Positions 1-64,000 of a stretch of DNA of 64,000 bases are shown piece by piece. The position numbers were made by a program, and so were the translations under genes. The stretch comes from Bacteroidetes bacterium 43-16. GTDB taxonomy: Bacteria; Bacteroidota; Bacteroidia; Chitinophagales; Chitinophagaceae. The notes under the pieces were generated by a model that was not told where the DNA came from, did no database searches, and was given only the letters and a program-made list of their open reading frames with translations. Position 1 is the stretch's first letter, and the number at the start of each line of letters is the position of its first letter. The DNA lies in contig MKTB01000020.1 in NCBI GenBank assembly GCA_001897525.1, positions 1 to 64,000 on the forward strand. Reading direction: 5' to 3'.

Positions 1-10
1 TAGGTTTATA

Positions 11-1024
11 TTATGGTACCGAAATGGTCTCTTCCCAAACCAGGCCGCTGATATCCGTTAAAGTAAGGGTGAAGACCCCTTGAAGGTTTTGTAAAGCCGG
101 ATCCGAGAACTGCAATTGTGCCCGTGCACCCAAAGGCAAGACCAGGCTGTGTTTCCCGGGTTTCACTTTAGCCACATAGCTGTTCTTTATTTGCCCCGGT
201 TCCAGGGCGGCCAGCTGTTCCTGGTTTTGCTGATAGAGGATATGACCTTTTTCATCTTTGAGCTGTACGCCAATCAAAAAAGAACCATACACATCAGCGC
301 CTTCATCCCGGAATACGGTAAATGATAATGTTCCGGCATCGATTTTGGGTTCGCTGATGGTGACATGAGGCCGCACGGACAGGTTATGCAATTTACCATA
401 AACACCTCCATGAAAGTATTGATTGGTGAACAGGCTGAGTCCGAAAATGAATACAGCTCCAGCAAGAGCAATTTTCTTCAGTACCGGTTCTTTTATGTTT
501 AAATCGCCCGAGCCCAGCCATTGCAACAAGGGTTTAGCGGAAGTGCGTTTTCTTTTGCGCACGATATACCGGTCCAGGGAATAATAGCTCCCACCCGTCA
601 GGAAGATGGTAAAGCCTGCGGCAATACCCAGGATACCGATCTGCCACTCGTCCAGGCAGGTAGTGCCCAGCCAGCCCGATCCGAGCAGGATGCCGAGGGC
701 AAGGCCCATCACGGCTATGCTCGCTGCCCGTGTAAACAGGCCCAGCATAAAGAATAGCCCAACAATACCTTCTACGATGGTAAAAATGGCCATGGCCCAC
801 CACAGCGCTTCGGGGTGTGAGACCAGGTATTCGATCATGGGTTTGATGCCGAGGGCATTAGGTAAAAAGTGGTTGAATTTCTCCCCGATATAACCGGCTT
901 CACCGGGATTGAGTTTGTTTTCCAGGACGAGTCGTCGCCAGAAGGCAGAAAAGTAAGTCCAGCCGGTCACCCAGCGTAAGGCTGTGGCGAACATACCGGC
1001 ATAATTATAGGTAGTATGATTCAT
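11..1024 (-). CDS. DoxD-DoxA fusion (thiosulfate:quinone oxidoreductase-like membrane protein)
   Basis: 337 aa. The N-terminal half (about residues 1-165) is a DoxD/DoxX-type membrane domain with several hydrophobic helices, including a Gly-rich segment around VEGIVGLFFMLGLFTRA and a conserved GTTCLDEWQIG stretch. After another helix near 185-205, the C-terminal 130 residues are a soluble beta-rich DoxA-like domain. In archaea DoxD and DoxA are separate subunits of thiosulfate:quinone oxidoreductase; fused forms occur in Bacteroidota. No sulfur-oxidation genes are nearby, so substrate and electron-transfer role are inferred from family only. The start is ATG at 1024. It is transcribed away from the next gene pair and stands alone. 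Confidence 0.8.
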   Translation of the reverse strand: MNHTTYNYAGMFATALRWVTGWTYFSAFWRRLVLENKLNPGEAGYIGEKFNHFLPNALGIKPMIEYLVSHPEALWWAMAIFTIVEGIVGLFFMLGLFTRAASIAVMGLALGILLGSGWLGTTCLDEWQIGILGIAAGFTIFLTGGSYYSLDRYIVRKRKRTSAKPLLQWLGSGDLNIKEPVLKKIALAGAVFIFGLSLFTNQYFHGGVYGKLHNLSVRPHVTISEPKIDAGTLSFTVFRDEGADVYGSFLIGVQLKDEKGHILYQQNQEQLAALEPGQIKNSYVAKVKPGKHSLVLPLGARAQLQFSDPALQNLQGVFTLTLTDISGLVWEETISVP

Positions 1025-1137
1025 ATCAAAAGCTTATTAAATGAGGATACACATAATATTACTGAAGCTGCATGAGGCAGCCTCAAAAAGGGTTGTACAC
1101 TTTAGTAAAAGCGCATAAACTATTAATAATTAGAGTA

Positions 1138-1500
1138 TTAAATAAGCAGTTGATCGTGGAGGATGTAGATGGGGACCGGATAAGCCCTTCGGTCCAGAGA
1201 TAGAAAAACCGATTGAACGGTTGCCGATCCTTTGTAAGTAGTAATGAAAGCATAAGCATCATTAAGGTGCTGATCCTTTATTAGTTTTTTTACAAATTCT
1301 ATTGAAACTTGTCCGTCGCCGGCTTGCCTGCTTTCGGGACAGTTGCGGAGTTTGTCGGGCCTGTCCGCAGTAGTCCATGCAGCTACCGGGATGCCCAGGT
1401 AATCTTTAAGGGATTGCTTGGTAATGCAGGGTGTCCATAGCAATAAGATCGTCCAGAGGATGATGAGCTTATTGATAGTATGTCTGGCTATTGTAGGCAC
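1138..1500 (-). CDS. Small hypothetical exported protein
   Basis: 120 aa, family not recognised. Residues about 10-24 form one hydrophobic segment (LIILWTILLLW) like an uncleaved signal or membrane anchor, followed by a mixed polar region with two cysteines. The only start available in frame is GTG at 1500; no ATG precedes the hydrophobic segment. The reading frame has plausible protein composition and no competing gene on the other strand. It could be a small secreted or membrane-anchored protein, but a chance reading frame is not excluded. Confidence 0.45.
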   Translation of the reverse strand: MPTIARHTINKLIILWTILLLWTPCITKQSLKDYLGIPVAAWTTADRPDKLRNCPESRQAGDGQVSIEFVKKLIKDQHLNDAYAFITTYKGSATVQSVFLSLDRRAYPVPIYILHDQLLI

Positions 1501-1654
1501 GGCTTCAAATGTAAGGGAATAAACGATAAGGGATTTGTCCCGGCAGGGATTTTAGTTTTATTTTAGGGATTAGTCGCATTGATTTTTAATTAAGCGTATA
1601 GGCATTTACAAAGAAATATGCAAACTGTATTAAAGAGAATGATCCTGAATCAAG

Positions 1655-1662
1655 TATATTTG
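1655..1662 (+). promoter_or_regulatory. Bacteroidota -7 element upstream of serine hydrolase gene
   Basis: TATATTTG is a perfect match to the TAnnTTTG -7 consensus of the Bacteroidota primary sigma factor and lies 23 bp before the ATG at 1686. No clear TTTG -33 box is visible at the usual spacing, so the call rests on the -7 match and position. Confidence 0.4.
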
Positions 1663-1685
1663 ACCTGCAATAGCTAAGCTAAAAA

Positions 1686-3173
1686 ATGACAAAATATCTA
1701 TACACTCTTTTTCTTTTCCTCTGTGCCTGTAAGGCTAGTGCACAGGTGGACAAAAACACAGCATTATACCAGACCATTCTTAAGCAGGATAGTTTGCTCT
1801 TTAATGTGGGTTTTAATACCTGCGACATTAAGCAGTTTGAATTGCTCTTGAGCGACAGCTTAAAATTTTACCACGACAAAGGGGGATTTTCGGATAAAGC
1901 AAAGTTCCTGGCGGATCTTAAAAACGGGCTGTGCAAAGATCCCGGAACCCGGCAGATAAAAAGGGTTTTGCTCAAAGAAAGCGCAGAGGTTTTTCCTTTG
2001 TATAAAAATGAGGTGCTTTATGCTGCGGTGCAAAATGGTGTACATATGTTTTATGAAGCGCCGGGAAGCCAGCCCGGCATTGCCCGGTTTACACACTTGT
2101 GGACACTGGAGCAAGGGGCCTGGAAACTCGCCACTTCTTTAAGTTTTGATCATCAAGCTTATGAACCAAAGGAAGCATCCGCTTCTATATTCGGTAATGA
2201 GCAGGCCATTGATAAATGGTTGCAGGCCAACCAGGTGCCTGCACTCGGACTCGGCATTATTGAAAACGGGCAACTCAAGCAGGTTCAGGTTTTCGGGGAG
2301 CACCGGAAAGGTATGGCCGCACCTTATAATACCATTTTCAATGTTGCTTCGCTTACCAAACCGGTAACGGCTTTAGTGGCCTTGAAACTGGTAAGCTCCG
2401 GTAAATGGCATTTAGATGAACCGCTGTATAAATACTGGACGGACCCGGATATTGCCGCTGATCCGCGCAATAAAAAACTGACTACGAGACATATCTTAAG
2501 TCACCAGACCGGCTTTGCGAACTGGCGTTGGCTGGATGCGGATAAAAAACTTAAATTCCACTTTGATCCGGGAACGCATTATCAATATTCCGGGGAAGGC
2601 ATGGAGTACCTGAGGAAAGCCCTGGAAAAGAAGTTCCATAAATCTTTACAGGAACTGGCCGACGAACTTATTTTTCAACCCCTAAAGCTGCAGGATACCC
2701 GGTATGTCTGGGACAAAAATATAGACACCGCAAGACTTGCCATTGGTTATGACAAGGAGGGCAAGGCATATGAAACGGTAAAGAATAAAACGCCTAACGG
2801 AGCAGATGACCTGATGACTACGATTGAAGATTATGGTAAATTCCTGATCAGTGTGATGCATGCAGAGGGCTTGACATCGCAGGTATTTGATGAAATGACC
2901 CGGCAGCAGGTGGCCAGTAGCAAAGGAAAACACTTTGGCCTCGGCTTCGAAATTTACGATTTAGGAAATGGAGACTATGCTTTAAGTCATGGCGGTTCTG
3001 ATAATGGTGTTCAGGCAATTGTATTTATCTTACCTAAAACAAAACAAGGGCTTTTGATCTTTACGAATGCCGATACAGGTGGAAGCGTTTATGAAAGTTT
3101 AGTGAAGCACTACTTAGGAGATAAGGGGCAGCAAATAATTGATATAGAAATGAATGGTACCGCTAATCCTTAG
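1686..3173 (+). CDS. Secreted NTF2-like / beta-lactamase-family serine hydrolase
   Basis: 495 aa. A Sec signal peptide (residues 1-19, cleavage near ASA-Q) leads into an NTF2-like/DUF4440 domain (about 25-155) and then a class C beta-lactamase/penicillin-binding-like domain (about 165-480). Family motifs are present: SLTK (Ser-x-x-Lys nucleophile and base), a Tyr-Ser-Gly (YSG) for the Tyr motif, and HGG in SHGGSDNG near the C-terminus. Such proteins act in the periplasm or at the cell surface as esterases, D-amino-acid peptidases or carboxypeptidases; true beta-lactam hydrolysis cannot be inferred. The last 20 codons are repeated, diverged, about 180 bp downstream. Confidence 0.85.
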   Translation: MTKYLYTLFLFLCACKASAQVDKNTALYQTILKQDSLLFNVGFNTCDIKQFELLLSDSLKFYHDKGGFSDKAKFLADLKNGLCKDPGTRQIKRVLLKESAEVFPLYKNEVLYAAVQNGVHMFYEAPGSQPGIARFTHLWTLEQGAWKLATSLSFDHQAYEPKEASASIFGNEQAIDKWLQANQVPALGLGIIENGQLKQVQVFGEHRKGMAAPYNTIFNVASLTKPVTALVALKLVSSGKWHLDEPLYKYWTDPDIAADPRNKKLTTRHILSHQTGFANWRWLDADKKLKFHFDPGTHYQYSGEGMEYLRKALEKKFHKSLQELADELIFQPLKLQDTRYVWDKNIDTARLAIGYDKEGKAYETVKNKTPNGADDLMTTIEDYGKFLISVMHAEGLTSQVFDEMTRQQVASSKGKHFGLGFEIYDLGNGDYALSHGGSDNGVQAIVFILPKTKQGLLIFTNADTGGSVYESLVKHYLGDKGQQIIDIEMNGTANP

Positions 3174-3289
3174 TTTGTATTGCTCTGCTCATAATTCAGG
3201 ATAAGCTGCATATCCGAAACAGCTAATAAGAGGATTTTAAATCCCGGGTTTTTGATTGTTCTATATGCGCTTCGCTAACATGTAGAACA

Positions 3290-3351
3290 GCACTAGAGAT
3301 AAGGGGCAGCAAATGATTGATATAGAAATGAATAGTACGACAAAACCTTAG
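3290..3351 (+). pseudogene. Remnant duplicate of the 3' end of the serine hydrolase gene
   Basis: From 3290 the sequence repeats 3107 onward: the same reading frame encodes KGQQMIDIEMNSTTKP-stop, against KGQQIIDIEMNGTANP-stop at the true gene end. Similarity continues past the stop (TTAGTTTGTATTG, then CAGGATAAGCT), ending around 3385. No upstream part of the gene is repeated, so this is the tail of a deleted or recombined second copy rather than a gene. Confidence 0.8.
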
Positions 3352-3429
3352 TTTGTATTGTATTCTCCCGGTACAGGATAAGCTACCAAACACTGTAATC
3401 AGCTTTAATTTCAAAATTTATTTTTGTAC

Positions 3430-3882
3430 ATGGAAAAGAACAAATTATTGAGAATGGACAATGTAGGCATTGTCGTGGCCTCGCTGGACGATGCGATTGC
3501 CTTTTTTACCGAGATCGGTTTGAAACTGGAAGGCAGGGGAATGGTTGAAGGTGAATGGGCCGGGCGCGTTACCGGACTGGGCACACAATCTGTAGAGATC
3601 GCCATGATGCTTACGCCTGACGGGCACAGCAGGCTCGAACTTTCGCAATTTATCACACCGGCTACGGTTGCTGATCATCGTAATGCACCGGTAAATGCAT
3701 TAGGCTACCTGCGGGTCATGTTCACCGTTGCAGATGTTGATGAAATGGTGTCCCGGCTGATGAAGCTTGGTGCGCAGCTCGTAGGAGAAGTGGTGCAGTA
3801 TGAGCAATCTTATCGCTTATGCTACATCCGCTCGGCTGATGGATTACTGATCGGGCTGGCAGAAGAAATAGCTAAGCAATAA
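3430..3882 (+). CDS. VOC family protein (glyoxalase/bleomycin-resistance fold)
   Basis: 150 aa from ATG 3430. The family-typical opening LLRMDNVGIVVASLDDAIAFF and a second half beginning LRVMFTVADVDEMVSRL give the paired beta-alpha-beta-beta-beta modules of the vicinal oxygen chelate fold; GLAEEI closes the protein. Members bind metal and act as glyoxalases, dioxygenases or antibiotic-binding proteins; the substrate is not deducible. A TTG at 3424 is in frame but lies inside a TATTTTTG sequence resembling a promoter -7 element (3419-3426). If that element is used, translation would need to begin at the internal ATG 3454. It sits 8 bp before the DUF2071 gene. Confidence 0.8.
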   Translation: MEKNKLLRMDNVGIVVASLDDAIAFFTEIGLKLEGRGMVEGEWAGRVTGLGTQSVEIAMMLTPDGHSRLELSQFITPATVADHRNAPVNALGYLRVMFTVADVDEMVSRLMKLGAQLVGEVVQYEQSYRLCYIRSADGLLIGLAEEIAKQ

Positions 3883-3890
3883 TCAAAATA

Positions 3891-4610
3891 ATGACAGACA
3901 TTAACCAAATACTTTCTCAGACCAGGCACAGGCCCTTTGATGTGCCTGCAGGTAAGTGGACCTATTATCAAGAGTGGAATAATGCTTTGTTTTTGCACTG
4001 GCAGGTGCCGCTTGATCTTTTAAGACCATTGGTGCCGGAAAGCTTGAATATTGATGTATTTGAGGGAAATGCTTATGTGTCATTAGTGGCCTTTACGATG
4101 CAAAAGATCAGGCCGAGAAATTTACCTGCGCTGGCTTTTGTTTCTGATTTTGAGGAAATCAATATAAGAACCTATATTGATCACAATAATAAAAAAGGGG
4201 TGTACTTTTTGAATATCGAAGCGGAAAAACAATTATCGGTATTTATCGCCAGGGCCTTATCGGGGCTTCCTTATGAAAAATCAAATATCCGGCGTACTAA
4301 TCAATACTACCGATCCCTTAATACAAGAAAGGATTTTTACCTGGATGCTGCATATGAAGTGAAAGCATCTATACCTGAAAAGACAGCATTAGATCATTGG
4401 TTGACTGAGCGTTATTGCTTGTACCTTAATAATAGGGAAGCAATTTATTGTTATGATATTCATCATAAAGCATGGGAACTAAAGAAGGTGGCATTAAATG
4501 CTTTGAACGTACAATATAAACTAGGCGAATTAAGTTTGACCGGGCAACCCCAGCTCATGCATTATTCTGAAGGAGTGCAGGTAATTGCCTGGAAAAGAAA
4601 CAAATTGTAA
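3891..4610 (+). CDS. DUF2071 / YqjF family protein
   Basis: 239 aa, complete. It shows the DUF2071 hallmarks: an opening region with WxxYYQEWNNALFLHWQVPLDLLRPLVPESLNID, then the SLVAFTMQKIRPRNLPALAFVSDFEEINIRTYI block, then GVYFLNIEAEKQLSVFIARALSGLPY. The family is soluble and of unknown function, related to acetoacetate-decarboxylase-like beta-barrels. It follows the VOC gene after 8 bp, so both are probably co-transcribed. It converges on the merR gene, with 57 bp between them. Confidence 0.8.
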   Translation: MTDINQILSQTRHRPFDVPAGKWTYYQEWNNALFLHWQVPLDLLRPLVPESLNIDVFEGNAYVSLVAFTMQKIRPRNLPALAFVSDFEEINIRTYIDHNNKKGVYFLNIEAEKQLSVFIARALSGLPYEKSNIRRTNQYYRSLNTRKDFYLDAAYEVKASIPEKTALDHWLTERYCLYLNNREAIYCYDIHHKAWELKKVALNALNVQYKLGELSLTGQPQLMHYSEGVQVIAWKRNKL

Positions 4611-4667
4611 AGCGTACTCCCGGGAAAAAGAACTTTCACCAAAATGGATGAATGATTTAAAAGATCT

Positions 4668-5033
4668 TTAATCCAAGCCGTTTTCAATATTGAATTTGCA
4701 AAGTGCAATTTGCTTCTTGACGGTTCTTAACTCCTTCATTTTTTCTTCTATTTGTGCCAGCTTTTTATCTAAAACTTCAATTTTTGCTTTCCTGCTGATC
4801 TCTTTCTTGTACCAGGCATCCACTACTTCCTTGATTTCAGATAAAGTAAAGCCTACAGCTTTCGCCATCTGAATAAACCTCAGCTTGTCGGCGACTTCCT
4901 CCCCATAGTACACATAATTATTAGTAGTGACTTCTTTTTTGGTAGTACCTTTAAAAAGTCCGCTCTTCTCATAAAAGCGTATGGTGCCTATAGGTATGCC
5001 CGTTTCTTTTGAAAGCTGATGGATTAATTTCAT
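4668..5033 (-). CDS. MerR family transcriptional regulator
   Basis: 121 aa. The N-terminal winged HTH is typical (IHQLSKETGIPIGTIRFYEKSGLF), followed by VADKLRFIQMAKAVGFTLSEIKEVVD and a charged coiled-coil dimerisation helix (about 75-115). The short C-terminal part holds one Cys (ALCKFNIENG), so a metal sensor of the MerR/CueR kind with two conserved C-terminal cysteines is not supported. It is transcribed divergently from the alpha/beta hydrolase, the usual arrangement for a regulator controlling its neighbour. Confidence 0.85.
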   Translation of the reverse strand: MKLIHQLSKETGIPIGTIRFYEKSGLFKGTTKKEVTTNNYVYYGEEVADKLRFIQMAKAVGFTLSEIKEVVDAWYKKEISRKAKIEVLDKKLAQIEEKMKELRTVKKQIALCKFNIENGLD

Positions 5034-5062
5034 TACTGAAAAAGTTTTAAAAAAAATATTGA

Positions 5063-5072
5063 ACTATATAGT
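5063..5072. promoter_or_regulatory. Palindrome in the merR / hydrolase intergenic region
   Basis: ACTATATAGT is a perfect 10 bp palindrome, 30 bp upstream of the merR start and about 90 bp upstream of the hydrolase gene. It could be part of a regulator site or a chance AT-rich palindrome. Confidence 0.3.
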
Positions 5073-5090
5073 ATACTGCATTGTTGTGTG

Positions 5091-5120
5091 TTGCAAAATT
5101 AGTACTTAATTTTACATTTC
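5091..5120 (+). promoter_or_regulatory. Promoter of the alpha/beta hydrolase gene
   Basis: TTG (5091-5093), 19 bp spacer, TACATTTC (5113-5120) matches the Bacteroidota -33/-7 pattern with one mismatch in the last base of the -7 box. The ATG at 5159 lies 38 bp downstream. Confidence 0.5.
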
Positions 5121-5158
5121 ACGATTAGAATAGTAACTATACCCTTAGAGTAAAATAT

Positions 5159-6040
5159 ATGGAAGCACAGTACTCAGATGAAGCCCTGGTCAATACCCTA
5201 CCCGGTTTTTCCAATCATTATGCGACAGTAAACGGCACTACCTTACATTATGTATCCGGGGGTACTGGGGAGCCTTTGGTGCTGGTTCCCGGTTATCCCG
5301 AAACCTGGTGGGCCTACCATAAAGTGATGCCCCTGCTCGCAAGCAAATACCGGGTGATCGTGGTGGAGATGAGGGGCATGGGCAGCTCGGCCAAGCCGGC
5401 AGATGGTTATGAGAAAAAGAATATGGCGAAAGATGTTTATGAACTGGTGCAAATGCTGGGATTGGAAAAAGTGTATATAGGCGGGCATGACATCGGGGCG
5501 CATGTGGCCTTCAGTTTTGCGGCCAATTACCCGGCCACTACGGCTAAATTAATGGTTTTAGATACACCGCATCCCGATGAGGGCATGTATCATTTGCCTA
5601 TGTTGCCCATTCCGGGCGCAAACCATCTTTACCCCTGGTGGCTGGCCTTCAACCAGGTAAAAGAGCTCCCGGAACAATTACTGGAAGGAAGAATGGAGAT
5701 CGTGATCGCATGGTTATTTGAACATTTAATAGAAAATAAAGAAAGCATCACTGCTTTTGATAAGGCTGTGTACGCGGCTGCCTATAATAGTAAAGATGCC
5801 ATACGCGCATCGAATGGCTGGTACCAGGCATTCCCCCAGGACATTGCAGACAGCAAAACGTACCGCAAGCTCAATATGCCGGTAATGGGGATCGGTGGCA
5901 GCGGCTATGAAATGCTGGCGATGTCGCTCCCTGCAAGTACAAGTGATCTGCAGCTCAGGAAAGTTGCAGCAAGCGGACACTTTATATTGACCGAACAAGC
6001 GGAGCAAACAGCACAGTTTATGATGGAGTTTTTGGGATAA
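5159..6040 (+). CDS. Alpha/beta hydrolase, epoxide-hydrolase-like
   Basis: 293 aa. The fold signature is complete. The oxyanion region is VPGYPETWW (about 43-51), the nucleophile elbow is GGHDIGAHV with Asp111 in the nucleophile position, and the catalytic His lies in ASGHFILTEQAE near the C-terminus. An Asp nucleophile places it with epoxide hydrolases and haloalkane dehalogenases rather than esterases. No signal peptide is seen, so it is probably cytoplasmic. The divergent MerR regulator suggests inducible expression. Confidence 0.85.
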   Translation: MEAQYSDEALVNTLPGFSNHYATVNGTTLHYVSGGTGEPLVLVPGYPETWWAYHKVMPLLASKYRVIVVEMRGMGSSAKPADGYEKKNMAKDVYELVQMLGLEKVYIGGHDIGAHVAFSFAANYPATTAKLMVLDTPHPDEGMYHLPMLPIPGANHLYPWWLAFNQVKELPEQLLEGRMEIVIAWLFEHLIENKESITAFDKAVYAAAYNSKDAIRASNGWYQAFPQDIADSKTYRKLNMPVMGIGGSGYEMLAMSLPASTSDLQLRKVAASGHFILTEQAEQTAQFMMEFLG

Positions 6041-6240
6041 TTAATATATCAGTCGAATGTTTTGATGCTTTAAGTAACAGTCAAACTGTTATAAATAATT
6101 GCTAATACTTTTTAAGCTAAAAACGCTTGAAGTCAAAACGCTGATGGCGGAAAGGCGGTGTTTTTGTATTTTGCTTTTTGTAAGTCAAAAATCAAGGGAA
6201 GCCATTCTTGGGAAAGGTTGAAAAGAAACTAAATTATAAT

Positions 6241-6735
6241 ATGCAAACAATACTCAGGAAAGGGAATATTTTATTGAAACAGTTGAGCACAGAGGATGCT
6301 TTAATGTTTCATCGTTTGTATGCCGGAGCTGAAAAAGACAGTGATCTTAGGGGAAGTAAAACGCCTCTTGAATTTACGCAACATATCATCTCGCTTTGTA
6401 ATCAGATCTTTAGCATCAGGATGGGAGATGATCCGGAAAACATCATCGGGGACTGTGCATTGCATGACTGGAATGCCTCAAGGCGCGAGATCGAGATCGG
6501 TGGAAGCCTGCTCCCTGAGTATTGGGGTAAAGGCATCATGAACACCGCATTTGACTTATTAATAGCCTGGGCACAGCATCAATATGCAATAAATACGATC
6601 CTTGCAAAAACCGAAATTGAAAATAAGAATGCGATAAAATTCGCCCTAAAGATGGGTTTTAAACAGATCAAAACAGAAGGAGCTACCCTTGTGCTGGCAA
6701 AATATCTGCATACAAATATCCAGCATGATTTTTAA
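6241..6735 (+). CDS. GNAT family N-acetyltransferase (RimJ/RimL-like)
   Basis: 164 aa from ATG 6241; an in-frame TTG at 6208 would add 11 residues but lacks support. The acetyl-CoA fold is recognisable: an N-terminal LLKQLSTEDALMFHRL, IGDCALHDWNASRREIEIGGSLLPEYWGKGIMNTAFDLLIAWA (motif A, with the WGKGIM variant of the acetyl-CoA loop), and NAIKFALKMGFKQ (motif B). The family acetylates protein N-termini, antibiotics or metabolites; the substrate cannot be deduced. It stands alone between the hydrolase and the convergent DUF2027-Smr gene. Confidence 0.8.
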   Translation: MQTILRKGNILLKQLSTEDALMFHRLYAGAEKDSDLRGSKTPLEFTQHIISLCNQIFSIRMGDDPENIIGDCALHDWNASRREIEIGGSLLPEYWGKGIMNTAFDLLIAWAQHQYAINTILAKTEIENKNAIKFALKMGFKQIKTEGATLVLAKYLHTNIQHDF

Positions 6736-6804
6736 TTAATAAATCTAAGTTTTGCTTTAGTAAACATTAGTTAATTATTAAAAATCAATAATTTGCAATT
6801 AAAT

Positions 6805-7890
6805 TTAAATATATCTCAGAAATACCTCAGTCGCACCAAATCCATACTTCTGGCTGTATTTATTTTCAAATTGGCGCACCTGCTTTTTCATAGATTTCAG
6901 CAGCCTATGCACCTCTTCTTTTAACTTACCTGCCCCTATACCATGGATGATGACCACAGAAGGCATCTGGTTGTGGTAAGCGTTAATAATCCCCAGTTCG
7001 CAGGCTTGCAGCTGCGCTTCCAGTTTTTGCGCATTAGACATGGTATGGTAATCCACCACCAGTTGCTCTATATGCAGGTCTATTTCCTGTGAGCCCGAAG
7101 GGCGCTTCTTAAAATTATAGGTTTGAGGCACCGGTTTAATCGCAGGTGCAGCGAAGAGATCTGAAGCTTTAAGGCCCGAGAGGTCAACCCTGGGGAAGTC
7201 GGATGCGATCTGCACCGAGAACATAGGCTCCCCACTCTGCTCCAGTTGATGGATCCTTTGGAAAATACTTTTGGGTTTGATCTTCAGGTGATGCTCCAGT
7301 TGCTTCGATTCCGATACTTTAGCAATGCTTTCGAGCTTAAAATCAAAAGATAATCCCTCGTTCACCAAGTCAAATTTAATATGGTGAAGATACAGATGCT
7401 GAAAGGGATAGATAGTAGTACCTAAAGTAAATTCTTTTCCCAGGTTAGTCTGGCAGTCATACCTTAGTTTAATGGTGTACTCTGTCTGGTTGATGAAGTA
7501 GAGTTTAAGGCGGGCCAGCTGGTCCTGGTCTCCTTCAAAGAAATAAACGGGTATGACGGAGAAATAAAATCCGGGTTCCAGTCCCTTATGGGCATTGCTG
7601 TCGCCCTTCTGCGTTCCCGGCTTTTCAGAGGGAAAATCGTCCAGGTTCAGGGCCCTTTTTCGGGCATTCATCTTTTTACTGGTAAACAGTTTCAGGTAGG
7701 GATGGTCCAGTTCGTCTGCAAATGCAGGAAATCTTGTGTTCAATACCTCCAGTTCCACCATTTCATTATTGATGATCTGGATCACTTTACCTTCCTCCTT
7801 CGTGTGTTTCACGATCACTTTATCGCCTATAGAAAATTTCACTGTTTTGCTTTTTGGCAAAGATACGCTTTCCCAAACAGGCAGCTTCAT
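6805..7890 (-). CDS. DUF2027 and Smr domain protein
   Basis: 361 aa. An N-terminal SH3-like segment (FSIGDKVIVKHTKEEGKVIQI) opens the DUF2027 region (about 15-265). The C-terminal Smr domain (about 275-361) has the DLHIEQL opening, HGIGAGKLKEEVHRLL (the HGxGxGxLR-type motif, with Lys for Arg) and the closing GATEVFLRY. Smr domains bind or nick nucleic acid and, in MutS2-like proteins, act on collided ribosomes; the DUF2027-Smr combination is a Bacteroidota family without a firm role. The start is ATG 7890. Confidence 0.85.
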   Translation of the reverse strand: MKLPVWESVSLPKSKTVKFSIGDKVIVKHTKEEGKVIQIINNEMVELEVLNTRFPAFADELDHPYLKLFTSKKMNARKRALNLDDFPSEKPGTQKGDSNAHKGLEPGFYFSVIPVYFFEGDQDQLARLKLYFINQTEYTIKLRYDCQTNLGKEFTLGTTIYPFQHLYLHHIKFDLVNEGLSFDFKLESIAKVSESKQLEHHLKIKPKSIFQRIHQLEQSGEPMFSVQIASDFPRVDLSGLKASDLFAAPAIKPVPQTYNFKKRPSGSQEIDLHIEQLVVDYHTMSNAQKLEAQLQACELGIINAYHNQMPSVVIIHGIGAGKLKEEVHRLLKSMKKQVRQFENKYSQKYGFGATEVFLRYI

Positions 7891-8010
7891 TAAGATAGAT
7901 AATAGCCCTTAATCTTACTTATCAACAATTGTTAAAAAAAATAGCCCAAAACAGCCTAAAATATACTAAGGAAATGGTAAAATATATATAAGAATATTGA
8001 GATTAACCAT

Positions 8011-8018
8011 TATCTTTG
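8011..8018 (+). promoter_or_regulatory. -7 element upstream of secDF
   Basis: TATCTTTG is a perfect TAnnTTTG match 48 bp before the secDF ATG. No TTTG box is seen at the standard -33 spacing. Confidence 0.45.
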
Positions 8019-8066
8019 CCCACTTATTGAATTTTTTAATTTAAAAATCCTAACACAATTTTTGGT

Positions 8067-11000
8067 ATGCAATTAAAAGGATTGGTGAAATTTTTTACCG
8101 CAGCCCTGATACTGTTCTCACTATGGAGACTATCATTTACTTTCGTCGCGCAAAGTGTAGATAGAAAGTATGAAGCAATGGCTGTTAAAAAAGTTGGTCA
8201 ATCTCATCCTGATGCAAAAGGCGTTGAAAAAGATGAGTTGATTAACAAAGCGTTTGTACACATCACAGACAGTTTACGTGATGAAAAAGCATTTGGCTTC
8301 TTAGGTGCGGAGTACACTTACCAGGAGCTTAAGTCCAAGGAATTGGGTTTAGGTCTTGACCTGCAAGGTGGTATGAGCGTAACCCTGGAAGTAGGGCTGG
8401 AAGGTTTATTAAAGTCTATGGCCATCAATCCGGAAGATCCGGGATTGAACCAGGCTATTGCCGTAGCTGAAAAAATGCACGAGCAAACTCCGGACAACTT
8501 CGTTAACCTGTTTGTAAAAGCTTATCAGCAGGTAAACCCGGGCGGCAAACTTTCTGCTATTTTTGCTAAACCGAATCAATCTGCGATCAGTCACAACAGC
8601 AGCAATGAGGACGTGATCCGTTACATCAGAGCAGAAGCTGATAAGGCAACTGACCGTACGTACACTGTATTGCAAACACGTATCGATAAATTTGGTGTTG
8701 CACAACCTTCTATTTCATTAGATAAAAATAAAGGGATCATCACTGTAGAACTTGCCGGTGTGAAGAACCCTGAGCAGGTAAGAAACTACCTCCAGGCCAC
8801 TGCAAAACTGCAATTCTGGGAAGTGTATAAAAACAGTGAAGTAGTTGAATCCCTGGTGAAAGCCAATGATATCATCAAAGCCAAGCTTTCCGGTAAAGCA
8901 GCTACCCCGGTTGCTGCCAAAGACTCTACTGTAGCAAAATCAGATTCTACAAAGAATGTAAACGATACGGCTAAAAACAGTAGCCTGGCCAGCGCAATGG
9001 CAAAAGATACTTCGGCTTCTTCTTTAGCACAAAACCAGGAGCAATCCCTGTTCTCCTTCATGTCTCCTATGCAGCAAGAGTCCAATATGATTGGTATCGT
9101 TGCAAATAAAGATAAGGAGAGAGTACTTTCTTTATTGAATGAAAAAGAAGTAAAAGCCCAGTTCCCTTCTAATGCTGTATTCTTATTAGGAGAATCCGGT
9201 ATGACAGATAAGAACGGTAAGAAAAATGCTTATTACGGAGTGTATGTCATCAAAACGGTTCAGGGTTCTCCTGATGCAAAACTGGAAGGTGACCACGTAA
9301 AAAGTTCTAAGTTTGACTATCAGCAAGATGGTACTCCTGAGATCAAATTGGAATTTGACCAGCAAGGTGCCGGTATCTGGTCTAAATTGACCGGAGATAA
9401 CTTAAACAGGCCTATAGCTATTGTATTGGATAGCTTTGTATACTCTGCGCCTAATGTAATCAGCCAGAGCAATACAGGTAACTCTTCTATCACCGGTGGT
9501 TTTGATGTAACTACAGGTACAGAATTAGCGAGCATCTTACAGACAGGTAAATTACCTGCTCCTGCCAAGATCGTTTCTGAGCAAATCGTAGGACCTACTT
9601 TGGGTGCTGAGTCAATTGATGGTGGTATGAAATCATTCATCGCTGCATTCTTAGTGATCTTTGTATTGATGGTGGTTTACTATAATACTTCCGGTATTAT
9701 CGCGAACATCGCTTTATTATTGAACTTATTATTCACTTTCGGTGTATTGGCCAACTTAGGTGCTACCTTAACCATGGCCGGTATTGCGGGTATCGTACTC
9801 GGTATCGGTATGGCAGTGGATGCGAACGTAATTATATTTGAAAGGATCAAGGATGAACTTTCCCTGGGCGATACTTACGAAGAAGCCGTAGATAAAGGAT
9901 ACAAGCGTTCTTATGCACCGATCATCGATGGTCACGTTACCAGTTTGATCACCGCAACGATCTTATTGTACTTCGGTCTGGGCGCGATCAAAGGTTTCGC
10001 TACTACACAGATCATTTCCTTATTGCTGTCTTTGTTCACCGGTATCATGGTATCCCGTATGATCACAGATGCTTACACTAAGAAAGGTCGTCACTTTAAA
10101 TACTTCACTAAGTTTTCTGAGAAGATCTTCCAAAAAGCTAAGTTTAACTTTATCGGTAAGAGAAAGATCGCTTATGTGATTTCTGCAATTGTAATGGTTG
10201 CCGGTCTGGCTTCTTTTGCTAATGGCTTTGATTATGGTGTTGAATTTGACGGAGGTCGTTCTTATACCATTAAATTCGATCAGCAATACAAAACTTCTGA
10301 TATCCGTGAGCACTTGAGCAAGCACCTGGAAAAACACCCGGTAGTGAAAACAATCGGTACGGGTAACCAGTTGAGCATTACTACAGACTACCTCATCAAC
10401 CAGCAAGGTAAAGATGCAGAGAATAAAGTAATGGCTAAATTGTATGATGGTCTGAAAGCAGAAAAATTCATTCCTGCTACAGTAGACCTGCCAACATTTG
10501 CTGCTCAATATGTACAAAGTACACAGGCTGTATCTCCAATGATCTCTGAAGACCTGAAAACAGGAGCATTAAAAGCAACTATTTATTCAATTCTTGCGAT
10601 CTTCCTGTATATCTTCATCCGTTTCAGAAAATGGCAGTACTCTATCGGAACAATCGTTTCTTTGTTGCACGATGCCTTGTTTACCGTTGCTATCTTCTCT
10701 TTCTTCCGCAACATCGTTCCGTTTGCCTTAGAGATCGATCAGCACTTTATCGCAGCATTGCTTACCGTTATCGGTTTCTCAATGAATGATACCGTTATCG
10801 TATTTGACCGTATCCGTGAGACCTTCCGTCGCACGCCTAATGCGGATAAAAATGAAGTGATCAACAGTTCTATCAATGCCACTTTATCCCGTACCATTAT
10901 GACTTCATTCACGGTATTCATTACCGCTGTGATCCTGTTCATCTTTGGTGGTGAGGTATTGAGAGGCTTCGCCTTCGCGATGTCTTTAGGTGTACTGGTA

Positions 11001-11120
11001 GGTACTTACTCTTCTATTTTCCTTGCAGCACCTATGTTGTCTGACATGGATAAAAATGACTCTTTAAAATTAGAAGAAGATAAAGAAGAGCGTATTAAAG
11101 GCTTAAAAGCCCAGGCTTAA
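8067..11120 (+). CDS. secDF: Protein translocase subunit SecDF (fused)
   Basis: 1017 aa, a fusion of SecD and SecF as usual in Bacteroidota. TM1 lies at about 8-26. The first periplasmic domain begins at LGLGLDLQGGMSV (about 92-102). A low-complexity Ser/Thr/Ala/Lys insert fills about 278-328. The SecD membrane half has GIAGIVLGIGMAVDANVIIFERIKDEL. SecF starts near 690 and carries FDYGVEFDGGRSY and IGFSMNDTVIVFDRIRE. It uses the proton motive force to pull proteins through SecYEG into the periplasm. It is monocistronic: a strong hairpin terminator begins 23 bp after the stop. Confidence 0.97.
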   Translation: MQLKGLVKFFTAALILFSLWRLSFTFVAQSVDRKYEAMAVKKVGQSHPDAKGVEKDELINKAFVHITDSLRDEKAFGFLGAEYTYQELKSKELGLGLDLQGGMSVTLEVGLEGLLKSMAINPEDPGLNQAIAVAEKMHEQTPDNFVNLFVKAYQQVNPGGKLSAIFAKPNQSAISHNSSNEDVIRYIRAEADKATDRTYTVLQTRIDKFGVAQPSISLDKNKGIITVELAGVKNPEQVRNYLQATAKLQFWEVYKNSEVVESLVKANDIIKAKLSGKAATPVAAKDSTVAKSDSTKNVNDTAKNSSLASAMAKDTSASSLAQNQEQSLFSFMSPMQQESNMIGIVANKDKERVLSLLNEKEVKAQFPSNAVFLLGESGMTDKNGKKNAYYGVYVIKTVQGSPDAKLEGDHVKSSKFDYQQDGTPEIKLEFDQQGAGIWSKLTGDNLNRPIAIVLDSFVYSAPNVISQSNTGNSSITGGFDVTTGTELASILQTGKLPAPAKIVSEQIVGPTLGAESIDGGMKSFIAAFLVIFVLMVVYYNTSGIIANIALLLNLLFTFGVLANLGATLTMAGIAGIVLGIGMAVDANVIIFERIKDELSLGDTYEEAVDKGYKRSYAPIIDGHVTSLITATILLYFGLGAIKGFATTQIISLLLSLFTGIMVSRMITDAYTKKGRHFKYFTKFSEKIFQKAKFNFIGKRKIAYVISAIVMVAGLASFANGFDYGVEFDGGRSYTIKFDQQYKTSDIREHLSKHLEKHPVVKTIGTGNQLSITTDYLINQQGKDAENKVMAKLYDGLKAEKFIPATVDLPTFAAQYVQSTQAVSPMISEDLKTGALKATIYSILAIFLYIFIRFRKWQYSIGTIVSLLHDALFTVAIFSFFRNIVPFALEIDQHFIAALLTVIGFSMNDTVIVFDRIRETFRRTPNADKNEVINSSINATLSRTIMTSFTVFITAVILFIFGGEVLRGFAFAMSLGVLVGTYSSIFLAAPMLSDMDKNDSLKLEEDKEERIKGLKAQA

Positions 11121-11142
11121 TTTTAAGCAAATAAGATAAATC

Positions 11143-11179
11143 AAAAAGCGGTTGAACTTTTCAGTTCAACCGCTTTTTT
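11143..11179 (+). terminator. Terminator of secDF
   Basis: Perfect 15 bp stem (11143-11157 with 11164-11178, core AGCGGTTGAAC) around a 6 nt loop, followed by a T-run on the plus strand. Confidence 0.9.
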
Positions 11180-11236
11180 GTTGAGGATTACCTGTCAGAA
11201 ATTGGTTTTCGCTGCCGGTTTGGGATGATATGTAAG

Positions 11237-11270
11237 CCTATAAGGTTTCCAAAACCTTATAGGTTTTTTT
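11237..11270. terminator. Second hairpin with T-tract
   Basis: CCTATAAGGTT (11237-11247) pairs perfectly with AACCTTATAGG (11253-11263), followed by a run of T. It is oriented as a plus-strand terminator behind the secDF terminator. Confidence 0.7.
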
Positions 11271-11290
11271 TGAAATTTTACCGCAATAAA

Positions 11291-11325
11291 AAAACGGGCT
11301 TCAGTCATTAACTGAAGCCCGTTTT
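11291..11325. terminator. Terminator of the pyk operon (minus strand)
   Basis: Perfect 15 bp stem AAAACGGGCTTCAGT (11291-11305) with 11311-11325 and a 5 nt loop. A poly-A upstream on the plus strand gives a T-tract when read from the minus strand, 30 bp after the pyk stop. Confidence 0.9.
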
Positions 11326-11354
11326 ACTGTTATACTGTTATTTATGGATTAATA

Positions 11355-12779
11355 TTACCAGGTCACCTTAGTGATCTTCAGCATATTGGTCGGCAGGTGA
11401 GCAGCCACAGGAATACTTCCGGTGTTGATCACCACATCACCTGTTTTTACATAACCGCGCTCTTTCAAGATATCGATCTGTTCAAAGATGATGTTATCGA
11501 CATCTTCCTCGTTGGTATAATATAAAGCCGTAACGCCCCAGCTCAGGCTGAGCTGGTTCACCAGCGATTTCGTTTTAGTAAACACAAACAGTGGCGCTTC
11601 CGGTCTGAAGCTGGACAGCATAAAACCGGTGTACCCGCTTTGGGTCATACCCACCAGTGCATTGGCATTTACTTCTTCCGATATTTTACAGGCATTATAG
11701 CACAAAGCATCGCTTAAGAAACTAGGAGAATGGGGTTGCGGTACCAGGTTACGGTTGTAGACACTTTCCTCTTTTTCCGTTTCCACGATGATATTAGACA
11801 TGGTTTTCACCACCAGGGAAGGATGATCCCCCATAGCAGTTTCTCCGCTCAACATAACCGCATCGGCACCTTCCAGTACAGCATTGGCCACATCGGTGAT
11901 CTCGCTCCTGTTGGGCCTGGTCCGGGTCATCATACTTTCCATCATCTGGGTGGCAATGATTACCGGCTTCGCCCTGTGGATACACATTCTTACAATATCG
12001 CGCTGCACCATAGGCACGCGCTCGATCGGTAGTTCTACGCCCAGGTCGCCACGGGCTACCATAACGGCATCTGAGGCCAGTATGATCTCACGCAGGTTCT
12101 TTAAAGCCTCCGGTTTTTCAATTTTGGCTACGATCTTCGCATTGCTTTCCTTGTTGCGGATAATGGCCTTAAGATTCTTGATGTCTTCCGGTTTCCTTAC
12201 AAAGGACAAACCGATCCATTCGATCTTTTGTTCAATAATGAACTCCAGGTCGTGCAGGTCTTTCTCGGTCAGGGAAGGAATAGATACATTCGTGTCCGGC
12301 AGGTTCACTCCTTTTTTAGAAGATAAAATACCGGAGTTGATTACGACGGCTTTTACCGTACCATTGGGGAAAATCTCTGTAATTTTTGTTTCAATTTTCC
12401 CGTCATCCAGCAATACGGATTCTCCTACTTTTACATCTGAGGCAAAGTTCTGGTAAGACATGTATACACAGTCTTTATTACCTATACACGGTTCATTGGT
12501 AAAGGTGATGGTTTCTCCTTCATCAAAGAAGACCCCGTTATTTTCCATTTCACCAATGCGCAACTTAGGTCCCTGCAGATCTGCCAGGATAGCAATATTG
12601 TAAGGTTGTTCAATATTGATCCTGCGGATATGGTCAATTACTTCCTTATGCTTTTCATGCAAACCATGCGAAAAGTTTAAACGGAATACATTGACTCCGG
12701 ATTTAACCAATTCCAATAATTTTTCAAAAGTATCGCAGGCCGGTCCTACCGTTGCTACGATTTTTGTTTTTCTAAGCAT
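11355..12779 (-). CDS. pyk: Pyruvate kinase
   Basis: 474 aa, full length. It begins RKTKIVATVGPACDTFEKL with the substrate-binding VFRLNFSHG. The active-site helix is present as AVMVARGDLGVELP, followed by KPVIIATQMMESM and the LSGETAMGDHPS loop; the C-terminal allosteric domain is complete. It makes pyruvate and ATP from phosphoenolpyruvate and ADP, the last step of glycolysis, in the cytoplasm. It is the last gene of an apparent four-gene operon (histidine kinase, hldA-like, pfkB-like, pyk), 17 bp after the PfkB kinase. Confidence 0.97.
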   Translation of the reverse strand: MLRKTKIVATVGPACDTFEKLLELVKSGVNVFRLNFSHGLHEKHKEVIDHIRRINIEQPYNIAILADLQGPKLRIGEMENNGVFFDEGETITFTNEPCIGNKDCVYMSYQNFASDVKVGESVLLDDGKIETKITEIFPNGTVKAVVINSGILSSKKGVNLPDTNVSIPSLTEKDLHDLEFIIEQKIEWIGLSFVRKPEDIKNLKAIIRNKESNAKIVAKIEKPEALKNLREIILASDAVMVARGDLGVELPIERVPMVQRDIVRMCIHRAKPVIIATQMMESMMTRTRPNRSEITDVANAVLEGADAVMLSGETAMGDHPSLVVKTMSNIIVETEKEESVYNRNLVPQPHSPSFLSDALCYNACKISEEVNANALVGMTQSGYTGFMLSSFRPEAPLFVFTKTKSLVNQLSLSWGVTALYYTNEEDVDNIIFEQIDILKERGYVKTGDVVINTGSIPVAAHLPTNMLKITKVTW

Positions 12780-12796
12780 AATATTGATTTTATTGT

Positions 12797-13726
12797 TTAA
12801 ACAACTTCTAAAACGTCATTGAAAGTACATAAAGCCTTAAATTGCTTCAGTCTTCCCTGTATATCTTCTGTGGTGATCTCTTTCATTCTTTCCGGGCCGA
12901 ATTTTTCCACGCAGAAAGAAGCCATTACGGATCCCATGATCACCGCTGTTTTCATCGTTTCAAAACTGAAATCATCTGCACGGGCGATATGACCGATAAA
13001 TCCACCGGCAAAAGTGTCACCGGCACCGGTAGGATCATACACATCTTCCAGGGGCAAGGCAGGAGCAGAGAATACTTTATCTTCATGGAACAACAGCGCG
13101 CCATGCTCCCCTTTCTTGATCACTACATATTTCGGGCCCATTGCACGAATCTTCTGTGCGGCTTTCACTAAAGAGTATTCTTCTGTTAATTGACGGGCTT
13201 CTGCATCATTTAAAACGATCAGGTCCACCATTTTCATGGTTTCCTTCAAAGCGTCCATGGCAACCTCCATCCAGAAGTTCATCGTATCCATGATGATCAG
13301 CTTGGGACGGTTTTTAAACTGGCTGATCACGCTCTGCTGAACGGCAGGAACCAGGTTGCCCAGCATCAGGTAGCTGCAATCCTGGTAGCTTTCCGGTAAT
13401 TGCGGATCAAAGGAAGCCAATACATTTAAATCGGTCACTAAAGTATCGCGCGTGTTCATGTCAGCATGGTAACGTCCGCTCCAGAAAAAGCTTTTCTCGT
13501 CCTTTTTCACTTCCACACCTTCAAAGCTTACACCGCGTTTTGCCAAAAGATCAAACTCCTCTTGTGGAAAGTCATAACCTACAATAGATACCTGCTTGAT
13601 GTTGTTATACACTGCAGAAGCAGCCCATGCAGCATAGGTTGCAGATCCTCCGATGATTCTATCCACTTTTCCAAAAGGTGTTTCCAGGGCATCGAAAGCC
13701 ATGGTTCCGGTAATAACTAATGACAT
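12797..13726 (-). CDS. PfkB family sugar/nucleoside kinase
   Basis: 309 aa. The PfkB fold is complete: the N-terminal MSLVITGTMAFDALETPFG and GGSATYAAWAASAV, and the C-terminal anion-hole and base motif DPTGAGDTFAGGFIGH. The family phosphorylates sugars or nucleosides. The substrate is uncertain; the EVKKDEKSFFWSGRYHADMNTRDT region resembles the Bacteroidota sugar kinases commonly found near glycolytic genes. It lies 23 bp after the heptose-phosphate kinase gene and 17 bp before pyk, so it is almost surely co-transcribed. Confidence 0.88.
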   Translation of the reverse strand: MSLVITGTMAFDALETPFGKVDRIIGGSATYAAWAASAVYNNIKQVSIVGYDFPQEEFDLLAKRGVSFEGVEVKKDEKSFFWSGRYHADMNTRDTLVTDLNVLASFDPQLPESYQDCSYLMLGNLVPAVQQSVISQFKNRPKLIIMDTMNFWMEVAMDALKETMKMVDLIVLNDAEARQLTEEYSLVKAAQKIRAMGPKYVVIKKGEHGALLFHEDKVFSAPALPLEDVYDPTGAGDTFAGGFIGHIARADDFSFETMKTAVIMGSVMASFCVEKFGPERMKEITTEDIQGRLKQFKALCTFNDVLEVV

Positions 13727-13749
13727 GTTTTAAATTTAATTGTGTTTGA

Positions 13750-14736
13750 TTATGAATTTATAATGTTTGCTAATTTTTCTTTATTGACAGGCACTACACC
13801 CGTTTCTTCACAGACCATTCCGCCGGCAATATTGCTCCAGTTGGCCATCGTGTACACATCTTTGGTGACGGCATATACCATCGCAGCAACGGCAATCACC
13901 GTATCCCCTGCCCCGGACACATCGGCCAGGTTGCGCACATTGGTCGGGATCAACCCCTCTGTAGTGCCGGTACTGTAAAACATCCCGTGCTCTGATAAGG
14001 TGAGTAAAGTAATTTTATGTTCCAGGCGCTTATATAACAGCTGGTGTACGGTTTCCAGTTCTTCCAGCGCTACCTTGGGTATCGTGATATTAAGTCCCTG
14101 CTGCACTTCTTTTAGATTAGGCTTGAAAATATCAACCCCTTTATACTGCAGGAAATTATCAAATTTAGGGTCCACGGCAGTGATCAGGCCCAGGTGCTGG
14201 CAATGTTCTAAAACCCTGTGGATCACATTTTCCTTTAAAACCCCTTTATTGTAGTCTTCAAAAATGACCAGGTCTGGCTTCTGGATCTGTAAATAGCGCA
14301 GGGTGGCATCTATAAAAGGATGCTCTTCTTTAGGGGTCAGCGGATTAAGATCTTCCTCGTCCAGTCGCATTACCTGCTGTCCTTTGCTGATGATACGGGA
14401 CTTGGTCGTCGTTTTGCGGAAGGCACTTAAATGGATCAGATCGGTCTTAATGCCCTCTTTCTCCAGTAGTGCTTTAAGCGCATGGCCATTTTCATCATCG
14501 CCCATGACACTGGCTACGGTGACCTCAGCGCCCAGGCTTTTACAATTGAAAGCCACATTGGCGGCACCGCCCAGTCTTGATGTTTTCTGTTCGATGCGCA
14601 GCACAGGTACCGGGGCCTCCGGGGAGATGCGGTCCACTTTCCCAAAGATATACTGGTCCAGCATCAGGTCGCCTATAACCACGACTTTTAATTGGTTGAT
14701 CTTTTCGAAAATCTCTGTGCTACTTAATGGACTCAT
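13750..14736 (-). CDS. hldE: D-glycero-beta-D-manno-heptose-7-phosphate kinase (HldE kinase domain)
   Basis: 328 aa. It matches the RfaE domain I kinase: VVVIGDLMLDQYIFGKVDRISPEAPVPVLRI, RLGGAANVAFNCKSLGA, and the catalytic DVSGAGDTVIAVAAMVYA. It phosphorylates D-glycero-D-manno-heptose 7-phosphate at C1 in the pathway to ADP-heptose for lipopolysaccharide core. The adenylyltransferase domain found in the E. coli bifunctional protein is absent, so this is the split, kinase-only form (HldA-like). It is the second gene of the kinase-sensor/pyk operon, 50 bp after the histidine kinase. Confidence 0.9.
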   Translation of the reverse strand: MSPLSSTEIFEKINQLKVVVIGDLMLDQYIFGKVDRISPEAPVPVLRIEQKTSRLGGAANVAFNCKSLGAEVTVASVMGDDENGHALKALLEKEGIKTDLIHLSAFRKTTTKSRIISKGQQVMRLDEEDLNPLTPKEEHPFIDATLRYLQIQKPDLVIFEDYNKGVLKENVIHRVLEHCQHLGLITAVDPKFDNFLQYKGVDIFKPNLKEVQQGLNITIPKVALEELETVHQLLYKRLEHKITLLTLSEHGMFYSTGTTEGLIPTNVRNLADVSGAGDTVIAVAAMVYAVTKDVYTMANWSNIAGGMVCEETGVVPVNKEKLANIINS

Positions 14737-14786
14737 AAATTATGCGCAAAGGTATCATATTCCATATTAAGTTTACCTTAATTTTC

Positions 14787-15929
14787 CTATCGGGTGAGTA
14801 TAATTCTGAAGGTAGTACCTTTCCCCGGTTCTGATTGTTTGACAAAGATCTGGCCGTTATGATATTCACTGATGATGCGCTTTGCCAGCGAAAGTCCCAA
14901 TCCCCAGCCCCGCTTCTTGGTAGAGTAGCCGGGCTTAAATACTTTCTTATAGGCATTTTGCGGCATTCCCTTCCCGGTATCGCAGATGTCGATAACGATC
15001 TGGCGGGTCGTATTGGTCATGTTGATCTTGATCTTGCCAGAGCCTTCGATGGCATCTAAGGCATTGCGGATCAGGTTTTCTATCACCCAGTCAAACAGTG
15101 GTCCGCTCAGGAGGTAAGCCGCTTCCTCTGCCCCATTGCTGTCAAAGGTGATCTCTACTTTTTTCGGTGCGCGGGTTTGCATATAGGCGGCCATGGCAGC
15201 GAGCCTGGGCACCAGGTTTTCTTCTTCCAGTACCGGCACAGAACCTATTTTGGAAAAACGGTCTGCCACCAGTTGCAGGCGGTTGACATCTCTTTCCATT
15301 TCCTGTACATATTCCCGGTTGTCTTCATTCTCTTTGAGCAGTTCCATCCAGCCTACAATAGAAGATAAAGGGGTACCCATCTGGTGGGCCGTTTCTTTGG
15401 ACATACCTACCCAGACCTGGTTCTGGATACTCTTCTGGGCATTAAACACAGCAATCAGTACGATCAATACAAAGACAGAGATCACGGCCATTTGTAAGGC
15501 CGGGTAGTATTTAAGCTTTTCCAGCATGGGAGAATCGCCGTAATAGATATGTCTTTTGGCAAACTGGATATCAGTAATGATGAGCTTGTTGGCCTTTTTA
15601 AATTCTGCTAGTTTGTTGGCGACAAAGTTGGAATCAGCGGCAATCCTTTTCTGGTCCAGGTTCATATATTCCAGGATACTATCTTGCTCATCCGTTGTAA
15701 TCAGGGGGATGTCTTTATTCTTTTCAATAATAAAATAGGCGAAGTTTACATCCGTATTAGCATCAGGGATACTCATCTGTTTGATGGCTTCTATGGTGAC
15801 CTGTACCTTTTCCCGCTCTGCCAGTTCCATTTCTTTAGTGATCTTACTGATGAAATAAAAGGAGAAGGCCAGGATAAAGATCCCGAATAAGATAGCATAG
15901 CTACGCCAGTTCAAAAAGCGCTTAATCAT
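14787..15929 (-). CDS. Membrane sensor histidine kinase (orphan)
   Basis: 380 aa. TM1 spans about 11-29, followed by an extracytoplasmic loop of about 115 residues and TM2 at about 147-167. The cytoplasmic kinase core has an H box in GMSKETAHQMGTPLSSIVGWM (His in the AHQMGTPLS variant), an N box ENLIRNALDAIEG, G1 DICDTGKGMP and G2 KKRGWGLGLSLAKRII. The AHQxGTPLSS H-box type is common in Bacteroidota. No response regulator gene is adjacent; instead it heads the hldE-pfkB-pyk group. A TACTTTTG -7-like element (15934-15941, minus strand) lies only 4 bp before the ATG, suggesting either a leaderless message or a chance match. Confidence 0.9.
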   Translation of the reverse strand: MIKRFLNWRSYAILFGIFILAFSFYFISKITKEMELAEREKVQVTIEAIKQMSIPDANTDVNFAYFIIEKNKDIPLITTDEQDSILEYMNLDQKRIAADSNFVANKLAEFKKANKLIITDIQFAKRHIYYGDSPMLEKLKYYPALQMAVISVFVLIVLIAVFNAQKSIQNQVWVGMSKETAHQMGTPLSSIVGWMELLKENEDNREYVQEMERDVNRLQLVADRFSKIGSVPVLEEENLVPRLAAMAAYMQTRAPKKVEITFDSNGAEEAAYLLSGPLFDWVIENLIRNALDAIEGSGKIKINMTNTTRQIVIDICDTGKGMPQNAYKKVFKPGYSTKKRGWGLGLSLAKRIISEYHNGQIFVKQSEPGKGTTFRIILTR

Positions 15930-16102
15930 GTCTCAAAAGTAAGCATTGAAATTAAAAAATCATCAAGCCTGTATATTTATCAGGCAGATTCAATAAATGA
16001 ACGTAAATTCCTTTGTGGTAAGTACTTGCCGGCCATCAATCATTATTAGTCCAATCCTAAAAAAAGCATTAACTTGCATGATTCATCAAGGCTAAAAAAT
16101 TT

Positions 16103-17560
16103 ATGTCGAAATCTAAACAAGATCAAATTAATGTAACAACAGAAACGGGAACCTTAAGAAGACTATTGGTACACAGTCCGGACAGCGGATTAGGCAAGGT
16201 CGTTCCTTCTAAAGCGCAAGATTGGTTGTTCGAGGACATTGTTCACCTGGACACGATCCGCAGAAAAGAATATGATTATTACACTAAATTGCTTTTGTAT
16301 TTTCTTGACCCTGAAAAAATCAAAGGAAAGCTGAAGAAAATTGATGATCCTAAAAACAAAAGATCCTTCTATAAGCCGGACCATAAAGATTTCCATGCTT
16401 CTGATAAGGTGGTGGAACTGCAATTATTGCTGGCCCAGATCCTGGAGCATGAAAATATCCGTCACAAATTAATTGCTTCTGTATGTGCTATAGAAAACTG
16501 TTCTTATGCCACACAGCAGACCTTATTAAGCTATGACCCTAAAGCGCTGGCTAAGATCTTTATCAGCGGTACACACAATGATAATGAAATGATCTTCCCG
16601 CCTATCCCTAACTTTATCTTCACAAGAGATATCGGGATTACGGTCAATGACCATATATTACTGAACAAGCCGGCCAAGAAAGCACGTACAAGAGAGGCTT
16701 TACTGGCTAAGTATATCTTTTTCAACCATCCTATGTTTGAAGGATATGCGGAGAAGATCATTGAATTGCCGGACACAGAACACCACTTCTTATTACCAAA
16801 GGAAACGGAAGGGCATAAAGTGACCCTGGAAGGCGGCGATGTGATGGTGGTGAGTAAAGACCATTTACTGGTTGGGGTGAGCGAGCGTACCACCTGGGAT
16901 GCGGCTTATCAAACCATTAAAGCACTGTTTGATAAAAAAGTGGTGAAGAAGATCACTGTAGTGAAGATCCCGCGCAAGCGTGATTATATGCACATTGATA
17001 CGGTGTTCACACAGGTGAAAAAGAATGTATGGGTAATGCTGGGTATTTTCTCCAACAAGTCGGTTAAACACCTGGACGGAGACAGCGTGCAGAGACACCT
17101 GGGTATAGGCACGGCGCAGAAAGCGAAAGATGATAAACTGAAGATCATACAATTTAATATCAAAAACGTGGACAAGCCCGTTCAGTTTGACAGCCTGGAA
17201 GAGTTATTGATCGATATCAGTACCAAAGACCTGGGTTGTAAAGAAAAGGATGTGAAAATCATCCTGTCCGGTAATGATGAGTTCCCGTATGATATGCGTG
17301 AGCAATGGACCGACAGTTGTAATTTGCTGGCGATCAAAGAAGGGGTTGTATTAGGCTATGACCGCAACGATAAAACGGTAGAAGCTTTTGAGCAGGCCGG
17401 GTTTAAAGTAGTGAACGTAGAAGACCTGATTCAGGACCTGGAAAGTGATAAAGTGAAGGTGGAGCACATCAAAGATACGATTGTACTGATGCCTTCTGCT
17501 GAACTTTCCCGGGCCAGGGGCGGCTTCCATTGTATGAGTATGCCTTTGTTAAGAGATTAA
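16103..17560 (+). CDS. Arginine deiminase-like amidinotransferase-superfamily protein
   Basis: 485 aa. The guanidine-modifying enzyme core is visible: GTLRRLLVHSPDSGLGKVVP at the N-terminus, NFIFTRDIGITVND, the EGGDVMVVSKDHLLVGVSERT block, the catalytic His and Asp in YMHIDTVFTQV, and the nucleophilic Cys in ARGGFHCMSMPL at the C-terminus. Arginine deiminases make citrulline and ammonia from arginine in the cytoplasm. The substrate is inferred from family and from the adjacent CtlX gene, 37 bp downstream, which would act on citrulline. An insert of charged residues at about 70-105 distinguishes it from classical ArcA. Confidence 0.82.
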   Translation: MSKSKQDQINVTTETGTLRRLLVHSPDSGLGKVVPSKAQDWLFEDIVHLDTIRRKEYDYYTKLLLYFLDPEKIKGKLKKIDDPKNKRSFYKPDHKDFHASDKVVELQLLLAQILEHENIRHKLIASVCAIENCSYATQQTLLSYDPKALAKIFISGTHNDNEMIFPPIPNFIFTRDIGITVNDHILLNKPAKKARTREALLAKYIFFNHPMFEGYAEKIIELPDTEHHFLLPKETEGHKVTLEGGDVMVVSKDHLLVGVSERTTWDAAYQTIKALFDKKVVKKITVVKIPRKRDYMHIDTVFTQVKKNVWVMLGIFSNKSVKHLDGDSVQRHLGIGTAQKAKDDKLKIIQFNIKNVDKPVQFDSLEELLIDISTKDLGCKEKDVKIILSGNDEFPYDMREQWTDSCNLLAIKEGVVLGYDRNDKTVEAFEQAGFKVVNVEDLIQDLESDKVKVEHIKDTIVLMPSAELSRARGGFHCMSMPLLRD

Positions 17561-17597
17561 AATAAATCATTTATATAAAAATATTTAATTGCATATT

Positions 17598-18506
17598 ATG
17601 AGCTATGCATTGTTAATGGTAAGACCTGTCCGTTTCGGCTACAATGCCGAAACGGCAGTAAACAATGTCTTCCAGGTAGCAGGTCAGAACCAGGAAGAAG
17701 TACAGGCAAGTGCCTTACAAGAATTTGATCATTTTGTGGCGACCTTACGCAGTCATGATATCGACGTAGTGGTGGTAGAAGATACCGTAGAGCCACATAC
17801 ACCGGACAGTATTTTTCCGAATAACTGGATCAGTTTTCATAAAAACAGCACGATCGTGCTTTACCCTATGTTTGCCGCTAACAGGAGACTGGAACGCAAA
17901 GAGACGGTTATAGAAGCGATCAAAAGCAGGTTCCAGATCGATAGTACGATAGACCTGACCAAGAATGAGTCTCATGACGTGTTCCTGGAAGGTACGGGCA
18001 GCATTATCCTGGACCGGGACAATAAGATCGCTTATGCCTGCATCTCCCCGAGAACAGACAAGAACCTGTTCCTGGAGTTCTGTGAAGAGATGGGTTATGA
18101 GCCGGTTATTTTTAATGCCCTGGACCAGAAAGGAAAAGATATCTATCATACCAATGTGATGATGTGTCTCGGCGATAAATATGCCGTGATCTGCATGGAC
18201 AGTATCCCAGAGGCCGACCAGAGGGCTGTGGTTACGGCAACTCTGGCCCAATCGGGCAAAGTGATTGTCGATATCAGCTTTGAGCAGATGAATCATTTTG
18301 CAGGCAATATGCTGCAGGTGACCAATGTGCAGGGTGAGCAGTTCCTGGTGATGTCCAGCCAGGCCTATGCTTCTTTAACGGAAGAGCAGGTGCAGACACT
18401 GGAGTCTTTTAACCCGATTATACATGTACCTTTAAACACGATAGAAACCAATGGCGGCGGCAGTGCCCGTTGCATGATGGCGGAGATCCTGTTACCTAAA
18501 AAATAA
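17598..18506 (+). CDS. ctlX: Citrulline utilization hydrolase CtlX
   Basis: 302 aa from ATG 17598; an in-frame TTG 9 nt upstream is an unlikely start. It is a second amidinotransferase-fold protein: LMVRPVRFGYNAETAVNNVFQ, SIFPNNWISFHKNSTIVLYPM, FLEGTGSIILDRDNKIAYACISPRTD, YHTNVMMCLGDKYAVICMDSI (catalytic His), and the C-terminal TNGGGSARCMMAEIL with the nucleophilic Cys. Homologues hydrolyse citrulline to ornithine (citrulline ureidase). With the preceding arginine-deiminase-like gene it could take arginine to ornithine without carbamoyl phosphate. Confidence 0.85.
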   Translation: MSYALLMVRPVRFGYNAETAVNNVFQVAGQNQEEVQASALQEFDHFVATLRSHDIDVVVVEDTVEPHTPDSIFPNNWISFHKNSTIVLYPMFAANRRLERKETVIEAIKSRFQIDSTIDLTKNESHDVFLEGTGSIILDRDNKIAYACISPRTDKNLFLEFCEEMGYEPVIFNALDQKGKDIYHTNVMMCLGDKYAVICMDSIPEADQRAVVTATLAQSGKVIVDISFEQMNHFAGNMLQVTNVQGEQFLVMSSQAYASLTEEQVQTLESFNPIIHVPLNTIETNGGGSARCMMAEILLPKK

Positions 18507-18524
18507 AGAAAACTACTCGTAGCT

Positions 18525-20183
18525 GTGTTACAAAAGTTATTTATAAAAAACTATGCGATCATTGACGAGATCAGCATCAGTTTTGATCAACATTTAAATG
18601 TAATTACAGGGGAAACCGGCGCCGGAAAGTCAATCATTCTCGGCGCCATTTCCTTGATACTGGGCGAGCGTGCCGACAGCTCGGTACTCATCAATACCCG
18701 GGAGAAATGTATCGTTGAAGCGCATTTTGATACCAGGGACAATGCTGACTTTAATGGTTTGCTGCAGACGCATGAACTGGATGCCGAGCATCCCAGCATC
18801 ATCCGCAGGGAGATCAGCACGAGCGGCAAGTCCCGTGCTTTTGTCAATGATACACCGGTAACGCTTGCGGTGCTGAATGAACTCACGGCCTGCCTGGTGG
18901 ACCTGCATCGCCAGTTTGATAACCGCGCACTGGACGACAGCCGGTTTATGTACCAGTCGCTGGATGCCGTAGCAGGACATTTGCCTGCCGTAAAGCAATA
19001 CCAGCAGGACTTTGAGCAATACAAGCAATTACAGAAGTCTTACCAGAACCTCATGGCTGCACAGCAGCAATGGCAAAAGGAAGCGGACTATAACCAGTTT
19101 TTGTTTGATGAGCTGGAAACGGCCAACTTCCAGCCGGAAGAAATCGAGCAGCTGGAATTGCAGTTGAAACAACTCAGCCATACAGAACTGATTCAAAATA
19201 CGCTTTCAGAAAGCAATCATCTACTCACAGAAAGTGAACAGCCCATCATACAGGAAATACGCAAACTGGCCCAGCAATTGCAAGGCCTGGAAAGCTATAT
19301 GCCGGAAGCAGCGACTTTAGGCCAGCGCCTGAACAGCTGCTACGAAGAGCTGAAAGATGTGGCTGCCGATTGTGAACGGCTGCATGGGATGATCGACCTG
19401 GACCCTGCTAAACTCCTGGAGATGCAGGAGCGCCATGACCTGGGCAACCGTTTACTAAAAAAACATGGACTGACGGATACTAAAGCTCTAAGAGAGCTGC
19501 ATGAATCCCTGGCTTTAAGCATTACGCAGCAAGCACATGCAGGGGCAGACCTGTTGCAACTGGAAAAGGATATAGCACAGCAAAAGGCCGGTCTCGAGGT
19601 GCAGGCGGAGCAGATAACTGCCGTACGACGTGAGCGTGCCGTAAATTTCGGTAAAGAGATCAATGCCCTGCTCCACCTCGTAGGTATGCCTAATGCGCGT
19701 TTTGAAATTGAATTAAAACCTGCTGCCGACTTTAACAGCTTTGGTAAGGACCAGGTACAATATTTACTGGATGCCAATAAAAGTGGTAAACTGGTGGCGG
19801 TGCAGAAAGCAGCTTCGGGTGGTGAGCTCAGCCGTATTATGCTGAGCATTAAAACGCTTACGGCAAAAGCCCTGCATATGCCTACTTTGATCTTTGATGA
19901 GGTAGATACCGGTATTTCCGGAGAAGCGGCCAGGCAGGTAGGTATTTTATTACGCTCTTTGGGCGATTATCACCAGATACTCTGTATTACCCATCAGCCG
20001 CAGGTGGCCGGTAAGGGGCATCTGCATTTATATGTCTATAAAACGACACAGGACAATAAGGTCCATACACAAATCAAAACATTAAGTACAGAAGAGCGCA
20101 TTCAGTTGATCGCAACGATGATCGGAGGCGACGCTCCATCGGCTGCAGCATTGGACAATGCCAAAGAGCTGGTCATGCAATAA
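18525..20183 (+). CDS. recN: DNA repair protein RecN
   Basis: 552 aa with a GTG start at 18525, chosen because it gives the canonical opening MLQKLFIKNYAIIDEISISF. The SMC-like ATPase has Walker A GETGAGKS (29-36), a long central coiled coil (about 150-365, rich in Gln/Glu/Leu) and the C-terminal ABC signature GGELSRIMLSIK plus Walker B TLIFDEVDTGISG. RecN acts early in double-strand break repair, holding DNA ends or sister chromatids. It begins 18 bp after ctlX and may be co-transcribed. Confidence 0.95.
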   Translation: MLQKLFIKNYAIIDEISISFDQHLNVITGETGAGKSIILGAISLILGERADSSVLINTREKCIVEAHFDTRDNADFNGLLQTHELDAEHPSIIRREISTSGKSRAFVNDTPVTLAVLNELTACLVDLHRQFDNRALDDSRFMYQSLDAVAGHLPAVKQYQQDFEQYKQLQKSYQNLMAAQQQWQKEADYNQFLFDELETANFQPEEIEQLELQLKQLSHTELIQNTLSESNHLLTESEQPIIQEIRKLAQQLQGLESYMPEAATLGQRLNSCYEELKDVAADCERLHGMIDLDPAKLLEMQERHDLGNRLLKKHGLTDTKALRELHESLALSITQQAHAGADLLQLEKDIAQQKAGLEVQAEQITAVRRERAVNFGKEINALLHLVGMPNARFEIELKPAADFNSFGKDQVQYLLDANKSGKLVAVQKAASGGELSRIMLSIKTLTAKALHMPTLIFDEVDTGISGEAARQVGILLRSLGDYHQILCITHQPQVAGKGHLHLYVYKTTQDNKVHTQIKTLSTEERIQLIATMIGGDAPSAAALDNAKELVMQ

Positions 20184-20197
20184 AACATACCCTGACA

Positions 20198-20671
20198 ATG
20201 ATACCAACATTTACCGTCCCCGAATCTTTACATTATATCGTGGAGCATCATAAGGCTTTTATTGAAAAAGTATGTGCTGCAGAGCTGGTCTATACCCTGA
20301 AGAATGAAGAGGGCTATGTATCTTCGGCCTGCAACCTGATGGAGGACGATGAAGGTGTCCCCTATGATAAAATGTGCTTCTGGTCGGACAAGGCGCTGGC
20401 GGAGAGTTGTATGGTAGCAGAATGGCAGGATTGCCGGGTGGATATGATCCCTTTAAGCACTTTTATAGAAAGCTGGTGTATAGGTATGAGCAGTGAAGGC
20501 CTGATTGCCGGTACCGAAGCTTCTGCTGAAGGCATCGGTTTTGAAATTGATCCGCTGGAACTTATTCTTGAGCTTGCAGCTCAACTGGAGCACACAGGAA
20601 AAAGTATTCAACTGGAAAAGTTTAAGGATATCAATGAACTGGTACAGCAGATCAAAGATATTTTATCCTGA
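20198..20671 (+). CDS. DUF2750 domain protein
   Basis: 157 aa, acidic and soluble. It matches DUF2750: an N-terminal helix HYIVEHHKAFIEKVCAAELVYTLKNEEGYV, then DKMCFWSDKALAESCMVAEWQDCRVDMIPLSTFIESWCIGMSSEGLIAGTE. Function is unknown. It follows recN after 14 bp and precedes a strong terminator, so it ends the ctlX-recN transcription unit. Confidence 0.75.
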   Translation: MIPTFTVPESLHYIVEHHKAFIEKVCAAELVYTLKNEEGYVSSACNLMEDDEGVPYDKMCFWSDKALAESCMVAEWQDCRVDMIPLSTFIESWCIGMSSEGLIAGTEASAEGIGFEIDPLELILELAAQLEHTGKSIQLEKFKDINELVQQIKDILS

Positions 20672-20731
20672 TTTATTCACCTGTGCTCAGAAACCGACCG
20701 GTAATTACCCCGAAACAGGCTTAGAAAAGAT

Positions 20732-20776
20732 AAAATGTAAATAGCAGTTAATCGTATTAACTGCTATTTACATTTT
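20732..20776. terminator. Bidirectional terminator between DUF2750 and response regulator genes
   Basis: Perfect 20 bp stem: 20732-20751 pairs with 20757-20776 around a 5 nt loop. A- and T-rich flanks serve both converging genes. Confidence 0.92.
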
Positions 20777-20804
20777 TAATATTTATCTGGATAATCTAAG
20801 AATA

Positions 20805-21266
20805 TCAGGATAATAGTTTTTGTCTTAATAAAAATTCAAGTTGCTCATTTGAAAGAGAAAGTTTCTCGTTCATCTGTTTGATTTTCTCTCTTTCCAGGTA
20901 GATACCATAAGCCCTTTCAATGGTTTGTTCCAACTCTTCTTCACTCCATGGTTTGGTCAGGTAATGAAAGATCTGTCCCTTGTTCACCGCTTCTACCAAT
21001 GCACTCATATCAGTATATCCCGTAAGTAATATACGTATTGGATCTGTATATTTATGTAAAACCTTCTCCAGAAATTCAGTCCCCGTCATATTAGGCATTC
21101 TCTGATCTGTAATGATAATATGCACGGTATTTTCCTCTAATATCTTCAATGCTTCTTCCCCTCCTATGGCCGTAAATATTTTGTATTTAAGGCGAAAGGT
21201 AGCTTTGAATGAAATTAGATTATTTTCCTCGTCATCAACGTATAATATAGTTATTTTATCCGACAT
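20805..21266 (-). CDS. Response regulator, REC domain with coiled-coil tail, no output domain
   Basis: 153 aa from ATG 21266. The receiver domain is complete: acidic pair in LYVDDEENN, phospho-acceptor Asp in IIITDQRMPNMTG, Thr/Ser in ILLTGYTD, Lys in HYLTKPWSEEEL. The tail (about 120-153) is a charged helix, LEREKIKQMNEKLSLSNEQLEFLLRQ. There is no DNA-binding, GGDEF or HD-GYP domain, so the output is probably protein-protein. It follows the 7TMR-DISM kinase gene after 132 bp on the same strand and is its likely partner. Confidence 0.9.
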   Translation of the reverse strand: MSDKITILYVDDEENNLISFKATFRLKYKIFTAIGGEEALKILEENTVHIIITDQRMPNMTGTEFLEKVLHKYTDPIRILLTGYTDMSALVEAVNKGQIFHYLTKPWSEEELEQTIERAYGIYLEREKIKQMNEKLSLSNEQLEFLLRQKLLS

Positions 21267-21398
21267 CAAAATCAATTAAATCATTAAGAAGTTAAACGAT
21301 CTGTTATGTAAAGTTAAGGGAAATACTGAAATAACAAAGATTTCTACGCTTTTTCATTTTCCTCATTATGCAATATATAACATTTCATATTATTACAT

Positions 21399-23543
21399 TT
21401 AATTATTGTTTGTATTTAGTTTAATAGTAAAAACGGTGCCTTCATTTTTTACCGAATCTACCAATATAGTTGCATTGTGTTCTTTAATAATAGAAAATAC
21501 GATAGACATACCGAGTCCCATGCCCTCTCCTACTTTTTTGGTGGTAAAGAAGGGTTCATATAATTTAGATAAGGTCAACTCGTCCATACCTATACCATTG
21601 TCTTTGATCATGATACATATGGTATCCTCACCTTCAGAATAAGTGCTGATCTCCAGCCGTCCGCCCTCTTCGTTGCCATGCCGCTCCCTGATGGCACCAA
21701 TGGCATTGGTAATGATGTTCAGGAATACCTGGTTAAGCTTCCCGGGATAGCAAAGGATCTGGGGGCATTCTTTTAAATCTTCCACTAAGGTAATCCCATG
21801 AAGCAGGTTGTTGACAATGACCAATGTGGACCTGATACCATCATTGACATCCGCCGCTTTTAATTCTGCCTCGTCTACACGGGAAAATACGCGCAGTCCT
21901 TTCACAATCTCAGCAGTGCGGGTGGCACCATCCTGGATACCGTTCAATAAAAAGCCTATTTCTGTTTTCAGGTAGTCGAGGTCTTCATCGGATTTAAACT
22001 GGTCTATTTCCTTTTTCTTAGACTCTGTAGTGGTGTCATCTTTTAAACCGATAGACTCGATTTTTTCAAGTGCGTCCAGCAAAGCCTTGAAATCACGTCT
22101 TAAAGGACTCACATTTGAGGCCACGAAATTGATGGGATTGTTGATCTCATGGGCAATACCTGCGGTCAGTTGACCCAAGGAAGACATCTTTTCTGCAATC
22201 ACCAGTTTTGATTGTGCCTGTTTCAGGTCCTCATAAGTTTCATTCAGTATATCGTTTTTAAGTACCAGCTCTTCTGTTCGTTTATTGACCTGTTCTTCCA
22301 GGTGTATATTTTGCTCTTTCACGATGCGGGTATTCTCCCGGGCAAGTCTGAGTGCCGTTCTCCGGGAATTTTCTTTTTCTTTTTCCAGGATATTGATCCG
22401 GCTGGCCAGGGCGAGTGATAATAAGGTCATTTCGATGGCAGAGCTCAATTGCACGGAGTAATTGGTGAAGGTGCTGTATTTAAGGATACCATAGTTATAC
22501 AGCAGGTAGATAATAGAGCCTGCAATCAATTTACACCAGGCGACCACAAAATAGACGACGGAAGCTTTGCGGCTTTTTCTGAATACATAGATAGAAACCA
22601 TCAAAGCGATGAGTGCGCCTACAGTGGTTGCATTCCTCATGAACAGGAAGGAAAGCTGCCTGCTGAAAGGAATCAATATGATACTGACACCAAAGGGAAT
22701 TAAGGCAAGTATGATCAGTTTATTCAGTATCGGGAAGTCTTTCTTCAGGTTGAGGAACTGCCGGGTGAACAACAAACCTGCGGCACCGCTGAGGGAAGCA
22801 AAGAGCACCATCCCGTGCTGTTCAAAAAAGGGTGTATTGGGCCAGAAATATTGGAAAGCGATACCCTTTAACATCAACTGCGTAATGCCTGCAAAGCAAA
22901 TGAACATTACGTAGTAGAGATAACTACTGTCTTTTACCGAAGCATAGATAAAAAAGTTGTAGGTGGCCATGATGAGTACCAGCCCGAAGTAGATCCCGTT
23001 CAGCCAGTTTTTCTTCAACATTTCTGCCAGTTGTGCATTGGGCAGGTTGACACTTACGGGCAGGATCAGCGGCTGCTCTCCTTTTATCCTTACATAATAA
23101 ACAGTGGCTTGTGTGTCTTCCTGGTCCAGCCTGAAGACAAAGTCTGAACCTTTATGTTTGCGCACGCTTAAAGGTTGATCCTTCGTGAGTAATTGTCTTT
23201 TAAAGGTATCTGAGTCCTGGGGTTGCCAGAATAATTCGACTTCATCAAGAGTCGGATTATCCATATATAATACAAAAGATGGCGTGAAACTGTTGTTCTT
23301 AATGAGCAGTTTCAGCCATACACTGTTTTTATGGGTACCAAAGTTAGGTACTTCACTTTCTACCGGTTCAAATGCAGCACTCCTTGCTGTTTCAAAAGGA
23401 ACTTCTGAATCAGGCATGAATACCTGCAGGCTTTTCCCTACAAGATGACTGGAGGCACTGTCCAGCAGGATAACAGGCTGATCTTTGGCATAAGTTTTCA
23501 GGCAAAAAAGAAGCAGGAAAAAAACAATACAGTTGCGTAACAT
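21399..23543 (-). CDS. 7TMR-DISM sensor histidine kinase
   Basis: 714 aa. Signal peptide (1-19); periplasmic 7TMR-DISM extracellular domain (about 25-165, with NFGTHKNSVWLKLLIKNNS and YYVRIKGEQPLILPVSV); seven transmembrane helices (about 183-385); a coiled coil (about 390-455) and kinase core with H box LTAGIAHEINNPINFV, N box QVFLNIITNAIGAI, G1 IKDNGIGMDE and G2 GEGMGLGMSIVFSII. DISMED2 domains are thought to bind carbohydrate or other small ligands. It lies 57 bp after a methyltransferase gene and upstream of a lone REC protein, so signal recognition and relay are encoded together with two enzymes. Confidence 0.93.
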   Translation of the reverse strand: MLRNCIVFFLLLFCLKTYAKDQPVILLDSASSHLVGKSLQVFMPDSEVPFETARSAAFEPVESEVPNFGTHKNSVWLKLLIKNNSFTPSFVLYMDNPTLDEVELFWQPQDSDTFKRQLLTKDQPLSVRKHKGSDFVFRLDQEDTQATVYYVRIKGEQPLILPVSVNLPNAQLAEMLKKNWLNGIYFGLVLIMATYNFFIYASVKDSSYLYYVMFICFAGITQLMLKGIAFQYFWPNTPFFEQHGMVLFASLSGAAGLLFTRQFLNLKKDFPILNKLIILALIPFGVSIILIPFSRQLSFLFMRNATTVGALIALMVSIYVFRKSRKASVVYFVVAWCKLIAGSIIYLLYNYGILKYSTFTNYSVQLSSAIEMTLLSLALASRINILEKEKENSRRTALRLARENTRIVKEQNIHLEEQVNKRTEELVLKNDILNETYEDLKQAQSKLVIAEKMSSLGQLTAGIAHEINNPINFVASNVSPLRRDFKALLDALEKIESIGLKDDTTTESKKKEIDQFKSDEDLDYLKTEIGFLLNGIQDGATRTAEIVKGLRVFSRVDEAELKAADVNDGIRSTLVIVNNLLHGITLVEDLKECPQILCYPGKLNQVFLNIITNAIGAIRERHGNEEGGRLEISTYSEGEDTICIMIKDNGIGMDELTLSKLYEPFFTTKKVGEGMGLGMSIVFSIIKEHNATILVDSVKNEGTVFTIKLNTNNN

Positions 23544-23600
23544 ATTCTATTAATAAAAGCAGCAATTTACATTTTTAAACTATACACTGTTCAGTGCCTG

Positions 23601-24365
23601 CTATTTTATTCCTGTAGCCACAACTAAATTTAAGGACAAGGCAAAATGTCCGTTCTGATCTGCTTCCTGCAGCGTTTTATTCCAGGCTTCATGCTCTTCT
23701 GTAGTCAGCAGCTCACGCTCCAGCATCTGGGCCAGGATATAGTCCAGCCTGGTGAAAGCGATCACCTGCTGTAAGGAGTGAGATACCAGCGGATATACAT
23801 TGAACTCGATATCCCGGAAACCCGTTTGCAGCAATAAGGTGTCCAGCTCTAAAGCCACGGAACCATTAGCTACATTATGATTGGCATAAAAATCTTTTAT
23901 CCGGTTGGCCATACCAGGAAGGCCGCAATAAAGGCTTATGCTGCTCCAGTCTGTCTCCACGATCACCAGGGAGGCTCCAGGTTTCAGAACCCGGTTAAAT
24001 TCCCTGAATGCCTGTAAGGGATCGTGTACATGCTGTATTAATCTTTCATTTCTGAGGCCATGAAGTGCTTCATGATCAAAAGGCAGGTCTTCCACATTAG
24101 CTTTCACAAAAGCTACTTTTTCCATACCCTGGGCAAGTTCCTCTGCCTTCCGGATCATGGCATCTTCAATATCTACGCCAGTCACCTTTACATTACCCGG
24201 TATTAATTGAGCTAAATTAATTACATCCTGTCCTGTACCACAACCTATATCTGCAATGTGTCCCTCTTCGATATTCAGGAAGCGTTCATAGGATTTTTCT
24301 TTGATCTCTTTCAGTAATTGCGTTGTCTTTTCTAAGTATTCTATACTATACAAATTAGAACTCAT
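23601..24365 (-). CDS. Class I SAM-dependent methyltransferase
   Basis: 254 aa. SAM-binding motif I is HIADIGCGTGQDVINLA (about 34-50), followed by VTGVDIEDAMIRKAEELA (motif II) and VAFVKANVEDLPFDHEALHGLRNERLIQHVHDPLQAFREFNRVLKPGASLVIVETDWSS. This is the UbiE/Methyltransf_11 type that usually acts on small molecules. The substrate is unknown. It lies 27 bp downstream of the GNAT-like gene and 57 bp upstream of the 7TMR kinase, all on the minus strand, which suggests that the methylated product relates to the neighbouring GNAT product. Confidence 0.88.
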   Translation of the reverse strand: MSSNLYSIEYLEKTTQLLKEIKEKSYERFLNIEEGHIADIGCGTGQDVINLAQLIPGNVKVTGVDIEDAMIRKAEELAQGMEKVAFVKANVEDLPFDHEALHGLRNERLIQHVHDPLQAFREFNRVLKPGASLVIVETDWSSISLYCGLPGMANRIKDFYANHNVANGSVALELDTLLLQTGFRDIEFNVYPLVSHSLQQVIAFTRLDYILAQMLERELLTTEEHEAWNKTLQEADQNGHFALSLNLVVATGIK

Positions 24366-24392
24366 ATATAAACCGGTTTGTGTTTTGATTAA

Positions 24393-25157
24393 TTATTGTG
24401 CAAATTTAGCGGTTACTTCCTGTAAATTCCATGCGCTGATATTAGGTATGGCAATATCATAGTGAATTTCAATTTGTTTTTTACGTAAGGTTTCTACGCG
24501 CACGGCATTGACATTGTTCCTCAATTCCAGAATGGAGATCTTATCTTCTTCGGAAGCAGAATCTGCACTTTCAATATCGCTATAAAACATGGAGGTGGCT
24601 ACGAAGCCTTCGCGCGGGTAATAAAAGGTACCCTGGTCTCCTAAACGGTCATCAACTCTGTAGCCTATGCTCTCTGCCAGCTTTACCGTATAGGGTGCAC
24701 ATAGTGCAAATAATGTTTTGATCCCGATCTGGGAAGAGATAGCAACACCCACACGGGACAGGAATATACTGCCTACGCCATAACCGGCTATTTCCCTGGA
24801 ATTCCATAAGCCGCAACCCTCTCCGGTGCCTTCCAGGGCACATTCTTTTACCAGGTCACAGATCCGCGGATCATAACGGCCAATGGCTTCTTCTACCGGT
24901 AAAGGTTGTGTACCGCCGGCTACATGGATCCTTGCTCCACCATACAGTTTGGTCTTATCCAGTGATTCTACCACGATCACAAACACTGCCGGGTTCTTCA
25001 CCCATTCGTAATTGGCAGAAGTGACCATTTTTAAATTGTATACCTCCAGAACATGTTGATGTCCTTCTATGAATCGCATACAGGTATCCGGATCATCTAT
25101 CGCACGAAATGCCCTAAGTCTGACTTGAGGAATTTCTCTTTCTAAATTATTATCCAT
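24393..25157 (-). CDS. GNAT-fold acyltransferase-like protein, family not identified
   Basis: 254 aa. A GNAT-like core is visible: FVIVVESLDKTKLYGGARIHVAGG (strands 2-3), then GSIFLSRVGVAISSQIGIKTLFALCAPYTVKLAESIGYRV, which reads as the acyl-CoA-binding strand-loop-helix followed by the motif B strand and helix. The insert between these (GRYDPRICDLVKECALEGTGEGCGLWNSREIAGYG) is reminiscent of the arrangement in acyl-homoserine-lactone and N-acyl amino acid synthases, but this is shape similarity only. It heads the methyltransferase / 7TMR kinase / response regulator set. I cannot assign a substrate. Confidence 0.6.
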   Translation of the reverse strand: MDNNLEREIPQVRLRAFRAIDDPDTCMRFIEGHQHVLEVYNLKMVTSANYEWVKNPAVFVIVVESLDKTKLYGGARIHVAGGTQPLPVEEAIGRYDPRICDLVKECALEGTGEGCGLWNSREIAGYGVGSIFLSRVGVAISSQIGIKTLFALCAPYTVKLAESIGYRVDDRLGDQGTFYYPREGFVATSMFYSDIESADSASEEDKISILELRNNVNAVRVETLRKKQIEIHYDIAIPNISAWNLQEVTAKFAQ

Positions 25158-25498
25158 CTTTTATTCCTCTGGAACTAAAATTAGTTTAATGATTAAAACC
25201 TGAAATGCATGTAGCGGTTTTGGTAAACAAAACACCACATGCATTAATTATTAAATAAATAGTTGGGTGCAGAATGCTTTTATCTCAACATTAAGGTATG
25301 CGTGGTAGCAGGAATGTACTGTCAATTCTCCAGGTTATAAGAGGCTATTGGTGAGTCTTGGTCATTTTACGTACATTCCAAATGTACCACTTTTCAATGA
25401 ATAATTAAAAGATACCGGCAAGAATTAATAAGAATACAACACAAATACTAAACCTATTTCTTCTTTTAAAATGTGCAACTTGCCGGTATCTGCATTGA
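25158..25498. promoter_or_regulatory. 341 bp regulatory region upstream of the GNAT-like gene
   Basis: No gene. It holds a hairpin at 25204-25245 (AATGCATGT with ACATGCATT, nested GTTTTG with CAAAAC). Three copies of the half-site AATGTAC/GTACATT lie at 25313-25319, 25371-25377 and 25381-25387, the last two forming the palindrome GTACATT-CCA-AATGTAC. A minus-strand -7 box TACATTTG (25379-25386) sits inside that palindrome. A 13 bp inverted repeat, AGATACCGGCAAG, pairs 25410-25422 with 25479-25491. Read from the minus strand this gives a leader of about 215 nt for the GNAT-like gene. Confidence 0.5.
25410..25491. terminator. Long inverted repeat after the T9SS Ig-like gene
   Basis: AGATACCGGCAAG (25410-25422) and CTTGCCGGTATCT (25479-25491) are perfect complements 56 nt apart, starting 8 bp after the stop at 25499. 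It probably ends the minus-strand transcript, although the large AT-rich loop is unusual for a simple terminator. Confidence 0.5.
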
Positions 25499-26626
25499 TT
25501 ATTTTGCAGCTTTTTCGATCTTAAATGTCTCTATACTATCGTCTTGTGTGATCACTTTAATCAGGTAGATACCACCGGATAAAAGGTTAAGGTCAATACT
25601 TACCAGAGCAGAAGATGGAGTTGTTGCCTGCAGTACTCTTCCGTTCAGGTCCAATAACTGTACCATTTTAGGTAAAGCTCCGCTCACCTTCACGTATGCT
25701 GTTGTGGTAGCAGGGTTTGGATATACTGCGATTGTAGCAGCAGAAGAGAAGTGTAACATTTTTACATTACTGTATTTAACGGCACCATTATTATCCGCTA
25801 TTTTCAACCTGTAGTAGTTGTTTCCTTTTGAAGGGTTAATGTCTGTAAAGGAATAGCTTGTTACTTGATTATTAGTTCCGGCAGCCGCTTTTATAGTGTT
25901 GATCTGCTCGAAAGATTTGGCATTAGTACTTTTTTCTATGGTAAAAGTGCTTTCGGTATTATCTTCAATTACCTGCCAGTTTAAAAGAGCCTGATCTTTA
26001 ACTTTTGTTGCTTCAAAAGACAATAATTCTACTGCTAAAGGTGTAACTGATGATGTTGTGACAAAAACTTTTCCTATGTTAGAAACATTGCCGGTAACGT
26101 CTTGTACGATGTAAGTGAAAGAGTCTGTACCTACGAATGAAGCATTCGGTGTATAAGAAAATACACCAGGCTCAGTAGAACTTACACTTCCATTTTTCGG
26201 AGATGATGTCATGCTCAAGGTCTGGAAATTGAAATCTCCACACTCTGCGATGTCATTTGAAGTTACCGGAATGTTTACAGGTGTACCAGAGTGCGTATTG
26301 GCAGTATCATTAACCGCTATAAGTTCTCTGTAGGACACCTCCAATGCAGAAGAAAGGTTAGAATTACATCCACCGCTGCTCACAGAAGCTAATGTGTAGT
26401 TACCTGGTTGAGAAATAACCAGTGAATCGTCAGATCCACCCACCAGGACACCATCACGATACCAGGCATAGCCACCACCGATATCGGAAGCTGTAGGGTT
26501 TGCTTTTAAAACAACCGAACTGCCACGGCAGATTTTGATACTCTGAGGATTAGTCTGGCTGTTTGCATTTGAACCAGTAACTACTGCTAATAGTGCAACG
26601 AATAAAGAATTATATATATTTTTCAT
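25499..26626 (-). CDS. Secreted Ig-like protein with T9SS sorting domain
   Basis: 375 aa from ATG 26626 (an upstream in-frame TTG is unlikely). Signal peptide MKNIYNSLFVALLAVVTGSNANSQ; an Ig-like domain (about 28-100, YAWYRDGVLVGGSDDSLVISQPGNYTL); a cadherin-like/Big repeat (about 105-195, VNDTANTHSGTPVNIPVTSND and FSYTPNASFVGTDSFTYIVQD); a beta-sandwich (about 200-295); and a C-terminal type A T9SS sorting domain (IAVYPNPATTTAYVKVSG to the end, LSGGIYLIKVI). It is exported by Sec, then by T9SS to the cell surface. It follows the 588 aa adhesin-like gene on the same strand. Confidence 0.88.
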   Translation of the reverse strand: MKNIYNSLFVALLAVVTGSNANSQTNPQSIKICRGSSVVLKANPTASDIGGGYAWYRDGVLVGGSDDSLVISQPGNYTLASVSSGGCNSNLSSALEVSYRELIAVNDTANTHSGTPVNIPVTSNDIAECGDFNFQTLSMTSSPKNGSVSSTEPGVFSYTPNASFVGTDSFTYIVQDVTGNVSNIGKVFVTTSSVTPLAVELLSFEATKVKDQALLNWQVIEDNTESTFTIEKSTNAKSFEQINTIKAAAGTNNQVTSYSFTDINPSKGNNYYRLKIADNNGAVKYSNVKMLHFSSAATIAVYPNPATTTAYVKVSGALPKMVQLLDLNGRVLQATTPSSALVSIDLNLLSGGIYLIKVITQDDSIETFKIEKAAK

Positions 26627-26674
26627 TTTAAAAAAGATCAACTTGGAGAATATTAAAAAAGAGGGTAAAAAATT

Positions 26675-26715
26675 ATCGGTAAGGTTGTTAAGGCTTTAGG
26701 GAAAACCTTACCGAT
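26675..26715 (-). terminator. Terminator of the adhesin-like gene
   Basis: ATCGGTAAGGTT (26675-26686) pairs perfectly with AACCTTACCGAT (26704-26715). On the minus strand the stem is followed by a T-run. Confidence 0.75.
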
Positions 26716-26722
26716 ATTTTGT

Positions 26723-26790
26723 TTCATACTATTTTGCTTCATACTACGCCAGCTTGTTTCATACCAGCATTTACTTCATACTATTTTGTT
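26723..26790. repeat. Four short direct repeats of TTCATACT
   Basis: TTCATACT/C occurs at 26723, 26738, 26758 and 26775, spaced 15-20 bp. The first and last share the longer form TTCATACTATTTTG. They lie between the terminator of the adhesin-like gene and its stop codon, in the short spacer between two secreted-protein genes. Confidence 0.6.
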
Positions 26791-26852
26791 TCTTGTCAGT
26801 CTGCCAATACCAGGTGTAGTTGTGCATGTAGCGGACTGATTGTTTTTTTTAC

Positions 26853-28619
26853 TTATTGTGGTTTTACAGTGATGATAGGAGAGGAATAACCGCTTCCGAT
26901 CGTTATGGTGATGTTCGTTTTATTGCTTGGATAAGTCATCGTCTCTCCGTTAGCTGCATTTGAAATAACGTATTGGGCAATCACTTCTCCCTGGGTAAAG
27001 TTGGCACTCGGTGTGAAGATGATGATACCTGTTGCCGGGTTCAGAACAAACGTTCCTTTACCATCTATATTCAGGCTGTTCGTGTTATTGGTAACATTAT
27101 TCTTGTTGTAATAATCAAAGAATTTAGCAGAGTTCAATTGAACGGTAAATGTTCTTGAATTAGTTGTTGCATGCGGGGTCACATAATCATTCAGGTTGAT
27201 CTGGATCGGTGCATTAGAGCAAACTTGTTTGTAAACCAGAGCGGCACTTGGCGGGAAGCCTGCAATCGCAAAAGCTGGTGAACAGTTATAGCTTGTCGTA
27301 TCCATTGGAGTCAGTGAACCTGGTCTTATGGTATTTACCGCAGGATTGTTCTGAACATAGGTATCAAAAATCTGGTTGCCGGTTGGTGAAGCATCAAAGA
27401 ACACGATAGGATGACTGGCACTTGATCCTGCAAAAATACCTGCACTGTTGAAGTCTGTATTACCGGTGAAGTAAAAACTTCCGTACCCGGTGATCTTACC
27501 TGAATTCCTGAAATTAGCACCTCTGATAAAACCTGTAGTGTCATTTTTTACTTCAGAAGGTAAACCTTCTACTTTGAAATCACCAGTTACCCAGATCAGT
27601 CCTTTGTTGGTGGTGATACCGTTACCAATGAAATAGTTAGCGGCAAACATTCTGCAGTTATTAACCACTATAGATCCTGCTGCATTTTGAGCGATCGTTC
27701 CGGAAACTTTTGCCATACCATTATTCACAAACTGTGTATTGGATGAGTTTAAGTCAATATTACCGGAAGTTACATTCAGTCTTTTATTGTTTTGTAATAT
27801 AGAAGAGCCTTGAAGGTTTACAGAACCGATATTCACAAATTCCAGTAAGCTGTCATTGGTGAAATAGGCTGTAGAACCCACAACAACCGCATCTGAAATC
27901 TTCATCACACCATAGTTGTTTACTTTCCTGGAAATACCATTTCCTGAATTAGCATTGCGCATGATCATCGTTCCTGTATTCTCAACAGTACCGGCCAGTT
28001 CTGTGTTACCGTAGCTATTATTAAGCGACATGTAAGCATTCACGCGGTTATCAATAGTACCACCGTTAAGGGCGTAAAAGTTTCCGTTCACCACAAAGGT
28101 ATCGTGGTTCCTCAGAGTTGTATTTTGAAGAGAAACACTTTTAAGGTTCATTTTTTTATAATTGATCAAAGTAGCTCCGTTAGTTGTAAACTGAGGAATA
28201 TCTACAGTACCATAGTTCGTGATTGAACCCGTCAGGTTTTGAATACCATTAGAAGTCAAAGTACCATAGTTGATGATCTCAGCATTTCTTGGATTGTTCC
28301 ATAAGCTCATGCTAAGATTTCCACAGTTAATGATCTTACCGTTAAAGTCTCCGTTTACATAGTCAATGTTCAGGCTGGCACCAGGAGCGACATAGATCGT
28401 TCCGCCGGCGTTTAAAGTAACACCACCCGACCAGCTACCGCTGGACAAACAGTATACCTGGCCACTGTTCACCGTTACATAAGAACCGGAAAAAGTGTTG
28501 GTACAGTTAACAGTAGGACAGTTTTGAGCTGTACTCTGCATAACAGATCCCGTTAAAAGGGATAAAACAATAACTAATTTGGAATAAATACTTTTGTTCA
28601 TACTATTTTTGATCTTCAT
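26853..28619 (-). CDS. Large secreted adhesin-like protein (beta-helix-like repeats, no clear sorting domain)
   Basis: 588 aa. Signal peptide about 7-31 (SKLVIVLSLLTGSVMQSTAQ); ATG 28619 or the in-frame ATG 28601 may start it. Residues about 35-420 are repetitive, Asn/Gly/Thr-rich short strands of the form xNxGTxxxxG (INYGTLTSNG, ITNYGTVDI, VENTGTMIM, VNNYGVMKI), as in right-handed beta-helix surface proteins. The end (about 470-588) resembles a cadherin-like domain (NDYVTPHATTNSRTF, FTPSANFTQGEVIAQYVIS). The protein stops at ITVKPQ with no PNP...G-type sorting domain. It is divergent from an XRE regulator. Confidence 0.75.
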   Translation of the reverse strand: MKIKNSMNKSIYSKLVIVLSLLTGSVMQSTAQNCPTVNCTNTFSGSYVTVNSGQVYCLSSGSWSGGVTLNAGGTIYVAPGASLNIDYVNGDFNGKIINCGNLSMSLWNNPRNAEIINYGTLTSNGIQNLTGSITNYGTVDIPQFTTNGATLINYKKMNLKSVSLQNTTLRNHDTFVVNGNFYALNGGTIDNRVNAYMSLNNSYGNTELAGTVENTGTMIMRNANSGNGISRKVNNYGVMKISDAVVVGSTAYFTNDSLLEFVNIGSVNLQGSSILQNNKRLNVTSGNIDLNSSNTQFVNNGMAKVSGTIAQNAAGSIVVNNCRMFAANYFIGNGITTNKGLIWVTGDFKVEGLPSEVKNDTTGFIRGANFRNSGKITGYGSFYFTGNTDFNSAGIFAGSSASHPIVFFDASPTGNQIFDTYVQNNPAVNTIRPGSLTPMDTTSYNCSPAFAIAGFPPSAALVYKQVCSNAPIQINLNDYVTPHATTNSRTFTVQLNSAKFFDYYNKNNVTNNTNSLNIDGKGTFVLNPATGIIIFTPSANFTQGEVIAQYVISNAANGETMTYPSNKTNITITIGSGYSSPIITVKPQ

Positions 28620-28991
28620 TATGTACTTGAAGTTTGATATAGAACTGCTTTAAAATTGGAAATACAGATATCTTTTTTTAAATTTGTTCCAGGATTTTAT
28701 TAATCCTCCGCACCTCATTTACCTAAAAGGGTTAAAATTTTTTCTAAATGCAAAGTTGTTACACAGCAGGCAATACGTATTACTTTTTGATTGATAAGAT
28801 ATCAATAGATCAGTTTGTTTATCAGGAATCCTGCTAAACAAAAGTTTTACTGATAAACCTGCTTTTTCAACACAACAGAAGGACAAATTTTTACCCTAAA
28901 AACAAACACTTAGAAATAAACAACAAGATATTTTGTCGTTTGTCTTAACAACAGATTGATAAAAGTCTAAACAAGAAATAAGAAACAGGTA
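28620..28991. promoter_or_regulatory. 372 bp divergent region between adhesin-like gene and XRE regulator
   Basis: No gene. It is AT-rich and contains a perfect 9 bp inverted repeat GTTTATCAG (28817-28825) with CTGATAAAC (28850-28858), a candidate regulator site. A GGATT-TTATT-AATCC palindrome lies near 28692. No convincing paired -33/-7 promoter was found in either direction. Confidence 0.4.
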
Positions 28992-29384
28992 ATGAACATA
29001 ACAGAGCTATGTGCAAAAAAGTTGAAGACTTTAAGAGAAATCAATGATTATACTCAGGCATATGTTGCTAATCAACTGGACATTTCACAGAATGCCTACA
29101 GTTTATTAGAAAAAGGAGCAACTAAAATTACGCTGGACCGGCTGGAAGAACTTGCGATACTGTACAAAACCACTCCGCAGGACTTGATTACTGAAGGTTT
29201 TGATAGTGTGCTGTCCAAACCGCAAGATCCTAACGGGGCACATACCAATTTTCCTCCTGCATTAAGTGTGCTCGAGAAAAAAATGTATGAACAGACGATT
29301 AACCGGCTGGAGAGTAACATTGAACGGCTTTACGAAATGATCGGTCAGATCACTTCCAAGATATCTGTATCCCAATCTCAGTAA
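28992..29384 (+). CDS. XRE family transcriptional regulator
   Basis: 130 aa. The N-terminal HTH (about 7-66) is typical: KKLKTLREINDYTQAYVANQLDISQNAYSLLEKGATKITLDRLEELAILYKTTPQDLI. A Pro-rich linker follows, then a coiled coil (about 92-125, LEKKMYEQTINRLESNIERLYEMIGQI), probably for dimerisation. It is divergent from the adhesin-like gene with a 9 bp inverted repeat in between, so it may control that gene and itself. Confidence 0.88.
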   Translation: MNITELCAKKLKTLREINDYTQAYVANQLDISQNAYSLLEKGATKITLDRLEELAILYKTTPQDLITEGFDSVLSKPQDPNGAHTNFPPALSVLEKKMYEQTINRLESNIERLYEMIGQITSKISVSQSQ

Positions 29385-29690
29385 AACACTGCGGTCCTTT
29401 CATATCGCTTGTGCCGCTATTGGTCGCCTTGAGCCTGGCCCCTTCGCAGAAGGAATGTTTAAGGAGTAAAGATCTCCTGCTAGTTATTGTCAGGAATAAA
29501 AGACGGACAAAAGATAAGCGCCCAAAACAAAATAAAGGCACCGTACAATGCCTCAGTACGGCTTAATGTGCGGCAAATCTATAGTTTTTACTTACAAAAC
29601 TCAAGGTATTGAGTACTTACTGATAAAGAGAAAGGAGTAGCTATGAACAGCTACTCCTTTCTCTTTAAAATATTTTTTAATGAACCCCGG
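29385..29690. other. 306 bp intergenic region
   Basis: No convincing gene. It contains a small inverted repeat CCGTAC (29541-29546) with GTACGG (29556-29561) and, at its end, the strong terminator listed separately. A short minus-strand reading frame inside it has no protein-like features. Confidence 0.5.
29625..29666. terminator. Bidirectional terminator between XRE and OMP genes
   Basis: Perfect 18 bp stem (29625-29642 with 29649-29666, core AGGAGTAGCT) and a 6 nt loop, A-rich before and T-rich after. It lies 24 bp after the stop of the minus-strand barrel gene. Confidence 0.92.
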
Positions 29691-30389
29691 TTAATAAAAT
29701 CTTCCCGGGATCTTTCTGCCCAGTACATAGCCAACGCTCAGGTTGAACACACTTCCGGTACTGGCTACCGTATTAGGTACATTTGAGAAATTCGCGAAAC
29801 TCAGGCCATAGATCATCCGCACCTGTAGGCCCATTTGCAATTGGTAACCAAAGCCTACATAAGCCCCGTAATCCAATGGTTTCAACTGGTGCATCTGAGC
29901 GCCCCACTCCAGTTCACTGGTATAAGTAGTGGTATAGCTGGTCGGTATTTTTTGCACCCTTTTGCCACTTACATTGCCGGCAACAGCATAGGCAACATAC
30001 GGAGACAACTGCACCATAAATTTACCGGTATATCTTGCTACTTCCCAACTGTATTTTAAGTTGATGGGTAATTCAACATAGTTTTGTCCTGCAGTAGTTG
30101 TTTCCTTGTACTCTTCAATATCAGTGGTTATCCTGGCCGTGCGGACATTGTAATATAGGCCCGGTTCAAAAGAGAAACCATTTTTACCCAGTGGAATATC
30201 TAAAGCAATACCGGCCCTGGGACTCCACATCCAATCATAATTTTCTGTGTATTGAACATTTGCTACAGGATCATATGTAAATCCGTAAAACTTGCCAAAA
30301 TTATAGCCTACTTCCGGAGTAACCGTTACCTGGGCTATGGAAGATAATGAAACTCCAAAAAGGGATGCCAATAGAACGATGCGCTTCAT
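29691..30389 (-). CDS. Outer membrane beta-barrel protein (porin-like)
   Basis: 232 aa. Signal peptide 1-19 (LLASLFGVSLSSIAQ), then alternating hydrophobic strands with aromatic girdles (VTPEVGYNFGKFYGF, GFSFEPGLYYNVR, YVELPINLKYSWE, GAYVGFGYQLQMGLQVRMIYGLSF, VFNLSVGYVLGRKI) of the OMP_b-brl type, about 8-10 strands. The end is GRFY, with an aromatic terminal residue. Its role is unknown. A TACCTTTG -7 box on the minus strand at 30443-30450 lies 54 bp upstream of the ATG. Confidence 0.82.
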   Translation of the reverse strand: MKRIVLLASLFGVSLSSIAQVTVTPEVGYNFGKFYGFTYDPVANVQYTENYDWMWSPRAGIALDIPLGKNGFSFEPGLYYNVRTARITTDIEEYKETTTAGQNYVELPINLKYSWEVARYTGKFMVQLSPYVAYAVAGNVSGKRVQKIPTSYTTTYTSELEWGAQMHQLKPLDYGAYVGFGYQLQMGLQVRMIYGLSFANFSNVPNTVASTGSVFNLSVGYVLGRKIPGRFY

Positions 30390-30442
30390 GTATGAAATAT
30401 AAATGTTAAATACTGTCTGTTTTTTAAGACAATGCTATCTTA

Positions 30443-30450
30443 CAAAGGTA
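30443..30450 (-). promoter_or_regulatory. -7 element of the outer membrane barrel gene
   Basis: Minus-strand TACCTTTG is a perfect TAnnTTTG match. No -33 TTTG is seen at the normal spacing. Confidence 0.4.
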
Positions 30451-30500
30451 AAAACTTAAACGAAAAAAAGAAATTTGAAATAAAAAATTAATTCAGCAGA

Positions 30501-31580
30501 TTAATTTCCCAGCCATAAAGCACCGCCAATGCTGTTCTTAGCCGCACCCGTTACCGAGGCCAATACATTTTCTTCTTCCCTCCAGCGCAGCACACCAATG
30601 AAGGCCATAGCCAGCGCTTCTTTATAATGTACTATATTCTCTTCCGGGATCACTACTTCGATCCCTTGCGCTTCCAGCGCCGCTGATAACTGTGCTACCA
30701 GGAATTGATTCAAAGCACCACCACCCGTAACCAGCATTTTGCTAGGTTCAGCTACAAGATAAGGTTTTAGCGCAAGAGCGATCTGCTCAGTAATGTGGGC
30801 TACCAGTGTTGCCAGGATATCTTCAACATTGGACATGCCACTGTTTTCAATGAGCTCAATCAATTGCTTACTGTATTCATTGGCCAGGGATTTAGGCCCT
30901 TCCGACTGGTAATAGGGTAAAGCATTTAATGCTGCCAGAACGGAATCGTGTACCGTTCCCTTTGCGGCCCATGCACCTTCTGCGTCAAAAGCTTTGCCGG
31001 ATGCCTGTGCAAAATAATCCAGCACCTGGTTGGCCGGTACGATGTCAAAGGCAACAGGTGCCGCATCGTTAATAGTCACATTACAAATGCCGCCGATGTT
31101 TAAACAATATTTAAAATCATTGAAAAATTTACGGTCAGCGATCGGGACTATAGGTGCCCCCTGCCCCGCCAGGGCCACATCTGCATTCCTGAGATCAGTG
31201 ATGGTGGGCAGGCCCGTGATGGCAGAAATACTGGCCCCGTCACCGATCTGTACACTCGTTTTGTTTTCCGGGTCATGAAATACCGTATGGCCGTGTGAAG
31301 CTACAAAATGTACTTTATGGTGCAGCCCGTTCTGTTCAATAAAATCGACCACCTGTGTACCTATCCACCTGCCGAAAGTAGTATGTAATTTTAAAAACTC
31401 AGGTACAGGACGTGTGGCTGCCTGGCGCAGATTTGTTTCCATATCCTTTTCAAAAGGAATACAGGCCGCATGTTTAATCTCAAAGCTCCAGTCATTACGT
31501 ATATCCGTTATTTCCACGAAAGCAATATCCAGCCCGTCATGAGAACTGCCGGACATCAATCCGATCACATTATATATCAT
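30501..31580 (-). CDS. anmK: Anhydro-N-acetylmuramic acid kinase
   Basis: 359 aa, complete. The start IGLMSGSSHDGLDIAFVEI (phosphate loop), VASHGHTVFHDP, LNIGGICNVT and CDF-equivalent VAFDIVPANQVLDYFAQ, and MLVTGGGALNQFLVAQL are all typical of AnmK. It hydrates and phosphorylates 1,6-anhydro-MurNAc to MurNAc-6-phosphate in peptidoglycan recycling, in the cytoplasm. No other recycling gene is adjacent. A 28 bp palindrome and a -7 box lie directly upstream of the ATG. Confidence 0.95.
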   Translation of the reverse strand: MIYNVIGLMSGSSHDGLDIAFVEITDIRNDWSFEIKHAACIPFEKDMETNLRQAATRPVPEFLKLHTTFGRWIGTQVVDFIEQNGLHHKVHFVASHGHTVFHDPENKTSVQIGDGASISAITGLPTITDLRNADVALAGQGAPIVPIADRKFFNDFKYCLNIGGICNVTINDAAPVAFDIVPANQVLDYFAQASGKAFDAEGAWAAKGTVHDSVLAALNALPYYQSEGPKSLANEYSKQLIELIENSGMSNVEDILATLVAHITEQIALALKPYLVAEPSKMLVTGGGALNQFLVAQLSAALEAQGIEVVIPEENIVHYKEALAMAFIGVLRWREEENVLASVTGAAKNSIGGALWLGN

Positions 31581-31607
31581 TGCAACAAATTATTTTCTTT
31601 GTTGCAA
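31580..31607. promoter_or_regulatory. Operator-like palindrome at the anmK start
   Basis: TTGCAACAAA (31580-31589) and TTTGTTGCAA (31598-31607) are perfect inverted repeats with an 8 bp spacer. They touch the anmK start codon and overlap the -7 element at 31605-31612. Confidence 0.6.
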
Positions 31608-31612
31608 ATGTA
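31605..31612 (-). promoter_or_regulatory. -7 element of anmK
   Basis: Minus-strand TACATTTG is a perfect -7 match, 24 bp before the ATG and overlapping the palindrome. Confidence 0.45.
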
Positions 31613-31680
31613 TGCTCAATTTTTTTCTAAATAAAAAACGGTACTTAATATACAAAATATTGTAATTTCGCAGCGTAATC

Positions 31681-31880
31681 GGTTTCCGCTTCATGTTTTT
31701 TGACATATCATGAAGGTTAGGAATTAATAGGGAATTTGGTGAAAATCCAAAACAATACCCGTTGCTGTAAGTTCTGAAAATAATCTGATAGCCAGCTACA
31801 ATACCACTGCAAGATGCGGGAAGGTCGTTATCAGGAAGAACAAAGTCAGAAGACCTGCCATTACAGGCGTTTCCGTCGTT
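31681..31880 (+). ncRNA. Cobalamin (adenosylcobalamin-class) riboswitch
   Basis: The conserved core elements occur in order: GGAATTTGGTGAAAATCC (31731-31748), ACCCGTTGCTGTAA (31757-31770), GCCA (31791-31794) followed by CCACTG (31804-31809), GGGAAGG (31818-31824) and the B12 box AGTCAGAAGACCTGCC (31844-31859). A peripheral stem CTTCATG/CATGAAG (31689-31715) precedes the core. The outer boundaries are approximate and the expression platform was not resolved. It lies 50-70 bp upstream of the DUF4465 gene, so that gene is expected to be off when cobalamin is plentiful. Confidence 0.95.
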
Positions 31881-31931
31881 TTTCTCGGGAAAAAGAAAAA
31901 AGGAATTATTTATTAAAAATCAATATACAAA

Positions 31932-33164
31932 ATGGTAAAACATTTACTTCTGGCAGCTTCTGCTGCATGCTTTGGCCTTGTGTCCAATGCGCAAACTGTT
32001 GCGGACTTTGAAAACCTGACATTAGGCACCGACACTTTTCACTTTGATGCGGCTGCAAGTGGCTACAACTTCACTTCCGGCAATGCTAAACTTTACGGCA
32101 CATTTACAGATTTCGGTGGCGGATCTTATGGTGGAGAAGGCTTTACTTATTCCAATATCTTTGATACGGTAAATTGTAATAACTGTTATGACCTGCATTT
32201 CCAATATGCAGCTAAGCCGGGTGTAGGTTACGATAGTTCTGATATCTATGCAGTGGCTTACGCTTACTCCCCTGCTAAATTAAAACTTACAGCTCCGGCA
32301 AGCGGTGTACAGGTAGCAGGATTTATGGTGGCCAATACCACCTGGGGATACAGCTATGGAACTAACACTTATGCAGGCAGTAATGGCTGGGCCAAATTGG
32401 TAGTACGTGGTTTCCTTAATGGTACACTGGTTGATTCTGTTGGTTACTACCTGTCTGATTACCGTTCTGCAACTCCAGCAGCGCAGCAAGGTACTTTAAA
32501 AGGCTGGGATTGGGTAAATCTGCAAAGCCTGGGTCATGTAGACAGCCTTACCTTCCGGGTAACATCAAGTAATGATTTTTATCCTGCTTACTTTGCTATG
32601 GATAATTTCGTGACTATGGAAACCGGTCTTGCCTGTTCAGAAAATCTGAATCTTAATGTTTCTGATATCAATGCCAACACGGCAAAGATCAACTGGACCT
32701 TTAATAACACATTCGCGGCTGCAGATTCATTCCAGGTAGTGATCAACCAGGCGGCTACGGTTTCCGGTACTGATGCGGTAAATACGGTTACCAACAGCGA
32801 TTTTTATAATGCTGCAGGACTTACTGCAAGCCAGAACTATTATGCGCACGTAAGAGCTTTCTGCTATTATTCTGACAGCTTTACCACCTGGCAGCATGTT
32901 CCGTTCACAACGGCATCTTCAGGCCTGAAAAATGCTGACCAGATCGCAGTACAACTCTACCCTAACCCTACAACAGGACTGATCTACATTGATGCTAAAG
33001 AGCAGGTTAATTTAATGGTAGTAGATATGTCCGGCAACCTGATCATCAATCAGAAAGATGTAACTCAAATTGATTTAAGCCAGGTAGCAGCCGGTCAGTA
33101 TTTTATCAGACTGACCACTAAAGACGGGAAAAGATCTGCAACAAAAGCTGTAGTGAAAAAATAA
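31932..33164 (+). CDS. Secreted DUF4465 protein with T9SS sorting domain, under a cobalamin riboswitch
   Basis: 410 aa. Signal peptide 1-20 (LLLAASAACFGLVSNAQ); DUF4465 domain (about 23-230) with its hallmarks: FTDFGGGSYGGEGFTYSN, SSDIYAVAYAY, VAGFMVANTTWGYSYG, GWAKLVVRGFLNG, VGYYLSDYRS, GWDWVNLQSLGHVDSLTFRV and YPAYFAMDNF. A fibronectin III-like domain follows (about 238-328), then a type A sorting domain (LYPNPTTGLIYIDA to the end). DUF4465 proteins are commonly encoded behind B12 riboswitches in Bacteroidota, and surface cobalamin binding is plausible. No TonB-dependent receptor is adjacent. Confidence 0.9.
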   Translation: MVKHLLLAASAACFGLVSNAQTVADFENLTLGTDTFHFDAAASGYNFTSGNAKLYGTFTDFGGGSYGGEGFTYSNIFDTVNCNNCYDLHFQYAAKPGVGYDSSDIYAVAYAYSPAKLKLTAPASGVQVAGFMVANTTWGYSYGTNTYAGSNGWAKLVVRGFLNGTLVDSVGYYLSDYRSATPAAQQGTLKGWDWVNLQSLGHVDSLTFRVTSSNDFYPAYFAMDNFVTMETGLACSENLNLNVSDINANTAKINWTFNNTFAAADSFQVVINQAATVSGTDAVNTVTNSDFYNAAGLTASQNYYAHVRAFCYYSDSFTTWQHVPFTTASSGLKNADQIAVQLYPNPTTGLIYIDAKEQVNLMVVDMSGNLIINQKDVTQIDLSQVAAGQYFIRLTTKDGKRSATKAVVKK

Positions 33165-33191
33165 ACTATAATAGTCTTTATATTACTTTGA

Positions 33192-33220
33192 TAAAGCCAT
33201 GGCCCTGGGTCATGGCTTTA
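33192..33220 (+). terminator. Hairpin after the DUF4465 gene
   Basis: TAAAGCCATG (33192-33201) pairs with CATGGCTTTA (33211-33220) around a 9 nt loop, 27 bp after the stop. No long T-tract follows. Confidence 0.55.
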
Positions 33221-33345
33221 TGCATAAAAGGATCAGCCAGCAATTATAAATAGCAAAAAGCCTGCTGCCTGGATGGAATCACCATGATCGGTGTAAATAG
33301 CCGTAAATACTAGCTAAATGCATTAAAATCAATGCCCTGCTGGCT

Positions 33346-33373
33346 TTTGAAATCAGCATTTGATGTACATTTG
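33346..33373 (+). promoter_or_regulatory. Promoter of the small secreted protein gene
   Basis: TTTG (33346-33349), 16 bp, TACATTTG (33366-33373). The -7 box is perfect and the spacer slightly short. The ATG follows at 33397. Confidence 0.5.
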
Positions 33374-33396
33374 GCATTAAATTAAACAAGAACAAA

Positions 33397-33930
33397 ATGA
33401 AAAAATTATTGTCTTTATTATTGGTATTATCTGCTTTTACCAGCTTTGCACAGCAAGCCAATTGGGATGTATCCACCTTACGTATCGGGCCATTTAAAGT
33501 CCGTATGAAAGAAGCGGAAGCTATCGAACTGGCGCGTAAACCCCTTAAAGTACCCACAGAGAGCAATGAATATAATGGCTTAACGGTGGTTAAATATAAT
33601 AATGAACTCATCGAAGTTACGCTCACACAAGGTTATATCGATGAGGAAAGCCAGGAAGGCGTTTTTATTGCCGAAATAGCGACCAAAAGCACTAAGTTCA
33701 AAACTAAATCAGGTATTGGTGTAGGCAGCACGAGAGATGAGCTCTGGGCTACCTATAAAGACTTCAGTCACATAGAGATCCTTAAGCCTTATGATGGCAA
33801 TGGTGGCCGTGTAGATACAGACAGGCACTTTACTATATATGATGATGAGGCGGGCTCCAGCCTGACCTTTGTATTGAGGAACAATAAAGTGGTTGAGATA
33901 AAAGTAGGTATGGTGTATGAAGGCTGCTAG
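33397..33930 (+). CDS. Hypothetical exported protein
   Basis: 177 aa, family not recognised. Signal peptide 1-18 (KKLLSLLLVLSAFTSFAQ); mature part soluble, mixed alpha/beta, with KSGIGVGSTRDELWATYKDFSHIEIL, a segment often seen in small periplasmic proteins that repeat a VGxxxxEVxxxLG theme, and a beta-rich end (FTIYDDEAGSSLTFVLRNNKVVEIKVGM). Probably periplasmic. It may be transcribed with the next gene, 58 bp downstream. Confidence 0.7.
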   Translation: MKKLLSLLLVLSAFTSFAQQANWDVSTLRIGPFKVRMKEAEAIELARKPLKVPTESNEYNGLTVVKYNNELIEVTLTQGYIDEESQEGVFIAEIATKSTKFKTKSGIGVGSTRDELWATYKDFSHIEILKPYDGNGGRVDTDRHFTIYDDEAGSSLTFVLRNNKVVEIKVGMVYEGC

Positions 33931-33988
33931 TCCTTCGTATTAAACCCTGGCAGGATAATTCAATCAAAGGCAGATAATATACCTTAAT

Positions 33989-34336
33989 ATGAAGTATTCC
34001 TTACCCGGTTTTTTATTGTTTTTCTGCTCCATTGGATTTAAGGTGCAGGCGCAGCAGGTCTACGTCACCGAATGGAAATCCGATGCAGTTGCACAAGTTT
34101 ATGTGACGGAATGGAAAAGTGATGCAGACCTGGTCGTTTATGTTTCTGAATGGAAGTCTGATGCGGATAAAAAGAACGAGGGCATCTGGTATTTTACAAC
34201 ATGGAAATCGGAGGGTAAGCAGATCTATTATACAGAATGGAAATCCGATGCAGACATCATTGTTTATTTTTCAAAGTGGAAAAGTGATGCCGGATGGGTA
34301 AACAAGAAAAAGCAGCATCTTTTAGCACCCAAATAA
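33989..34336 (+). CDS. DUF6150 secreted repeat protein (six WKSDA repeats)
   Basis: 115 aa. Signal peptide about 1-22 (LPGFLLFFCSIGFKVQAQ), then six tandem repeats with the core Y-[VFY]-[TS]-x-W-K-S-[DE]: Trp at 29, 42, 55, 72, 84 and 97, mostly 13 residues apart. A basic tail (VNKKKQHLLAPK) follows. The repeat period and the alternation of Tyr/Val with Trp suggest a small all-beta structure with one strand per repeat. The family is DUF6150, function unknown. It stands between an unknown exported protein and a strong terminator. Confidence 0.82.
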   Translation: MKYSLPGFLLFFCSIGFKVQAQQVYVTEWKSDAVAQVYVTEWKSDADLVVYVSEWKSDADKKNEGIWYFTTWKSEGKQIYYTEWKSDADIIVYFSKWKSDAGWVNKKKQHLLAPK

Positions 34337-34359
34337 ATGGTCACAGCAGTATAGCTAAT

Positions 34360-34396
34360 ACAAAAACAGGCATTCATTTTGAATGCCTGTTTTTGT
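34360..34396. terminator. Bidirectional terminator between DUF6150 and BT_3928-like genes
   Basis: Perfect 17 bp stem (34360-34376 with 34380-34396, core ACAGGCATTCA) with a 3 nt loop and A/T-runs at both ends. Confidence 0.9.
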
Positions 34397-34414
34397 ATTA
34401 AAGTACTTATTGTT

Positions 34415-35557
34415 TTAAGGATTTACTGCAGTAGCAGGATAGTCATTCCTGCTCCATTTGTCGATGATCACGCCTTTCTTGATCAGCATCAGGCCTGCAT
34501 TGCTACGCATTGCAGTCTTACACATGGTGCCGTCAATAGCATAAGCATCTGCATCCAGGCCATAACGGGTTTTAAAGCGGTTGGTCGTAGCTTCATCATT
34601 AGCAGAAAGGATGTAAAAGCCAATACCTTTACTGTGACATTGCTTGATGAGGCTTTTCAGGTCATCCATTTTGCCGCTTACTTTATCGGCATCTTTCACA
34701 AACAAAAGATAGCTATAGCCCTGGTCTAAAAGTAAAGCCTCGGTGTAATCCTGCCCGGCAAAATCTCTTACTGAGAAGTCCTGGATCTTAGGCAAACCGG
34801 TACCTTTTTTGATCAGTTCAGATTTGCTGTCAATATACTTATAAGCCGGGTTGTCCCAGATCGTAGAGTCTGCCATGAACTGCTCTTCTGTAAATTCCAT
34901 ACGCTTCCCGTCTTTTTCATAGATCAGGAGCGTTTTATAGACATCAGGCGTAGCATGAGGCGGCATTTGCATATCCTGCCAGATGTTGGTGCCTTTTTTG
35001 TACGCTAAACAATCAACAAAAGGAAGCTTGTTCAATACATAGATCTGCACGCCCAGGGAAAGGGCTAAAGTAACAATGATCACCACCGTTCCGGCCATTT
35101 TGCTCAGGAAAGAGTGGATGCGGTTGCGCGACAGGAACAATATAGTGACCAGTATCAGCAACACAATATCTTTAATGAAGGACTGGTGTGCCTGTAAAGG
35201 GATACAGTCTCCGAAGCAGCCACACTCTTTTATCTTCCCGGACAAAACGGCATAGCCGGTGAGGAACGTAAAGAATATAGTGAGTAATAAGATCAGGAAA
35301 GAAATAGAGCGGTAAGCATAACCGATGATCATTGCCACACCGGCCAGTATTTCAAAGATGATCATTGCAATGGAAATGTATAAGCTGTAAGCGACAAAAG
35401 ATTCCATTTTCCAAACTTCGAAAAACTCGTTCATCTTATAAGACAGGCCCAAAGGATCGTTAGCCTTGATCAAGCCGGAAAAGATAAATAATACACCGAC
35501 AAAGATTCTGATAAAATTCAAGATGTAGTAAGCGGCATTCTTGTTTGTTGTTTGCAT
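34415..35557 (-). CDS. BT_3928 family protein (DoxX/MauE-like membrane domain plus thioredoxin-like domain)
   Basis: 380 aa. Four membrane helices lie at about 10-30, 50-75, 80-105 and 125-145, with the MauE/DoxX signature VGVLFIFSGLIKANDPLGLSYKMNEFFEVW and a Cys pair in KIKECGCFGDC. A further helix (155-175) leads to a periplasmic thioredoxin-like domain (about 240-380; LLFVKDADKVSGKMDDLKSLIKQCHSKGIGFYILSAND), which lacks a CxxC site. Probably involved in periplasmic redox or quinone-linked chemistry. It follows DUF1599 after 24 bp. Confidence 0.83.
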   Translation of the reverse strand: MQTTNKNAAYYILNFIRIFVGVLFIFSGLIKANDPLGLSYKMNEFFEVWKMESFVAYSLYISIAMIIFEILAGVAMIIGYAYRSISFLILLLTIFFTFLTGYAVLSGKIKECGCFGDCIPLQAHQSFIKDIVLLILVTILFLSRNRIHSFLSKMAGTVVIIVTLALSLGVQIYVLNKLPFVDCLAYKKGTNIWQDMQMPPHATPDVYKTLLIYEKDGKRMEFTEEQFMADSTIWDNPAYKYIDSKSELIKKGTGLPKIQDFSVRDFAGQDYTEALLLDQGYSYLLFVKDADKVSGKMDDLKSLIKQCHSKGIGFYILSANDEATTNRFKTRYGLDADAYAIDGTMCKTAMRSNAGLMLIKKGVIIDKWSRNDYPATAVNP

Positions 35558-35581
35558 GAATGAATGATTTACTGTTTAAAT

Positions 35582-36124
35582 TTAAGAGGGTTCGTTGATT
35601 AAAATTAGGGCAAAAATCGCATAGTTGATGATGTCACAAAAGTTAGCTTCTATTCCTTCCGAAGCTATGGTCTTCCCGTCATTGGCCAGGATCTGTTTGA
35701 TGCGGTATAGTTTGGTGAGGATCAGGTCGGCAAAAGACTCCTGCGACATATTGCGCCAGGCCTCTCCGTAATCATGATTTTTCAACAGCATCAGTGCACG
35801 CACTTCCTCCACCTTAGTTGCATAAAGAGCTTGTACCTCTGCTAAAGGCAGGTCTACGGGATGCGCTTCGCTGAGGGAAGATTGTATGAGGGCAATATAG
35901 CCATAATTAATGATGGCAGAAAATTCACTTTCTATACTGTCCTCGATGGTCTGTACGCCTTTGTTTTCCTGTATCTGCCTGATGCGCCAGGCTTTGATGT
36001 AGATCTGGTCTACGATGGAGATGGGCCGGAACATCCGCCAGGATGTGCCGTAATCCTGTGCTTTCCTGAGAAAGACCTCCTGGCATTTAGCCACTACATC
36101 GTTATATTGTATTAAGGTATCCAT
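35582..36124 (-). CDS. DUF1599 domain protein (two tandem repeats)
   Basis: 180 aa. It contains two copies of one all-helical unit, about 12-82 and about 100-175: FLRKAQDYGTSWRMFRPISIVDQIYIKAWRIRQIQ... and MLLKNHDYGEAWRNMSQESFADLILTKLYRIKQIL..., each ending IINYxxxALI. DUF1599 is linked by others to nucleotide-modification systems, but in Bacteroidota it is a conserved housekeeping neighbour of BT_3928 and folP-type genes. Function is unproven. It lies between DUF1015 (22 bp) and the BT_3928-like gene. Confidence 0.85.
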   Translation of the reverse strand: MDTLIQYNDVVAKCQEVFLRKAQDYGTSWRMFRPISIVDQIYIKAWRIRQIQENKGVQTIEDSIESEFSAIINYGYIALIQSSLSEAHPVDLPLAEVQALYATKVEEVRALMLLKNHDYGEAWRNMSQESFADLILTKLYRIKQILANDGKTIASEGIEANFCDIINYAIFALILINEPS

Positions 36125-36146
36125 TTTTTTTCCGGGAGCTATAAGT

Positions 36147-37379
36147 TTAAGAGATTAGGTGTAAGACCAGGCCATCCCTGATCTTGGGTTCAAACCAGGT
36201 AGATTTGGGCGGCATGATATTACCGCTGTCGGCTACGTCAAACAGCTGTTGCATACTCACCGGGAAACAACTGAAGGCTACGGCAAACTGTCCGCTGTCT
36301 ACTTTGTGTTCCAGGTAAGCCAGGCCGCGGATCCCCCCTACGAAATCTACGCGCTCATCTACTCTAGGGTCTCCTACTCCTAATACCGGACTTAATAAAT
36401 TATTTTGCAGGATGCTGACATCCAGTGATTCAATATTGCTGGATACATCAAAGCTGCCTGCTTTTGCTTTTAATAAATACCATTGGCCCGATACATACAT
36501 ACCAAATTCATGGCTGGCCTGTGGCTTGACGGCTACAGCACTGGCGCTCACCTCAAATGAGCTTTCCAGCTTATTGATCAGTTCTGCTGCGCTGAGTCCA
36601 TTCAGGTCTTTCACTACCCGGTTGTAATCCATAATATACACCTGGGTATCCGGGAAGATACAGGTTAAGTAATACTGATGCTCATCTGATGTGGCCTGGC
36701 CGTTGACAGCGCGCATGGCATTTTCTGCGGCATGAGAACGGTGATGACCGTCTGCGATATAGGTAGCCGCTACTTTTTCCCGGTACAGGCTGGTGAGCTG
36801 CTCTATTAGCGCGGCATCATCCAGTACCCAGAAGCTATGGGCGACCTCATCTTCTGCTACGAAGTCATAGATCTTGTCATGCGTATTCGTCCAGTTCGTG
36901 ATAATCGTTTCTATGGCATCAATGGCTTTATAGGCCAAAAATACGACACCCGTATGTGCCTGGGTCATTAAGATATTATCAACACGGTCCTTTACCCGGT
37001 CTGGCCGCGTGAGTTCATGGCGCTTGATGCGGCCTTCTTCATAGTCTTTTAATGCAGAGCAGCAAACGAGCCCGGTCTGGCTCCTGCCGTTCATGGTGAT
37101 GCGGTAAATATAATAGCAGGGCTGCTCGTCCTGGATCATGATACCTTCCTGGATAAATCTTTCCAGGTTCTCCTTTGCCTTTTCATAGACTTCTTTACTA
37201 TTGACCGGGGCACCGGTCTCCACATCTATTTCGGAACGGGTAATATGATAAAAGCTGTAAGGATTTATTTTTTTTGCCATCACCTCATCCTGACTGGATA
37301 CGTCATAGGGTAAAGCGGCAACTCTTTCAACCAATTCAATTTTAGGCCTCAGGCCTCTAAACGGTCTTATTTCTACCAT
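36147..37379 (-). CDS. DUF1015 family protein
   Basis: 410 aa, complete and soluble. Hallmarks of DUF1015 are present: VEIRPFRGLRPK at the start, AALPYDVSSQDEV, NPYSFYHITRSEID, the central ATYIADGHHRSHAAENA motif, and DPRVDERVDFVGGIRGL near the end. The family resembles ParB/SerK-type nucleotide-binding folds; in Bacteroidota it often sits near serine biosynthesis genes, which are absent here. It is co-directional with DUF1599 and the BT_3928-like gene. Confidence 0.88.
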   Translation of the reverse strand: MVEIRPFRGLRPKIELVERVAALPYDVSSQDEVMAKKINPYSFYHITRSEIDVETGAPVNSKEVYEKAKENLERFIQEGIMIQDEQPCYYIYRITMNGRSQTGLVCCSALKDYEEGRIKRHELTRPDRVKDRVDNILMTQAHTGVVFLAYKAIDAIETIITNWTNTHDKIYDFVAEDEVAHSFWVLDDAALIEQLTSLYREKVAATYIADGHHRSHAAENAMRAVNGQATSDEHQYYLTCIFPDTQVYIMDYNRVVKDLNGLSAAELINKLESSFEVSASAVAVKPQASHEFGMYVSGQWYLLKAKAGSFDVSSNIESLDVSILQNNLLSPVLGVGDPRVDERVDFVGGIRGLAYLEHKVDSGQFAVAFSCFPVSMQQLFDVADSGNIMPPKSTWFEPKIRDGLVLHLIS

Positions 37380-37434
37380 CTGGCTAATTTAAAATTTCAG
37401 AAACGCACAAAAGTACTAATTTCTGGGTTAATCG

Positions 37435-39222
37435 CTAAAAGTATGTGACATAGCCGAAATGTATTTTAGCATCCCGGAAGCGGAAGGCATCATTATCGAA
37501 CCTGCCCAGCGCGACAATAATATTGAACAGTCCCGATTTGTTTTCCAGGGTGAGCCCGGTACCGAAACTTAAAGCACTTCTTTTTAAATCAATAATATTG
37601 TATTGGGTGAAGAAACGGCCATAATCAGAGAATAAGGAGAAATAGGAGCGCTCTCCCAATAATGCTTTCAGTTCTGCAGTAAAGATATGGTACTGGTTGG
37701 AAAAGATACTTCTTTCATCAAAACCCCTTAATACCTTGAACCCACCGATCTGGTACAGCTCATTCTGGAACAGGTCCCGGCCGCCGATATAAGCACCATT
37801 ATAGGCCAGTTTTACAGCCAGTTGTTTATTTAATGGGATGAAATATTGCAGGTTTCCGGAGACCCGGTATTGATTGGGCTGGTTGTTGACCGTATCGTAT
37901 AAAGTATTGTAGTCAAAGCCATCATTGATACTGAGGATCAGGTCGTTTTTCCTGATATTCCTCCTGAGTACAGAGACATTTAAACCGGCCACCCAGCCGC
38001 TCCTCGGGTTTAAGGAAAAGTCGGTACGGTCCATTACATAGCTCACGCCAAAGCCCCGGGATAGCAGATCCACGTTATTGCTCAGGCGTTTATTGGCCCT
38101 TACAAAATTGGTATCGGGATTGGGTACCCGGTTGGTGTGCTGCTGGTAGCTGATCCTTAAATAATCTTTTTCGGAGAACTGGTAGCGGAGACCGGCCTCA
38201 AAAGTGATGCGGTCAAAGAGGCTGTCTCTTTTGAAATATTCAAATTTTGCATCTATGGCAAACTTGCTGCCCATGATATAAGGCAGCACGGCTCCTATGT
38301 CTAACTGGGGCGATTTGGCCTGGAGGTTTTTATAAGAGGCGGAAAAGGTTTCCCCGTAGCCTAAGGTGTTATTTAAGAGCATTTGCACATCGGCGGTCCA
38401 TAAAAACTTGCCTGTTTCCAGGTTATTGGGTTGAAAGCCCAGTAATGCATTGACCTGGTTGGAGCGTTTTTCCTCGAGATAAATATAAAGTGAGTTTTTC
38501 AGGATATTGAAGCTTATATTCCAGGGCTGCGACTCCTGCAGGAAGGGCAATTCTTTGATTTTACGGGAAATAGCTTTAAGGGTGGCTTCGTTGTAGAGTT
38601 GCTTGTTTTTCAAACCAAGGTAACTTAAGATAAAACTATAGTCAACCGTTGCATTTCCTTGAATTTCAATAGTATCTATAATTATTTTTTTGCCCGGACG
38701 GTAGATCAATCGAGCATCCAGCACCCTGTTGGCAGACATCGCGGTGTTTTGAAAACGCAGGGAGGCAAATGGGTAGCCATTGTTCTCTGCATAGCTCAGG
38801 ATCTTATTCATCAGCTGGGCTATTTTCTGTGGCTCCAGGAACTTTCCCTCATATTGCTTTGCGCTGATGCCTGTGATGTTCAATATACCTACGGGGATAG
38901 AATCGAAGTTCAATTTGCCGAAGCGATAGACTGCTCCCTGGTGCAGGTGCACAATTACGGTATCTTCATGGTAGCTAAGGGCATCTATATTGGCCGCAAG
39001 CATTCCCTTCTTCTGGAGCTGGAGCAGTTGAGCATTGAGTTCTTCCTGTACGGCCAGGGAATCTTTAAAAGTGCCCGGGAGTATAGTAGGCTCGCTTCCC
39101 TGGCTGATCAACTTTAGTTTGAATGGTCTAAGTGGCTCTTCTCCAAAGCAATAAGTATTTGATTGCCCGATCAGGAACAGGCAAATGAAGAAGCGGATAG
39201 TATGTTTCAGGATTTTAATCAA
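37435..39222 (-). CDS. BamA/TamA-like Omp85 family outer membrane protein
   Basis: 595 aa. A signal peptide (about 5-27) precedes a POTRA-like region (about 50-255; KIIIDTIEIQGNATVDYSFILSYLGLKNKQLYNEATLKAISRKIKEL is a clear POTRA) and a C-terminal 16-strand-type barrel (about 260-595) ending in IHFGYVTYF with the terminal Phe of outer membrane proteins. The ATRSGWVAG-type element appears as SLNPRSGWVAGLNVSV, and GGFKVLRGFDERS matches the VRGF loop. It is smaller than BamA, so it is an accessory Omp85 member. The apparent start is TTG 39222, overlapping the upstream gene by 8 bp. Confidence 0.85.
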   Translation of the reverse strand: MIKILKHTIRFFICLFLIGQSNTYCFGEEPLRPFKLKLISQGSEPTILPGTFKDSLAVQEELNAQLLQLQKKGMLAANIDALSYHEDTVIVHLHQGAVYRFGKLNFDSIPVGILNITGISAKQYEGKFLEPQKIAQLMNKILSYAENNGYPFASLRFQNTAMSANRVLDARLIYRPGKKIIIDTIEIQGNATVDYSFILSYLGLKNKQLYNEATLKAISRKIKELPFLQESQPWNISFNILKNSLYIYLEEKRSNQVNALLGFQPNNLETGKFLWTADVQMLLNNTLGYGETFSASYKNLQAKSPQLDIGAVLPYIMGSKFAIDAKFEYFKRDSLFDRITFEAGLRYQFSEKDYLRISYQQHTNRVPNPDTNFVRANKRLSNNVDLLSRGFGVSYVMDRTDFSLNPRSGWVAGLNVSVLRRNIRKNDLILSINDGFDYNTLYDTVNNQPNQYRVSGNLQYFIPLNKQLAVKLAYNGAYIGGRDLFQNELYQIGGFKVLRGFDERSIFSNQYHIFTAELKALLGERSYFSLFSDYGRFFTQYNIIDLKRSALSFGTGLTLENKSGLFNIIVALGRFDNDAFRFRDAKIHFGYVTYF

Positions 39223-40297
39223 AATAGAAAAATCCGGGTCCCAGTCCCACCGGGTATGTATTTTTTAAAACACCTTCCTGGTTGTATTCTGTTACCGTAC
39301 CACTTTGTATAAAGCCCTTAGGGTCTCCCAGGAAGATATGACCATTTTCCGGGTTTACACCCAGGCCCCAGAAGTATTGCAGGGTTTGAGCTTTTACCAA
39401 AGCCGTTGCGGGTACCTGGCTGGCCTCAATGCTCATTTTATAAAGCCCGTTGTAGTCATCGGCAGTATTGCTGCTGTACACTACAGCGAGGTAATAGAAT
39501 GCATTTCTTTCTGGATTAAAAACTGGTTTAATTATCTCTTCTGATCCATTGAAAGTGAATGTTTTAAGTATTTGCTTATTAAAAGGGTCTACCTGTGTGA
39601 TGCTGGCAGCTATATTGAGGTATGGATTGCCTGCAAACACCCAAAGCTTATTGTTTTTGTCTATAATGGCCTGTGTGGGTGCATAGCCACCTATGTAGAT
39701 GCTGTCTTCGATGCGTTCTGTGGCGATGTCAAACTGGTAGATGTAATTGCATTGGGTGTTCCAGGGGCAGATGTAAACTTTATCATTCAGCCGGGTCATT
39801 CCTTCTGTATTCGGGTATGGTACGTTGATCTCTTTGTCTACCTGGTTGCTGTTCAGGTCAATAAGATATAGTTTTGATCGGTACATACTGCTAACCAATG
39901 CTTTATTGTTGCCAACTAAAGTCATGTACCTGGGCTGTGATACGTTGATCTCTGATTTATATTTGAATGTTTTTTTATCAACAGTAATGATCTTGTTGGA
40001 GTTATTTACCACCAGGTAGAGGTTATTGTCGTCACCGGCGATACTTTGTAGCACGTCGCCCAAAACTCTGTCGTTCTGGGCCTGGTACACGTCATTATAG
40101 ATTTTTTGCTCCTGCAGGTCGATATAGCTCAGGGATGCATTGCCGCCATTGAACACGCCTTCATTGGCAATGATCACCTTAGGATGATCATTGATATCAG
40201 GCTGAGATCCGTTGTCTTTCGGCTTGTCTTTTACGCAAGAAATTATTGATAATGAAAGTATTGTGATAGTTATATAAACTAATTTTGATGATCTCAT
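39215..40297 (-). CDS. DUF5074/YncE-like beta-propeller lipoprotein
   Basis: 360 aa. Lipoprotein signal with lipobox SIISC (Cys21). The mature part is a beta-propeller with recurring blades (YIDLQEQKIYNDVYQAQNDRVLGDVLQSIAGDDNNLYLVVNNSNKIITVDKKTFK; GNNKALVSSMYRSKLYLIDLNSNQV; NDKVYICPWN...YIYQFDIAT). DUF5074 lipoproteins include the surface cobalamin-capture protein BtuG of gut Bacteroides, but others have different roles. No B12 riboswitch precedes this gene. It follows gpx after 11 bp and overlaps the Omp85-like gene. Confidence 0.8.
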   Translation of the reverse strand: MRSSKLVYITITILSLSIISCVKDKPKDNGSQPDINDHPKVIIANEGVFNGGNASLSYIDLQEQKIYNDVYQAQNDRVLGDVLQSIAGDDNNLYLVVNNSNKIITVDKKTFKYKSEINVSQPRYMTLVGNNKALVSSMYRSKLYLIDLNSNQVDKEINVPYPNTEGMTRLNDKVYICPWNTQCNYIYQFDIATERIEDSIYIGGYAPTQAIIDKNNKLWVFAGNPYLNIAASITQVDPFNKQILKTFTFNGSEEIIKPVFNPERNAFYYLAVVYSSNTADDYNGLYKMSIEASQVPATALVKAQTLQYFWGLGVNPENGHIFLGDPKGFIQSGTVTEYNQEGVLKNTYPVGLGPGFFYFD

Positions 40298-40308
40298 CTT
40301 TATCTGTA

Positions 40309-40869
40309 CTATTTTATAGCATTTACGATCTCTTCACTCAAAGGTTTGGTACCTGGATCAAAATGTTGTACCAGTTTGCCTTGTTCATCGATCAGGTACT
40401 TCTGGAAGTTCCACTTTACCTTACTACTCTCTACTTTGTTGTATTTCTTATCTGTCAGCCATTTATAGATAGGTGCGATCCCTTTTCCCTTAACGGTGAT
40501 TTTAGCAGCCATCGGGAAGGTGACCCCGTAATTCTTTTTACAGAATGCTGCGATATCTTCATTGGAGCCCGGCTCCTGCCACATGAAATCATTGGCCGGG
40601 AAGCCTACAATGACCAGGTTGTCTTTATGTTCCTGGTACAATTTTTCCAGTTCTTCATATTGAGGGGTGTGCCCGCATTTAGATGCGGTGTTCACGATCA
40701 TGATCTTCTTGCCTTTAAACTGGGCAAAATCTATGATCTCTCCGCTTAATCCTTCTACTTTAAAGTCGTAGATAGATGCCGGAACGGGTGTATTGTCGAC
40801 GCTCTTCTGAGCAGTACAATCGGTAAAAAAATAAAGCAGTGCGTTAAGCAGCAGTAGGACCTTTTTCAT
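40309..40869 (-). CDS. Glutathione peroxidase-like (Cys type), exported
   Basis: 186 aa. An N-terminal hydrophobic segment (about 4-16) suggests export. The peroxidatic Cys65 lies in IMIVNTASKCGHTPQYEEL; the WNF motif is present (VKWNFQKYLID). The usual FPCNQF motif reads GFPANDFMWQEPG, so the resolving Cys is Ala and Gln is Asp. It removes hydroperoxides, probably with a thioredoxin-type reductant in the periplasm. It is the first gene of the gpx, DUF5074, Omp85-like group. Confidence 0.9.
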   Translation of the reverse strand: MKKVLLLLNALLYFFTDCTAQKSVDNTPVPASIYDFKVEGLSGEIIDFAQFKGKKIMIVNTASKCGHTPQYEELEKLYQEHKDNLVIVGFPANDFMWQEPGSNEDIAAFCKKNYGVTFPMAAKITVKGKGIAPIYKWLTDKKYNKVESSKVKWNFQKYLIDEQGKLVQHFDPGTKPLSEEIVNAIK

Positions 40870-40902
40870 AACAGTTAAAATATATACACGAAAGTATTTA
40901 TT

Positions 40903-40910
40903 TACCTTTG
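40903..40910 (+). promoter_or_regulatory. -7 element before the 261 aa membrane protein gene
   Basis: TACCTTTG is a perfect TAnnTTTG match 48 bp before the ATG at 40959. No -33 box is seen. Confidence 0.4.
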
Positions 40911-40958
40911 TATAACCATTATTTTCTGCGTATTTTTAAGCTTTTAACACCTTAAATT

Positions 40959-41744
40959 ATGAATCCTTTTAAGAAAAGAAGTTCCTGGGGCTCTGCTTTC
41001 GTCACCGGCCTGGTTGGTTGGCTGTGTTTCTCCTTTGTAGGCGTTCTTGCATTTGATATCCCCATCGGTTCCGGGCAGCTCATTATGCTCTCTGTAGCTA
41101 TTGCTGTGGTGCAGGTGCTGGTTTTAAAATCTTTATTCTTTCCTTTACAGATGCAGCGAGGTATCGCTGTAGGTGCGATCTGGGGTTTACTGACTGCCAT
41201 CGGTTTATACTATCTTTCGGCTGTATGGATGCCGGAATTGAAAGAGCAGCAGACTTACTGGCTCATTATCTTTGCCTATATAGGTGCCCCGGTGGGTGCT
41301 TTCCTCTCCTACTTTTACCGGGATGACCAGGAAATCTTAAAGGCATCAGACAATACAGTGGAGGAGACCTTTGGCCGGGATGCGCACTGGCTGGAGCCTT
41401 TTGCTTTCGGTGCCCTGGCCTACCTGGTTGCCTTTCTACCCTTCCAGAGCCTGGACCTGAGTATTAAAGTATTGCTCATCGGTGCTATTGTGGGTGTATT
41501 TGCCGCAGGCTCCAGCCATTTCTCCCCTGATGCCTGGAAGCATAACCTGGTTAGTCTCTTCCTGATCATTATAGGTTTAGGTACTTTGCTGGGTTATTTA
41601 TCCGCGCTCTTGTTCCGGTCTTATACTCATTTACTGTATGGGCCACTGTTTACTCATGGCATTATTGCAGGTATCCTTACTTTGGCCATGACCTTCCTCA
41701 GGGGCCGTCAATTGTCTATTAAAGAAGCAAAAGGCCAGTTATGA
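40959..41744 (+). CDS. Hypothetical integral membrane protein
   Basis: 261 aa, family not recognised. About seven hydrophobic helices (roughly 10-30, 35-55, 63-85, 90-110, 145-165, 170-185, 200-250) with a short soluble insert at 113-140 (RDDQEILKASDNTVEETFGRDAHW). No catalytic motif is apparent. The stop overlaps the next gene by ATGA, so the two membrane proteins are translationally coupled and may form one complex. Confidence 0.7.
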   Translation: MNPFKKRSSWGSAFVTGLVGWLCFSFVGVLAFDIPIGSGQLIMLSVAIAVVQVLVLKSLFFPLQMQRGIAVGAIWGLLTAIGLYYLSAVWMPELKEQQTYWLIIFAYIGAPVGAFLSYFYRDDQEILKASDNTVEETFGRDAHWLEPFAFGALAYLVAFLPFQSLDLSIKVLLIGAIVGVFAAGSSHFSPDAWKHNLVSLFLIIIGLGTLLGYLSALLFRSYTHLLYGPLFTHGIIAGILTLAMTFLRGRQLSIKEAKGQL

Positions 41745-42181
41745 TCCCAGAGTTTATTTGTCATGTTATTCATATTGCGGCCACCTGTACTTCCTTTGGC
41801 GGGCTGTTTTATTCCAGGGTGGTATTGCTGCCCAATCTCCGGTATTTACCGGAACCTGCACGTACCGATTATCTGAACCGGATGATCAAAAGGTTTGGTT
41901 ATGTGAAATGGATCGGGGTAACGGCCATCGTGGTCACAGGTATTGTACAATGGCTGTATATCTACCCGACGGTGAAGGATACGGACAGTTACCTCATCGC
42001 TTTCCTGGTGAAAATGATCGGGGCGGTTGGTTTGCTATCGATCACGCTGATGCTGGCAGTACCTAATCCACGCTTCCTGGGGATGCAAAAGCAAAGGGCT
42101 TTCTGGTCGGGCCTCAACCTGGTCTGTGCTTTGCTGATCCTGGTAGGTGCGGCCTGGATGCGCGAGATCAGGATGAGTTAA
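41741..42181 (+). CDS. Small CopD-like membrane protein
   Basis: 146 aa with four membrane helices. The start MIPEFICHVIHIAATCTSFGGLFYSRVVLLP is like CopD/DUF2269-type proteins, where conserved His residues in the first helix may bind metal or heme (His8, His11 here). It overlaps the preceding gene by 4 bp. Function is inferred only from resemblance; the pair may be redox-related. Confidence 0.65.
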   Translation: MIPEFICHVIHIAATCTSFGGLFYSRVVLLPNLRYLPEPARTDYLNRMIKRFGYVKWIGVTAIVVTGIVQWLYIYPTVKDTDSYLIAFLVKMIGAVGLLSITLMLAVPNPRFLGMQKQRAFWSGLNLVCALLILVGAAWMREIRMS

Positions 42182-42241
42182 AAATTCTTTATCTGGCCTA
42201 AAATTCCGCTTGTTTTAAAAGCGCTTTAAGCAGATTAAAGT

Positions 42242-42249
42242 TAATTTTG
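42242..42249 (+). promoter_or_regulatory. -7 element of ispD
   Basis: TAATTTTG is a perfect -7 match 14 bp before the ATG; no -33 at normal spacing. Confidence 0.4.
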
Positions 42250-42263
42250 GCCACATAACCACG

Positions 42264-42962
42264 ATGATGACACAAGATAGTACGCATGCAGTAGCTGTTA
42301 TAGTTGCCGGGGGGCAGGGCTTGCGGATGCAGAATGCAGTTCCCAAGCAGTTTCTTCCCCTGAATGGTAAGCCGATCCTTTATTATTCGATTAAAGCTTT
42401 TATGGAGGCTGTCCCGGGCATCCGCATAGTGCTGGTGTTGCCTAATGCCCACTTTAGCTATGCCAATAGTGTATTGCAACACTTTACTTCGGGTATTGAT
42501 ATCACGATCGTTGAAGGCGGGGCTAGCCGCTTTGAAAGTGTAAAGAATGGCCTTAAAGAAACCCGTGAGACAGATATTATATTTGTGCATGACGGGGTGC
42601 GTCCCCTGCTTTCGACACAATTGATAGCAACCTGCCTGGAGGCTGCAAAGGCATATGGCAATGCGATCCCTGTTGTACCGGTGACTGATTCTATCCGGCA
42701 GATCACAGGGGATAATGATTCAAATACCGTTGACCGGGAGCTTTTAAGGGCGGTGCAGACGCCGCAAACTTTTCAAGGTTCGGTATTGTTGCCGGCATTT
42801 GAGCAAGCTTACCGGGAGAGTTTTACGGATGAGGCCAGTGTGGTAGAGCAGTTTGGGATCAAAGTGCACCTGGTAGCCGGTGAAAAGTCCAACCTGAAGA
42901 TCACCACACCTGAAGATATTTTATTTGCAGCAGCTATTCAAACCGCTCAAGACGATGTGTAA
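42264..42962 (+). CDS. ispD: 2-C-methyl-D-erythritol 4-phosphate cytidylyltransferase
   Basis: 232 aa. Nucleotidyltransferase signature VAVIVAGGQGLRMQNAVPKQFLPLNGKPILYYSIKAF, the IspD motif IIFVHDGVRPLLS, RAVQTPQTF, FTDEASVVEQFG and the closing NLKITTPEDILFA. It adds CTP to MEP in the non-mevalonate isoprenoid pathway in the cytoplasm. The stop overlaps the next gene by 8 bp. No other isp genes are adjacent. Confidence 0.95.
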   Translation: MMTQDSTHAVAVIVAGGQGLRMQNAVPKQFLPLNGKPILYYSIKAFMEAVPGIRIVLVLPNAHFSYANSVLQHFTSGIDITIVEGGASRFESVKNGLKETRETDIIFVHDGVRPLLSTQLIATCLEAAKAYGNAIPVVPVTDSIRQITGDNDSNTVDRELLRAVQTPQTFQGSVLLPAFEQAYRESFTDEASVVEQFGIKVHLVAGEKSNLKITTPEDILFAAAIQTAQDDV

Positions 42963-43890
42963 ATATTATTTCCGTTTATTATTATTGTTGATGTCTGTAT
43001 TCAGTACAGCGGTATCCTATGCCCAGGAAACGGATACTACGGCTTTCTCTGAGCGCATTGAGCTTGATCCATTTATTGTAAAGGCCAGGAATGAAGGTTT
43101 TAATGTAGAGAACTTCATCCGGCTGATCAAGGAGGATACAACTTTCTATAAAGCATTTAAGACAATGCGTCTAAAGACTTATAATGCAGAGAATTACATC
43201 AATTGCCTGGATAAGAAAGGAGCGAGTGTAGCCTCCCTGGTGAGTGAGACCAAGCAGATCTATCGGGATGGCTGCAGGACGATGAGTACGCTGGAGGAAA
43301 AGGTAACGGGCGACTTTTTTACAAAAAAAGGTAACTATAATTATTTCACAGCCCAGCTGTATGCCAGCTTGTTTTTCACGAATGGTAAAGTATGCAATGA
43401 AACTAATATCGTGAGGGGCTCCATGTCACGCGAGCTTTCGGGCTTGAGCCGTATGGAGAAGAGCAAAGTGCAGTTAAAGTTACTGATGTTCAATCCCGGG
43501 GCAAGTATTCCCGGCCTGCCTTTTATCGGCAATAAGGTGGGCATCTTTGAGCCTGATGTGGCCAGGATGTACCACTTCAGCCTGAGTGCGGAAACCAAGA
43601 ATGGCATAGAAGCCTATAAATTTGCAGCCGTTCCTAAAGAAGAATATAAAAAGAAAGTGGTCATCAATAAATTCATTACCTGGTTCAACCCGGATGATTA
43701 TTCTATTATTGCCCGGGATTATTCCTTGTCTTACGATGCTTTGGGCTACGATTTTGATGTGGATATGTATGTCACGCTGAAGCAGGTAGGTAATGATCTC
43801 CTGCCTTCATTTATCAATTACAGGGGCAATTGGAAAGTGGTGACCAAGCCCAGGGAAAGGGTTCATTTCAAAGCAGAATTTACCTATTAA
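42955..43890 (+). CDS. Hypothetical exported protein downstream of ispD
   Basis: 311 aa from ATG 42955, which overlaps the ispD stop (ATGTGTAA) and gives a signal peptide YYFRLLLLLMSVFSTAVSYAQ. The mature protein starts with a helical, acidic region (DPFIVKARNEGFNVENFIRLIKEDTTFYKAFKTMRLKTYNAENYINCLDKKG), and its C-terminal half is beta-rich (EAYKFAAVPKEEYKKKVVINKFITWFNPDDYSIIARDYSLSYDALGYDFDVDM). No family recognised. Translational coupling to ispD suggests a fixed stoichiometry but not a related function. Confidence 0.65.
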   Translation: MCKYYFRLLLLLMSVFSTAVSYAQETDTTAFSERIELDPFIVKARNEGFNVENFIRLIKEDTTFYKAFKTMRLKTYNAENYINCLDKKGASVASLVSETKQIYRDGCRTMSTLEEKVTGDFFTKKGNYNYFTAQLYASLFFTNGKVCNETNIVRGSMSRELSGLSRMEKSKVQLKLLMFNPGASIPGLPFIGNKVGIFEPDVARMYHFSLSAETKNGIEAYKFAAVPKEEYKKKVVINKFITWFNPDDYSIIARDYSLSYDALGYDFDVDMYVTLKQVGNDLLPSFINYRGNWKVVTKPRERVHFKAEFTY

Positions 43891-43895
43891 TCTTA

Positions 43896-43926
43896 TTGTC
43901 CAAATAGAAATATTGTACTACTTTTG
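43896..43926 (+). promoter_or_regulatory. Promoter of scoB
   Basis: TTG (43896-43898), 20 bp, TACTTTTG (43919-43926): a good Bacteroidota promoter, 33 bp before the ATG at 43960. It also argues against the in-frame TTG at 43924 as a start. Confidence 0.65.
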
Positions 43927-43959
43927 GTGCATCTTAAAACAATCATTAAAACCAATAAA

Positions 43960-44616
43960 ATGGGCCTTAACAGAGAGCAGATCGCGCAACGCATAGCTAA
44001 AGAACTGAAGGATGGCATGTATGTTAACCTGGGCATTGGCGTGCCGACATTAGTCGCCAATTTTGTGCCTGAAGATATTGAAATTGAATTGCAGAGTGAG
44101 AATGGTATGCTGGGTATAGGCCCCTTCCCTGCTGAAGCTAATGTGGACCCGGACCTGATCAATGCAGGTAAGCAAACGGTGACTTTGCGTACGGGCGGCA
44201 GCTTTTTTGACAGTGCGCTGAGCTTTGGTATGATCCGTGCCGGTAAGGTAGACCTTACGGTTTTAGGAGCCATGGAGATCTCTGACCAGGGCGATATCGC
44301 CAACTGGAAAGTACCGGGCAAAATGGTGAAAGGTATGGGTGGTGCTATGGACCTGGTAGCTTCTGCAAAGAATATTATCGTGGCGATGATGCATACAGAT
44401 AAGGAAGGTAATTCAAAATTATTACCGGAATGTAGTTTACCGATCACCGGTCTTAAGTGCGTAAAACGTGTAGTTACGGACCTGGGTTATTTTGAGATCA
44501 CTCCGGAAGGATTCCTGTTGAAGGAATATGCACCCGGTGTAACGGTGGAAGAGATTAAAGCGAAAACGGCCGGTAGGTTAGTCATCGCTGATGACGTGAA
44601 GGAAATGAACGTTTAA
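43960..44616 (+). CDS. scoB: 3-oxoacid CoA-transferase subunit B
   Basis: 218 aa. MGLNREQIAQRIAKELKDGMYVNLGIGVPTLVANFVP opens the CoA-transferase family I beta subunit. The catalytic Glu lies in ELQSENGMLGIGPFP, with GGSFFDSALSFGMIRAGKVDLTVLGAMEISDQGDIANWKVPGKMVKGMGGAMDL downstream. It forms a complex with subunit A to move CoA from succinyl-CoA to acetoacetate. The A subunit is not adjacent and no A-type gene occurs in this window. Own promoter and own terminator indicate a single-gene unit. Confidence 0.93.
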   Translation: MGLNREQIAQRIAKELKDGMYVNLGIGVPTLVANFVPEDIEIELQSENGMLGIGPFPAEANVDPDLINAGKQTVTLRTGGSFFDSALSFGMIRAGKVDLTVLGAMEISDQGDIANWKVPGKMVKGMGGAMDLVASAKNIIVAMMHTDKEGNSKLLPECSLPITGLKCVKRVVTDLGYFEITPEGFLLKEYAPGVTVEEIKAKTAGRLVIADDVKEMNV

Positions 44617-44639
44617 TCTATTATATTGATATATTTACG

Positions 44640-44670
44640 AATCCCTGTTTTATTTAAAACGGGGATTTTT
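44640..44670 (+). terminator. Terminator of scoB
   Basis: AATCCCTGTTTT (44640-44651) pairs with AAAACGGGGATT (44656-44667), with one T-G wobble, followed by a T-run. Confidence 0.85.
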
Positions 44671-44671
44671 T

Positions 44672-45028
44672 TTATTCTATGGCTTGCCCGAAGGTGAGCA
44701 GGTTATGGTCCGGGTCGAGGATAGAGCATTCTATTTGCCCCCAGGGCTTTACAGCCAGTTTGCCCAGGTCTGCAAAGCGCAGGCCTTTATCGATGAATTC
44801 CTGGTTGAGTTGTTCTATATGATTCACCCTTATGTACACCTGGCCGTAATTGTCCAGGGGATTGAGTTCGGGGAATAAGAAGAAGTGCAGTTCTATGGCA
44901 TCTTTTTTCAGCATCAGGTAGGGTTCAAAGTCCGGGTCTCCTAATTGGGAGAAACCCAGGTCCAGGTAAAAGGCCTTGGTGATACGGAAGTCCCTCATCG
45001 GGAGTTTGGGATGTATTGCGGTAAGCAT
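44672..45028 (-). CDS. VOC family protein (bleomycin-resistance-like)
   Basis: 118 aa. One VOC-type unit: MLTAIHPKLPMRDFRITKAFYLDLGFSQLGDPDFEPYLMLKKDAIELHFFLFPELNP, then VYIRVNHIEQLNQEFIDKG and GQIECSILDPDHNLLTFGQAI. This matches bleomycin-resistance-type dimers that bind a ligand without catalysis. Ligand unknown. It converges on scoB across a terminator. Confidence 0.82.
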   Translation of the reverse strand: MLTAIHPKLPMRDFRITKAFYLDLGFSQLGDPDFEPYLMLKKDAIELHFFLFPELNPLDNYGQVYIRVNHIEQLNQEFIDKGLRFADLGKLAVKPWGQIECSILDPDHNLLTFGQAIE

Positions 45029-45141
45029 AATTGTTTAGTTTTATAGCAATATTACTCATTCTATTGATATTATCATGCCTGATCGCTGACGGAGCGATAT
45101 TTTCTGTTAGGTTAATGTTCAATGACTAATTATAGTTACCG

Positions 45142-45340
45142 GCTCAGGGTGACATCAGGAACATGTCATGCTGAGCTCCGTCAAAGCATGTATTGCTATC
45201 CATCCATTTATCCTGCTTTCCACCCTTCGACAGGGCTCAGGGTGACATCAGGAATATGTCATGCTGAGCTCCGTCGAAGCATGTATTACTATTAATTCAC
45301 GTACCCTTCTTTCCACCCTTCGACATGCTCAGGGTGACAT
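45142..45340. repeat. Cluster of REP-like palindromic repeats
   Basis: Full unit 45225-45279: CTTCGACAGGGCTCAG, then GGTGACATCA, GGAATATGTC, then ATGCTGAGCTCCGTCGAAG, an imperfect 55 bp palindrome. Copy 1 (45142-45187) lacks the left end and copy 3 (45318-45340) lacks the right half. The spacing is 92-93 bp. The GACAnGCTCAGGGTGACA / TGTCATGCTGAGCTCcGTCGAAGCATG type is seen widely in intergenic DNA of Bacteroidota genomes. Confidence 0.8.
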
Positions 45341-45424
45341 AAGTAGTTAAACGTAGATATTGGCTATTTCATGATTATACTGGAATTAAACCTTATGATC
45401 TTCAAGATATTTTTTTACTATAAA

Positions 45425-45456
45425 AAAATAGCCAACTATCATTAGTTGGCTATTTT
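45425..45456 (-). terminator. Terminator of the threonine dehydrogenase gene
   Basis: AAAATAGCCAACTA (45425-45438) pairs perfectly with TAGTTGGCTATTTT (45443-45456); on the minus strand a T-run follows. It lies 27 bp after the stop. Confidence 0.88.
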
Positions 45457-45482
45457 AATAGCTATAATTGATGCTTGTTTGC

Positions 45483-46433
45483 TTAGATCCTGTTTACGGT
45501 TTTCAGCATTTCCAGCATCACATCGGTCATTTTTTCCAGGTCATATTCCGGTTTCCAGCCCCAGTCTGCGCGCGCATCGCTGTCATCAATTTTTGAAGGC
45601 CAGCTGTCTGCGATCTTCTGCCTGAAGTCGGGCGCATAAGAAATAGTAAACTCAGGAATACGTTTCTGTATCGCTTCTGAGATCTCTTTTGGTGAAAAGC
45701 TCATGGCTGCCAGATTGTAGGACATCCTATTTTTAATAGACTCTTTAGGCGCATCCATTAATTCCAGGGTAGCACGTACTGCATCGTCCATATACATCAT
45801 GGGCAAATAGGTATGTTCACTTAAGAAGCATTCATAAGATTGTTTCTTTAAAGCTTCTATGTAAATATCTATAGCATAATCGGTGGTACCGCCACCTGGT
45901 GCCGATTTCCAGCTAATGAGGCCCGGGTAGCGCATACTGCGCACATCTAAACCGTATTTTTCAAAATAGTACTGGCACCACAATTCACCGGCATATTTAC
46001 TGATCCCGTAAACGGTGGTCGGTTCTATAACGGTTTTTTGAGGGGTATCATCTTTAGGGGTGGTGTTGCCAAACACGGCAATAGAACTTGGCCAATATAG
46101 TTTAGCTACTTTATGCTCCACACAGATGTCCAGCACATTCATGAGACTTTTCATATTGATGTCCCATGCCCACAGCGGGTTCTTCTCGCCCGTAGCAGAT
46201 AGTATAGCTGCCAGCAAATAGATCTGGGTAATGCTTTCTTTCTTCACCACTGCCGCTACTGCATTGGAGTTCATTACATCCAGCTGGATGAACGGACCAC
46301 TCTCTGCCAATAAAACGTGTGGCTCCCTGATGTCTGAAGCGATCACATTTTCGCTGCCGAATTTTTCTCTTAATGCCAATGTGAGCTCTACACCCAATTG
46401 ACCGCCTGCTCCTATAACTAATACCTTTTCCAT
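45483..46433 (-). CDS. tdh: SDR-type L-threonine 3-dehydrogenase
   Basis: 316 aa. Extended-SDR Rossmann fold: VLVIGAGGQLGVELTLAL (NAD loop), LLAAILSATGEKNPLWAWDINMKSLMNVLDIC, WPSSIAVFGN, and the catalytic Tyr/Lys in TTVYGISKYAGELWCQYYFEKYGLDVRSMRYPGLISWKSAPGGGTTDYAIDI. The latter segment and CFLSEHTYLPMMYMDDA are characteristic of the UDP-galactose-epimerase-like threonine dehydrogenases of Bacteroidota. It makes 2-amino-3-ketobutyrate from L-threonine with NAD. The partner ligase (kbl) is not in the window. It lies 27 bp after carA. Confidence 0.9.
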   Translation of the reverse strand: MEKVLVIGAGGQLGVELTLALREKFGSENVIASDIREPHVLLAESGPFIQLDVMNSNAVAAVVKKESITQIYLLAAILSATGEKNPLWAWDINMKSLMNVLDICVEHKVAKLYWPSSIAVFGNTTPKDDTPQKTVIEPTTVYGISKYAGELWCQYYFEKYGLDVRSMRYPGLISWKSAPGGGTTDYAIDIYIEALKKQSYECFLSEHTYLPMMYMDDAVRATLELMDAPKESIKNRMSYNLAAMSFSPKEISEAIQKRIPEFTISYAPDFRQKIADSWPSKIDDSDARADWGWKPEYDLEKMTDVMLEMLKTVNRI

Positions 46434-46460
46434 GATCCCTAAGCTTATATTGTGTTGAAA

Positions 46461-47585
46461 TTAATTGTTTTTATGTTGGTTGATCAGATTTAAGAAATCA
46501 TCAAACAGATATCTTGAATCATAAGGGCCAGGGGTGCTCTCCGGGTGGTATTGTACAGAGAAGGCAGGTTTATCTTTAATTTTTATACCCTCTACGGTTC
46601 CGTCATTCAGGTTTAAGTGGGTAACTTCTATTTTATCGTTGGTCTTTATGGTAGCATCATCTACACAGAAGCCGTGGTTTTGGGTAGTGATCTCTCCTAA
46701 TCCCGTTTGCAGGTTCTTCACCGGGTGGTTCAGTCCTCTGTGGCCATGGTGCATTTTGTAGGTTTTCAATCCATTGGCCAATGCCAGTAACTGGTGTCCC
46801 AGGCAAATGCCAAACATAGGCTTTCCGCTGGCCAGGATGTCTTGTACGGTTTTTACGGCATAATCCATAGCTGCAGGATCGCCAGGGCCGTTGGAGACAA
46901 AGATACCATCGGGCTGGAAGGATAAAAGGTCTTCAATACTCGCTTTTCCCGGGAATACTTTTACAAATACATCCCTGTCGGCAAAGCATTGCAGCATGTT
47001 TCTTTTTACCCCGAAGTCCAGTACGGATACGCGGATCGAAGCATTTTCATCACCAAAAGTATAGGCTACTTTGGTACCCACTTCAGAGGCCAGGTCCAGG
47101 CCTTCCATTTTAGGGATGGCAGCCAGTTGCTCTTTTAATTGTGCCACATCGCTCAGTTCAGAGGAGATGATACAGTTCATCGCTCCTTTAGTGCGTACGT
47201 GTTGTACCAGTGCGCGGGTATCTACATCCTGTATAGCGACAATACCGTTATTGATCAGGTAATCGCTCAAGGAGCCGGTAGCCGTCATCCTGGAGTAGCG
47301 GGCGGTGATGTTTTTACAGATCAGGCCTTTGATCATTACCCTGTCAGATTCCACATCTACTTCATTCACGCCGTAATTCCCTACATAGGCGGTGTTCATG
47401 ATCAACATTTGCCCGGAATAGGAAGGATCGGTAAATACCTCCTGGTACCCGGTCATACCGGTATTAAAACATAATTCCCCACCGGTGGTGCCAATTTTTC
47501 CAAATGGTTTTCCGGTAAATAAGGTTCCGTCTTCTAAAAGTAAATAGGCTACCGGAGTGTCTGTTGCAGCTTGCGAATCTGTCAT
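46461..47585 (-). CDS. carA: Carbamoyl-phosphate synthase small subunit
   Basis: 374 aa. N-terminal domain AYLLLEDGTLFTGKPFGKIGTTGGELCFNTGMTGYQEVFTDPSYSGQ; glutamine amidotransferase domain with nucleophile Cys in PMFGICLGHQLLALA and the His/Glu pair in SVQYHPESTPGPYDS; also NHGFCVD. It hydrolyses glutamine and delivers ammonia to CarB for carbamoyl phosphate, used in pyrimidine and arginine synthesis. carB is not adjacent here. Confidence 0.97.
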   Translation of the reverse strand: MTDSQAATDTPVAYLLLEDGTLFTGKPFGKIGTTGGELCFNTGMTGYQEVFTDPSYSGQMLIMNTAYVGNYGVNEVDVESDRVMIKGLICKNITARYSRMTATGSLSDYLINNGIVAIQDVDTRALVQHVRTKGAMNCIISSELSDVAQLKEQLAAIPKMEGLDLASEVGTKVAYTFGDENASIRVSVLDFGVKRNMLQCFADRDVFVKVFPGKASIEDLLSFQPDGIFVSNGPGDPAAMDYAVKTVQDILASGKPMFGICLGHQLLALANGLKTYKMHHGHRGLNHPVKNLQTGLGEITTQNHGFCVDDATIKTNDKIEVTHLNLNDGTVEGIKIKDKPAFSVQYHPESTPGPYDSRYLFDDFLNLINQHKNN

Positions 47586-47777
47586 ATTTAATAATGCAAT
47601 TTTTTATTTATGCCCGTTGAGGGGTAATTTGGTTCGCAAAGATAGTACATTATCATTTTTTTAAAGAAAAATTCGCCCAGTTCATTAACACATTATTATA
47701 CGATTAGTTTATTATCTTGCACAATCATTGCCCAGCATAAATATTATCATTTTTAATATTAAATATATTTTTCTATA

Positions 47778-48731
47778 ATGAACCATAAAGCCCTGATTTA
47801 TACGCTTGGAGTAGGATTAATGATCAATTCTGCCGCTTATGCCAGAAAGAAAGATAACCGCAATGCGGAACCAGTACCCGTTGAGGCTGCCGGGGAGGCT
47901 GATCCCCCAAAACCGGTAACGCCCCCTCCTCCGATTAGCGGAGGCCGCTATACACCGCCTAAATTACCGGCCGGTATTTCATTTGCCGGGGAACAAACGC
48001 CCCTGAGCAGGTGGGATGTGAAGGAAAGACTGGACCGCGAATTGTTATTTAATACTTATATGCATGGCTCTACTTTATATATCCTGAAATTGGCCCATCG
48101 CACGTTCCCGACTATTGAAAGAATTTTAAGAGAACAGGGCGTACCTGAGGATTTTAAATTCCTGGCGGTAGCAGAAAGCGCTTTGTATAACCAGATATCT
48201 AAAGCAGGTGCAACGGGCTACTGGCAATTTATGAAAGCAGCAGGAATACAGTTCGGGCTGGAGATCACGGATGAAGTGGATATGCGCTATGACCTGGAAG
48301 CTTCTACTATAGCTGCCTGCAAGTACCTGAAACAAGCTTATGCCAAATTCGGTAACTGGACCGCTGCCGCTGCTTCTTATAATATGGGTATGGGAGGATA
48401 CAGCAATTACAGCGCTCAGCAGTACGAAAACAATTACTATAATTTATTATTACCGGAAGAGACGAACCGTTATGTATACCGTATCCTGGCTTTGAAAACG
48501 ATCATCTCTAATCCTGAGAAGCATGGTTTCTACCTGGATAAAAGTGATGTATACCAACCGATAGAAGGTAAAAACATACAGGTAAGCAGTTCTATAGGTG
48601 ACCTGGCTGCCTGGGCCAAGCAAAACAACAGTACTTACCAGCAGGTGAAAATGGCCAATCAATGGCTGCGCGGCAAATCGCTGACGGTAAAGCCCGGGAA
48701 AGTGTACACAATTTTAATTCCGAAGGTTTAA
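47778..48731 (+). CDS. Lytic transglycosylase (MltD-like)
   Basis: 317 aa. Signal peptide about 1-22, a Pro-rich linker (about 31-67), an SLT domain (about 95-245) with the catalytic Glu133 in KFLAVAESALYNQISKAGATGYWQFMKAAG, and a LysM-like C-terminus (SSIGDLAAWAKQNNSTYQQVKMANQWLRGKSLTVKPGKVYTILIP). It cleaves peptidoglycan glycan strands in the periplasm, making 1,6-anhydro-MurNAc. AnmK in this window would recycle that product, but the two genes are 16 kb apart. Confidence 0.9.
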   Translation: MNHKALIYTLGVGLMINSAAYARKKDNRNAEPVPVEAAGEADPPKPVTPPPPISGGRYTPPKLPAGISFAGEQTPLSRWDVKERLDRELLFNTYMHGSTLYILKLAHRTFPTIERILREQGVPEDFKFLAVAESALYNQISKAGATGYWQFMKAAGIQFGLEITDEVDMRYDLEASTIAACKYLKQAYAKFGNWTAAAASYNMGMGGYSNYSAQQYENNYYNLLLPEETNRYVYRILALKTIISNPEKHGFYLDKSDVYQPIEGKNIQVSSSIGDLAAWAKQNNSTYQQVKMANQWLRGKSLTVKPGKVYTILIPKV

Positions 48732-48754
48732 ATATTCAATAGTACTTTTGCAAC

Positions 48755-49273
48755 ATGAAATGCAGCAGATTTTTTAGCGCCTTACTGACGGGTACTTTGC
48801 TCACGGCCGCTATGGTACCGGGAAAGCAGGACTTGTATGCGCAAAAAACAGAAAGCCAGAATAGTTTCCAGGTGTATAAAGTATATGCAGATGCCGGGTA
48901 TGAATTGAAGTATGCCAAAGAGCGTGCCCTTAAAGCGCATAAAAACATCATTATTTTCGTTGGAGGTAATTGGTGTGTATGGTGCAAGCGCTTAGATGCG
49001 TTTTTAAATAATGACCCGCAGATTACGGCTGCCCTGGGTGAATACGAGGTGATGCATATCAATTATAGCAAGGAGAATAAAAATGAGAAGATACTGGCTG
49101 AGTTGAATAATCCGCAGCAATTCGGTTTCCCGGTGATCGTCCTGCTGGATGATAAGGGGAATTATATGGCCACGCAGAATACGGGCGATTTAGAAAGTGG
49201 TAAGAGTTACAGTAAAGAAAAAGTAATGGACTTCCTGCATAAATGGTCCTTCAAAAATATTAATAACCAATAA
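48755..49273 (+). CDS. Exported thioredoxin-like protein
   Basis: 172 aa. Signal peptide about 1-29 (FFSALLTGTLLTAAMVPG). The thioredoxin fold has GGNWCVWCKRLD with CxxC at Cys74/Cys77, then HINYSKENKNEKILAELNNPQQFGFPVIVLLDDKGNYMATQNTG with the cis-Pro in FPVIVLL. It resembles the thioredoxin_7 group of periplasmic disulfide proteins. The active site has Trp-Cys-Val-Trp-Cys, so redox activity is likely. It is 23 bp after the transglycosylase gene. Confidence 0.85.
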   Translation: MKCSRFFSALLTGTLLTAAMVPGKQDLYAQKTESQNSFQVYKVYADAGYELKYAKERALKAHKNIIIFVGGNWCVWCKRLDAFLNNDPQITAALGEYEVMHINYSKENKNEKILAELNNPQQFGFPVIVLLDDKGNYMATQNTGDLESGKSYSKEKVMDFLHKWSFKNINNQ

Positions 49274-49284
49274 GTATAAATAAA

Positions 49285-50058
49285 TTGAACAACAGGCAAA
49301 ATTTCAGATCTCAAAAGACCAGTGTACCCAAGAACAGGTTAATTATTGGCAGGAAACCATTAATTGAGGCCCTTAAACAGGCTGCAGACATCGAAAAGAT
49401 ATTTATCCTGAAGTCCGCAACCGGAGAGGAATTGGCGGTGATCAAGAACCTGGCCAGGCAACTGGACATTACACTGAGTTTTGTACCTTCTGAAAAGCTG
49501 GATAAGTTTACCCAGGCCAATCACCAGGGTGTGGTCGCGATTGCCGGTCTGATCAAGTATCAACCTTTACAGGGAGTCATAGACCAGGTAGTAGATGCCG
49601 GTAATGTGCCTTTATTTGTATTGCTGGACGGCATTACAGATACCCGGAACCTGGGTGCTATTGCCCGTTCTGCTTTCAGCTTCGGGGCGCAGGCCCTGAT
49701 CATTCCCAGCTCCAACAATGCTGCGGTTACCGAAGAAGGGATCAAAACTTCTGCCGGAGCTTTAGAAAAATTGCCGGTGTGCAGGGTAGCCTCTGTACAG
49801 CAGGCCATAGATACCTTAAAATTAAATGGCATACAGATTGTAGCTACAACACTGGAAACGCCCAGGGAAATTTCGGAAGTACCTTTGAATGAGCCTATAG
49901 CCATCGTCATGGGTGCAGAAGATACGGGAGTAAGCCCTTATGTGTTGAAAACGGCCGATCACCTGGTGAAGATCCCGATGTCTGACCAGTTTGACTCGCT
50001 GAATGTATCTGTTGCTGCGGGCATTATGCTCTATCAAACCTTTATACAAAGAAAATAA
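49285..50058 (+). CDS. rlmB: SpoU family rRNA ribose methyltransferase (RlmB-like)
   Basis: 257 aa with a TTG start at 49285: no ATG occurs before the conserved NRLIIGRKPLIEALKQAADIEKIFIL, so the start is not in doubt. The SPOUT fold motifs are LFVLLDGITDTRNLGAIARSAFSFGAQALII (motif 1), PIAIVMGAEDTGVSPYVLKTADHLVKIPM (motif 2) and DSLNVSVAAGIMLYQ (motif 3). It 2'-O-methylates a ribosomal RNA guanosine (G2251 in 23S if truly RlmB). It is 11 bp after the thioredoxin-like gene. Confidence 0.9.
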   Translation: MNNRQNFRSQKTSVPKNRLIIGRKPLIEALKQAADIEKIFILKSATGEELAVIKNLARQLDITLSFVPSEKLDKFTQANHQGVVAIAGLIKYQPLQGVIDQVVDAGNVPLFVLLDGITDTRNLGAIARSAFSFGAQALIIPSSNNAAVTEEGIKTSAGALEKLPVCRVASVQQAIDTLKLNGIQIVATTLETPREISEVPLNEPIAIVMGAEDTGVSPYVLKTADHLVKIPMSDQFDSLNVSVAAGIMLYQTFIQRK

Positions 50059-50066
50059 CATAAGCT

Positions 50067-50972
50067 ATGAAAAAAGCCTTATTGTATGTTGCCTTTATTA
50101 CCGGATCTTTCTACCTGATCTCTTGTGAAAAAGAAGTCAACTTCAACTTACCTGCCAGTATATCTGAAAAGGTAGTTGTAGAGGGTGGTATCGAATTGGG
50201 TACTCCTCCCCTCGTACTGTTGACCAATAGTTTCGGCTTCTTTTCCAAGCTTGACCTGAGCACGCTGCAGAATGCGTTTATCAGCGGTGCGCAGATCAGT
50301 GTAAGTGATGGCAGCAGAACGGTTAACCTCCGCGAGTATTCCATTGATACATTGGGCAATTTCTATAAGTTCTATTCTGTAGATTCTTCCAATGCTGCTG
50401 ATCTGACTTTTATAGGGCAGGCCGGTAAATCGTATCAATTGAAAATTGTGGTGGATGGTAAAACGTATGAATCGACCACGACTATCCCGCAACCGGTGAG
50501 TGCTGCATTTGACAGTATCTGGAGTGAGCCTTTTGAAAACCCTGACCCGGAACACCCGGAATACCGCAGGGTAATGGTCCGCTATAATGATCCGCCGGAA
50601 TTGGGTAACCGCTTCAGGATATTTATCCAGCAAAACAACCGACCTTTTACCGCAGGCCGTTTTTCCACTTTGGATGATAATATCACCAACGGTACGACTA
50701 CCACACTTGATTTTTATAATGTGTTGAGTCCTATGGATACTTCCACACAGGATGGCCGGTTTGCCTTTTTGCCGGATGATGTGGTCACGATTAAATTCTC
50801 TGCCATTGATAAAGCGACTTATGATTTCTGGCAAACCCTGGACTTTTCGGTAGGAACGACGGGTAACCCCTTCTCCACACCGGTAAAAGTGCCTTCTAAT
50901 ATCTCGAACGGTGCTTTGGGTATCTGGGCCGGATATGCCCCTACTTATAAGACTGTAACTGTAAAAGAATAA
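50067..50972 (+). CDS. DUF4249 lipoprotein
   Basis: 301 aa. Lipobox YLISC (Cys20). The mature part is beta-rich: KEVNFNLPASISEKVVVEGGIELGTPPLVLLTNSFGFFSKLD, ISVSDGSRTVNLREYS, then GKSYQLKIVVDGKTYESTTTIPQPV. This is the usual DUF4249 layout. These outer membrane lipoproteins are usually partnered with a TonB-dependent receptor, which is absent here, so the nutrient cannot be guessed. It is close after the rlmB-like gene (8 bp). Confidence 0.85.
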   Translation: MKKALLYVAFITGSFYLISCEKEVNFNLPASISEKVVVEGGIELGTPPLVLLTNSFGFFSKLDLSTLQNAFISGAQISVSDGSRTVNLREYSIDTLGNFYKFYSVDSSNAADLTFIGQAGKSYQLKIVVDGKTYESTTTIPQPVSAAFDSIWSEPFENPDPEHPEYRRVMVRYNDPPELGNRFRIFIQQNNRPFTAGRFSTLDDNITNGTTTTLDFYNVLSPMDTSTQDGRFAFLPDDVVTIKFSAIDKATYDFWQTLDFSVGTTGNPFSTPVKVPSNISNGALGIWAGYAPTYKTVTVKE

Positions 50973-50979
50973 GCATCAG

Positions 50980-51639
50980 ATGAACATAGCACAATATATA
51001 GACCATACGATCCTTAAGCCTACGACAACGATTGGTGAAATAGAGCAATTGTGTAGCGATGCACTTCAATATAATTTTAAAGCGGTATGTGTACCGCCTT
51101 TTTATGTAAAGGCAGCGCGGCAGTTGTTAAGTGGTACACCGGTGAAGGTGGCTACCGTTATCGGTTTCCCTTTTGGCTATGAGGGCACAGAGAGCAAGCT
51201 GGTTGCGATCAGGCAGGCTTTGTCGGATGGTGCAGATGAACTGGATATTGTGCATAATCTTGCTGCTTTAAAAAATGAGGACTGGGATTACCTGGCTAAG
51301 GAAATTGCTTTATGCCTGCAACCCATTCGCCTTGCAGATAAAGTAGTTAAGGTGATTATCGAAAGTGGTATATTGACGGAAACGGAGATCGTGAAGTCTT
51401 GTGCGCTTTATGCCAAACATAAAGTAGACTTTGTGAAAACCTCTACCGGCTATGCCGAAAAAGGAGCCAGCATAGAGGCGGTAAAACTGATGCGTTCTCA
51501 TTTACCGGAAACTATTGAGATCAAAGCTTCCGGGGGTATAAGGACATTAGAAGCCCTGAAGGACTATGTTGCGGCAGGAGCCACACGTATAGGTACATCT
51601 TCTGGTGTACAGATTTCGAAAGAAGCGAAAAAATCGTAG
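50980..51639 (+). CDS. deoC: Deoxyribose-phosphate aldolase
   Basis: 219 aa. It begins IAQYIDHTILKPTTTIGEIEQLC and contains VIGFPFGYEGTESKLVAIRQALSDGADELDIVHN, and the Schiff-base Lys in VDFVKTSTGYAEKGASIE, with the GGIRTLEALKDYVAAGATRIGTSSG phosphate loop. It cleaves 2-deoxyribose 5-phosphate to glyceraldehyde 3-phosphate and acetaldehyde in nucleoside catabolism. Close co-directional spacing (7 bp) to DUF4249 indicates shared transcription rather than shared function. Confidence 0.96.
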   Translation: MNIAQYIDHTILKPTTTIGEIEQLCSDALQYNFKAVCVPPFYVKAARQLLSGTPVKVATVIGFPFGYEGTESKLVAIRQALSDGADELDIVHNLAALKNEDWDYLAKEIALCLQPIRLADKVVKVIIESGILTETEIVKSCALYAKHKVDFVKTSTGYAEKGASIEAVKLMRSHLPETIEIKASGGIRTLEALKDYVAAGATRIGTSSGVQISKEAKKS

Positions 51640-51694
51640 ATTTGTCCTGTCATGCCTTATGACGGGACTTGTTTTCAGCTAAACCGAGTAATCA

Positions 51695-52186
51695 ATGATC
51701 GTTAAATATGCATTTTTAATCCTGGCTTTTTTAACCGTTTTTTTTACGGGACCTGTTTTTGCGCAAGCGCCACAGCAGCCGCCACCATCCGGTTCCTCCA
51801 ATTTTATGGATGAGGATCCTGATGAGACAGAAACGGTAAGAATTAAAAGAAAGGTGTCCAGCGTTACCAAAGGATACCGTATCCAGATCTATAGCGGACC
51901 GGACCGGGAAGTAGCCAAGGCTACGAAGATCAGCTTTATGAAGCGTTTTCCTTCCATCCGTTCCTACATCAGCTATGAAGTACCTTATTACAAGATAAAA
52001 GTTGGGGATTTTAAATCCCGCAGGGATGCCCATGAACTTTATCGTTATTTAAGCCAGACTTATACCTCGATGGTGGTGCCTTCCCTGATCAATAATAAAA
52101 TTCCACCTAAAGTGCCGGGCACTTATAATAACCCGGATAGCCCCGACCAGGAAGCCAGTCCTTCCCCGGCCGATACCTCCAGATAA
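51695..52186 (+). CDS. SPOR domain exported protein
   Basis: 163 aa. Signal peptide about 1-24 (KYAFLILAFLTVFFTGPVFA), a Pro/acid-rich linker with PQQPPPSGSSNFMDEDPDETE, then a SPOR domain (about 65-135; GYRIQIYSGPDREVAKATKISFMKRFPSIRSYISYEVPYYKIKVGDFKSRRDAHELYRYLS) and a Pro/Ser-rich tail. SPOR domains bind denuded septal peptidoglycan, so a cell-division or wall-related role is likely. Confidence 0.88.
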   Translation: MIVKYAFLILAFLTVFFTGPVFAQAPQQPPPSGSSNFMDEDPDETETVRIKRKVSSVTKGYRIQIYSGPDREVAKATKISFMKRFPSIRSYISYEVPYYKIKVGDFKSRRDAHELYRYLSQTYTSMVVPSLINNKIPPKVPGTYNNPDSPDQEASPSPADTSR

Positions 52187-52200
52187 ACTGAATTGACTTC

Positions 52201-53382
52201 ATGCGCGCGGAAATACAGACTCTTGCTCAATCCCTGCTGCCTAAACTGGTAGCCATCAGACAACATTTACACCGGCATCCCGAATTATCTTTCGAAGAGG
52301 TGCAAACGATGAATTATATTGCTGCGCAACTAGAGGAACTGGGCATACCTTATACACAGGGGGTGGCCGGGACTGGTATTGTAGCGCTTATTGAAGGGGC
52401 TGAAGCCGGAAAATGTATTGCACTGCGGGCAGATATGGATGCATTGCCGATCAAGGAGCAGAATGAAGTGCCTTATAAGAGCCGGAATGAAGGTGTCATG
52501 CATGCCTGCGGACATGATGTGCATACTACCTGTCTTCTGGGTGCAGCAGCAATCCTGTGGCAAAACAGGCAGGCACTTAAGGGTACCGTAAAACTTATTT
52601 TTCAACCTGGGGAAGAGCAAAGCCCCGGTGGGGCCAGTTTAATGATCAAAGCAGGAGTATTGCAAGATCCCGCACCTGAAGCTATTATAGGGCTGCACGT
52701 TTTTCCTGAATTACCTTCCGGTTACCTCGGCTTCAGAGGAGGGCAATATATGGCCAGTGCCGATGAACTGCATATTACGATTGAGGGAAAAGGCGGCCAT
52801 GCTGCCCTGCCCCAGAGCACGATCGATCCTATCGTGATCGCTGCTAATATTATTGTTCAGCTACAACAGATCGTTTCACGCCGCAGTCATCCACTTACGC
52901 CCACTGTATTGTCTTTTGGCCACATCAGCGGCGGACAGGTGACGAATGTGATCCCCGGAGCGGTAACGATCAAAGGTACGCTGCGCACTTTTGACGAGGA
53001 GTGGCGGCAAGAGGCGGTACGCCTGATACATGAAGTGGTTACGCATAATTGTGCTGCATGGGGCGCTACTGCGCATATCGATATGCCTCCCGGCTATCCC
53101 TGCCTGTATAATGATGAGGCCCTGACCACTGCGATAGAGGGCTATGCCCGTGCTTACTTAGGCGATGAATACATTAAGCCCCTGGAAATGCGCATGACGG
53201 CTGAAGATTTCAGCTTTTACACGCAGGAAATACCGGGTTGCTTCTTCCGTTTAGGTACAAACAAGAACAACGAGGCATTCACGATACCGGTACATCATCC
53301 TAATTTTGACATTGATGAGGATGCACTGGCCGTAGGTGCCGGAACGATGGCCTGGGCTGCGCTGAATTATCTAAAGGCCTGA
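52201..53382 (+). CDS. M20 family amidohydrolase
   Basis: 393 aa. Metal ligands appear in RADMDALPIKE, HACGHDVHTTCLLGAA and FQPGEEQSPGGASLMIKAGVL (catalytic Glu-Glu), with further ligand HVFPELPSG and dimerisation-domain motif GGHAALPQSTIDPI. It is the N-acyl-L-amino acid amidohydrolase/hippurate hydrolase type and cleaves N-acylated amino acids or dipeptides. It follows the SPOR gene after 14 bp and its end overlaps the convergent methyltransferase gene by 12 bp. Confidence 0.92.
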   Translation: MRAEIQTLAQSLLPKLVAIRQHLHRHPELSFEEVQTMNYIAAQLEELGIPYTQGVAGTGIVALIEGAEAGKCIALRADMDALPIKEQNEVPYKSRNEGVMHACGHDVHTTCLLGAAAILWQNRQALKGTVKLIFQPGEEQSPGGASLMIKAGVLQDPAPEAIIGLHVFPELPSGYLGFRGGQYMASADELHITIEGKGGHAALPQSTIDPIVIAANIIVQLQQIVSRRSHPLTPTVLSFGHISGGQVTNVIPGAVTIKGTLRTFDEEWRQEAVRLIHEVVTHNCAAWGATAHIDMPPGYPCLYNDEALTTAIEGYARAYLGDEYIKPLEMRMTAEDFSFYTQEIPGCFFRLGTNKNNEAFTIPVHHPNFDIDEDALAVGAGTMAWAALNYLKA

Positions 53383-54042
53383 TTTTTTCAATTTTAATAC
53401 AGTAAACGCCCGGTCAACTTTTGTGCCGATCTTGCTGATGGCTACATCATTTTTGTGCCATTCTTCTGCTATGGAGAAATTGGCAGGTGTTAACAGTGCA
53501 GCTATTTTTTCAGTATCATATAAGGTGAAGCCGTATTGCACAAAGGGTAATTGCTGCATAAAGGAAGCCTGTGCAAAGGTGATGAAGAGTTGACCCCCCG
53601 GTTTTAATACGCGCTCCATTTCCGACAAAAGTACTTGAGGCTGCTCCCAGAAGTAAATGGTATTGATGGTAAATATACCATCAAACATCTCCTTTTCAAA
53701 AGGAATATGGATACCATCATAGCAGGAGAACCGGACCTTGCTGTGCGCAGCATCTTTGTGCATAGCTGCGGCCTGGTCGCACATGGTTTGTGATATTTCC
53801 AGTCCCTGATAATTGCTTATAGAATATTGCTCCAGCAAAGATGGCAGGTGCTGTGCATTGCCGGGTCCCAGTTCCAGGACGCTTGCATTCGCAGGCAGTT
53901 GGAGCAGTTCCAGTGTTGCGGAGATCATGGCCTGGTTGCCGGTATTCATGTTGAGGCCGGTTGCAATACCCATTTCACCTTCGGGACATCTCAGTTGCGC
54001 GGCCAGGTTTTTCAATTGTTCTTCTGAAAACGGTTTTTCCAA
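53371..54042 (-). CDS. Class I SAM-dependent methyltransferase
   Basis: 223 aa with an apparent TTG start at 54042; no in-frame ATG exists before the conserved LAAQLRCPEGEMGIATGLNMNTGN. SAM motif I is SVLELGPGNAQHLPSLLEQY, then YQGLEISQTMCDQAAAM, FSCYDGIHIPFEKEMFDGIFTINTIYFWEQPQVLLSEMERVLKPGGQLFITF. It is a Methyltransf_11-type enzyme on an unknown small molecule. Its 3' end overlaps the M20 gene. Confidence 0.85.
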   Translation of the reverse strand: MEKPFSEEQLKNLAAQLRCPEGEMGIATGLNMNTGNQAMISATLELLQLPANASVLELGPGNAQHLPSLLEQYSISNYQGLEISQTMCDQAAAMHKDAAHSKVRFSCYDGIHIPFEKEMFDGIFTINTIYFWEQPQVLLSEMERVLKPGGQLFITFAQASFMQQLPFVQYGFTLYDTEKIAALLTPANFSIAEEWHKNDVAISKIGTKVDRAFTVLKLKKSGL

Positions 54043-54181
54043 ATTGTTACCTTTTTTAGTCTTGCAATGTACTTAAAGTTGCAGGGAAAGAATTGCGGAA
54101 AGTCCATATTTTTACAGTATCCGGACATATGTTTTGTTAAAAAAACGGGAAGTCAAGAAATCGTTAAATAAATTATTTCTA

Positions 54182-54214
54182 TTTGCCCGTGCGTTATTTA
54201 TTCAATTACCTTTG
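54182..54214 (+). promoter_or_regulatory. Promoter of the RND efflux operon
   Basis: TTTG (54182-54185), 21 bp, TACCTTTG (54207-54214): the best full Bacteroidota promoter match in the window. The operator palindrome starts one base after it. Confidence 0.75.
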
Positions 54215-54230
54215 TTGACATTTTTGTCAA
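54215..54230. promoter_or_regulatory. TetR operator palindrome
   Basis: TTGACA-TTTT-TGTCAA is a perfect 6 bp inverted repeat with a 4 bp spacer, directly after the -7 box and covering the expected transcription start; the GTG start is at 54238. This is the classic position for TetR-type autorepression. Confidence 0.75.
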
Positions 54231-54237
54231 AAAATCT

Positions 54238-54846
54238 GTGAAAGACAATAAAACAGAAGAACTTATAAAGTCGTGTTCTAAAGACCTTTTTTTTAATAAA
54301 GGAAAATTGAATGCTTCTACGCAGGAGATCGCCGATAATGCCGGGGTAAAACGTACTTTGGTCAATTACTATTTTGGCTCCAAGCAAAAGCTTTTCGACC
54401 TGGTATTTGAAGAATTGAGGTTCACTTTTAAGTCACTCCTGCATAAAGCGGTGAGTGGTACGGCAAGTGTTTATGATAAAGTATCTGCCCTGATCCATTA
54501 TTGTTCTGATTTTATTAAAAAGTATCCTCACTTCAATATATTTCTGATCAACGAAATTAATACGGTGGGTGTCAACAAGACCGAAAGAATGAAAAAATAT
54601 CATTTTCCTGAATTAAATATTTTTTTCAGGGAAATAGAAGCGGAAATGGAAGATGGAAAAATTCCTCAAATGAACCCTTTGAATTTTTACATTAATATTT
54701 TTGCTTTACTCTCCTATCCTATTATCATGCGTCCTTATTATGACCAGATATTTGAAGTCAGTAAAAAAGAGATGGATGAACTATATGCCAGCAGGAAGGA
54801 GGTCATTTTAAAATTAATATTTCAACACACACAACAACAATCATAA
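54238..54846 (+). CDS. TetR family regulator of the RND efflux operon
   Basis: 202 aa with a GTG start at 54238 (KDNKTEELIKSCSKDLFFNKGKLNASTQEIADNAGVKRTLVNYYFGSKQKLFDLVFEELR). The DNA-binding HTH fills about 10-55; the rest is the all-helical ligand-binding and dimerisation domain. It is 11 bp upstream of the adaptor gene and has a palindrome over its own promoter, so it probably represses the whole operon and releases DNA on binding an effector drug or metabolite. Confidence 0.9.
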   Translation: MKDNKTEELIKSCSKDLFFNKGKLNASTQEIADNAGVKRTLVNYYFGSKQKLFDLVFEELRFTFKSLLHKAVSGTASVYDKVSALIHYCSDFIKKYPHFNIFLINEINTVGVNKTERMKKYHFPELNIFFREIEAEMEDGKIPQMNPLNFYINIFALLSYPIIMRPYYDQIFEVSKKEMDELYASRKEVILKLIFQHTQQQS

Positions 54847-54857
54847 ATATTTTCTAA

Positions 54858-56042
54858 ATGAGTTTAGATAAACTAGTTAGGGGCGGCTTAATCATTTCTG
54901 GCTTAATAGGCAGTACGGCCTTTTTTGTTGCCTGTAAGGGCGATAATGCAGCTAAGGAAGCCCAGGCCAAGGCCAACCAGGTAAAGCCTTATAATGTCAT
55001 CAGCCTGGAAAGGCAATCGGTAACCTTATTTGCAGACTACCCGGCTACATTACAGGGTATCCGCGATATTGATATACGCCCGAAGATAGATGGCTATATC
55101 GAGAAAGTATTTGTTGACGAAGGACAGTCTGTAAGTGCAGGCCAGGTCCTGTTTACGATCAATAACCCGCAGTATGCGCAGGACGTAAATAATACCCGTG
55201 CGGCCATTGCCAGTGCAGAAGCTGCTGTGGCTACTGCCCGCTTGCAGGTAAAGAAGACCAAGCCGCTGGTGGACCAGGACATCATCAGTCCTTATGAATA
55301 TGAAAGTGCGGAATTGAATTTAAAGGCAAAGGAAGCTGCACTGACACAGGCCAGGGCGGTGTATAACAATTCTAAGATCAACCAGGGATACACTACAGTG
55401 ACCAGCCCGGTAAGCGGCCTGGTAGGCACTATCCCCTATCGTATCGGGAGTTATGTAAATGCCTCAGCTTTGCCGCTGACTACGGTATCTGATATCTCCA
55501 GGGTCTATGCTTATTTTTCTATGAATGAAAAACAGCAACTGTCTTTTTACATCAATACACCGGGCGCTACGGTAGAGCAAAAATTGAAACAGATGCCTGC
55601 AGTAAGTCTTCTGTTATCCAATACAGAGGAATACCCTGCGAAAGGTAAGCTGGAATCTATCAGCGGACAGGCCAATACGCAGACCGGGTCTTATAATGTA
55701 CGGGCGACTTTCCCTAATGACCAGCGTTTATTACGCTCCGGGAGCAGTGCGGTGGTGCGTATCCCTACTTATGTGGACAAAGCCATCATCATACCTCAGA
55801 AAGCTACTACGGAACTCCAGGATAAGCGCCTGGCCTACATCGTAGCAGACAGTAACAAGGTGAAGGCGGTGCCGATAAAAGTAAGAGAAGTGCCGGGCGG
55901 CAAGTTCTTTGTAGTGGATGAGGGCCTTAAAGAAAGTGATCAGCTGATCGTTGAAGGGGTGGGTTTGCTGACAGAAGGTACGGTGATCAAGCCTACACTG
56001 ATCCCTGCAGACAGCGCATTGAAAGCATTTGACAAGAAATAA
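54858..56042 (+). CDS. RND efflux periplasmic adaptor (AcrA/MexA-like) lipoprotein
   Basis: 394 aa. Lipobox FVAC (Cys26). Membrane fusion protein layout: beta-barrel start TLFADYPATLQGIRDIDIRPKIDGYIEKVFVDEGQSVSAGQVLFTINNPQYAQ (lipoyl half), a helical hairpin (about 105-165), the second lipoyl half TTVTSPVSGLVGTIPYRIGSYVN, and the C-terminal beta and membrane-proximal domains. It links the inner-membrane pump to the outer-membrane channel encoded downstream. Confidence 0.93.
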   Translation: MSLDKLVRGGLIISGLIGSTAFFVACKGDNAAKEAQAKANQVKPYNVISLERQSVTLFADYPATLQGIRDIDIRPKIDGYIEKVFVDEGQSVSAGQVLFTINNPQYAQDVNNTRAAIASAEAAVATARLQVKKTKPLVDQDIISPYEYESAELNLKAKEAALTQARAVYNNSKINQGYTTVTSPVSGLVGTIPYRIGSYVNASALPLTTVSDISRVYAYFSMNEKQQLSFYINTPGATVEQKLKQMPAVSLLLSNTEEYPAKGKLESISGQANTQTGSYNVRATFPNDQRLLRSGSSAVVRIPTYVDKAIIIPQKATTELQDKRLAYIVADSNKVKAVPIKVREVPGGKFFVVDEGLKESDQLIVEGVGLLTEGTVIKPTLIPADSALKAFDKK

Positions 56043-56070
56043 GATTATAGGATCTCTTTAATTCCACAAC

Positions 56071-59000
56071 ATGTTTAAGAAATTTATTGAACGTCCTGTA
56101 TTGTCTACAGTGATTTCAATTATCATAGTGATATTGGGTATTTTGGGTTTAGTGACCTTGCCCGTATCACAATACCCGGAGATTGCACCTCCGACCGTAA
56201 GTGTGCAGGCCAGCTACCAGGGTGCCAGTGCAGAGGTGGTGTTGAATAGTGTGGTGATCCCGCTGGAAGAGCAGATCAATGGTGTTGAGGACATGACTTA
56301 CATGACTTCAACGGCAGGTAACGATGGTACTGCCAATATTAATATTTATTTCAAATTAGGGACTAATCCCGATCTGGCTGCGGTGAATGTACAGAACCGT
56401 GTGGCCCGTGCCACCAGCCTGCTGCCGCAGGAGGTTACGCGTGCGGGTGTGACCACGGCAAAGCGCCAGAGCAGTAATGTAATGATCTTTGCTTTGACGA
56501 GTACTAATCCTGCTTATGATCAGTCCTTTTTACAAAACTATCTTAACATCAACATCCTGCCTCAGCTCAAAAGGGTAAATGGCGTGGGTGAAGCGATGGT
56601 ATTCGGTTCTAAAGACTATTCTATGCGTATCTGGCTGAAGCCGGACGTGATGGCGAGTTATGGCCTGGTACCTTCTGATGTGAATGTGGCCCTGGCAGAG
56701 CAGAATATTGAAGCGGCCCCGGGCCAGTTGGGGGAGAATGCAGACCAGTCGTTCCAGTACACCTTAAAGTATAAAGGAAGGCTGCAGGACGAGCAGGAGT
56801 TCAGCGATATCGTGGTGAAAACTACGGAGGACGGACAGATCCTGCGTTTAAAGGACATTGCCCGTATAGAACTGGGTACGCAGGCTTATAACGGTAGTTC
56901 TTATACCAATGGCTTCCCGAGTTCGGGTGTGGCTATTTCCCAGACTTCAGGTTCTAATGCCCAGGAGGTGATCAACGGATCCTTGGCGGTACTGGACAAG
57001 GCTTCCAAGAACTTCCCGGAAGGGGTCAGTTATTTTACGATCACCAATGCCAATGACTTCCTGGATGCTTCTATCACTAAAGTAATTCACACTTTGATTG
57101 AAGCCTTTATCCTGGTATTTATCGTGGTGTTTGTATTCCTGCAAGACTGGCGTTCTACGCTCATCCCGGCTATTTCGGTACCGGTGGCTATTGTAGGTAC
57201 TTTCTTTTTCTTGCAGCTATTTGGTTTTACGATCAACCTCTTAACCTTATTTGCCCTTGTACTGGCGGTGGGTATCGTGGTGGATGATGCCATTGTGGTG
57301 GTCGAGGCCGTCCATGCTAAAATGGAAGGCGGAGAGCGCAATCCGCGTAAAGCATCGATCAGTGCCATGAGTGAGATCAGCAGTGCGATCATCAGTATTA
57401 CGCTTGTTATGTCTGCGGTATTTATCCCGGTGAGTTTCATCCAGGGATCTGCAGGGGTATTCTATAAGCAATTTGGGCTTACACTGGCGGTATCTATTAT
57501 CTTGTCTGCGGTAAATGCCTTAACGCTCAGCCCGGCATTATGTGCCATTATCCTGAAGCCGCATGAGCATCATGATGAGGGCAAGAAGAAAAATGTTCTG
57601 AAAAGATTTTTCAGTGCTTTTAATACTGCTTTTGAGGTCACAACGAATAAGTATAAGAAAGCGGTAGGCTTTTTCATCAATAAGAAATGGCTGGCGATAC
57701 TGGGTATTTTGCTGTTCACCGGCCTCTTTGCTTACCTGATGAACACTACGCCTAAAGCCTTTGTTCCGAATGAGGATATGGGATCGATCACCACAGATGT
57801 GCGCTTGCCGGAAGGTAGTTCTGTAGAGCGTACAGAGGAGGTGCTGAAGCAGATCCAGAGTTCATTGGAAGGTATGCCGGAGATAGAGCGTGTATTACGT
57901 ATTTCCGGAAGGAGTATGATCAGTGGTTCGGGTAGTAACTTTGGTATGGTCATCATCAGGCTGAAGCCCTGGGATCAGCGCCCGGGTAAAAACAGTAGCT
58001 CGCAAATGCTGATCAAGCAATTGTTTGGCAAAACGGCCAATATCAAAGATGCAAAAGTAGTCTTCTTTGCACCGCCTACAATCCAGGGTTTTGGTATGAG
58101 TGGTGGTTTTGAATTCCAGTTGCAGGATCAGCTGGGTGCAGGCCTGGAAAAACTGAATGCGGTGAATACTGATTTCCTGGCTAAGCTGAACCAAAGGCCG
58201 GAAATACAGTTTGCCCAGACTTCATTCAGTCCTACTTTCCCGCAATACCGCATGGATATTGATGTGGCTGCGGCCAAAAAAGCCGGGATCACGGTAAATG
58301 ATATCATGTCTACCATGCAGGGTTATTATGGTGGTGTGTATGCCTCTAACTTTAATAAATTCGGTAAGCAATACCGCGTGATGTACCAGGCAGAGCCTGA
58401 GTTCAGGGCAGATCTTGCCAGCCTGAATAATATTATGGTACGTAACAAAGCAGGCCAGATGGCACCGGTAACCCAGTACATTACTATGGAAAAGGTGTTT
58501 GGTCCGCAAACGATCAACCGGTTCAACTTGTTTACTTCCATCAATATTAACGGATCGCCTAACCCGGGCTTCAGTTCGGGTGATGCGTTGAGGGCGGTAG
58601 AAGAAGTGGCCAAAGAGTCTTTGCCTGTAGGTTTTGGTTATGAATATTCTGGTATGACCAGGGAGGAGCAAAGCAGCGGCGGACAGACGATTTATATCTT
58701 TGTATTGTGTCTCATCTTCGTGTACTTCTTACTGGCGGCTCAATATGAAAGCTATATGTTACCTTTCGCGGTATTATTGTCTTTACCGATGGGTCTTGCA
58801 GGTACCTTCATTTTTGCTACGTTCCTTGATGTAAGTAATAATATTTATTTACAGATCACGCTCATCATGCTGATCGGTTTGCTGGCTAAGAATGCGATCC
58901 TGATCGTGGAATATGCGGTAGAAAGAAGGAAGCATGGTATGGGACTGGTAGAAGCGGCTATCTCGGGTGCTACGGCACGTCTGCGCCCTATCCTGATGAC

Positions 59001-59229
59001 TTCGTTTGCCTTTATCTTAGGCTTGTTGCCATTGAGTGTTTCTAAAGGTGCCGGTGCGATCGGTAACTCTTCGATTGGTATCGGTGCGATCGGCGGTATG
59101 TTGATCGGTACGATCCTGGGTGTATTTGTGATCCCGGTATTGTTCGTGATCTTCCAGTACCTGCAGGAGAAAATAACGGTGAAACGGCAGAACAGAGACG
59201 AAGCCTACGATTCCTTACCATCTGCTTAA
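56071..59229 (+). CDS. RND efflux permease (AcrB-like, HAE1 family)
   Basis: 1052 aa, full length, twelve membrane helices. It starts FKKFIERPVLSTVISIIIVILGILGLVTLPVSQYPEIAPPTVSV. The proton-relay acidic pair is in TM4, GIVVDDAIVVVEAVHA (about 400-412); the AYLDP-like family motifs PFAVLLSLPMGLAGTF and LIMLIGLLAKNAILIVEYAVERR occur in the second half. It exports drugs or metabolites by proton antiport. Adaptor 28 bp upstream, channel 28 bp downstream. Confidence 0.97.
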   Translation: MFKKFIERPVLSTVISIIIVILGILGLVTLPVSQYPEIAPPTVSVQASYQGASAEVVLNSVVIPLEEQINGVEDMTYMTSTAGNDGTANINIYFKLGTNPDLAAVNVQNRVARATSLLPQEVTRAGVTTAKRQSSNVMIFALTSTNPAYDQSFLQNYLNINILPQLKRVNGVGEAMVFGSKDYSMRIWLKPDVMASYGLVPSDVNVALAEQNIEAAPGQLGENADQSFQYTLKYKGRLQDEQEFSDIVVKTTEDGQILRLKDIARIELGTQAYNGSSYTNGFPSSGVAISQTSGSNAQEVINGSLAVLDKASKNFPEGVSYFTITNANDFLDASITKVIHTLIEAFILVFIVVFVFLQDWRSTLIPAISVPVAIVGTFFFLQLFGFTINLLTLFALVLAVGIVVDDAIVVVEAVHAKMEGGERNPRKASISAMSEISSAIISITLVMSAVFIPVSFIQGSAGVFYKQFGLTLAVSIILSAVNALTLSPALCAIILKPHEHHDEGKKKNVLKRFFSAFNTAFEVTTNKYKKAVGFFINKKWLAILGILLFTGLFAYLMNTTPKAFVPNEDMGSITTDVRLPEGSSVERTEEVLKQIQSSLEGMPEIERVLRISGRSMISGSGSNFGMVIIRLKPWDQRPGKNSSSQMLIKQLFGKTANIKDAKVVFFAPPTIQGFGMSGGFEFQLQDQLGAGLEKLNAVNTDFLAKLNQRPEIQFAQTSFSPTFPQYRMDIDVAAAKKAGITVNDIMSTMQGYYGGVYASNFNKFGKQYRVMYQAEPEFRADLASLNNIMVRNKAGQMAPVTQYITMEKVFGPQTINRFNLFTSININGSPNPGFSSGDALRAVEEVAKESLPVGFGYEYSGMTREEQSSGGQTIYIFVLCLIFVYFLLAAQYESYMLPFAVLLSLPMGLAGTFIFATFLDVSNNIYLQITLIMLIGLLAKNAILIVEYAVERRKHGMGLVEAAISGATARLRPILMTSFAFILGLLPLSVSKGAGAIGNSSIGIGAIGGMLIGTILGVFVIPVLFVIFQYLQEKITVKRQNRDEAYDSLPSA

Positions 59230-59257
59230 TTTATAGCCTGTAAAAGCTTTAACAACA

Positions 59258-60685
59258 ATGAGATTCAATCAATCCTATAAAATTGCCGGCATTTTAGCCA
59301 TTCCTATACTCTTAAGCTCCTGTGGTGTTGTCACTAAAAAATATCAGCGGGCCCCTGTGGCGCAACATATCCAGGATAGTCTTTACCGGGATGCGTACAC
59401 CACAGATACGACTTCCCTGGCACAGCTGAGCTGGAAAGAGGTCTTTAAAGATCCGAAGCTTCAATATCTTATTGAAGAGGCTTTTGCCAATAACTATGAT
59501 TTTAAAAATACGATCCTGCAGATAGCCCAGGCAGAGGCGGTGTACCGTCAAAGTAAACTGGCCTTCTACCCTACCTTAAGCTTTACGCCGCAGGTGACGT
59601 ATAACCATGCTTCTGCAGAGGCGCTGAACTTCCCGTCTAATGTAAGTATCCGCTTGAATACGACTACGGTGCAACTGGGTTTCGGTACGAACTGGGAGCT
59701 GGATGTATGGGGCAAGCTGGCGAGTGCCAAACGCGGTGCACAGGCTTCCTGGTACCAGACAGAGGCTTCTAAGAAAGCGGTACAGACGGCTTTGGTCTCC
59801 GGTATTGCCAATGCTTATTATACTTTGATGGCGCTGGACCAGCAACTGGAGATCACTTACCAGACCATTACTTTAAGAGAGAAGTCGCTGACTACGATCA
59901 AGGCCCTGAAAGCGGCTGCTGTACTTACGGGTGCTGCAGTGGTGCAGGCCGAAGCGAATCTTTATGCGGCCGAGGTTTCTGTTCCGGACCTGAAAAGGAG
60001 TATCCGCGAGCTGGAAAACAGCCTGAGTAATATGACCGGGAAACCGGGCCATAGTATCCAAAGGGCCAGCCTGTCTGAATATATGATCCAGACTCCTTTA
60101 ACTACGGGTGTCCCGGTGCAACTGCTGCAGAACCGTCCTGATGTGATGGCTGCAGAAATGGGTTATCGCAGGGCTTTTGAGAATACGAATGTAGCCAAGG
60201 CTCAGTTCTACCCTACGATTGCTTTAACCTCCGGTGGTATCGGTATCAGTGCTTTGACGCATAAGAACCTGTTTGCCGGCACTTCCGCGATTTTCTATAA
60301 CCTGGTAGGCGGTATCACGCAGCCTATCTTTAACCGGGGTGCCATCAGGACCAATTATAAGGTTTCTAAACTCCAGCAGGAGCAGGCCCTCAATATTTTC
60401 CAGCAGGCGATCCTTGCTGCCGGGCAGGAGGTAAGTAATGCATTATATGCCTATGAAACCAGCCTGGACAAGCAGACGACCCGCGCCAAGCAAATCGCGG
60501 CTTTAGAAAAAGCAGTTAATTTCAATATGCAATTGCTTGAATATACCAGCACGACAAACTATACAGATGTATTGACCTCAGAGCAAAGCCTGCTGACGGC
60601 AAAGCTTGCGGGTGTGAGTGACCTGCTGCAGCAAAATACAGCTATCATCGAACTGTACCGCGCATTGGGCGGAGGCTGGAAGTAA
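59258..60685 (+). CDS. RND efflux outer membrane channel (TolC/OprM-like) lipoprotein
   Basis: 475 aa. Lipobox LLSSC (Cys22). NodT/OprM family layout with two repeats of helical hairpins and strands: WKEVFKDPKLQYLIEEAFANNYDFKNTILQIAQAEAVYRQSK, LGFGTNWELDVWGKLASAKRGAQASWYQTEASKKAVQTALVSGIANAYYTLMALDQQL, LLQNRPDVMAAEMGYRRAFENTNVAKAQFYPTIALTSGG. It forms the trimeric exit duct. It completes the tetR, adaptor, pump, channel operon and is followed by a terminator. Confidence 0.95.
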   Translation: MRFNQSYKIAGILAIPILLSSCGVVTKKYQRAPVAQHIQDSLYRDAYTTDTTSLAQLSWKEVFKDPKLQYLIEEAFANNYDFKNTILQIAQAEAVYRQSKLAFYPTLSFTPQVTYNHASAEALNFPSNVSIRLNTTTVQLGFGTNWELDVWGKLASAKRGAQASWYQTEASKKAVQTALVSGIANAYYTLMALDQQLEITYQTITLREKSLTTIKALKAAAVLTGAAVVQAEANLYAAEVSVPDLKRSIRELENSLSNMTGKPGHSIQRASLSEYMIQTPLTTGVPVQLLQNRPDVMAAEMGYRRAFENTNVAKAQFYPTIALTSGGIGISALTHKNLFAGTSAIFYNLVGGITQPIFNRGAIRTNYKVSKLQQEQALNIFQQAILAAGQEVSNALYAYETSLDKQTTRAKQIAALEKAVNFNMQLLEYTSTTNYTDVLTSEQSLLTAKLAGVSDLLQQNTAIIELYRALGGGWK

Positions 60686-60713
60686 AATTTTGCCGGAGTA
60701 CTATTAATGATGT

Positions 60714-60749
60714 AAAAAGTCGCCTGTAAATAATTACAGGCGACTTTTT
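60714..60749 (+). terminator. Terminator of the RND operon
   Basis: Perfect 16 bp stem (60714-60729 with 60734-60749, core AGTCGCCTGTAA) with a 4 nt loop and a T-run on the plus strand. The A-run on the left side can also serve the converging minus-strand gene. Confidence 0.92.
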
Positions 60750-60803
60750 GTTATTTATTTGGTCTTTTACCTTAAAGGCTCAAAATGATTAATAATAGAA
60801 CAT

Positions 60804-62735
60804 TTACTTGAGCAGGCTCAGGCTGATCGTGCTTAAGGAGGATTTAATCCTGTGCTCTGTTTCTATATAATCCTTGTATTTAGCTGCCGGGAAAATACCT
60901 TTGTTCTGCTGGAAATTAATGCTCACGGTACATACAGCACCGTTTACAGCTATCGTATAGTCAAAGCTTACGAAATCGTTTTTAAAGCTTGAATTTCCGG
61001 GCCTGGATTCCAGCTTGTAGCCTTCGGGAAGGTTGATCTTATATTCAAGGGCATACCTGGTATCCTGATCAATATTGATCGGTAAGGTACGCTCGCTTCC
61101 GTTATCTATATCTGCCATCAGGTCTAGTCTTAAAGGAATATCGACGGTATAACGTTTACCGGACTCTACACCCAGGTGCTCTGCCAGTATATTCATCTGC
61201 TCTTTGACTTGCGGTATCTTTCCTTTAGTGCTTAAGGTTTCGTAGCTTTCTTTTTCGATCTCGTAACTTTTAAACGGCAGGATCTCCTTTTGCCATTTTT
61301 TTCTTTTGGGTGCCGATTTGGATTTGTAAATATACAGCAGGTCATCCTGCACAATGCCGCTATACAAGGTGTTCCAGGTAATACGGTTACTTTCTTTACC
61401 CGGCTCCAGCCATATCTCTACTTTCCGGTCTATGAAACTTTTCTCTTTATCGTAAGCAGGTGTTTGTGTAAATACACCTCCGTTTTCGGTTAATAAGAGC
61501 GCGGGCCTGTCATAAGTGAAGGTGCCCAGGTAACCGGCAGGAAGGGCCGTGGAAGTGCATTCCAGCCAAATGGTATCATTGGCCAGGGGTACGCACAGGA
61601 TCATGTGATTAAAGCTGTTGTTGACGAATGAGGCTTCTGAGCGCCACAAGGCATTATTACCCGCATTGATCAATACTAAGTGGGACGGGATGCCGATGGC
61701 CTGCAGCATAGCTTTCATGTAATTGGATAAACCTTTACAATCTCCATATCCTACTTTATCTACTTCTTCTGCTTTAAAGGTTTGCCAGCCGGCTATACCA
61801 TATTCATTGGCCACATACCTGCAGTTTTCCTGCAAATGACGGTACAAACGGGCTACTTTTTGATACGTATCCGGGATGGTATCTGTCATCTCTTTCATTT
61901 TCGTAACAGCAATGGCGGATAAGCCATCCCTGTCTTTATTCAGCTCATAGTAGAATCTGCCTAAGGCCTGCCAGCTGTCAGCACTGCCTTTCATACCGGA
62001 TAAAATGAAATTTTGGGCCATCATCCTGATGTAAGGAAATGGTGTACTTGCTCCTGAATTAGCTTCGTAAGCAAATGCCGGGATATCGGTCAGTGTCCAT
62101 ATTTTGTAAACATAGCTGCCCTGGGCAAGATTCTTTTTGGTGGCGCTATCCGGGATATTGTTGAGTTTGAAATTTATGGAATCTGTTTTATAGTAAATCA
62201 AATTTAAAACAGCTCTTTCCACCGCTACTCTTGAATCAGCCTGCGGAAACCAAACGGGTAAATAAGCGCTGGAGTTGGAATTGAGCTCATGCTCAAATTC
62301 AACCGTGTAAGGGTATGCTCTATGCATAAAGTCATAGCTTTTTACTCTTACATCGTCATGAAATGAAATGGAACTGCCAAAAGCAGAGTTGTCCAATATC
62401 TTGTTCTTTAGCAGGCTCTGTATTTGTTTTCCCTCGGCATTGATCAGCCTGCCTTTTATATTACTGATCGTATTGAAAGAACTATAGGTCTCTCTGAAGC
62501 CTGCATATCGGTCTCCCCGGTTATTTAATATGGTGATGGCATATTTATGTACCAGCTGCACTACGCCCATCTCTACTTTCATGAAAGTACTGTCGTAGCG
62601 CACCACGGCATCTGCGTTTAAAGATAATGCAGGGGCTATCTCACTGGCAGGATAACTTATTTTCTGCCCGAAAACTGAATTACTTAAACTCAGCAGGATC
62701 AGTATTGTTGAATAAATTGTTTTATGAATGTGCAT
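60804..62735 (-). CDS. DUF3857 and transglutaminase-like domain protein
   Basis: 643 aa. Signal peptide about 1-24. DUF3857 domain (about 40-200, SYDFMHRAYPYTVEFEHELNSNSSAYLPVWFPQADSRVAVERAVLNL), then a transglutaminase-like domain (about 270-420) with catalytic Cys near 332 in VGYGDCKGLSNYMKAML, His in FNHMILCV and the acidic residue in WLECTSTALPAG, then a C-terminal DUF2569/DUF3858-type beta domain. Probably periplasmic or surface protein-modifying or proteolytic activity; the role is not known. It follows its degenerate relative after 6 bp. Confidence 0.88.
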   Translation of the reverse strand: MHIHKTIYSTILILLSLSNSVFGQKISYPASEIAPALSLNADAVVRYDSTFMKVEMGVVQLVHKYAITILNNRGDRYAGFRETYSSFNTISNIKGRLINAEGKQIQSLLKNKILDNSAFGSSISFHDDVRVKSYDFMHRAYPYTVEFEHELNSNSSAYLPVWFPQADSRVAVERAVLNLIYYKTDSINFKLNNIPDSATKKNLAQGSYVYKIWTLTDIPAFAYEANSGASTPFPYIRMMAQNFILSGMKGSADSWQALGRFYYELNKDRDGLSAIAVTKMKEMTDTIPDTYQKVARLYRHLQENCRYVANEYGIAGWQTFKAEEVDKVGYGDCKGLSNYMKAMLQAIGIPSHLVLINAGNNALWRSEASFVNNSFNHMILCVPLANDTIWLECTSTALPAGYLGTFTYDRPALLLTENGGVFTQTPAYDKEKSFIDRKVEIWLEPGKESNRITWNTLYSGIVQDDLLYIYKSKSAPKRKKWQKEILPFKSYEIEKESYETLSTKGKIPQVKEQMNILAEHLGVESGKRYTVDIPLRLDLMADIDNGSERTLPINIDQDTRYALEYKINLPEGYKLESRPGNSSFKNDFVSFDYTIAVNGAVCTVSINFQQNKGIFPAAKYKDYIETEHRIKSSLSTISLSLLK

Positions 62736-62741
62736 CCTGGT

Positions 62742-64000
62742 CTATTTTCTTTTTACTACAATTTTTTGCGCGTATGTTTTCAGCATTTCATTAAAAAAGT
62801 TCCTCAGGTCCTCTGCTTCCGTTTCCGGGATAGGTGTCGCTGCACTTTCATATTGGTAGTTGATCACAATAGTATTGGTCTTCTCATTGGCGATAACGGT
62901 ATTATTAAAGCTTAATAAAGTAGGACTGCCAAATACTAAGGTCTTCTTTTCCGGTACTTCATCTATCTCAAAATGATCCGGCAATTGCATGAAAAATTTA
63001 AATTTGTTTACCGTAACACAATCAAATTCTACGGGGTGTTTTCGTTTGTTTTTTTCCTTTAAAGGATTCTCGCTAAAGGTCTTGAAAAAATAAGGCTCGA
63101 TCATGATATTACCCACATTCTGTGCCCACTTTAACTCTCCTTCAATGATCAGGCTAAACTTTTTACTCAGGTCTTTACTGTTTTCTACATATATTTTATT
63201 CACTTTAAAACCTTCTATCGTATTGTAATCCCGGCTATTGCCTTTTATTCTATTGATCAGTGCCAGGCTGTCTTTATTCCATTCTTCTCTTATGCCAATT
63301 GCAGAATAGACCCCATATTCCACCTTCACTTTCATCTCGTAATCGGCCGCATCTTTTTTCAGGGGTTTTAAAGAGACCGAGTAGTTATTATTGTCAATAG
63401 CAAGTGCAGGGGTAAGGTTGATGGCACCGCCTTCTTTATTGACGATCCTTGCATAGCCATTATAGTAGCTCAATGGCAGATAGCCAAAGGGCAATGACTT
63501 GCTGGATGCGGAAGCTACATAGGAAACATTTTTGACCACAACACGGCAAACGATATTGCTGAGGTCATCAATATTAAATAATATAGGATCTATTTTTTCA
63601 AAATATTTATTGGACAGTAAAATAATATCACTGGTGAAGCCGGCCCTGAGGTACAATGCCGTTAAGTATTTATTGATACTCATCTCGTTGCCTGCTTTCA
63701 ATTTCGCGATCTGGTCGATCTCCACACCCCTGTTGTTCAGCTTTATCTCGTTCTGCACATGGTAGAAGATCTTTTGAGCGATCTCTATAGAATCCCTGGT
63801 ATCCCCAATGATTGACTTTAGGGTCTGGTCCAAAAACTGGTTTTTTTGAAATACCATGTTGAACGTTTTATCATACCATACCTCTTTATTGAACTTTTCC
63901 CAGTTCTCTACTATAGGATAATAATAGCCATTCCCGGCATAACCATTGTAAAATATTTTCACCCGCTCTTTGTATATTTTTTCATTATACAAGAAGCTTT
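62742..64000 (-). CDS. Partial DUF3857/transglutaminase-like protein lacking the catalytic Cys
   Basis: The 5' end lies beyond the right edge; the frame is open to 64000 and no start codon is needed inside the window. The visible part aligns with the downstream gene: YHVQNEIKLNNRGVEIDQIAKLKAGNEMSINKYLTALYLRAGFTSDIIL corresponds to the segment where the 643 aa protein has GDCKGLSNYMKAMLQAIGIPSHLVL, and the Cys position here is Glu or Met. The beta-rich C-terminal part is also shared. It is therefore expected not to be a working transglutaminase. It is probably co-transcribed with the 643 aa gene, as a pair. Confidence 0.75.
   Translation of the reverse strand, partial: SFLYNEKIYKERVKIFYNGYAGNGYYYPIVENWEKFNKEVWYDKTFNMVFQKNQFLDQTLKSIIGDTRDSIEIAQKIFYHVQNEIKLNNRGVEIDQIAKLKAGNEMSINKYLTALYLRAGFTSDIILLSNKYFEKIDPILFNIDDLSNIVCRVVVKNVSYVASASSKSLPFGYLPLSYYNGYARIVNKEGGAINLTPALAIDNNNYSVSLKPLKKDAADYEMKVKVEYGVYSAIGIREEWNKDSLALINRIKGNSRDYNTIEGFKVNKIYVENSKDLSKKFSLIIEGELKWAQNVGNIMIEPYFFKTFSENPLKEKNKRKHPVEFDCVTVNKFKFFMQLPDHFEIDEVPEKKTLVFGSPTLLSFNNTVIANEKTNTIVINYQYESAATPIPETEAEDLRNFFNEMLKTYAQKIVVKRK

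Follow-up and report, generated by a model that had tools for sequence, protein, structure and literature searches.

Four consecutive genes on the minus strand of contig MKTB01000020.1 of Bacteroidetes bacterium 43-16 raise the question of whether two enzymes and the two-component proteins encoded beside them act together as a small-molecule signalling system. This idea was put forward from gene order in a preliminary description of the window, that is, the whole stretch of 64,000 nucleotides analyzed here. All four ORFs are present at the coordinates given there, and the gaps of 27, 57, and 132 bp between them were confirmed. The span assigned to the unit (21266–25491) leaves the REC gene outside. 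The features are as follows.

24393..25157, minus strand: GNAT-like protein (254 aa), predicted N-acyl amino acid synthase with the LuxI/FeeM fold
23601..24365, minus strand: class I SAM methyltransferase (254 aa; Pfam Methyltransf_25, 1.7e-19), the putative tailoring enzyme here
21399..23543, minus strand: 7TMR-DISM histidine kinase (714 aa; DISMED2, 7TM, HisKA, HATPase_c), predicted receptor
22344..23543, minus strand: sensor half of the kinase (approximately residues 1–400), exchanged together with the tailoring enzyme
21399..22343, minus strand: kinase half (approximately residues 401–714), not tied to the tailoring enzyme
20805..21266, minus strand: REC-only response regulator (Response_reg, 8.7e-20), predicted relay
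20732..20776, listed on both strands: hairpin (20-pair stem) with T-rich tails, likely a shared terminator ending the unit

The kinase matched 7TMR-DISM_7TM (7.6e-45), 7TMR-DISMED2 (1.6e-19), and HATPase_c (1e-19), and its HisKA match (3.6e-5, 24.2 bits) lies below the family cut-off of 26.9. Its residues H465, N609, N613, D648, G650, and G652 are kept in at least 97% of 102 relatives, as are D11, D12, D54, T82, and K105 of the REC-only protein in at least 97% of 90 relatives. The latter may start at an ATG (21266; 153 aa) or at a TTG (21275; 156 aa), and the unit in the window contains no DNA-binding output. Terminator-like hairpins were listed by the scan in none of the three intergenic gaps, and one was listed 3′ of the REC gene. 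Promoter candidates were rejected: three Bacteroidetes-type motifs were found against 2.35 expected, none of them upstream of the synthase, and the sigma-70 scan gave 9 against 14.0 in shuffled sequence. Since the genome encodes two 7TMR-DISM_7TM proteins, one of which is the kinase of this locus, and since the arrangement recurs in related genomes, it exceeds what chance would give.

The first point to be clarified is the nature of the GNAT-like protein. It matched no family of Pfam and NCBIfam at E ≤ 1 and no PDB sequence at E ≤ 10, and membership in the LuxI family by sequence was ruled out, as no curated autoinducer-synthase family was matched. Its AlphaFold (AF2) model (pLDDT 92.9, pTM 0.90) was compared with known structures by Foldseek, and all of the first 12 matches (BjaI, FeeM, MesI, and RpaI) were AHL synthases or FeeM. 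BjaI was at rank 1 (E 2.4e-7, TM 0.54 by query), indicating a LuxI fold, and the FeeM chains of 2g0b were at ranks 2, 6, 7, 10, 12, and 15, indicating a FeeM-like fold; general GNATs appear from rank 13 (E 8e-6). The match is moderate, with TM values by query of 0.46–0.57 and identities of 10–15% among the first 12 matches; against FeeM, TM reaches 0.75 by FeeM length, with 14–15% identity in the structural alignment. The same two structures, FeeM and BjaI, were returned by a published search for the acyltransferase TyzA. Thus, the label "GNAT-like" holds by fold and not by sequence family, and the structural comparison suggested beforehand places the model closest to the AHL synthases and FeeM, not to a housekeeping family. 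From fold and context, the protein is a predicted N-acyl amino acid synthase.

The conservation of the gene order was examined in 111 mapped loci. A tailoring enzyme is encoded next to the synthase in all of them (directly after it in 91), and a 7TMR-DISM kinase follows in 104; five of the seven exceptions are contig ends. The order is therefore not random. L059 and L060 carry the synthase and the tailoring enzyme without the kinase, so this pair can exist without it. Of the four-gene scheme in the preliminary description, synthase, tailoring enzyme, and kinase recur, but the methyltransferase proved to be just one of several tailoring types: it occupies 38 of the 111 loci, in each case as the gene next after the synthase, and is ruled out as an invariant partner. 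Elsewhere its place is taken by a ThiF-type cyclase (some carrying a nitroreductase half and some not), by an ICMT-type methyltransferase, or by an FAD oxidase. The ThiF-type cyclases belong to the family of the oxazolone synthase TrzS: the ThiF/nitroreductase enzyme of L031 scored 768.1 bits against the Rv1355c-family (TrzS) cut-off of 476, and three ThiF-only proteins scanned scored 444–465 bits, under that cut-off. For the window itself, an oxazolone pathway was rejected, the genome having two weak partial TrzS matches, neither over the cut-off. The model of the methyltransferase (pLDDT 92.4) has mostly small-molecule methyltransferases as fold neighbours, among them the carboxyl methyltransferase JHAMT (rank 17) and methyltransferases acting at other positions. 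A REC-HisKA-HATPase protein is encoded in 95 of the 111 loci; it is absent from the window and from the four nearest Taibaiella loci, and the mechanistic reading given below takes the genome to be without one. The synthase was found in 76 of 395 genomes drawn evenly across the class Bacteroidia, and its spread is patchy, the locus being absent in all three other same-genus genomes searched.

The named loci are the best 80 of at least 517 relatives and are rich in Sphingobacterium. Twenty class-level loci were picked by hand from the 76 so as to cover a range of families, with their neighbours still unseen, and all 19 readable ones carry both a tailoring enzyme and the kinase. From the 111 loci, the trees of 102 rows drop seven that have no kinase, along with L147, whose kinase lies in two frames, and L121, whose kinase is truncated by a contig end; those of 120 rows add 18 of the 20 class-level loci, leaving out L185 (no synthase ORF called) and L187 (kinase cut). 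L181 and L183 duplicate L123 and L150, all of the ThiF type, and were removed in a thinned set of 105. The synthase of L073 was placed by tblastn coordinates, and one earlier synthase tree omits L057–L060.

On the trees of 120 loci, the tailoring type changes 3 times on the 7TM sensor, which is the minimum, against 22 times on the kinase half and 20 times on the synthase; the thinned set gave 3, 21, and 19 changes, respectively. DISMED2 taken alone gave 5 changes instead of 3. Along the kinase, segments of 60 aa show 1–4 changes before and 12–18 changes after a sharp boundary near residue 400, just past the last membrane helix. Because of this contrast between the trees, and because of this boundary, the tailoring enzyme and the sensor half are exchanged together while the kinase half is conserved. 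The nearest neighbour by 7TM shares the tailoring type in 120 of 120 cases, against 54 of 120 by the kinase half with close pairs excluded, and identity ranges outside Sphingobacterium overlap (27–100% for the same type, 26–49% for different types). Each of the four unrelated tailoring types has one sensor clade, and three methyltransferase loci that were added afterwards from other families also have sensors of the methyltransferase type. In S. paucimobilis and S. tabacisoli, both the enzyme and the sensor differ although the flanks are near-identical. A single clade of the methyltransferase loci was rejected both for the kinase half and for the synthase (51 rows: 40 Sphingobacterium loci and 11 hand-chosen ones). 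Nor does the C-terminus of the synthase vary along with the tailoring enzyme, as 11–13 changes occur in every segment. As judged from these trees, the tracking of the tailoring enzyme by the sensor half is stronger evidence than gene order, and the signalling idea is better supported than when it was proposed, through the LuxI/FeeM fold, the recurrent context, and this co-exchange.

The main rival to a functional match is passive co-transfer, in which crossovers in the conserved DNA of the synthase and the kinase half move the tailoring gene and the sensor-coding DNA together without any match to a ligand. It is conceivable because the tailoring gene adjoins the sensor-coding DNA in 38 of 38 methyltransferase loci (in 91 of all 111), and it would suit the pair S. 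paucimobilis and S. tabacisoli, in which DNA identity is high again on either side of a single block. We nevertheless consider it unlikely: the nearest-neighbour tests contain 0 mismatches, four unrelated enzyme types keep to one sensor clade each, and crossovers that would break the match, whether between the tailoring and kinase genes or within the sensor, were not seen, although the segments within residues 1–180 show 2–4 changes.

Unlikely, too, is that the kinase monitors a membrane lipid or an antimicrobial lipopeptide-like product for homeostasis or self-protection, with no cell-cell signalling. Such sensing predicts the same enzyme-sensor match, and passages of PMC12856293 describe oxazolones as mainly intracellular, N-acyl tryptophan as extracellular, and N-acyl tyrosines as antimicrobial; repeated exchange between near-identical strains, however, fits a diversifying signal specificity rather than homeostasis. 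That the stimulus of the kinase has nothing to do with the enzymes, and that the kinase lies near them by chance or for co-regulation, is very improbable given its presence in 104 loci and the tracking of the tailoring enzyme by the sensor type, even though metabolic compounds can be the stimulus of related sensors, glucose-6-phosphate being named for SagS in the title of PMC8544897.

We thus favour, with a probability of roughly 0.68, a self-contained cell-cell signalling system whose specificity is switched by exchange of the tailoring enzyme and the sensor half. Judging from fold and context, the LuxI/FeeM-fold enzyme would acylate an amino acid with a fatty acid. The methyltransferase would then modify the N-acyl amino acid, plausibly to a carboxyl methyl ester, and in relatives the ThiF-type cyclase, with or without the nitroreductase half, may close an acyl-oxazolone as its family member TrzS does. 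The co-exchange suggests that the tailored product would be recognized by the DISMED2/7TM half of the kinase, from which phosphate would pass to the REC proteins and, in most relatives, also to the REC-kinase protein. Specificity would switch when the tailoring enzyme is swapped jointly with the sensor half, the synthase, the kinase half, and the relay being retained, and each tailoring enzyme may represent one chemical dialect of a common precursor. The product, its export and binding, and density dependence are all points that we infer.

In LuxM/LuxN, an acyl-amide signal synthase is encoded beside a multi-pass sensor kinase; the locus here has another synthase family and another sensor. LuxN is treated in part of PMC8895600. 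The TrzAS/TyzACB acyl-oxazolone pathways of Mycobacterium and Rhodococcus likewise place a LuxI/FeeM-fold acyltransferase beside a ThiF cyclase and a nitroreductase-type oxidase, and the TrzS family acts on N-acyl amino acids, but the word "kinase" has 0 occurrences in the available passages of PMC12856293, and the window has a methyltransferase instead. The N-acyl amino acid synthases FeeM and NasY share the fold, and NasY genes also sit with ThiF, nitroreductase, and methyltransferase genes; section 6 of PMC12479983, which describes this, mentions no receptor kinase. In phc quorum sensing (PhcB, PhcS, PhcR, PhcQ), one operon encodes a methyltransferase, a sensor kinase, a REC-plus-kinase protein, and a REC protein, an order also seen in many relatives here, compared by order and not by homology. 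Unlike the present system, Phc has no LuxI/FeeM-fold synthase, its signal, methyl 3-hydroxymyristate, being the product of the methyltransferase (PMC8578825, in part), and the window differs in having no REC-kinase protein. In the ComQXPA pherotypes of Bacillus subtilis, variation affects the genes for signal production and the membrane half of the kinase, whose cytoplasmic half is conserved (PMC4008528, in part). The same pattern, a signal-making gene exchanged with the sensor half, was found here; there the signal is a peptide, whereas here a small molecule would be modified by unrelated tailoring enzymes that substitute for one another.

On a narrower balance, we lean toward a widespread form of cell-cell signalling in Bacteroidota, where the output of a conserved N-acyl amino acid synthase would go to tailoring enzymes that are unrelated but interchangeable (methyltransferase, oxazolone cyclase, ICMT-type methyltransferase, FAD oxidase), with the sensor half of one kinase exchanged alongside. 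Searches of open-licence PMC papers yielded no description of a 7TMR-DISM quorum receptor, or of acyl-amino-acid or oxazolone signalling in Bacteroidota, that matches this system. A direct test of the match between product and receptor is offered by Sphingobacterium strains that are near-identical except for the tailoring enzyme and the sensor half, since these form natural pairs for comparison. What bacterial acyl-oxazolones do physiologically is described in a passage of PMC12856293 as a major question yet to be resolved, and in many Bacteroidia, relatives of the enzymes that make them occur together with a dedicated candidate receptor. If the proposed reading is true, acyl-oxazolones would gain a function and a receptor, and the chemistry of a small-molecule signal would be switchable through exchange of an enzyme-plus-sensor cassette.

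The locus agrees with the preliminary description: a four-gene minus-strand unit with gaps of 27, 57 and 132 bp. The co-exchange of the tailoring gene and the sensor half of the kinase was examined across it and its relatives. The synthase resembles the LuxI/FeeM enzymes in fold.

24393-25157, minus strand, GNAT-like synthase
23601-24365, minus strand, class I methyltransferase (the tailoring enzyme, adjoining the synthase)
21399-23543, minus strand, 7TMR-DISM histidine kinase
20805-21266, minus strand, REC protein
20732-20776, 20-pair hairpin at the end of the four-gene unit

A DUF2750 protein (20198-20671; 4.5e-25) is convergent with the REC gene, and the hairpin lies between them. The kinase carries the sensor domains DISMED2 and 7TM, the latter ending at residue 382, and its catalytic residues are conserved; the REC residues D11, D12, D54, T82 and K105 are kept in at least 97% of 90 relatives.

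Relatives of the synthase were found in 31 of 298 genomes (21/140 genera) drawn evenly from the order and in 76 of 395 genomes (44/196 genera) drawn evenly from the class. The closest named relative among the matches listed was from a Taibaiella MAG (93% identity), and the synthase was absent from all three other same-genus genomes searched. A scan of named-species genomes gave at least 517 relatives, and the best 80, a Sphingobacterium-rich sample, were mapped together with the window and all 30 other order-level matches (111 loci). A tailoring enzyme lies next to the synthase in all 111; its type was assigned by Pfam or NCBIfam on representatives and by similarity to these for the remaining loci.

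Tailoring enzymes at the 111 mapped loci
Class I methyltransferase: 38
ThiF alone (about 360 aa): 35
ThiF-nitroreductase fusion (about 770 aa): 29, and 1 cut by a contig end
ICMT type: 4
FAD oxidase: 4

The kinase follows downstream in 104 loci. Five of the other seven are at contig ends (L055, L057, L058, L135 and L144), and at L059 and L060 it is genuinely missing; the synthase and tailoring enzyme pair can thus occur without the kinase, the predicted receptor. The synthases of these two loci, accompanied by an FAD oxidase or a ThiF-nitroreductase, are among the most divergent. A REC-HisKA-HATPase protein is found downstream in 95 loci and is missing at the window, L071, L073, L074 and L090, each of them from Taibaiella or closest to it; no full-length relative was found on searching the window's own genome (4.73 Mb). 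At L038, L044, L053 and others, a second small REC (about 130-145 aa) often lies 3' of the REC-kinase gene, additional to the often divergent REC of about 154 aa. Among 20 further class-level loci, all 19 readable ones have a tailoring enzyme (ThiF type in 16, methyltransferase in 3) and the kinase. L190 has a tandem pair of synthase-type genes (7035-8476) ahead of the kinase, after one ThiF-nitroreductase gene.

A kinase that recognises the tailored product is expected to have a sensor that tracks the tailoring enzyme and a kinase half that is free to vary independently. On the trees of 102 loci with a full-length kinase, where four tailoring states require at least 3 changes, the 7TM domain needed 3, DISMED2 5, the whole sensor 3, the kinase half 18 and the synthase 17; the REC-kinase protein needed 16 (93-locus subset). 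For the split between ThiF and ThiF plus nitroreductase, the respective numbers were 6, 12, 9, 21 and 20. In 60-residue windows (96 loci, methyltransferase and ThiF types), 2-4 changes were needed within kinase residues 1-180, a single change in every window between 151 and 420 and 12-18 beyond these up to the C-terminal end, which places the boundary at about residue 400, immediately past the 7TM domain. The synthase needed 11-13 along its entire length, and the REC-kinase protein 11-14 in 80-residue windows. With 51 chosen rows, a single clade of the methyltransferase loci was rejected at p 5e-6 for the kinase half and at p 2e-23 for the synthase; in the 7TM tree these loci already form one.

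The later methyltransferase loci L186, L191 and L193 (families f26, f55 and f33; the window is f1) have sensors inside the methyltransferase clade (40 rows, SH-aLRT 99), and their kinase halves lie closest to rows of the ThiF type. With 120 rows, the 7TM domain needed 3 changes, the kinase half 22 and the synthase 20; if only starred branches are trusted, the minimum for the methyltransferase label is 1 change (7TM) versus 7. Since 2 of the 18 added rows duplicate named loci, a thinned set of 105 rows was also used, giving 3, 21 and 19. The nearest 7TM neighbour was of the same type in 120/120 rows, with close pairs kept or excluded. For the kinase half this held in 98/120, and in 70, 62 and 54 when pairs at or above 80, 70 and 65% identity were excluded; by our own arithmetic, about 59/120 are expected from type frequencies alone. 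The thinned set gave 105/105 for 7TM versus 80, 58 and 45. Among 37 methyltransferase loci, the correlation with enzyme identity was 0.94 for 7TM, 0.96 for DISMED2, 0.73 for the kinase half and 0.89 for the synthase.

The tailoring gene and the sensor-coding DNA adjoin, and this adjacency allows that they were passively transferred together. Sphingobacterium supplies a natural comparison: the methyltransferase strain S. paucimobilis HER1398 and the ThiF strain S. tabacisoli h337T have flanking DNA that is mostly 94-100% identical, the drop begins mid-synthase gene, identity is about 43-58% over the tailoring gene and sensor, and it recovers to about 77-82% in the kinase half. Among the 780 pairs that 40 Sphingobacterium loci form, different-enzyme pairs have 7TM identities of 26-39% despite kinase halves of 57-91%, and same-enzyme pairs 44-100%; in the full set of 120 loci, different-enzyme pairs (26-49%) overlap with same-enzyme pairs (27-100%). 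Passive co-transfer as the whole story is disfavoured by the lack of mismatched enzyme/sensor pairs and by the separate sensor clade of each type, although these fall short of proof of binding. DISMED2 (kinase residues 20-170, window about 23034-23486) varies fast even under the same tailoring enzyme (mean identity of same-type Sphingobacterium pairs, 49% versus 76% for the kinase half), perhaps reflecting finer signal differences, e.g., in the acyl chain.

As to the chemistry, Rv1355c is described as TrzS, which cyclises and desaturates an N-acyl tryptophan, with TrzA (Rv1356c) as its partner acyltransferase (PMC12856293). The cut-off of the Rv1355c family is 476 bits; the ThiF-nitroreductase protein of L031 scored 768, and three ThiF-only proteins fell slightly under it (444-465 bits). 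Genes for ThiF, nitroreductase and methyltransferase are also reported to neighbour NasY synthases (PMC12479983). The methyltransferase in the window occupies the place held elsewhere by ThiF/nitroreductase enzymes, and its model (pLDDT 92.4) has mostly small-molecule methyltransferases as structural neighbours; a methyl ester would mask the carboxylate, as would cyclisation.

In arrangement, the genes past the synthase recall the phc operon, which has methyltransferase, kinase, REC-kinase protein and REC protein (PMC8578825); the window lacks the REC-kinase protein. The swapping of signal-making genes along with the sensor half, with the kinase half conserved, recalls ComQXP, whose pherotype groups have a variable N-terminal ComP (PMC4008528). 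The gene order, the similarity in fold and the co-exchange are demonstrated; beyond these, we infer that the locus is a signalling system, in which the synthase would acylate an amino acid, the methyltransferase would methylate the product, plausibly at its carboxylate, and the exported product would be bound by the kinase and lead to phosphotransfer. The signal would be a tailored N-acyl amino acid, and the system would act between cells.
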